DNA of 26,421 nt. It comes from Schoenoplectus triqueter (Eukaryota; Streptophyta; Magnoliopsida; Poales; Cyperaceae). The DNA lies in contig CAXKVV010001092.1 in assembly GCA_964058805.1 (NCBI GenBank), forward strand, positions 1-26,421, read 5' to 3'. This document shows, in pieces, positions 1-26,421 of the stretch; position 1 is the first letter of the stretch; the number at the start of each line of letters is the position of its first letter. The notes beneath the pieces were generated by a model that did no database searches, had not been told where the DNA came from, and worked only from the letters and a program-made list of their open reading frames with translations. The translations under genes were made by a program, and so were the position numbers.

Positions 1-969
1 TGCGAGTTCGTGGTCTCACCAATTTAAAACTTATGAAATTCAACTAAGCCCTCAAACAATCTCTTGTGACCATGGAGAAGGTGTTTGAAGTGTCAATTTG
101 ATCAATTATGGCTCGGATTGCTCAATTTCATTTTTGGATTGGAAACTTCCTCTTGAGTTTTCTTCCAAACCGCTCAACCATTTTGCAAGTTCTTTATCTC
201 ATTGTGTTCTCCTCTCCGTGCTCTTTCCAACGGTATATAATATGTGGGTTTTCATCGCACGGGAGCACCATCACCATTTTTGAATTTTACACCATGGAGA
301 GGCTCGGTACTGTAGCAGCTCGGGACTGTAGCAATGCTCATTTTCAAATTTAGCCCCTCTCCATTTTGATTTTTAATTGGAGCCCTTCATTTGCTGATTT
401 TATTATTTCTCCTTTGCTTTTAAATTGTTTCTCAAATATCCCTTTTGTCCAAATTGCACCAAAATTTGCTCAAAAACTCCTTGAAATATAACAAAATTTA
501 TGGTAATTTTTATTTACCATTTTCCCCCTTGGTCAAGCATCAATTAATTTTTAACGCTTGATTAATTAATTTTTTTATTATATTAATCGATAATTTGGAA
601 TTTCCTTGACTTCCGTAACTCCAAAAATATCAAGTAATATATGAAAATTCTCAGAATTTTATGGAGAATTTTATTTTACCATAAAATTTGAGTTTTGAGA
701 TTTTAGGTTTCGAAGAGGTTTTCGATTTGAATTTGTAGAGCTTCGGCATTTAATTCTTTTCTTAGGAATTTTGACTTTTGAGCATTTCACTGAATTCTTC
801 TTTTTTCGTGGTGCTTCTGGACTTGCATTAAGTCTCTTCGGGCTTTTAAAATTTCTCCTTGAATTTTAAATATTTTATCCAAGTTACTTTTTTTAATTCC
901 CCGAATTTTCAGGGGTAAACAAATACATACAATGATAATAAAAAAATATATAAATAATAATAAAAAAAA
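1..969. other. Unclassified AT-rich noncoding sequence
   Basis: No supportable gene is seen. Short frames near 98-353 have no recognisable domain and overlap one another in two phases. The stretch is AT-rich, especially after 480, with long T and A runs. A plus-strand tract at 231-242 (CGGTATATAATA) could be a TATA-like site. The pair of GCAGCTCGGGACTGTAGCA-like words near 310-335 looks repeat-derived. It is probably an old fragment of another transposon, but nothing shows which. LTR A begins at its right end. Confidence 0.4.
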
Positions 970-1200
970 TGAGGAATCGTTATAACAATTTGGTGAGTCG
1001 TCATACGACTTTATCAGAACGTTGAACAATTTACAAAACGTTGACAATGATTTGACTATGCTCTGACAAGTCAACACATTTTGAGGAATCGTTGTGACGA
1101 TTCCCTTAATCGTTACACGGTTCATTATATCGTTGTAACGTTTCACAAAGTGCTGGTAACAATTTGACCTTCATTGACCAGCTCCCTGATAAGTCTGATA
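970..1200. repeat. AATCGTT palindrome tandem block of LTR A (two units)
   Basis: Two units of about 110 bases (about 972-1085 and 1086-1200). Each contains imperfect palindromes of the type GAATCGTT-RT-AACGATTC, followed by a CTCTGACAAGTCAACA-like or GACCAGCTCCCTGATAAGTC tail. The clearest palindrome is at 1085-1104, GAATCGTTGTGACGATTC. LTR B has three such units and LTR C has the remains of one to two, so the block expands and contracts like a minisatellite. The inverted CGTT/AACG cores could be protein-binding sites, for example MYB-like, but that is inference. Confidence 0.6.
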
Positions 1201-1713
1201 TTCTTCTGAAATATTATAACGATATGCTGAGGCGTTGTAACGATTAATAAGGTGGTGACACAACTTGTTGATTGCTGATAAGTCACAACAATATGGTAGA
1301 TTCTGAAATGGCTTGTTTTGTGATTTGCCCCTTTTGATAAACTTGTTTCAACATTAGACCAGCCGTGAGCCCCGAGTTTAATTTTGTACACAAGATAACA
1401 CTGAATCTGGAAATCAGTTGAATATTCAGAACCCATGATTTAGAGGTGCTCAAACATGCTCACATAAGATGATGAGGAGTAATACAATGATTTGTGCACA
1501 AGTAATGCAACATCCAGTATAGTCAATTGAGACAAGAACATCTCGACGTACGTCAGAGAATGACTAAGATTATGACAACAACACAAAAGGGAGAGCATCG
1601 TGGTGTCCGAGGAGATGATATCATGATGGCCCTATGTCGTGAATAAGTAGTTCACGACCAAACAAGCTAGTAAGACTCAACCACCTCGTTAATGAGTTTT
1701 GTCTTCTAGTCTG

Positions 1714-1747
1714 GAGGATCGAATCGTTCTATAGTAGATTCATCCTC
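1714..1747 (+). repeat. CTGTAGTA-loop hairpin, LTR A 5' cluster (one unit)
   Basis: Left arm GAGGAT-C-GAAT (1714-1724), loop ending in CTATAGTAG, right arm ATTCATCCTC (1738-1747). The arms pair over 10 bp with one bulged C after the sixth base. The matching hairpin in LTR B (10539-10572) has the same stem but a bulged T. LTR B adds a second unit here and LTR C has three. Confidence 0.65.
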
Positions 1748-1750
1748 AAC

Positions 1751-1835
1751 GTCAAGCTGGCTTAGTGCTTCAGGTTTGACCTTGTGTGCAGTTGTGTTCC
1801 TAGGTTTATGGGTCCGCTTAGTGCCTAGAATCCAT
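1751..1835 (+). repeat. TTAGTGCTT-loop hairpins of LTR A
   Basis: Two stem-loops share a second loop type. 1751-1780 pairs GTCAAGC with GTTTGAC around GGCTTAGTGCTTCAG. 1808-1835 pairs ATGGGT with AATCCAT-type sequence around CCGCTTAGTGCC. A weaker relative sits at about 1907-1930 (CAAC..CGGCTTAGTGCTTCGA..GTTG). The second hairpin has counterparts in LTRs B and C where its fourth pair changes from G-C to G-T to A-T. Confidence 0.55.
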
Positions 1836-1959
1836 GATCTAGAAGAGAAGAGAGAAGTACCATGTGGGCCATATCCGCCCTTCTCCTGATTCACCAACCT
1901 CAAGATCAACCGGCTTAGTGCTTCGAGTTGTATTTTGTGTGATTGGTCGTTGACTAGTT

Positions 1960-2123
1960 AAGATTGAACCGTTCTGTAGTAGGTTTATCTTCTAGATCAA
2001 CTGAGGTCGAGTCGTTCTGTAGTAGACTAACCTCGAACCCCTCCGTAGAGATTAATCTGATCTGTAGTAAGGTTATCTCTCGGGGCGGTAAAGACTGAAC
2101 CGATCTGTAGTAGGTTCGTCTTT
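1960..2123 (+). repeat. CTGTAGTA-loop hairpin array, LTR A 3' cluster (four units)
   Basis: Four consecutive hairpins: 1960-1991 (AAGAT-T-GAACC with GGTTTATCTT), 2003-2034 (GAGGT-CG-AGTC with GACTAACCTC), 2047-2080 (AGAGAT-T-AATC with GGTTATCTCT) and 2090-2123 (AAAGAC-T-GAACC with GGTTCGTCTTT). The loop is (G)(A/T)TCTGTAGTA in nearly all of them. Stem sequences differ between units yet remain complementary, and an unpaired base sits at about the same height. The fourth hairpin has an 11-bp stem whose C-G pair (AAAGAC/GTCTTT) is T-A in the LTR B counterpart (AAAGAT/ATCTTT), which is a compensatory change. Confidence 0.7.
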
Positions 2124-2494
2124 CATTCCATATCTCACTGGATCAATCTTTTGGCAAATCCAGGATGCCCTAATGATCCCCGATCATGAGGGTACACGAC
2201 CACTTGACCATTATTTAGCTATACTATTTACTTCCCCCTTTCAAGATCTAGAGGTGCCTCGAGGTTAACAGCCCGGGATAATTAACAGTGGGGGCTTGCG
2301 CCCATCGGAATCTATAAGAATTTACAATCACTTAAAACCCCCTAAATGTGCATTCCCACAAGTCTAAAGACGGCGGCACCAGCCGGCGTCGACACCAAGA
2401 AAGTGCACGTTAAGGAGGGATCTCCGTGTCCTTCTTCCGCATCCCATCGCCAACCGATCCCGGCGGTGCGAAGCGCGTGAAAAAGGGTCTCACA

Positions 2495-2592
2495 ACAATA
2501 TAAACAATCAAGCTGACGGAGTCAGGAATCAAAGGGATCACGTCGGCAACAGTGAAGATCCACCACTGGGCGGAGCTGGTGAAGGGCAGTTC
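2495..2592 (+). other. Leader between LTR A and gag
   Basis: About 100 bases follow the LTR end. The gag frame is open through it without a stop back to near the LTR, encoding a Gly/Pro-rich stretch just before the first methionine (..PPLGGAGEGQF). The true gag start may therefore lie upstream of 2593 and may have been lost. No TGG-initial primer-binding site is recognisable, so the expected site is degenerate or absent. Confidence 0.4.
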
Positions 2593-3931
2593 ATGCCAAG
2601 AATGCTGCTGGACTACGCAGCACGACGAGTCACTAATGCAAGGGGCCCGATCAGACTTCCCCATCTAACCGAAGAACCCTCCAGTTATGGTGTGAGCACC
2701 ATCAGTATCCTACAAAACAACTGCTACCACGGGTTGGAACACGAAGACCCACACGATCACATCCAAACTTTTCTTCAATGTCTAAGAGCGGTCCGGCCGA
2801 ACGGAGCTTCCAAAGACTATATCAAGTTAGCTCTTTTCTTATTTACCGTGAAAGACAGAGCCAAGAAATGACTTAACTCACTTTTCAGAGACTCAGTTGG
2901 TACCTATGCCAACCTCTCTAATCTAATTTTGAGTAAATTCTTTCCTCATAAAAGGACCGCTAAGATTAGGGCGTAAATCTTGACATTTAGGCAAGCTGCC
3001 GATGAGTCTATGAGTGAGGTATGGGAAAGGTATAGAGAATTGTTGAACTTGTGTCCCCACCACAACATCCTAGACTGGATAATTGTGGAAGACTTTTACG
3101 AAAGCCTAACAAATAGTAATCGCATGCTAGTCAACTCTGCGGTGGGTGGCAACTTCATGCAAATGGAGTCCGACGAAGCACTGAGGCTCTTTGACCGGCT
3201 AGCCACACGGGAGCAATGAATGGATCATGACCGCTGAAAAGGAGGTGACAGTGGCGGAAGAATTGAACTTGATCAATTCTCGACACTCTCAGCCAGGATT
3301 GACGCCCTATAGAAGCAACTCCAGCAGAGCCGGCAAATGAAGGTAGTTGAACAGTTTCAACCGGTGTCTTACGACCTCTGCGGAGATGAAGGACATAGTT
3401 ATCAGGAGTGTCCGCTGAAACAGCCTGATGAAGGGGCGTAACAGGTTAACTCTGTCAACAACGAACCTCCATTTATGACAAGTCTACCATACAAACTCTA
3501 TCCGAAGGATTCACCTGAGTTCCAGAAATGAGTTTAGGGACGAAAAAGGTTCATAGAATTACGGCAACTATAACTAGAACTCATATCAAAATAACCAAAG
3601 GATCCGACAGTTCTTACAAGCTTTTGAAAATAGTAACTGTAACTTCTACCAAAATACTTATTTCCCGAACCAGGGCAATAAGCCTCAGTTTAACCAACAG
3701 AGACCCCCATATGTTGTCCCAGCCTTGACTGAGTTCATGAAAGACCAAGAGAAAATGAATCAAGTTATGTTGGAACATATGTAAGCCATCAACGCTAAGC
3801 TTGCCAAGCTGAATGCAAGAGAGGTTGGGAATGAAAACCCCAACAATGCATCTACTTCCATAGACCGAGACAAACTTCCCAGCAAACTTGAGACCAACTC
3901 AAATGCCTTAAGGGTTCCACCAAAGAACTGA
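2593..3931 (+). pseudogene. gag: Decayed Ty3/gypsy gag (Retrotrans_gag plus zinc knuckle), no pol follows
   Basis: The frame shows the core of the plant Athila/Tat gag. In order: a MLLDYAA-type start, HEDPHDHIQTFLQ, IKLALFLFTVKDRAK, NSL, LSKFFPHKRTAKIR, TFRQAADESMSEVWERYREL, LCPHHNILDW, FYESL and NSAVGGN. One zinc knuckle lies at 3370-3411 (LCGDEGHSYQEC). Its first cysteine position is Tyr (TAC), so the CCHC set is broken. In-frame stops at 2869-2871 (TGA), 2974-2976 (TAA), 3217-3219 (TGA) and later interrupt the frame. Two of these replace a conserved Trp (TGG to TGA). A one-base shift between about 3420 and 3527 moves the C-terminal Asn/Gln-rich part into another frame, where it ends at TGA 3929-3931 after RVPPKN. 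No protease, RT, RNase H or integrase follows. In life Gag forms the capsid of the retrotransposon particle. Here it is a relic of a gag-only derivative. Confidence 0.9.
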
Positions 3932-3940
3932 AGTAAGAAG

Positions 3941-4135
3941 GATTGAGCTTGAGAACTAAAATAAAGCGCTTCTTGGGAGGCAACCCAAGTAATTTCTTAG
4001 TTTTTCTGACGTCTTGGAGAGCAATGAAGTCCGACAGATCTCCGGTTTAGTTTTAAGATTTTTAAAGTTAGCACAGTAGGGTCGAGCTTGAGACCTAAAA
4101 TAAAATATTTCTTAGGAGGCAACCTAAGTGACTCT
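3941..4135 (+). repeat. Duplicated GAGCTTGAGA...GGAGGCAACC hairpin module
   Basis: Two modules 139 bases apart start with GAGCTTGAGAMCTAAAATAAA (3945 and 4084) and end in a stem-loop. The first is CTTGGG-AGGCAA-CCCAAG (3972-3989). The second is CTTAGG-AGGCAA-CCTAAG (4111-4128). The loop is identical, and the fourth pair changed from G-C to A-T on both sides, so pairing is kept. From memory, a TTGGGAGGCAACCCAA motif is common downstream of the polyprotein in Athila/Tat-type elements, which fits the place directly after the gag stop. Its role is unknown; packaging or 3'-end functions are possible. Confidence 0.65.
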
Positions 4136-4158
4136 TTTTTGAAGACATAAATAATACT

Positions 4159-5706
4159 GTCATCTGAAAGCGGGAGCCCGTCTCCAATCGAAAAAGATGC
4201 GAATAGCACCATCCAAGACCCTCGAGATCAACTCCCAAAGACTCAGGGAGAAAAAGGAAGGTAGGCACATTCTGATCTAAGGCAAACTGATGCGCACACA
4301 TGTGCGGAGAATAAGGCTCTCTGAAAGCATAATCACCGATGCGGAGTGGTAAGAATCTGTCACGAAGGCTGATGAAATAATCCAAGACATCCGGCTGACC
4401 TTTGAGAGGGGTAGAATACCTAGAAGAGGGCGTCGCATCAATCAAGAATCTGTAAGTGGCCCTAGCTAAGTGATGAGCAGCTAATATGGCGCGATCTAGT
4501 CTCAGATGATCATGGCTATGATAAAACCTGAAGCGAGCGTCCTCCGGAGTCAGAGAGGTAGGATCTGTACCGGCTAAGTCACCCAGGATAGGCAAGCTGG
4601 CCCTCAAATCTGATGATAAAGATGATGATATACACTAGACCAATACATGTGTCGCCACCCGCTAATGAAGTGCCAAGGCACCAGCTCCCTACAACGAGAA
4701 GGATCGCGTGAAGAAGTCAAACCCCGCAAGCTCCTGTAAACATTGGCTAAGACTGGCACGGCCAAGGAGGCTCTCTCACCGCGAGCAATCCGACTTGCCA
4801 TCACAAACACTGAAGGGCGGATGGTGCGAGCTCCCGAGCTAGGGAGTAGAAAGAAGCAGATCCACTAAGAGAGAAAAGTTGTCAAATAAGCCTCTCGACC
4901 AATATCATGTGAGCATAAGGTGTCCTGCGGAAGAGCGGGCGCATCGCAATAAAGATCAGGGCGCCCAGTGTTGAGAGGGTCGCGGGTGGAAGCATAGCAC
5001 TCAGGATGAGAACGCAAACGATCAGTGAAATAAGAAATCTGAAATCTGAAAGGGACGGAAGAATGATGTCCCCTCAACTGATCATAAATCCTGTAAACCC
5101 CTCGAAGAGAAGCCGGGTGTAGGGAAGAGTCCCTCAAGTCATCATCTGATAACAAAAACTCATCATAGTAATGACCAAATACAAGCAAGCTAGTCAACTG
5201 ACGGATCTCCCATAGTGTAGGGGTCAACTCCCGATCATCAATGAAGAGGGTGTTGGTGGAATAGTTTCACCGCTCACAGAAGGCACGAAGCCAAGGTGTG
5301 TCAATGTGATACCGAAATATCAACAAGAAAATATAGCTATATACACCCGAACTGCAAAGAATCTCTCTCTCCCGCATAAGGATGTAGCGGGTCCAATCCA
5401 ACTGATGGCCATGATATCTGAGTGGAAGGCTGAAGTCAGTACCGGTCCAACAAGAGGCCTCTTCATCAATTATCTCCTTGCCAAGGAGATGAGTGAGTGG
5501 TGCCGCGGCTGAAAGATCCCGAGGCAGTAAGGGCGTAATATTGTGAGGCTGCTCATCGTGAAAAATCAAACAACCAGCCCGAAGATATACGAAAGTACCA
5601 CGTGTAACCCTAACCGTGGGCGTCCAGTCTTCAGGATCCTCGTAGAGAGAGAGATAGTGACTCCGACGACGCCTAGGAATCGTGCCATATGGAGAGATGG
5701 CCGAAT
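4159..5706 (-). pseudogene. Antisense PMD (plant mobile domain) gene, copy 1, exon 2 relic
   Basis: On the minus strand from 5706 down runs a plant mobile domain (PF10536-type): SHYLSLYEDPEDWTP, LDWTRYIL, a YHIDTPWLRAFCER block, NYSTNTLFIDDRELTPTLWEI, YRIYDQLRG, VPWHF, and late PMD signature YSPHMCAHQFALDQNVP. The exon starts after a pyrimidine-rich tract ending TTCTAG, a good 3' splice site (intron from 5707 up) that the second copy shares. Defects: TGA at 5267-5269 replacing Trp, TAG at 4865-4867, and a one-base deletion near 4628. Similarity to copy 2 stops near 4159, so the last part of the domain and all 3' exons are lost. PMD proteins of the MAIN/MAIL group act in plant nuclei, and PMDs also occur as extra, often antisense, frames in Ty3/gypsy elements. 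The location between gag and LTR B fits the second case. Confidence 0.8.
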
Positions 5707-6340
5707 CTAGAATAAAGATGGTAAACTCAACAACAAAAAGGGGAGAGAAAAGAAAGAAAGAAGGAAAAGGCGTGGCGAATATGCGCACCAAATCAGGCCC
5801 TTTAATTTTCTAAAATCTTCATGACCCGCTTTGGTGGGTGGCTCTTTGTTTACCCTTAAAAATTTCAAGGATGAAGCAACTAGACAATTAAGGATAAATA
5901 TCAATTATCAGCAATAAATCATAAGAAAGAGGAGAGAAAGGCAAGAATAGAGGGTCCACCAGTCAGGAGAAGTCGATGCTGAACCCCGAAAATAGTTTAT
6001 TTGTCCCACAAGGAAATCCTGGACAAAGGGCCGAAAGTATAAAAGCACTGCCACCTCCTATTCATTCGAGTTGGGTGACCCTCAGGAGATTCAGGGGAGA
6101 AAAATCTCCTGATAGGTCATCCATTTAAATATTGTTCACTGACAGGTGGGTCCCACACCTTAATAATAGACATCAAGGAAGTCAAGATCAAACCCTAGAT
6201 ATTAATCTTCAAAGCAAACCCTATGAGCTGAACCAATACAATCCCTATACAACAAGGAACAGTGTCAATGCCAAGCCAGTATTTTGATACAACCAATCAC
6301 AATAAATCTCAATGTGATTTTGCTTTCAAGGCCGACCAGG

Positions 6341-6545
6341 TGCCAAAACTGTGAGCAACCACCTGATCAAACCATGATTTGTGTCAATTGTTGACAAGTA
6401 ATCAACTTTTGACCAAATCACCTTCATAAAAATGGATTGAAAGTCAATTTTATAAGATTGATCAAGTGTCAAAGCTGTGAGCAACTATCTGATCAAGTCT
6501 AGATTGTATCAATTGTTGATAAGTAATCAGCTTTTGATTAAATCA
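6341..6545 (+). repeat. Tandem duplication, 126-bp period
   Basis: The block with GTGAGCAACCACCTGATCAA and TGTCAATTGTTGACAAGTAA starting at about 6341 recurs from about 6467 with GTGAGCAACTATCTGATCAA and TATCAATTGTTGATAAGTAA. The core GTGAGC is at 6351 and 6477, giving a 126-base period. Each copy also contains the small palindrome TCAATTGTTGA, varied to TCAATTGTTGA/TAAG in the second. Confidence 0.7.
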
Positions 6546-6894
6546 AACCCTAATGAACATCAGTATTGGTGTTAATTGGGGGGAGTTTCTGCAAAGAGAG
6601 TTTATTTGGCAGAGACACTAAGCTACAACTGTGAGAAACTAGGGATTAATTCCAAAGGAAAAAGGATTTTCTTGACAAATAAATTTTAATGCAAGGAGGC
6701 AGGGGAAAAATGGAATTTAAAATTATAAGGGTGATAATTATGAATTTAGGGATTTTTGATAAAAATTTAATGATTTTTGGACTAGTGGAGCTATTAAAAT
6801 AAATTCAAAGAAGATAAAACAGATTAAATAGGCAGATCAAAGGGCTGAGATTTGATCAAGACCTCTCTGGGTACAACTTGGGGACCCAAAGAAG

Positions 6895-7110
6895 CTCCCA
6901 ACCTGTGCCACGTGGCACCCTCCTATTGGTCCATGTCAGCAAGTGGACCCCACCCAGGTACAAGTCATCTGACAAGTGGGTCCCACCACAGTGCCACATG
7001 ACAATCAACCAGTATGCCACCTCATTCAGACTATGTCACATGGCATCTCATTACAGTGCTACTTCATTCAGTTTGTGCCACATGGCATTACACTACAGAG
7101 CCAACTCAAC
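6895..7110 (+). repeat. GCCACATGGCA-rich degenerate tandem repeat
   Basis: Repeated words TGCCACGTGGCA, GTGCCACATGACA, TGTCACATGGCA and TGCCACATGGCA occur here. Two clear units with a 42-base period start at 7021 and 7063 (CTCATTCAGA / TTCATTCAGT). A 90-codon frame over this block is a by-product of the repetition. The CACGTG core at 6910 is a G-box sequence, but no gene start is near enough to make a regulatory claim. Confidence 0.5.
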
Positions 7111-7364
7111 AACTATTAACCAGATCATTATTGCTAAGGGAGGTATTTAACTTGACAGCCAATCACAATATGCCAACTCAGCTCAATTAACTCTAATCTA
7201 TGAACTAATCAATTGATAATTACCCCTATGAGCCTAAGTACACAGAGCCTACAAGTAGGGTCAATTAGTCAGGTTTATGAGTCTATGGCACACAAGCAAA
7301 TAGCAAGCCAAGTCTATCCAGATCCACTGGCTGGAATTTAAATGAGAGAGAAGAATACGTGCAC

Positions 7365-7512
7365 CTGGCGCTTGAAGGCTCTCTCTTTGTGCCCTTCTCT
7401 TCCTCTTCTTTGGCTCACATGTGCCAGGAATAGCTACACTAGAAGATACCTCTTCCTTCTTCCCTCTCCTTCTCTTCTTCTTCCCGATCAGTTTTACTAC
7501 TAATGGCGCCAT
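7365..7512 (-). CDS. Probable exon 1 of antisense PMD gene, with two basic NLS-like clusters
   Basis: The minus-strand ATG at 7512-7510 opens a frame beginning MAPLVVKLIGKKKRRRGKK, with a second basic cluster EPKKRKRRAQRE. It reaches a donor-like CCAG/GTGCAC at 7365/7364. The coding length is 148 bases, ending one base into a codon. The exon 2 acceptor at 5706 requires exactly that phase, and four of the five downstream junctions in copy 2 are also phase 1. Lys/Arg clusters of this kind are typical nuclear-localisation signals, which suits a PMD protein. A minus-strand TATA box lies about 510 bases upstream (8024-8031). An alternative is a terminal frame of the unspliced 84-codon reading frame 7261-7515, with no link to the PMD exon. 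Copy 2 cannot test this because it breaks off inside the intron. Confidence 0.4.
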
Positions 7513-8023
7513 CAATGGAGATCAAGCAAAGCGCACAACTTCAGATCAATTACTTCTAGCCCTGACTACTCTATGCAAAGGAGAGAAGGTATGTAAAATT
7601 AGATTTTGAAATAATACAGTGAAAGGAAAGATATGACAGAGAGAAGCATCTCGATCCAAAATTTGAAACTTGCAAATTGAAGCTTGAAACTTAAAATTGA
7701 TGGCTGAGAGAGCTTCCTAAGCCTGAGGCGATGATGTTAGAACAAGAATTAGGAAGATGTGAATGTTGGATATGAGAGATACACCAATCCACCTCTCGGT
7801 CTAGAAATAGGATGATCTAACACTATGCTAGAGTTGACAAATCGACAAAGAAGATGCACAGAGAGTTGCCTAACTCCAAATGGGTGAGATTGAAGCTTTG
7901 AGATGTAAGGAATGATCAAGGGATCAAGGAGAAAGGCTGAGCCTTAGTTATAGGCTTGTAATGAAGAAAAAGATGTAAATTAGATCAATTCTGTAAAATA
8001 GAGCTAAAGGAGCATATGAGCAG
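7513..8023 (-). other. Putative 5' leader of the antisense PMD gene
   Basis: The stretch lies between the minus-strand TATA box and the candidate ATG. No gene-like frame is present on either strand. It is moderately AT-rich and, read on the minus strand, pyrimidine-rich in parts. A plus-strand GAGAAG/GTATGT at 7584-7594 resembles a splice donor but belongs to no gene I can support. Confidence 0.3.
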
Positions 8024-8031
8024 TTTATATA
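8024..8031 (-). promoter_or_regulatory. Minus-strand TATA box (TATATAAA)
   Basis: On the minus strand the sequence is GCCTATATAAACTG, matching the plant TATA consensus. Transcription would start near 7995 and run leftward toward the candidate exon 1 at 7512. A near-identical box, CTCCTATATAAACTC, sits on the opposite strand 250 bases away, so the pair forms a divergent arrangement. Confidence 0.45.
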
Positions 8032-8040
8032 GGCTTAGTT

Positions 8041-8080
8041 GAAGGTCTAGAAGGGTCCAGAAGGGGCTAGAAGAGCTTGA
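8041..8080 (+). repeat. 10-bp-phased GAAG array between the divergent TATA boxes
   Basis: GAAG occurs at 8041, 8050, 8060 and 8070 in units such as GAAGGTCTA, GAAGGGTCCA, GAAGGGGCTA and GAAGAGCTT. The spacing is about one helical turn, so the motifs lie on one face of the DNA. GAA blocks with CT/TCC between them resemble a degenerate heat-shock element, but the alternating TTC half-sites are imperfect. It lies just upstream of the leftward TATA box. Confidence 0.4.
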
Positions 8081-8282
8081 GGAAGTGTGAGAGCCGATCA
8101 GTGGTAAATCAGCAAATAAATGGAAAGCATAACAACCTCCAGGAAGTTACACATAACTTTCGCAACTGAGAACTTGGCTTAGTGAACCATAAGGTGTAAA
8201 AGAAGCAACTTGAGTGAGTGAAATAATGCACCAAGTTCAATTGAATTGAGAGAGTCAAATTTGGTCAAACCAGCCCAACTCC

Positions 8283-8290
8283 TATATAAA
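8283..8290 (+). promoter_or_regulatory. Plus-strand TATA box (TATATAAA)
   Basis: The context is CTCCTATATAAACTCTC. It would start transcription near 8313, into a leader that has no ATG up to the splice donor at 8530. The divergent box on the other strand is at 8024-8031. Confidence 0.5.
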
Positions 8291-8312
8291 CTCTCAATTG
8301 GCAGCAATTCAG

Positions 8313-8529
8313 GGATAGATAGATACACATAGATACACACAGAGACACAGACATACATAGAGATATACAGTGCAGATAACCCTTCAAGATTATTCAAGAA
8401 TCCTAGAGAGCAAGTGAGAAGCCGATTAATCAATTGATCTCAATAAGTATTGAGAACTTAGTATACAATCATCCCTCTCCACTATTAACAGTCAATTCAA
8501 GGATCTAGAGCTACGGAGAAGAAGAAGAG
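8313..8529 (+). other. Putative untranslated first exon ending in a consensus splice donor
   Basis: The stretch contains no ATG in any frame and ends AAGAAGAG/GTGAGT (donor at 8530), an excellent match to the plant 5' splice site. Its first part is an AGATACACA-type purine/AC repeat, like many plant 5' leaders. A candidate acceptor ATCAG/AATAAC at 9159/9160 lies 22 bases before the ATG at 9182, giving an intron of about 630 bases that is AT-rich. The exon start is inferred from the TATA box. Confidence 0.4.
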
Positions 8530-9159
8530 GTGAGTATAATCAATGAAAGCTAAGAGCTTGAGATGTAATTATATTCAATTTTGATCAATTTCAGTAAATT
8601 CAGTACTGTTACAAGTTCTTTACATTTTTCTTTTTAATTCTGTCAAATTCCTTGATTTCTTTGATCAAATCTCTTCAGTACACTGTTGCGTTGTTGTCTA
8701 AATCATTTATTTGATGTTTCTTTGCTTCTTTTTCAATTGAATTGAGTAAATGACGATTGAATTATGACTGTTAGTAAAAGCTAGTCGAAGACCGAGTGAT
8801 CTCCTAGCTCAAACTGCAGTAATTTATTGATTGAAGGTCACTGACATCTCAATCTTTATGTTTCCAAGCAGATAACCCAAATTTATGCATTGAAATGTTA
8901 TAATCAATCAAATTGATTGCTTTGATTGATGCACATTGCATAGGCGATGAGTTATGTATTGTAGAAATCAAAAGAATCTTGGCAATTGATTGGAAATATA
9001 GAGATTGATATTGAATTCGCGACTGGTATCAACCATAGTCACTGTTCAATCGTGATTTACTCAATAATATCGGTAATTACAATAATTGAATCACTCCTGA
9101 ACATAATTAAGATTTAGAACTATATAATTGAATTAATAATTATAAGAAATCATGATCAG
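8530..9159 (+). other. Putative leader intron
   Basis: AT-rich sequence runs from GTGAGT to ..TGATCAG. It has no coding signal. The acceptor has only a weak pyrimidine tract, so the 3' boundary is a guess. If unspliced, this is simply noncoding DNA upstream of the small frame. Confidence 0.3.
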
Positions 9160-9181
9160 AATAACTCAATTTGAGTGAAGA

Positions 9182-9478
9182 ATGCGATCCGTACCAACCG
9201 GTGCAGAATCAGTGAAAGGAAGGGTCAATGCCGGCGATCCACTGCGCCAATATATGATCGAAATATACCAATTGACTCCTCGCATCAAGGCGATGTCGGT
9301 GGTGGTGGTTGATCTCCGATCAGGCCATCAGAGCAATGAGATCACATCTCTAGCGCATATCTTAAAGCACGGTAGAAGAGAAAGACAGAAGAGAACTGTC
9401 CCTGCACTAATCTTGAGAGATCACATGAATCCTGAAGCAGATCAAGGGATACGAGTTATTAGACAGTTAGGAAATTAA
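9182..9478 (+). CDS. 98-aa hypothetical protein, unrecognised
   Basis: ATG at 9182 to TAA at 9478; it is the first ATG after the putative acceptor at 9160. The protein is hydrophilic, with DPLRQYMIEIYQ near the start, a short hydrophobic VVVVDL stretch at about residues 42-47, and a basic HGRRERQKR cluster at about 64-72. It has no membrane segment, signal peptide or family motif I recognise. Its base composition is markedly less AT-rich than the flanks, which is compatible with coding. It lies 230 bases left of LTR B, so it sits inside the LTR A-LTR B interval and could be a further accessory frame or a remnant of a captured gene. Confidence 0.35.
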   Translation: MRSVPTGAESVKGRVNAGDPLRQYMIEIYQLTPRIKAMSVVVVDLRSGHQSNEITSLAHILKHGRRERQKRTVPALILRDHMNPEADQGIRVIRQLGN

Positions 9479-9707
9479 AGTAGGGATTAATCTGGGCCTT
9501 TGATCCATCTAACACCAATCTCAATTCAATCTGACAGCCCAAGTAAGAATAAACTGAAATAAGAGATTTGGGTTAATCTTGATACAAATCCAACAACCCA
9601 GATTAAACCCAATCTATTAAACCAAATAAAAAAGTAATAAGATATATATATATAATAATAATAACAAATAATAATATATAAAAATATATATAAAATAAAA
9701 AATATAA
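9479..9707. other. Noncoding gap before LTR B
   Basis: The stretch includes an imperfect inverted repeat, GATTTGGGTTAATC at about 9567 and GATTAAACCCAATC at about 9602, and ends in an AT-rich tract (9625-9707). A comparable AT-rich tract precedes LTR A, so the LTR may begin earlier than annotated. No clear polypurine tract is seen. Confidence 0.4.
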
Positions 9708-10024
9708 TAAGGAATCGTTGTAACGATTCTCTGAGTCATTATACGGTTCACCAAAATATTGAACGCTTCACGAGACATTAGCAATGCTTTGACTATTCTC
9801 TGACAAGTCAACATATTTTAAAGAATCGTTATATGGTTCATCAAATCGTTATAACACTTCATGAAACGTTGGCAACGATTTGACTATTCTCTGACAAGTC
9901 AATATGCTATAAGGAATCGTTATAATGATTCATTGAATCGTTATACGGTTCATCATATCGTTATAATGTTTTATAAAACGCTGGTAACATTTTAATCCTT
10001 ATTGACCAGCTCCTTGACAAATCT
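9708..10024. repeat. AATCGTT palindrome tandem block of LTR B (three units)
   Basis: Units start at about 9711, 9822 and 9915. The first carries the perfect interrupted palindrome GAATCGTT-GT-AACGATTC (9712-9729). Later units have decayed versions such as GAATCGTTATAATGATTC (about 9915). Each unit contains a CTCTGACAAGTCAA-like tail. LTR A has two units. Confidence 0.6.
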
Positions 10025-10538
10025 TCTATTCTCCAGAAATGTTATAATGACATGTTGAAGCGTATAACGATTGATAAAATGGTGGCACAATTTATTGATT
10101 GCTGATAAGTCACCACAATATGGCAGATTCTGAATTGGCTTGTTTAGAAGTTTGCCCCTTTGATAAACCTGTTTCAAAATTAGACCAGCCATGAGCCCCG
10201 AGTCTAATTTTATGCACAAGATAACCCTGAACCTGTGAATCAGTTAAATACTCAGAACCCATGATCTAGAGGTGATTAAACATGCTCACACAAGATGATG
10301 TGAAGTAGCACAGTAATTTTTGCATAAGTAATGCAATATTCAGAATAGCTAGTCGAGATAAGAACATCTCGACGTCCGTCGAAGAATGACCAATACTATG
10401 ACATTAGCACAAACGAAAGAACATCACGATGTCCAAGGAGATGATATCATGATGACTCTGTGTCATGAACAAGTAATTCATGACCAGTCAAGCTAGTAAG
10501 ATCAAACTAATTTGTCGATAAGTTTATCTTCTAGTCCA

Positions 10539-10613
10539 GAGGATTGAATTGTTCTGTAGTAGATTCATCCTCAAACAGTGGAATGAACTGTTATGTAGTA
10601 GGTTCTTTCACTG
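10539..10613 (+). repeat. CTGTAGTA-loop hairpins, LTR B 5' cluster (two units)
   Basis: 10539-10572 pairs GAGGAT-T-GAAT with ATTCATCCTC (10 bp, one bulged T). 10576-10613 pairs CAGTG..AA..GAACT with GGTTC..TTT..CACTG around TGTTATGTAGTA. The second unit is missing from LTR A. Confidence 0.65.
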
Positions 10614-10627
10614 ACACACGCCTCAAT

Positions 10628-10712
10628 GTCAAGCTGGCTCAGCGCTTTAGGTTTGACTTTGTGTGTAGTTGTGTTCCTATGTTTATGGATCCGTTTAGTG
10701 CTTGAAATTCAT
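10628..10712 (+). repeat. TTAGTGCTT-loop hairpins of LTR B
   Basis: 10628-10657 pairs GTCAAGC with GTTTGAC. 10685-10712 pairs ATGGAT with ATTCAT around CCGTTTAGTGCTTGAA. The fourth pair of the second hairpin is G-T here, between the G-C of LTR A and the A-T of LTR C. Confidence 0.55.
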
Positions 10713-10836
10713 GATCTAGAAGATCAGTGAAAAGTACCATGTGGGTGATATCCGCCCTTCTCCTGATTCACCAACCTCAAGATCAACCGGCTTAGTGCTT
10801 CGAGTTGTATTTTATGTGATTGGTTGTTGATTAGTT

Positions 10837-11000
10837 AAGATTGAACCGTTGTGTAGTAGATTTATCTTCTAAATCAACTGAGGTCGAGTCGTTCTGTAGT
10901 AGACTTACCTCCCATCCCTTCGCTGAGATCAATCTGATCTGTAGTAAGTTTATCTCTCGGAGCGGTAAAGATTGAACTGATCTGTAGTAGGTTCATCTTT
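10837..11000 (+). repeat. CTGTAGTA-loop hairpin array, LTR B 3' cluster (four units)
   Basis: Units: 10837-10868 (AAGAT-T-GAACC with GATTTATCTT), 10880-10911 (GAGGT-C-GAGTC with GACTTACCTC, one G-T pair), 10925-10956 (GAGAT-C-AA with TTATCTC) and 10967-11000 (AAAGAT-T-GAAC with GTTCATCTTT). Loop TCTGTAGTA is kept in three of four; the first has TGTGTAGTA. Confidence 0.7.
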
Positions 11001-11141
11001 TCACCCCATATCCCACTGGATCAACCTTTTGGTAGATCCAAAATACTCCAGTGATTTTTTATCATAGGAGCACGCGACCACTTGACTATTATTTAGCTTT
11101 ACTATTTGCTTCCCCCTTTCAAGATCTAGAGGTTCATTGAG

Positions 11142-11164
11142 GTTAATAACCCAGGGTAATTAAC
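11142..11164 (+). repeat. GTTAATAACCC-A-GGGTAATTAAC palindrome near the LTR end
   Basis: The 11-base arms flank a single A and pair at 10 of 11 positions. LTR C has GTTAATGACCC-A-GGGTAATTAAC, and LTR A a weaker form with a CCCGGG centre (about 2263-2285). It precedes the GGGGGCTT block in all three copies. Confidence 0.55.
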
Positions 11165-12000
11165 GATGGGGGCTTACGCCTATCGAAATCTACAAGTACT
11201 CACAATCACTAAAAATCCCTTAAGTGTGCATCCCAATGAGTCTAAGACGGCGGGACCAACCGATGTTAAACAAATATACGTTCAGGAGGGATCTCTGTGT
11301 CATTCTTTCGCATCCCATCGCCCAAAACCAAGCGGCGGTACGAAGCGCGCAAAAAAGGGTCGCACATCATTATAATGATTTTCTAAAATATTGAACGATA
11401 TACAGAGCGTTAGCAACATTTTCACCTCTTTTGACCAATTCTCTGACAAGTCTGATGTCTTCTTGAAGCGTTATAACGATTTGTGGAAACGTTATAACGA
11501 TTTGTTAAAATATTGTAACGGTTTGTTGAATCGTTACACGATTCCTAGAATGATGAATAATCAACAAGGTGATGATACACCTTATTGACTGCTGATGAGA
11601 TATCACAATATGGTAGTTTTTGAGCTCATTCTCTGATAAACCTGTCTCAATATTAGACCAGTCAGAAGCCCCGAGTTTAATTTTATGCACAAGTTAACCC
11701 TGAATCTGTCAATCGGCTAGGTGCTCAGGATTCATGATTTAGTGGTGATTAATTATGCTCACACAAAGGGGTGTGGAGTAACGTAGTGATTTTTGCACAA
11801 GTAATGTAACATTCAGAATAGCCAATCAAGACCAAGACTATGACATCAGCATGAGCAAACGTGTTGATTTCAAGAGAGAAGAATGTCACAATGTCCAAAG
11901 AGGTGACATCATGATGACTCTGTGTCATGAACAAGTAATTCATGACCAGTCACGCTAGTAAGACTAAACTAATTCATTGATATATTTGTCTTCTAGTTTA

Positions 12001-12118
12001 AGGAATTGAACTGATCTGTAGTAAATTCATCTCACGAAATTGTAGGATTGAAGCGATCTATAGTAGATTCATCTTCAAAATAGTGAATCTGAACTGATCT
12101 GTAGTAGGTTCTTTCACT
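12001..12118 (+). repeat. CTGTAGTA-loop hairpins, LTR C 5' cluster (three units)
   Basis: 12001-12033 is a degenerate unit with loop GATCTGTAGTA. 12044-12075 pairs AGGAT-T-GAA with TTCATCTT around GCGATCTATAGTAGA. 12082-12118 pairs AGTGAA-TCT-GAAC with GTTC-T-TTCACT around TGATCTGTAGTAG. The count in this cluster rises from one (LTR A) to two (B) to three (C). Confidence 0.6.
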
Positions 12119-12133
12119 GACACACGCCTCAAT

Positions 12134-12219
12134 GTCAAACTGACTCAATGCTTCAGGTTTGACTTTGTGTGCAGTTGTGTTCCTAGGTCTATGAATCCGC
12201 TCAGTGCTTGGAATTCATA
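12134..12219 (+). repeat. TTAGTGCTT-loop hairpins of LTR C
   Basis: 12134-12163 pairs GTCAAAC with GTTTGAC over 7 bp, where LTRs A and B have a G-T pair. 12190-12219 pairs TATGAAT with ATTCATA around CCGCTCAGTGCTTGGA. Both stems are better paired than in LTRs A and B. Confidence 0.55.
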
Positions 12220-12342
12220 ATCTAGAAGATCGGTGAGAAGAAACAAGTGGGCCAAATCCACCTGTCTCCTGATTCACCAACCTCAAGATCAACCGGCTAA
12301 GTGCTTCGAGTTGTATTTTGTGTGATTGGTCGTTGACTAGTA

Positions 12343-12507
12343 AAGATTGAACCGATCTGTAGTAGGTTCATCTTCTAGGTCAACTAAGGTCGAGTCAATC
12401 TGTAGTAGACTCACCTTTCATCCCTCCGCAAAGGTTGATCTGATCTGTTAGTAAGATTGCCTCTCGAAGCGGTAAAGATTGAACTGATCTGTAGTAAATT
12501 CATCTTT
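12343..12507 (+). repeat. CTGTAGTA-loop hairpin array, LTR C 3' cluster (four units)
   Basis: Units: 12343-12374 (AAGAT-T-GAACC with GGTTCATCTT, perfect), 12386-12417 (AAGGT-C-GAGTC with GACTCACCTT, perfect 10 bp), 12432-12462 (AGGT-T-GATCT with AGATTGCCT, two G-T pairs) and 12474-12507 (AAAGAT-T-GAA with TTCATCTTT). In the second unit the outer pair is A-T where LTRs A and B have G-C. Confidence 0.7.
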
Positions 12508-12875
12508 TTCACCACCCTATCTCACTGGACTGACCTGTCAGTAAGTCCAGGGTGCTTCAGTGATCCCGATCACCGAAGCACGTGATAACTTGACCATCAT
12601 TTCACTATAGTATTTGCTTTCCCATTTTAAAGATCCAGTGGTGCCTCGAGGTTAATGACCCAGGGTAATTAACGGTGGGGGCTTGTGCCCATCGGAATCT
12701 ACAAGTACTCACAATCACTAAAAAAACCCTAAATGTGCATTTTAATGAGTCTAAATGATGGAATTAACTGGTGTTAAACAAATGCACGTTCAGGAGGGAT
12801 CTCCGTGTCCTTCTTTCGCATCTCATCGCCCAAACATGAAGCGACGGTGCGGAGCGCGTGAAAAATGATCGCACA

Positions 12876-13212
12876 ATAGGATTTGTAGTTTGTCCCTCAA
12901 ACTATCTGTCGCCCAATGATGAAAGTTGCTCATATTGGTCGCCCGCGGTCCAAATCAAGGGATAGGTCGAGCAAATTAGTGGCTAGTAAGTAGTCGCTTT
13001 CGAGGGCATATAAATAAATAACTCACGTACTATTAGTAGCAAGTAGCACTAATAACAAAATCTATCCTCCTCAGACAAAATAAAAGGGATAACTAAGTAA
13101 AATAATAGAAGTCTATTTTCCTTATCCCTGAATTAAAGTAAAACAATAGAAGTCTATCTTTTCAATAAGGGGTTATCACCTTTGTCCCCGACACCACGAG
13201 TGTTATACAAAG
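12876..13212. other. Noncoding sequence after LTR C
   Basis: No gag is present here, unlike the right flank of LTR A. A plus-strand GGCATATAAATAAATA at 13006-13021 resembles a TATA box. AATAGAAGTCTAT is repeated at about 13106 and 13147. No coding frame is supportable. Confidence 0.4.
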
Positions 13213-13620
13213 TCAGGTTGAGTGCATTCATCCGTAAAAGCACCACATGCCCAAGGAAGTGGCATGTTACAATCCCGCACAGATCATGGAGGGGTCAGAT
13301 TAAGGGTTTACGTTTTAACCCGATATTTTGTGTCAAACAAAGTGACTTGCTTAAAGAAGTGACTCTAGTCATGGAGAGCGAATCTACCCGATTAAAGCCT
13401 GTCTCGCGGGAATGCGTGATGGATGTTTGAGGGTAGTCAAAAATAAAAACCAAGTTGGGTGCATTCATCCGTAAAAGCACCACACGCCCAAGGAGGTGGT
13501 CTGTTATAATCCCGCGCAGATCATGAAGGGGTCAGATTAAGGGTTTACGCTTTCAACCCGACATTCTGTATCAAACAAAGTGACTCACTTAAATAAGTGA
13601 CTCTAGTCATGGAGAGCGAA
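13213..13620 (+). repeat. 238-bp tandem repeat with internal stem-loops (about 1.7 units)
   Basis: TGCATTCATCCGTAAAAGCA is at 13223 and 13461, and CTCTAGTCATGGAGAGCGAA is at 13363 and 13601; both give a 238-base period. Stem-loops in the unit are GTGC..GCAC around ATTCATCCGTAAAA, ACATGCC-CAAGGAAGT-GGCATGT at 13245-13267, and GGGTT..AACCC around TACGTTTT near 13304-13321. A related CCGTAAAA hairpin stands alone at 13842-13860. Reading frames across the block have no domain and are not credible genes. Confidence 0.65.
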
Positions 13621-14201
13621 AGTGAAAGTGAGTTTCCACTTTAGCACGCAAATGTGCATAAATGAGGGGAGAGTGGGTGAGCTTCCAGAATAAATGTCAA
13701 TCAAGTATACAATGAACATCCACAAAATGGTGTTGTCAATTGCATTTGCAATCCTATTGATACTGGTAAGTTTATCCATCAGTAATAAAGGGATAAACGA
13801 GTTTATTCTGTACCCGGCCTAGAGGTCAATACATATAGGTTTGGTATCCGTAAAATACCACGGTTACTTAAGTTCTGTATTGCAATAAGGTGCTGCAATG
13901 TTTTCTCTTTTTCTATTATTGTAGTTAGACACTGCGTGAAAGTGAAGCAGTTGTAATCAAGCACTTTTACAATTAAGATTGGAGATGTGTAATGTAAAAT
14001 CAGTAGAATATTTCCCCGCATTGCAGAGAAAGTGATGAGGGAATAACAATAAAAGCAAGCATCATCCACAACAAAGAAAAATCAAGTACAATAAGTGCCA
14101 ATCAACAAGCAAGTATCCTTTAAAATAAATACCCTGTACACAATCACAAGTGTGGCAATCAAAGAAAGAAGAAAAGAAAGAGCAAAGATACAAAGTGCAA
14201 T
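13621..14201 (-). other. 3' flank of PMD gene copy 2
   Basis: Noncoding on both strands. On the minus strand it follows the stop codon of the gene and is U-rich when transcribed. An AATAAA reads on the minus strand at 13807-13802, and another lies within the TTTAAAATAAATA region near 14118. Either could be part of a polyadenylation signal. TTGGTAT-CCGTAAA-ATACCA at 13841-13860 is a 6-bp hairpin. Confidence 0.35.
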
Positions 14202-14812
14202 CTATGAGTCCGAGAAGTGAGACTCCAACTCAAACAATGCGGCACTAATCACATCCAAGTAGGCATGGAGAGTATGCCTATCCTCCTCCGAAGCCGCCTC
14301 AAAATCCAAGAACTGGGAATAGGCTCTGTCCCGGGCACTCAGGTAGAACTGTAAGTTCGGGAGACGTCCCGCCAAATACTTAGAGAAGTCCTCAATCGAT
14401 AATATGCGGTCCTCTAACTCCTGCACAAGCAGTCGAGCAGGCTCACCACTGACTCTCATGGAGCGGAGAGTGGCACAAGAAGAAAGTTGTTGAAGGTAAC
14501 GGAGTCGAGCAGCCTCCAAATGCATGCGCAGCTCATGAACCTCTAACTCATGCTGGTACACCAGGGAGCTCGCATCCTGGTAAGCCCTGAGCAGCTCCTC
14601 ACAACTCCTAGGGATGAAGTCGCTCTCAAGATGAGGTGCAATGAGTAGAGCCAGCACAGTGGCGTCCTGCATCAGCCCGTAACAATCAAAGAAGATGTCC
14701 TCGGACAGAAAGTCTAAGATCTCAAGGTCCAGCGGGTAATCCCTGAAGAAGATTCCCTGAAGTGAATTTGCCAACTCGACTAAGGCAAGTCTCACGTCCC
14801 CCAATATGACAT
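14202..14812 (-). pseudogene. PMD gene copy 2, last exon: helical C-terminal domain
   Basis: The minus-strand acceptor TTTACTACAG/ATGTCATA is at 14812 and the stop codon is at 14204-14202. The frame is fully open for about 203 codons. The predicted protein is leucine- and glutamate-rich and looks largely helical: LALVELANSLQG, LDLEILDFLSED, QHELEVHELRMHLEAARLRYL and QELEDRILSIEDF, with coiled-coil-like spacing. No catalytic motif is visible. Such a helical tail is often found behind a PMD and may serve in oligomerisation, but this is inference. Copy 1 has lost this exon. It is intact by itself, but the gene is broken elsewhere. Confidence 0.6.
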
Positions 14813-14882
14813 CTGTAGTAAAATAAGCATGTCAGATAATCTATCACAATCAAAGAAGAGATAAAGAAAGAGAAGATCTGAT

Positions 14883-14962
14883 CTATCGCCTCATCGCCTG
14901 AGACTGGCGAAACTGGGATGGAAGTAGGCACATCGGTCGCCTCGAGAGGATCCGAAGGCACA
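14883..14962 (-). pseudogene. PMD gene copy 2, small penultimate exon
   Basis: The acceptor GGGCCTAG/TGTGCC is at 14962. The frame reads VPSDPLEATDVPTSIPVSPV and then GDEAI. The lower edge is uncertain: the expected GT donor near 14883-14878 reads AT, so either the donor was lost by a G-to-A change or the boundary is elsewhere. The length is not a multiple of three, unlike the other internal exons, which suggests a one-base indel. Confidence 0.4.
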
Positions 14963-15046
14963 CTAGGCCCAATTACAAAATAAAATAAAGGCGTAAGTGC
15001 ATTGAGAAATAAAATACAAGAAAATAACAAAGGAGATTTGAAGCAC

Positions 15047-15505
15047 CAGAAGAGACGTGAGCCCTCACGGGACTCTCACTGGACTGAACCTCCGCATCTG
15101 TGCTGTCAAGTAGCTGCTCCTCCAGCCAACTCTCATCCAACTCATAGTCATAATCGGTTGCGGCCTGCTCAGTCAAGTCCTCTACCCAACCAGAGCTGGA
15201 CTCGGGTGAGATTGTACCATCTGCAATCATGAGAGGTCGCTCGTCAAGAGATGAAGGAACGTTAGACTTCTCTCTCGTAATCAACGCTAGCTCGTTGCCT
15301 GCGGGCTCGACAGACAATGAACTCTCCTGCTCAGGAGAGGCCTCCTCTGATCTAATAAGTGAGAGAACTGGCCCCATAACCACCTCGAAGGAGTCGCCAT
15401 CTCCAGTGGGGACTAGCAAGACCGACGGTGAAGCGGAACCAACCTGAAAGAAAGACTCTGATCGATGTGGCGACGCCATGTCATCATAATAATCAGCCTC
15501 AAAAC
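15047..15505 (-). pseudogene. PMD gene copy 2, acidic serine-rich exon
   Basis: 459 bases (153 codons) lie between acceptor TTTGATAG/GTTTTGAG (15505) and donor TCTTCTG/GTGCTT (15047). Both junctions are phase 1. The frame is fully open and encodes a low-complexity acidic and Ser-rich linker: FEADYYDDMASPHRSES, EEASPEQESSLSVEPAG and DYDYELDESWLEEQLLD. Such linkers are usually disordered and connect folded domains, here the PMD and the helical C-terminus. Confidence 0.6.
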
Positions 15506-15579
15506 CTATCAAATTTGTGCATCAAGAGGTAACACAAGCATAAACTAGCAAGCAAAACATTAAAAGGGTGCATATAAAC

Positions 15580-15687
15580 CTACGACGGCAGAGTCAGTGC
15601 AGAACCCTGAAGATAAAATATTCACTGGCGTCGACGGGTCCGTCAAGATGTCATCCCGAGCTATCTTTGAGGACGACACCTCGTGAG
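15580..15687 (-). pseudogene. PMD gene copy 2, 36-codon exon
   Basis: 108 bases lie between acceptor TTACTTCTCAG/CTCACG (15687) and donor GTCGTAG/GTTTAT (15580), phase 1 at both ends, with no stop. It encodes a Ser/Asp/Thr-rich piece (HEVSSSKIARDDIL). The flanking introns are 140 bases (15688-15827) and 74 bases (15506-15579). Confidence 0.55.
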
Positions 15688-15827
15688 CTGAGAAGTAAAA
15701 AATAAACTCTAATAAGAGCTAGAACTAAAATGCCTAAACAAAAGAAGATAAGTCCGTGAAAAAGGATCACCCGGAATGAGAGAAGAAAAGGAAAATGGAG
15801 AAGGTAGTTGAGAAGTGCTGTCCTGAC

Positions 15828-15932
15828 CTCCCTCCATGGTGGCTGAAGCAGGTGGCTGAGCATGTGCACCACTAGCTCGTGGGCGAGGGACCGAGAAGTC
15901 AGGCTCCGCCTCGTCGTACTCATACGCAGAAT
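15828..15932 (-). pseudogene. PMD gene copy 2, 35-codon exon
   Basis: 105 bases lie between acceptor TTTGATCAG/ATTCTG (15932) and donor GAGGGAG/GTCAGG (15828), phase 1 at both ends, with no stop. It encodes SAYEYDEAEPDFSVPRPRAS and an Ala/Pro-rich end. The intron before it (15933-16001, 69 bases) starts at the phase-1 donor ACTA/GTACAT. Confidence 0.55.
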
Positions 15933-16001
15933 CTGATCAAATGAAAATCTATCAAAATCTAGCCTAAGCCTAAGAAAGGAAGGGATGAATCTGAAATGTA
16001 C

Positions 16002-17589
16002 TAGTGAGGCAAGTCCTGGTAGACGAGCAAGGACAGTGGCTGTCCAACCACTGGAAGTCCACCGGCTCTGAAGAAAAAGGTGGAAAAGGGATGAAATCAT
16101 CATAGGTAGGACCAGATGATGAGCTGCCTCTACCCCTAGGACAAGTGCTATGTGCCATCACGGAAGGAGTGTATGACTGGTACGAGCGAATGATATCATG
16201 ATACCACCAAATATAACGCCTCAAGAAAGTGGGTGCATGAGAAGTAGGCACCATCTGAAAGTGGGAGCCTATCTCTAAGCAAAAGAGATAGGAGTAGCAC
16301 CACCCAATACCCTCAAGATCAACTATGAAAACATAATCACCGATGCGGAGTGGAAAGAATCCATGACGAAGGCTGATGAAATAATCCAAGACATCTGGCT
16401 GACCTCTAAGAGGGGCAGAGTCCCTAGAAGAAGGCGCTGCATCAATCAAAGATCTGTAAGCACCCCCAGCCAAGTGATAAGTGGCCAATCTAGCGTGAGC
16501 TAGCCTCAGATGGTCATGACTGCGGTAAAATCTAAAATGAGCATCCTCAAGAGTCAGGGAGGCAGGCTTAGTACCGGCTAAATCACTTAGGATAGATAAG
16601 CTGACCCTCAAGTCTGATGATAAAGATGGGTGATACACGTCAGACCAGTGCATGTGTAGCCACTCGCTGACGAAGTGCCAAGGCACCAGCTCCCTACAAC
16701 GAGAAGGGTCACGTGAGGAAGTCAAACCCCGTAAGCTCCTGTAAATGTTGGCCAAGACTGGCACGGCCAACGAGACTCTCTCGCCGTGAAAAATCCAACT
16801 TACCACCACAAACACTGAAGAGCGAATGGTGCGAGCCCCCGAGCTGGGAAGCAAAAAGAAGCATATCCACCGAGAGAGAAAGGCTATCAATTAAGTCTCC
16901 CGACTGATGTCATGTGAGCACAAAGTGTCATGCGGAGGGGCGGGCACATCACAGTAAAGATTAGGGCGCCTAGTGCCGAAAGGGTCGCGGGTGGAAGCAC
17001 AACACTCGAGATGAGAGCGCAGTCGATTGGTGAAATAAAAAATCTAGAATCTGAAAGGGACAGAAAGGTTTTGCCCCCTCAACTGATCGTAAATTATATA
17101 AATCTCTCGAAGAGGAGCCGGTGCAGGGAAGAGTCTCTCATAATAATGACCAAACACAGACAGGCCGGTCAACTGATGGATCTCCCACAATGTAGGGGTT
17201 AACTCCCGATGATCAATGAAGAGTGTGTTGGTGGAGTAATTCCATCGCTCGCAGAAAGTACAGAGCCAAGGTGTGTCGATGTGATACCGAAACATCGACA
17301 CGAAGAAATAGCTGTACACACCTAAGCTGCAAAGAATATCCCTCTCTGTCAATCATCTCCTTGCCAAGGAGATGGGTGAGAGGTGCCACGGTTGAAAGAT
17401 CTTGAGGCAGCAAAGGCGTGATGTCATGAGGCTGCTCACTACGAAAAATCAGACCACTAGCCAAAAGGTACACGAGAGTGCCGCGTATAACCCTAACTAT
17501 GGGCGTCTAGTCCTCAGGATTTTCGTAGAGAGAGAGATAATGACTCCGAGAACGCTTAGGAATCGTGCCATTTGAAGAGACGGTCGAGT
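16002..17589 (-). pseudogene. PMD gene copy 2, main PMD exon
   Basis: Minus strand from acceptor TTGTTCTAG/ACTCG (17589) to donor CTCACTA/GTACAT (16002). The order matches copy 1: SHYLSLYENPED, PLTHLLGKEMID, a FRYHIDTPWLCTFCERWN block, STNTLFIDHRELTPTLWEI, VPWHFVSEW, then a C-terminal YIWWYHDIIRSYQSYTPS block that copy 1 lacks. Defects differ from copy 1: TAG at 17507-17509, loss of about 90 bases with a frame change near 17347, TAG at 17044-17046, TAA at 16891-16893, and an in-frame loss of about 29 codons near 16328 that removes the YSPH..QFALDQ block. The Trp that is a stop in copy 1 is intact here. From 16890 to the donor the frame is open. Upstream similarity ends near 17630, inside intron 1, so the promoter and exon 1 are absent. 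Confidence 0.75.
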
Positions 17590-17628
17590 CTAGAACAAAG
17601 ACGACAAATTCAATAGTAAAAAAAAGAG

Positions 17629-17723
17629 ATGAAAATTCACATATATAATTTTTAATATTTAAAACTTATTATTTTTTATAAAATAAAATAATATATATAT
17701 ATTAATGTATGAAAATTCACATA
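17629..17723. repeat. 15-bp direct repeats 80 bp apart at the break of PMD copy 2
   Basis: ATGAAAATTCACATA occurs at 17629-17643 and 17709-17723, with an AT-rich 65-base spacer. Similarity to copy 1 ends at the first one. It could mark a small tandem duplication or repair at the truncation point. Confidence 0.5.
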
Positions 17724-17794
17724 CCACATATATCACATATATAGTATGTGGAACTCTTCCGCATTTAAATTAGAATCTGTATTTTAAAGACTTG

Positions 17795-17802
17795 GTGTTG
17801 CC
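17795..17802. repeat. Left 8-bp target-site duplication of the hAT-type element
   Basis: GTGTTGCC immediately precedes the terminal TAGAG. The identical octamer follows the other end at 19192-19199. Eight-base target duplications are characteristic of hAT transposons. Confidence 0.85.
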
Positions 17803-17816
17803 TAGAGATTTGAAAT

Positions 17817-18056
17817 GGACCGCACGGTCCGACTCGTTTTGGACCGGACCGTGACCGTGGACCGGACCGGACCGTGGTCGGATCGTGGACCGGACCGTGT
17901 CTTACCACGGTCCGGTCCAACGGTGGGTCGGTCCTCCATTCGCCCGAAAATGGACCGTGCCGACCCGTCCCATGCCGACCCGTGGATCGGACCGTGGACT
18001 GTGCGGGACCGTGGACCGGACCGTCCCGGACCGGACCGGACCGCCTCCCAGACCGG
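17817..18056. repeat. Left subterminal GGACCG array of the hAT element
   Basis: By eye there are about 16 GGACCG and 4 CGGTCC hexamers in 240 bases, mixed with GTGGACC and GGACCGTCCC variants. Subterminal short repeats are typical transposase-binding sites in hAT elements. The block is very GC-rich compared with the rest of the window. Frames on both strands here are low-complexity and not genes. Confidence 0.8.
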
Positions 18057-19030
18057 ACAAATAATTATTACAACTTGGTCCCTGGGGTTCCTAGGGGACA
18101 AATAAATTTATAAATCTAATGCTCTCGCAATTGAGGGATTGATAGGGGTTTCTGAATTTGTGACTTTCGAGTCAGCATATCTCAAAGTTTAACTCTGATA
18201 ATTTCTCTTTCTTCCATGTTTCAATTTTCAACTTCCACCACTAGACAAAGCGAATAATTCGTTATGTTCTAATTTCTGATCATTTTTTTTAGTTTCTTTG
18301 AGGAAATGCTAGTATGTCATCTAATATTTTGTTTTATTTTTTCTGCTTGATGATGTGAGCATAACAAGTGTATTATATGAATAACTGCTATGAATTAGAA
18401 ATTATCAATGAAGTCTTGATGATGTATTATATATTATCAATGAAGTGTTGTACCAAATTAATTATTTTAATGAAGCCACTTAAAAGAAACAACTCAAAAT
18501 AGAAAAAAAAAATGTATGTTTCACTTCTTGTCTCCATTTGTTCCATCATGTGTCTACAGTAAGATTTGGATATACATTAATACATGTGCACTAATTCAAT
18601 TTAACCACTGGAGATATGCCCCATTTTTTTTGGAAGTAAAATACAGAAGCTTCGTTAAAAAAAGTACAAAGATAAATAAATTACTCTTAGAAGATCCCAA
18701 CTATTAATTGAAAATTTTGTAATTATTTGGGACAAATTAAAATTAAAATAGTTAAAAGGCCCGAACAGCCGACAGCAACCACAAGAGTCCATAGTTAAAT
18801 TAATTTGCTTATGAACTGATATGCTTCCTGTGCCAAATTCTTAGTTGACTGTAAGGTAGGTTATCTTAAGTCACATCAAATAATCAAAGCGTATTAAATG
18901 ATAACCTAGCAATTAAAGGGGCCTTGGTGCTTTACAATTCGGTTACCTAAAATTAATAATTCGAATTAGTTAAAAATTATTATTAAAAAATATGATAAAT
19001 TATTATTTTTTCTAATTTATAAAAAAAAAA
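18057..19030. other. AT-rich interior of the hAT element
   Basis: No transposase or other credible frame. A short direct repeat ATTATCAATGAAGT occurs at about 18403 and 18436. A pyrimidine-rich stretch occurs near 18210, but no gene structure. Confidence 0.6.
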
Positions 19031-19178
19031 TCGGACCGGACCGTGGACCGTCCCGTCCCGTCCCGAGGGGGCCCGGCCCCCGGGGGCCAACGGTGGGACG
19101 TGTTCAGTTTTTTTGAATTTGAACCGCCTTGAACCGGACCGTGTGGACCGTGCGGGACCGTGGACCGGACCGGACCGT
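19031..19178. repeat. Right subterminal GGACCG array of the hAT element
   Basis: By eye there are about 9 GGACCG hexamers, all in the same orientation as most of the left array. It includes CCGTCCCGTCCCGTCCC and the GC hairpin GGGGGCC-C-GGCCCCC near 19066. The word CCAACGGTGGG is shared with the left array (about 17918 and 19088), so the two blocks are related in direct rather than inverted orientation. Confidence 0.75.
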
Positions 19179-19191
19179 CTTCAATACTCTA

Positions 19192-19199
19192 GTGTTGCC
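19192..19199. repeat. Right 8-bp target-site duplication of the hAT-type element
   Basis: GTGTTGCC follows the terminal CTCTA and is identical to the left copy at 17795-17802. Confidence 0.85.
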
Positions 19200-20725
19200 T
19201 ATGTCAAGTGACTGAATAACAACTAAAACTATCAAAGAATATTTCTTGCACAAAATCATAACATGGTGTACTTGCACAAAGTATCTGGCGCAGTACGCAC
19301 TGTTTCCGTTTGGGTGAATAGGTGATACATTAATTACTTCTTTAGTACACTAAAGCTATTCGATGATTTGTTCCAAACAAATTTGTCAACTTAAGAAATA
19401 AGAATGGACTTCCGTGCACGTCATAATCAACATTTGATGATTTGGTTGACCACGCTAATATTTCCTTCTCAGAGAACGACATGGCAATTGATTATTGAAT
19501 TTCACACACGAAACCATAGGCCTTAGAAACATGTTCTATTTGCAGTTGCGTCCTTGTCAATTGTCAAATGTCATGTATGCTAATGCTAGCAATTTTTGTA
19601 TCATTGCCTGGTATCACGTAATCATTTACTATCACTCGAATAGGAATTGATAATTATTGGTTGGTGGTGTCGTGGTGTTGGTGTCGTGGAATAATTAATT
19701 AATATTAATAGAAACAATTCCCTTCCCGTATTCGAAGGGATGTAGAATACCGGAAGAGGAGAGTATGCAACATACGATATACGGGTATCAATACGGTACA
19801 TGAAAATATTTTATTACTATATTTATTTGAAATTATTTTTATTTATATATTATATTTATCCATTAAAATCAAATTTATTTATATCATACATTTACTCATT
19901 AAAATAAATGGGTAACGAATGCTAATGAATAATATTCATATATTAATAAGTTATCATCATTTATAAAAAATATTCAATCACATTTCTTTCATACAAATAT
20001 ATTTTTATTTTACTAGTATGAAATCAAAATAAAACTATACAATCAATTCCAACTCGAATAATTTCAAAATAAATAAATGAACAAAAATATAAGCATCTCT
20101 TGTCAAACTTTTTAAGTAGAAAATAGAATATATTAAAATGAAAAAGAACATCTTCTATAAAATAAAATCTTGTATTATATGATATTGTCATGTTAAGAAG
20201 TATTTCGCTAAATATTATTCAAATATTATAATTTATTAGATGGTGAAATCTGAGAAAGATAATTCATAATTAACTCGTAGAACCCTGACAACTAACATAG
20301 AGAAAAATTATTACAAAAAATAATAATAGTTATTTTTAATAATTTATTTTTATGATAAATGGATAGAAATGACCTTTACTCACTTATTTAATGAAAAAAA
20401 ACATACAGTTACTCATTTCAAATAAGTTAACAATTTTTTTACCCATATTCATCTTATTCAATATGATATAAATCAAATAAATGGATAAAAAATATGATTG
20501 ATACCACTAACATGACATTACTCGTCTTTTGATGTATTTGTTAGAAATTTGTACTCTTGAAAGAATTCAAAAATAATATGCAATACAGGGCATTACTTGT
20601 GTCAAACCACGACATTTATTTAGATAATAATAATCATCAAGGGAATAATTAGGTTTATTCAACGCAATTAACAAGCTTAAACCGTCAACTAAGAAAAATG
20701 TGTACGCGAATAAATGAATCTAACA
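19200..20725. other. Noncoding AT-rich sequence
   Basis: No frame of note on either strand. Small local features: GGTGTCGTGG twice near 19667-19690, the interrupted inverted repeat CCCTTCCCGTATTCGAAGGG near 19721, and long A/T tracts through 19800-20560. It could be relic transposon DNA, but I see no diagnostic end. Confidence 0.5.
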
Positions 20726-20728
20726 ATA

Positions 20729-20768
<40 letters not shown>

Positions 20769-20790
20769 TATTATAATAATAATAATATAT

Positions 20791-20833
<43 letters not shown>
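20726..20833. repeat. TAA microsatellite
   Basis: About 108 bases of (TAA)n, interrupted by two AATATATTATAAT segments. Confidence 0.9.
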
Positions 20834-21178
20834 GCTGAACAATGTATTATATAGCTGAATTAAATCAAACCATTATAAATTTTACACGAATTACTACGTA
20901 AAATAATCAATTAAATATTATACTTAATAAAATGAATCTGAAACATCCTCGAATAATACGGCAACTATCGACGGCTGAAAATTAATTAAAAATTTCAACT
21001 GAATTTTCATTTTATTAAAAACAAACGATAAATACATAGCGAGAGATATAAAATTCCCGCCACATTTGATCCCATTACTTAACTGGGATTAGAATCTATG
21101 ATTGTGAAAAAATAATTCATTATAGCAGACATAAGTTTTTGAAAAAAAAAATAGAGTCATACTAAATGAATCGACTAA
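20834..21178. other. Noncoding AT-rich sequence
   Basis: Nothing supportable as a gene. It includes several A runs and ends where direct repeat R1 begins. Confidence 0.5.
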
Positions 21179-21451
21179 GCATATGCATCTGGTCCATATG
21201 GACTCGACAAGTAACGACTATTCCTAAAGATTGGTTTCTTCTCTGGTTGCGCGAATCCTAACCGGCCAATACACGGTCAATAAACCTCAGTTGTCCCTTA
21301 TTTGTCTGTTAGTGTAGTATATGGTCAGATGAAGTTCCTAAGTTCACATAAACCTCAACCGTCGCATGTTGCCTTAGATCACTTAGAATGAGTATATAGT
21401 TTCCTCTCGATCTGAGCGGAGGGTCAACCTTTCGGGTACAACCTGATCTAT
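21179..21451 (+). repeat. Direct repeat R1 (partner R2 at 25665-25956)
   Basis: Shares with R2 the words GCATATGCAT, ATTCCTAAAGATTGGTTTCT, GTCTGTTAGTGTAG, ACATAAACCTCAA, CTTAGATCACTTAGA, and TTTCGGGTACAACCTGATCT. Divergence is clear, with a segment of about 20 bases present only in R2. Starts are 4486 bases apart in the same orientation. The 3' end of a decayed minus-strand frame reaches R1. Confidence 0.7.
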
Positions 21452-22029
21452 ACACTTGGGTCAGGAACATAAGAGATAGAAGAAGGACCATGTGTCCTAC
21501 GTGAAGATCGGGAAGGTGGTTGTGTGGATTTACTCAGAATGTCCTCCATTGTGACGTTAGTCGGTGGTGCAAAAGTTCTAAGAGGCAGTGTGTATGCCGG
21601 AGCGTCTATGATGTACTCTATCCACCATACTCGATCGTCTCCGAAGGAGATGGGGGAGTATATCGATAGCTCTCACTCTGGCATGTCGACAAAAATGCAG
21701 TAGTATTTCGCTCCGCGCCCAGTCAATCGCCTGGAGATCCTAATGAAGTACAATGTGTGGAGGGCTTTGTCATCCATGACAGACGGGATCCTGCATATGT
21801 CATCACCATCGAACTGGATACCTAATTTGTGATCAATGTAGATCACATAGGATCCCATGGTGATGATGCTAGTGGACCTTGAGTTCATGTGAAGCTTGAG
21901 CCAGTGGTGGACCATGCACAGTATCAGATTTGGCCGCTATAACTCATGGTCCGGCAGGAGCATGGTGTCGATCAACTGGAGGTTCTTGTGTGTGACCCAG
22001 ATGATGGACTCACCACAGGTGTAGATCTG
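21448..22029 (-). pseudogene. Decayed minus-strand frame, possibly an accessory protein of a retroelement
   Basis: One minus-strand frame runs from about 22029 to TAG 21450-21448 and is interrupted only by TAG after LLPDHEL (a likely Trp codon) and TGA at 21675-21673. It reads CGESIIWVTHKNLQLIDTML, RPNLILCMVHHWLKLHMNS, TSIITMGSYVIYIDHKLGIQ, ALHTLYFIRISRRLTGRGAK, then an acidic/Pro-Ser-rich tail. Further coding-like pieces continue upstream to about 22250 in shifted frames. I cannot assign it firmly. Its arrangement weakly resembles the putative plant transposon protein domain found as extra frames in Athila/Tat-type elements. It is not the same as the PMD copies in this window. Confidence 0.45.
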
Positions 22030-22282
22030 TGTTCAAGGATTCTTTGGATACAACGAAGCACTGGGTGGATGATGAGGTTGGACTTGAATGTCTTCTAACG
22101 CCCAACTTCTCTACTAGATATCATCTCAAAGAAATTCTCCCGGATCATGTCTCCTCTGTAGGTGGGCTCATCCACCTGTGGACTCGGATGGAGATGAAAC
22201 CACGCTCTAACTGCTCGAGAATGACTCTATGTGTGGTACCTTCGAGTTGAACTTGATGTACCGGTCGTGTCGATCATCCTTC

Positions 22283-22868
22283 TGTTGGGATTTTATCGGA
22301 GTAACTAGTGTATAAATTCAAAAAAATTCATCTAAAACATCAAAAAGATCTTGTATGTGATTTAAACCGAACTAAACATAAGTTATAAATAAGATTAATA
22401 TACCTTTGTTGCGTGCTTCAGTCACCGGAAGGGCAGAAAATGATCGGTAGACGTGCACGACACCAAGAGACCAACTGAGATCTCCTCCAATGGTATCCAC
22501 CAAGAACAGCCCACAAACGCCTTCTCAACCTCTTGCTAGGGAAATTGAGAATGCTCTCCTTGATCCTCTGATCCTTCTCCATGAATTCTAACTCTTAGAG
22601 GTGGTGGAAAGGGTTCTCAACACATGAGAAAATCAAAACTGGTGCAGCAGAAATTCACAGAATTTTGGGTCGGTTAGGGACGAAAAATCTCGAGTTTCTT
22701 GACTATAGGTATGGCCTTTTTTTAGATGGAAACCTTCCACTAATAGTTGTTCATGTTCTATCTAAATTTGGATATTTTTTGGAGCAAATAACCCCCCAAA
22801 CCGACTCAAAAACTGAACCGTGCACAGAATCGCACTGTGCCTAGGACCGTACGGGTCATGATTGATTG
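22283..22868. mobile_element. Possible Copia-type LTR, left part
   Basis: It starts TGTTGGGATTTTATC, a beginning typical of plant Copia LTRs, and runs without coding signal to the insertion point of the solo LTR. The word GTGCACGACACCAAGAGACC is one I associate with such LTRs, from memory only. The presumed continuation is 24600-25410, ending CTCTAACA. No target duplication was found, so this is tentative. Confidence 0.3.
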
Positions 22869-22873
22869 TTAAT
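22869..22873. repeat. Left 5-bp target-site duplication (TTAAT) of the solo LTR
   Basis: TTAAT directly precedes TGTGAAAT. The same five bases follow the LTR end at 24595-24599. Confidence 0.8.
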
Positions 22874-24594
22874 TGTGAAATAAATCAAGTTAAATCTAAT
22901 TTAAATTAAAATAGATGATATAATCGACTCGGATTCACTCACAGAGTACGAGGCTGTTCCTGACCCGGCATACGTAGACGACGACCCCGAGGTTGGCGTA
23001 CTACCTCCGGAGTAGAGCGACTCCGCGATCTTCACCAACACTCCTAGGTATGGTTTCCTAGGATTTACTTTTCTTTCTTCAGAATTAGAAATCCAAAACC
23101 GAAAAAAAATGTTTTTAAAATAAATTTGAACTGCGGTATTTTCTGACCAAAATTGATTAGAGACCAAACTTGAATTGTCATATGCATCCGATAAATTGAC
23201 TAGCATTCTTGGGGCCTACTCGCATTCGCATGTCATATCATATCATATTACATATAGACAGGATAGGAGTAAGGCTCAGGAAGTAGTCCCGAGATAAGAT
23301 TAGATAGAAGTAAATAATCAAGTTGTAGATTATAATTATTAGGATAATATTATTACTATCACTAAGTATTAATTTAGTTAAGTAGTTAATCATGCATTAA
23401 ATGCATGGGAGTGTTGAGAGGCGGGTCGGGTAATTCTCAGTCTGAGGTTGCCTTGCATAACCAGACCGTTGTGGTTACATACGGTGACCCATAGGCACGT
23501 GAGACCCACCGATCTGTATATGCACTACGCATTTTTGACTGTCGGATTATCCACCGACCCCGTCATTTAGCGGGTTTGACTGTGTTAGAGTTCACGGGTA
23601 GTTATATCCTTTTGGCGATATGGCAACTGAAAGCATAACTTCTTACTCCCCTTTTATTTATTATATTATTATTATTTAGTGAGGTGGATCATCAGATTCA
23701 TAATACCGAGTACGTTCTTTTAGCCGTCACTCTCCTAGGACGTTATCACTCCGGGAGGCCGAATTTTTTCAGGATATTCAGGGCATTGGCGCCCGCTTAT
23801 TCGAAAATCTTAAGTTTGTAAGTTGGGCCCGAATACGTGCATGCTTAGGTAAGTCACAATTTCAGGGCCCGATCACGTGCCCGCTTGTGGATGAACTGAT
23901 GATGTGCAATTGGGCTATATCTATACGGGTGCTTTAAATCTCGTACCTTATATATATATTTATTATATATTATATTATTATCTACATATTTTTATATTTC
24001 AAGTTTATCTCTCATTGCATGTCATTGCATCACAGTGAATTGTTAAAGAGATGAATTAAACTATAATTTTACTTATAAATAGATAATTACTGCATTTAGA
24101 AAGTCAGTATCGGTATTTAGGTCCAGTCTAGGAAAGAAATCAAATCTTAAGGCTGGATCTAAATATGTACTGAGTAATTTTTAAATTTACTCACGTTTCC
24201 ACGGTGGTTGTGGGATCCAGGTTTACAGGTGTTGGATTTATTTTTAATGAGAGTGCTAGGTGCAGTCTTGCGTGATATCAGAGGTGCTTCTATATTAGCA
24301 CAATGAGGTGAGTAGATGATTAGGACTTATTGGGTATCGAGTTTTTGTTTCTTTCTTTGGGTTTTATTTGAGAGATTTTAGCTACCCATTCCGATGGAGT
24401 TAGCCCCGTCGGTGTCGGGCGTTGTACCTTACTATATATTCTGGACTGTTATTGTTTTGTATTATTATTATTATTTTATTTATTCTGAGATTTATCTTAT
24501 TTTATTCATTTAGCCTTCCGTACGCACGTCTCGTCATGGATACGTGGCGGAATTAATCACCCCTAATCCAATTCAATTATTCTGGGGTGTGACA
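22874..24594 (+). mobile_element. Solo LTR, Ty3/gypsy-like, 1721 bp
   Basis: It starts TGTGAAATAAATC and ends GGGGTGTGACA, the TG..CA borders of an LTR, between perfect TTAAT duplications. The ending is like that of plant chromovirus LTRs, but no internal domain survives to classify it. A single LTR with one target duplication means the element was removed by LTR-LTR recombination. It contains AT-rich tracts near 23930-24000 and TACTATATATTC near 24430, which may be the promoter. A short acidic frame at 22914-23015 is described separately. Confidence 0.8.
22914..23015 (+). other. Acidic coding-like stretch inside the solo LTR
   Basis: The plus frame reads DDIIDSDSLTEYEAVPDPAY then VDDDPEVGVLPPE and ends in TAG at 23013-23015. 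It is GC-richer than its surroundings. Stops (TAA) lie just upstream in the same frame. It may be the last codons of a polyprotein that ran into the 3' LTR, as happens in some plant chromoviruses. The minus strand of the same bases gives a Ser-rich frame, which is less credible. Confidence 0.35.
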
Positions 24595-24599
24595 TTAAT
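24595..24599. repeat. Right 5-bp target-site duplication (TTAAT) of the solo LTR
   Basis: TTAAT follows the terminal GACA and matches the left copy at 22869-22873. Confidence 0.8.
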
Positions 24600-25410
24600 T
24601 CTAGAGAACTAATACCAAAATGATCAAGAAATGTTTATAGACTTTGTTCTTATACGGTGTGACCCTTTTGGACCTGTATACACTTAGCAATGAGATTAAA
24701 ATATTTTTAATCATCATAAATTATAAGAGGCACCTAACAATATACATTGTGACCCCTAAGTAATACATATATAATGTACGCTATAAATATCTTGATCCTG
24801 AGCGACGACAATCATCCCGAGCTCATTCCATGTCACATGATATCCAGAACGGTGTAAAATAGGAATGTGTCATTCTTGCACTACATTATTTTATCTAGGG
24901 GCGCCCAATTTGGATACTTCTTATTCATATAAAAGATGTACATCGAGATAGAATCTGTATGGCTGTCAGTTACGGACAACGTTGGATAATATCCACAAAT
25001 GCAAATCATTTGTATAAGAAGAACACTCATCTCATACCTAATAATTACCAAGCAAATAAAATGCTAATGACACAAATACAATCCTTATAGTATTTTATTA
25101 CAGGTCAAGTCCAATAACATGTCCAATACGTTATTTGTGTAATTGAGCCGATAATACTTATCGTATGATTTATGAAACACAATCATCACTCAACTTACAC
25201 ACTAATCTTAGTTAATTATTGTTCCTAAGTAATTAACAAATTAGGGATATTTTAGAGTTATTATTAATTAATGTATATATTTCACAATTGAGTCCAACTC
25301 AATATACAAATAATAAATAACTCATGGAACAAATGATATATTATAAATAGTCATCCTAATACATAATCTAAGTATAATCATCGTATGATTGGTTGTAGAT
25401 CACTCTAACA
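24600..25410. mobile_element. Possible Copia-type LTR, right part
   Basis: Noncoding and AT-rich. With the solo LTR removed it joins 22868 to give a unit of about 1.4 kb from TGTTGGGA to CTCTAACA. No frames and no target duplication. The assignment rests on the terminal sequences alone. Confidence 0.3.
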
Positions 25411-25649
25411 CTAACACTACGTTGGTATAGTAAGGGGTCGATCCGTAGGGAAGGAGGTAACTATTGAGTTTACACTGCTCGGGTCTCTAGATGTGTAATT
25501 AAGTTAAAAAAAAAGAGGGGTTTGTTCTGAGTTTTTGGTGATAAATGCAAAACAGATAAAATTGAAAATGGTAACTAAATATTTTTATGTTTTGGTTTTT
25601 ATAAAATAATAGTTCTTAGGGATACAGGTCAGTTCCACTCAGATCTGGA
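25411..25649. other. Noncoding left flank of R2
   Basis: Contains GTAAGGGGTCGATCCGTAGG and TTTACACTGCTCGGGTCTCT, words that recur in plant repeats as I remember them. Nothing coding. R1 has no counterpart of this part. Confidence 0.35.
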
Positions 25650-25687
25650 CCATACGACCCGTATGCATATGCATACGGTCCGTATGG
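25650..25687. repeat. 38-bp near-perfect palindrome
   Basis: The arms are CCATACGACCCGTATGCAT and its near reverse complement ATGCATACGGTCCGTATGG, directly abutting at 25668/25669. 17 of 19 positions per arm pair. It overlaps the left edge of R2. In R1 only GCATATGCAT and TCCATATGGA survive. Confidence 0.75.
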
Positions 25688-25956
25688 ACTCAGACAAGTC
25701 ACGGTTATTCCTAAAGATTGGTTTCTTCTCTAGTTGAGCAAATCATAACTGACCAATACCTGATCAACAAACCTCAGTTGTAGCTTGTTGGTCTGTTAGT
25801 GTAGCGTATGGTCGGACATAGTTCTTAAGTTTACATAAACCTCAATCGTCGTATATTGACTTAGATCACTTAGATTGAGTGCATGGTTTCCTATACGCAC
25901 ACTCAGATCTCTCGATCTGAATGGATGTTCAATCTTTCGGGTACAACCTGATCTAT
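25665..25956 (+). repeat. Direct repeat R2 (partner R1 at 21179-21451)
   Basis: Same order of shared words as R1, plus a segment around ATACGCACACTCAGATCT that R1 lacks. The homology stops at CCTGATCTAT on the right in both copies. Confidence 0.7.
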
Positions 25957-26421
25957 CATTTCGGGTATCAAATCTACCTATTGTACTTAGAAATAACCTT
26001 TTGACAAACTGTTGAACCTTGTACGGTACAAGAGTCTGGTCTCGGCTCGAGACCTAATCCTAGTAGTTGGACAACCAAATCAGACAAGCAATTGACGATA
26101 ATACACATCATAACAATCACAACCATAGATTGAAAATAATCTTTAATAAATACTCATGATCCCAGTTTCACATTCTAAATCCCTAAAAACTAAAGTACTT
26201 AACCGCTCATTGCGGTATATAAAAATACAGTAAATATATAAAGAGTTAAGACAAAAGTCATCCTATAGAAGTTATCTAAACAACATAGAATATAACAAAA
26301 AGAGATAACCAAACTCCGGATGCTGCCCTATGCCAATCTTCTGTGTCGATCCTTGCTTCCTATCGAGACTCCGGGCCACTGATGTATCGGACTGCCCTTA
26401 AGATTGGCCGGCTCTAGGGTT
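25957..26421. other. Noncoding sequence to the window end
   Basis: AT-rich with no supportable frame. GTACGGTACAAG and CTCGGCTCGAGACC near 26021-26053 are small palindromic words. Probably a continuation of the repeat that carries R2. Confidence 0.4.

Follow-up and report, generated by a model that had tools for sequence, protein, structure and literature searches.

Organization of the locus

The window, by which we mean the whole stretch of 26,421 nucleotides analysed here (contig C1069 of the 2086 contigs, 82.09 Mb in all, that make up the genome searched), contains three related LTRs on the + strand, with 3′ ends at 2494, 11366 and about 12876. The recognised parts span 972–2494 in LTR A, 9708–11366 in LTR B and 11367–12876 in LTR C, whose 3′ end falls at about 12875–12876 and whose 5′ part is missing or cut by LTR B. 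LTRs A and B align with 78–85% identity in three main stretches and enclose a region with a broken gag, and LTR C is the start of a second element. At 11366–11367, the end of LTR B abuts LTR C sequence that misses its 5′ part; perhaps one element was inserted in, or recombined with, the other. The 5′ parts of the LTRs (972–1250, 9708–9980 and 11366–11545) are rich in GAATCGTTATAACGATTC-type palindromes and hold 14 of the 15 near-matches to ATCGTTATAACGAT. Short tandem arrays with GGACCG-type units occur at 17840–17899 and 19133–19178, and a 113-base direct repeat (88%; 13209–13321 and 13446–13558, 237 bases apart) lies downstream of LTR C.

A retrotransposon gag domain (PF03732, E = 1.3e-10) with two internal stops lies at 2833–3108 on the + strand; it marks the + strand as the sense strand and identifies the element as Ty3/gypsy. 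On the − strand, the second element has weak matches to pieces of the plant mobile domain at 15973–17352 (28.3 and 30.4 bits, against a cut-off of 34.9). The antisense stretch at 4098–5809 is similar to 16323–17631 and includes, within 4098–4634, a plant mobile domain match below the cut-off (E = 0.012); stretches similar to the second element's antisense region lie at 4319–5748 of the first element. Judged by this weak antisense match, the window element is probably Ogre-like; the probable assignment of the family to plants draws on the plant mobile domain matches together with this likeness to Ogre. Ten of 60 distinct LTR ends have, at +5, a PBS-like 19-mer that is absent after the LTRs of the window; in copy L018, ggatc and then the 19-mer come after the LTR end (..CACA). 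The 19-mer occurs 133 times in the genome and its reversed sequence 0 times. ARAGORN detected no tRNA genes, and an Rfam search of the window returned 0 matches at the gathering threshold.

Type I and type II hairpins in the LTRs

The first-pass annotation had counted 18 hairpin units, here termed type I, in the three LTRs (five in A, six in B and seven in C), a count that a loop search and a reading of the sequence bore out. The motif CTGTAGTA has 14 sites on the + strand of the window and none on the − strand, compared with a mean of 0.66 and a maximum of 5 in shuffled sequence; 13 exact sites lie inside the arrays and one outside, at 14813. Allowing at most one loop mismatch, we obtained 17 in-register hairpins (A 5, B 6, C 6) and one non-folding stray at 12605; the 18th unit, in LTR C, has the 12-nt loop GATCTGTTAGTA and was identified by eye. 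A type I unit consists of a 6-bp outer helix, one unpaired 5′ base, a 5-bp inner helix and an 11-nt loop of the pattern G(A/T)TCTGTAGTA.

All units lie on the + strand. In LTR A, unit 1 (1714–1747, loop GTTCTATAGTA) forms 11 of 11 pairs, as do units 5 (2047–2080) and 6 (2090–2123), and units 3 (1959–1992) and 4 (2002–2035) form 10 each. The units of LTR B are found at 10539–10572 and 10578–10611 (units 1 and 2, both 11 of 11) and at 10836–10869, 10879–10912, 10924–10957 and 10967–11000 (units 3–6, with 9, 10, 9 and 11 of 11). LTR C has units 0, 1 and 2 at 12001–12034, 12043–12076 and 12084–12117 (8, 9 and 6 of 11), units 3, 4 and 6 at 12342–12375, 12385–12418 and 12474–12507 (10 of 11 each), and unit 5, the one read by eye, at 12430–12464. 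Contrary to the initial description, in which each arm is matched by its own partner, not every stem is perfect, with 6 of 11 standard pairs in unit C2 and 8 of 11 in C0. The two-sided changes reported between homologous units are present in the sequence: AAAGAC/GTCTTT of A is AAAGAT/ATCTTT in B, and GAGGT/ACCTC of A and B is AAGGT/ACCTT in C. Two other parts of the initial description had to be given up: 1714–2123 is not one unbroken type I array, type I units being absent between 1747 and 1959, and the loop is not constant, since unit 1 of A has CTATAGTA, units 2 and 3 of B have ATGTAGTA and GTGTAGTA, and a related family described below has CTGTNNGTA. The segment of LTR A at 1690–2130 folds better than 100 of 100 shuffles on each strand (z = −4.30 on the + strand and −3.91 on the − strand).

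Between the type I units lies a second hairpin family, type II, in which the loop reads GCTTAGTGCTT and the 3′ side has unpaired bases; like the concerted loop change described below, this family goes beyond the first-pass annotation. Each LTR has three type II hairpins on the + strand: at 1751–1780, 1808–1835 and 1905–1933 in A (loop GCTTAGTGCTT or GCTTAGTGCCT), at 10628–10657, 10685–10712 and 10782–10810 in B, and at 12134–12163, 12191–12218 and 12288–12316 in C. The minimum-energy structure of the second of these in LTR B (10685–10712) is not that fold. The type II loop resembles the Pol III A box, and some 3′ arms resemble the B box; this candidate was dropped because the arms vary between units.

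Copies of the array and a related family with 12-nt loops

In the whole genome, TTCTGTAGTAG was counted 394 times on one strand and 381 times on the other, and the reversed pattern 44 and 45 times. Copies were collected by similarity to the window, with 40 candidates scored per search, or through an exact pattern that includes CTGTAGTA, for which the first 100 of 775 places gave 34 clusters; for the array of LTR A, 40 of 661 first-look candidates were scored and yielded 83 matches. Since copies were gathered by this pattern or by likeness to the window, 11-nt loops are over-represented among them. Of the 85 blocks obtained, 83 were 500–570 nt long, and 81 arrays were aligned, with L019 and L112 omitted. 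In a number of copies, a 161-bp block of four type I units is further duplicated in tandem; such blocks were seen in L026, L038, L060, L065 and L073, and in the repeated block the outer helix of the first unit is often broken. L049/L050 resemble L119/L120 to beyond the fetched stretch, which may reflect segmental duplication. In viral contigs, no match to the loop-plus-inner-stem pattern was found.

A related family was recognised in six contigs (C19, C33, C51, C56, C68 and C167), each with a PBS-like motif 6213 bases before an RVT_1 match, among the matches listed, that lies within an open frame of 3052–3121 codons. LTR sequences of 1.75 kb, mostly upstream of the PBS-like motif, were taken from C33, C19, C51 and C357 (L123–L126), the last contig having no RVT_1 among the matches listed. 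All four LTRs carry the array, with eight type I units found in each. A search that accepted CTGT-n-RTA or near-CTGTAGTA loops and required at least four inner pairs located these 32 units; in every one, the loop is a 12-nt CTGTNNGTA and the inner helix makes all five pairs. The units follow the same order as in the window; their inner stems equal those of the window classes or differ from them by pairing-preserving changes, and in the register tested, their outer helices form 2–6 of 6 pairs.

A search of the genome with one unit pattern of this family gave 176 and 167 matches on the two strands and 0 for the reversed pattern; a few of those listed are CTGTTAGTA loops of the window's own family. 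Matches on the same strand lie about 17–22 kb apart, which suggests that they are LTR pairs. The pair in C33 shows 99.88% identity across 1696 bases and 99.87% across another 1561, and stays alike up to where the fetched sequence ends; the PBS-like motif follows one copy only. Judged from this pair, the related family was recently active, unless C33 represents an assembly or segmental duplication.

Pairing is maintained between divergent units

The own arms of the 17 in-register window units form 167 of 187 standard pairs, whereas 10,000 random swaps of the 3′ arms gave a mean of 141.6 and at best 158. We then compared unit classes, assigned by similarity, of which classes 0–6 comprise 619 of the 655 collected units. 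Without filtering, five unit classes form 54 of 55 pairs, a total that only the true one among 120 arm pairings reaches, and seven classes form 70 of 77, reached among 5040 by the true pairing alone. When classes 1 and 2 are represented by in-register subfamilies, the seven classes form 75 of 77 pairs, a figure biased by the choice of these subfamilies for at least 10 pairs. On average, two class representatives differ at 9.4 of their 22 stem sites and at 0.6 of 11 loop sites. A bulge base is found in all 619 units of classes 0–6 (T in 509, C in 99 and A in 11), of which 552 have a complete inner helix; classes 7, 8, 9 and 3d (36 units) have poor outer helices in the register used.

Pairing of this kind could be the remnant of a single duplicated palindrome whose units drift neutrally, an explanation that the first-pass annotation had itself raised against selection on structure; the loop and register common to the units, and the continuing duplication of blocks, would fit it. 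We therefore simulated drift from one palindrome under the substitution spectrum of this genome, with 4–7 changes per class. The simulated arrays retained on average 57.6–63.4 pairs at 7 to 4 changes per class and reached 75 in 0 of 4000 runs, so the pairing was not reproduced at the observed divergence, with the caveat that two of the seven classes are pairing-filtered. At 7 changes per class, stem differences amounted to 8.3, against 9.4 observed, and the divergence of the classes requires more than 7 changes per class in this model. The unfiltered totals were reached only below that divergence: at 3, 4 and 5 changes, 68, 8 and 0 of 1000 runs attained 70 pairs in seven classes, and 2, 0 and 0 runs attained 54 in five. 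Neutral drift, already disfavoured on these grounds, is thus a highly improbable account. Amplification through DNA hairpins, also suggested in the first-pass annotation, has become less likely, given that the 161-bp four-unit blocks duplicate in register and that the one-base bulge, which templated correction ought to erase, is kept. The units might instead be DNA sites, that is, palindromic protein-binding repeats of an LTR enhancer comparable to the tobacco Tnt1 boxes. Tandem repeats in the U3 of LTRs can bind transcription factors, according to PMC3316501 and PMC3601003, both strands of the array fold well, and the strand test below is weak. Protein-bound palindromes, however, keep their arms and leave the spacer free, whereas here the arms vary yet pair and the middle is common, and the bulge of one base, conserved here, would be without function in duplex DNA; we regard this explanation as quite unlikely. 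What stands of the earlier suggestion of selection on structure is selection on pairing between unit classes, which the arm swaps and drift runs support, and not its fixed loop.

Covariation between homologous copies is real but modest, as most differences represent decay after insertion. Across the 81 arrays, RNAalifold predicted 100 pairs, 12 of which show two-sided changes. The events per site in type I stems (2.69), loops (3.32) and linkers (3.05) indicate that the sampled insertions are without strong constraint and that selection would act in the active lineages. In type I stems, GU-making changes numbered 80 against 67 AC-making ones (expected GU fraction 0.467, p = 0.07; 105:75 before the mutational baseline), and in type II hairpins 61 against 41 (p = 0.03, on pairs chosen by RNAalifold). 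The GU-making excess is a weak lean towards the sense strand and no proof.

Loops change in concert within arrays

The type I loop is common within an array and changes in concert between lineages; the stems are unit-specific. We quantified this on a tree of the 81 arrays built from loop-masked columns, using as the null 1000 runs in which events were dropped at random. On internal branches, the same loop change appeared in at least three units on 3 occasions against a null of 0.06 (0 of 1000 runs), and the same stem change on 0 occasions against 0.01. Over all branches, shared loop changes numbered 5 against 0.95 in at least three units (P = 0.003) and 17 against 12.5 in at least two (P = 0.085); the corresponding values for stems were 1 against 0.24 (P = 0.22) and 13 against 7.9 (P = 0.038). 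One internal case is a change from CTG to CAG in units 2–6, present in five units of L011 and L014, three of L034 and one of three more copies; parsimony places it on a branch of 35 copies with inferred reversals in most, and it is strong in L011, L014 and L034 only. Another is a change of the last loop A to T in units 1–4 of six copies (L104, L105, L106, L109, L110 and L113), and the third, in a clade of 19 copies, turns T at loop position 2 into A in units 1, 2 and 4. For two of these three cases (CAG and position 2), the reconstruction has to assume that part of the clade reverted.

A tree-free test of clustering within copies, which ignores relatedness and is inflated by clade size, gave 23 pairs against 1.2 for A5, 36 against 3.9 for T11 and 311 against 246 for A2 (each 0 of 5000), and weak clustering of A at loop position 4 (12 against 5.8; 70 of 5000). 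The same test revealed no within-copy clustering of the transitions G1A, G6A, G9A and C4T, and type II loops showed no concerted change in six tests. Loops of 12 nt in units 4 and 5 co-occur: 11 copies have both, 18 have unit 5 only, one has unit 4 only and 51 have neither. Across the 81 arrays, loop position 4 is also a hotspot of C to A change, with 27 events in six loop columns (4.5 per site); elsewhere, C to A events amount to 0.59 per C site outside units and to one event in six non-loop CTG sites.

Concert across units suggests either one reader of the loops or recombination limited to the loops. In the latter case, short-tract recombination between units, for example by template switching during reverse transcription, would homogenise the loops; pairing would be selected, no reader would be needed, and tracts entering a stem would break pairing and vanish, leaving apparent concert in the loops only. 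This is a serious rival to the one-reader view. The loops are the longest stretch common to the units, the tandem blocks show that arrays recombine, and region-specific homogenisation of noncoding regulatory sequences by recombination is described in pararetroviruses in PMC5491270. It requires, however, tracts of about 11 nt with two switches and the conversion of two to five units on one branch, and the stems are without concert on internal branches; we therefore consider it the less favoured of the two and somewhat unlikely overall. The concert could also be mutational, if a modified or hard-to-copy base in every loop led reverse transcriptase to misread several units per round. The concerted changes are indeed transversions (T→A, A→T and, more weakly, C→A), and per-site rates are higher in loops than outside units, at 4.5 versus 0.59 for C→A, 1.29 versus 0.29 for A→T and 0.89 versus 0.28 for T→A, with concerted cases counted repeatedly. 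Such misreading leaves unexplained why every unit of the related family has a 12-nt loop and why pairing is kept, and is very unlikely.

A candidate RNA array read at its loops

Free stems, a common loop and a kept bulge give the units the look of hairpins read at the loop. Our preferred reading, a tentative one to which we give somewhat less than an even chance, is that the LTRs carry an array of RNA hairpins on the sense strand and that a single trans-acting factor, perhaps Gag, binds their loops for packaging. It builds on direct observations: pairing despite divergence, the kept bulge, concerted loop change and the presence of the array in an LTR pair that is 99.9% alike. From these we infer that the array acts as RNA rather than DNA and that its loops have a trans-acting reader.

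Under the preferred reading, the LTRs of a Ty3/gypsy, probably Ogre-like, family would carry this array as a cis-acting element. Every type I unit would have a stem in two parts, with a single bulged base on the 5′ side, that offers the same loop: CUGU, one or two free bases and GUA. Any stem sequence would do provided that pairing holds, with the loop and bulge as the parts read. A single factor would bind all loops, and when its preference shifted in a lineage, the loops of the array would follow. The likeliest factor would be Gag, encoded either by the element itself or by an autonomous helper, and the likeliest task the marking of genomic RNA for packaging, in which gag-only relatives could ride along; this specific pairing of Gag with packaging is possible, although we would not expect it on balance. 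A gag without a listed RVT_1 precedes the array in C60 (gag at 80644, array at 88130) and in the window (gag at 2833, array at 10554), and array, gag and RVT_1 lie on one strand in C97, C410 and C2001, among the matches listed; the occurrence of both kinds of contig fits the use of a helper.

A still more specific and rather doubtful extension is that the array serves as an address label for the element's RNA, with many copies of one loop read by its own Gag. Lineages would then rewrite most or all units at once, as with the 11-nt CTGTAGTA, CAG, GTT and 12-nt CTGTNNGTA forms. If so, address labels would separate the packaging pools of sister families, and gag-only relatives would follow the family whose label they bear.

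Two other ideas about the loop were set aside. The Pumilio site is UGUANAUA, and the UGUAGUAG of the loop does not match it. A homotypic kissing dimer is unlikely, as CTGTAGTA is not self-complementary and matches 14 times on the + strand of the window against 0 on the − strand.

Comparison with known systems

No hairpin array of this kind was described in the open-licence literature searched, a scope that gives no proof of absence. Little is known of the RNA packaging marks of plant LTR elements or of how non-autonomous relatives find their helpers, and according to PMC3735527, knowledge of packaged RNA is fairly limited outside BARE. An array with jointly rewritten loops is a readable candidate for such a label, one whose natural variants occur within a single genome. 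Should recombination turn out to be responsible, the array would be a clear example of homogenisation that is confined to tracts and leaves the paired arms untouched.

The window element and its related family resemble Ogre (Tat, Ty3/gypsy) in the sense gag, an antisense stretch with a weak plant mobile domain match, a long LTR (at least 3.2 kb in C33, unless this reflects a larger duplication) and the spacing of array pairs at about 17–22 kb; a plant mobile domain occurs in 57% of Ogre elements according to PMC6317226. They differ in the hairpin array, which is not described for Ogre LTRs in the open-licence literature searched. Tnt1, with its BII boxes, and other elements likewise have short tandem repeats in the LTR, but these are described as factor-bound DNA sites, whereas the arms in the window differ between units and covary. 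The iron-responsive element has a six-base CAGUGN loop, a 5-bp upper helix and a bulged C. This element and the phage coat-protein hairpins combine a fixed loop, a one-base 5′ bulge, a short upper helix and a sequence-tolerant stem, as here; the type I loop (11–12 nt) differs from theirs in length and sequence, and the 5-bp helix and one-base bulge are like those of the iron-responsive element.

Packaging and dimerisation hairpins at the 5′ end of Ty1 and retroviral RNAs provide a functional parallel, in that loops matter and stems are changeable if paired (for Ty1, PMC5454406). Ty1 has two hairpins with complementary loops, whereas the present arrays have at least six to eight units with one common, non-self-complementary loop. 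Finally, autonomous pararetroviruses and their non-autonomous partners have common regulatory sequence that changes together, as reported in PMC5491270; there, recombination between partners homogenises whole intergenic regions, whereas here the loops of 11–12 nt change and the stems between them do not.
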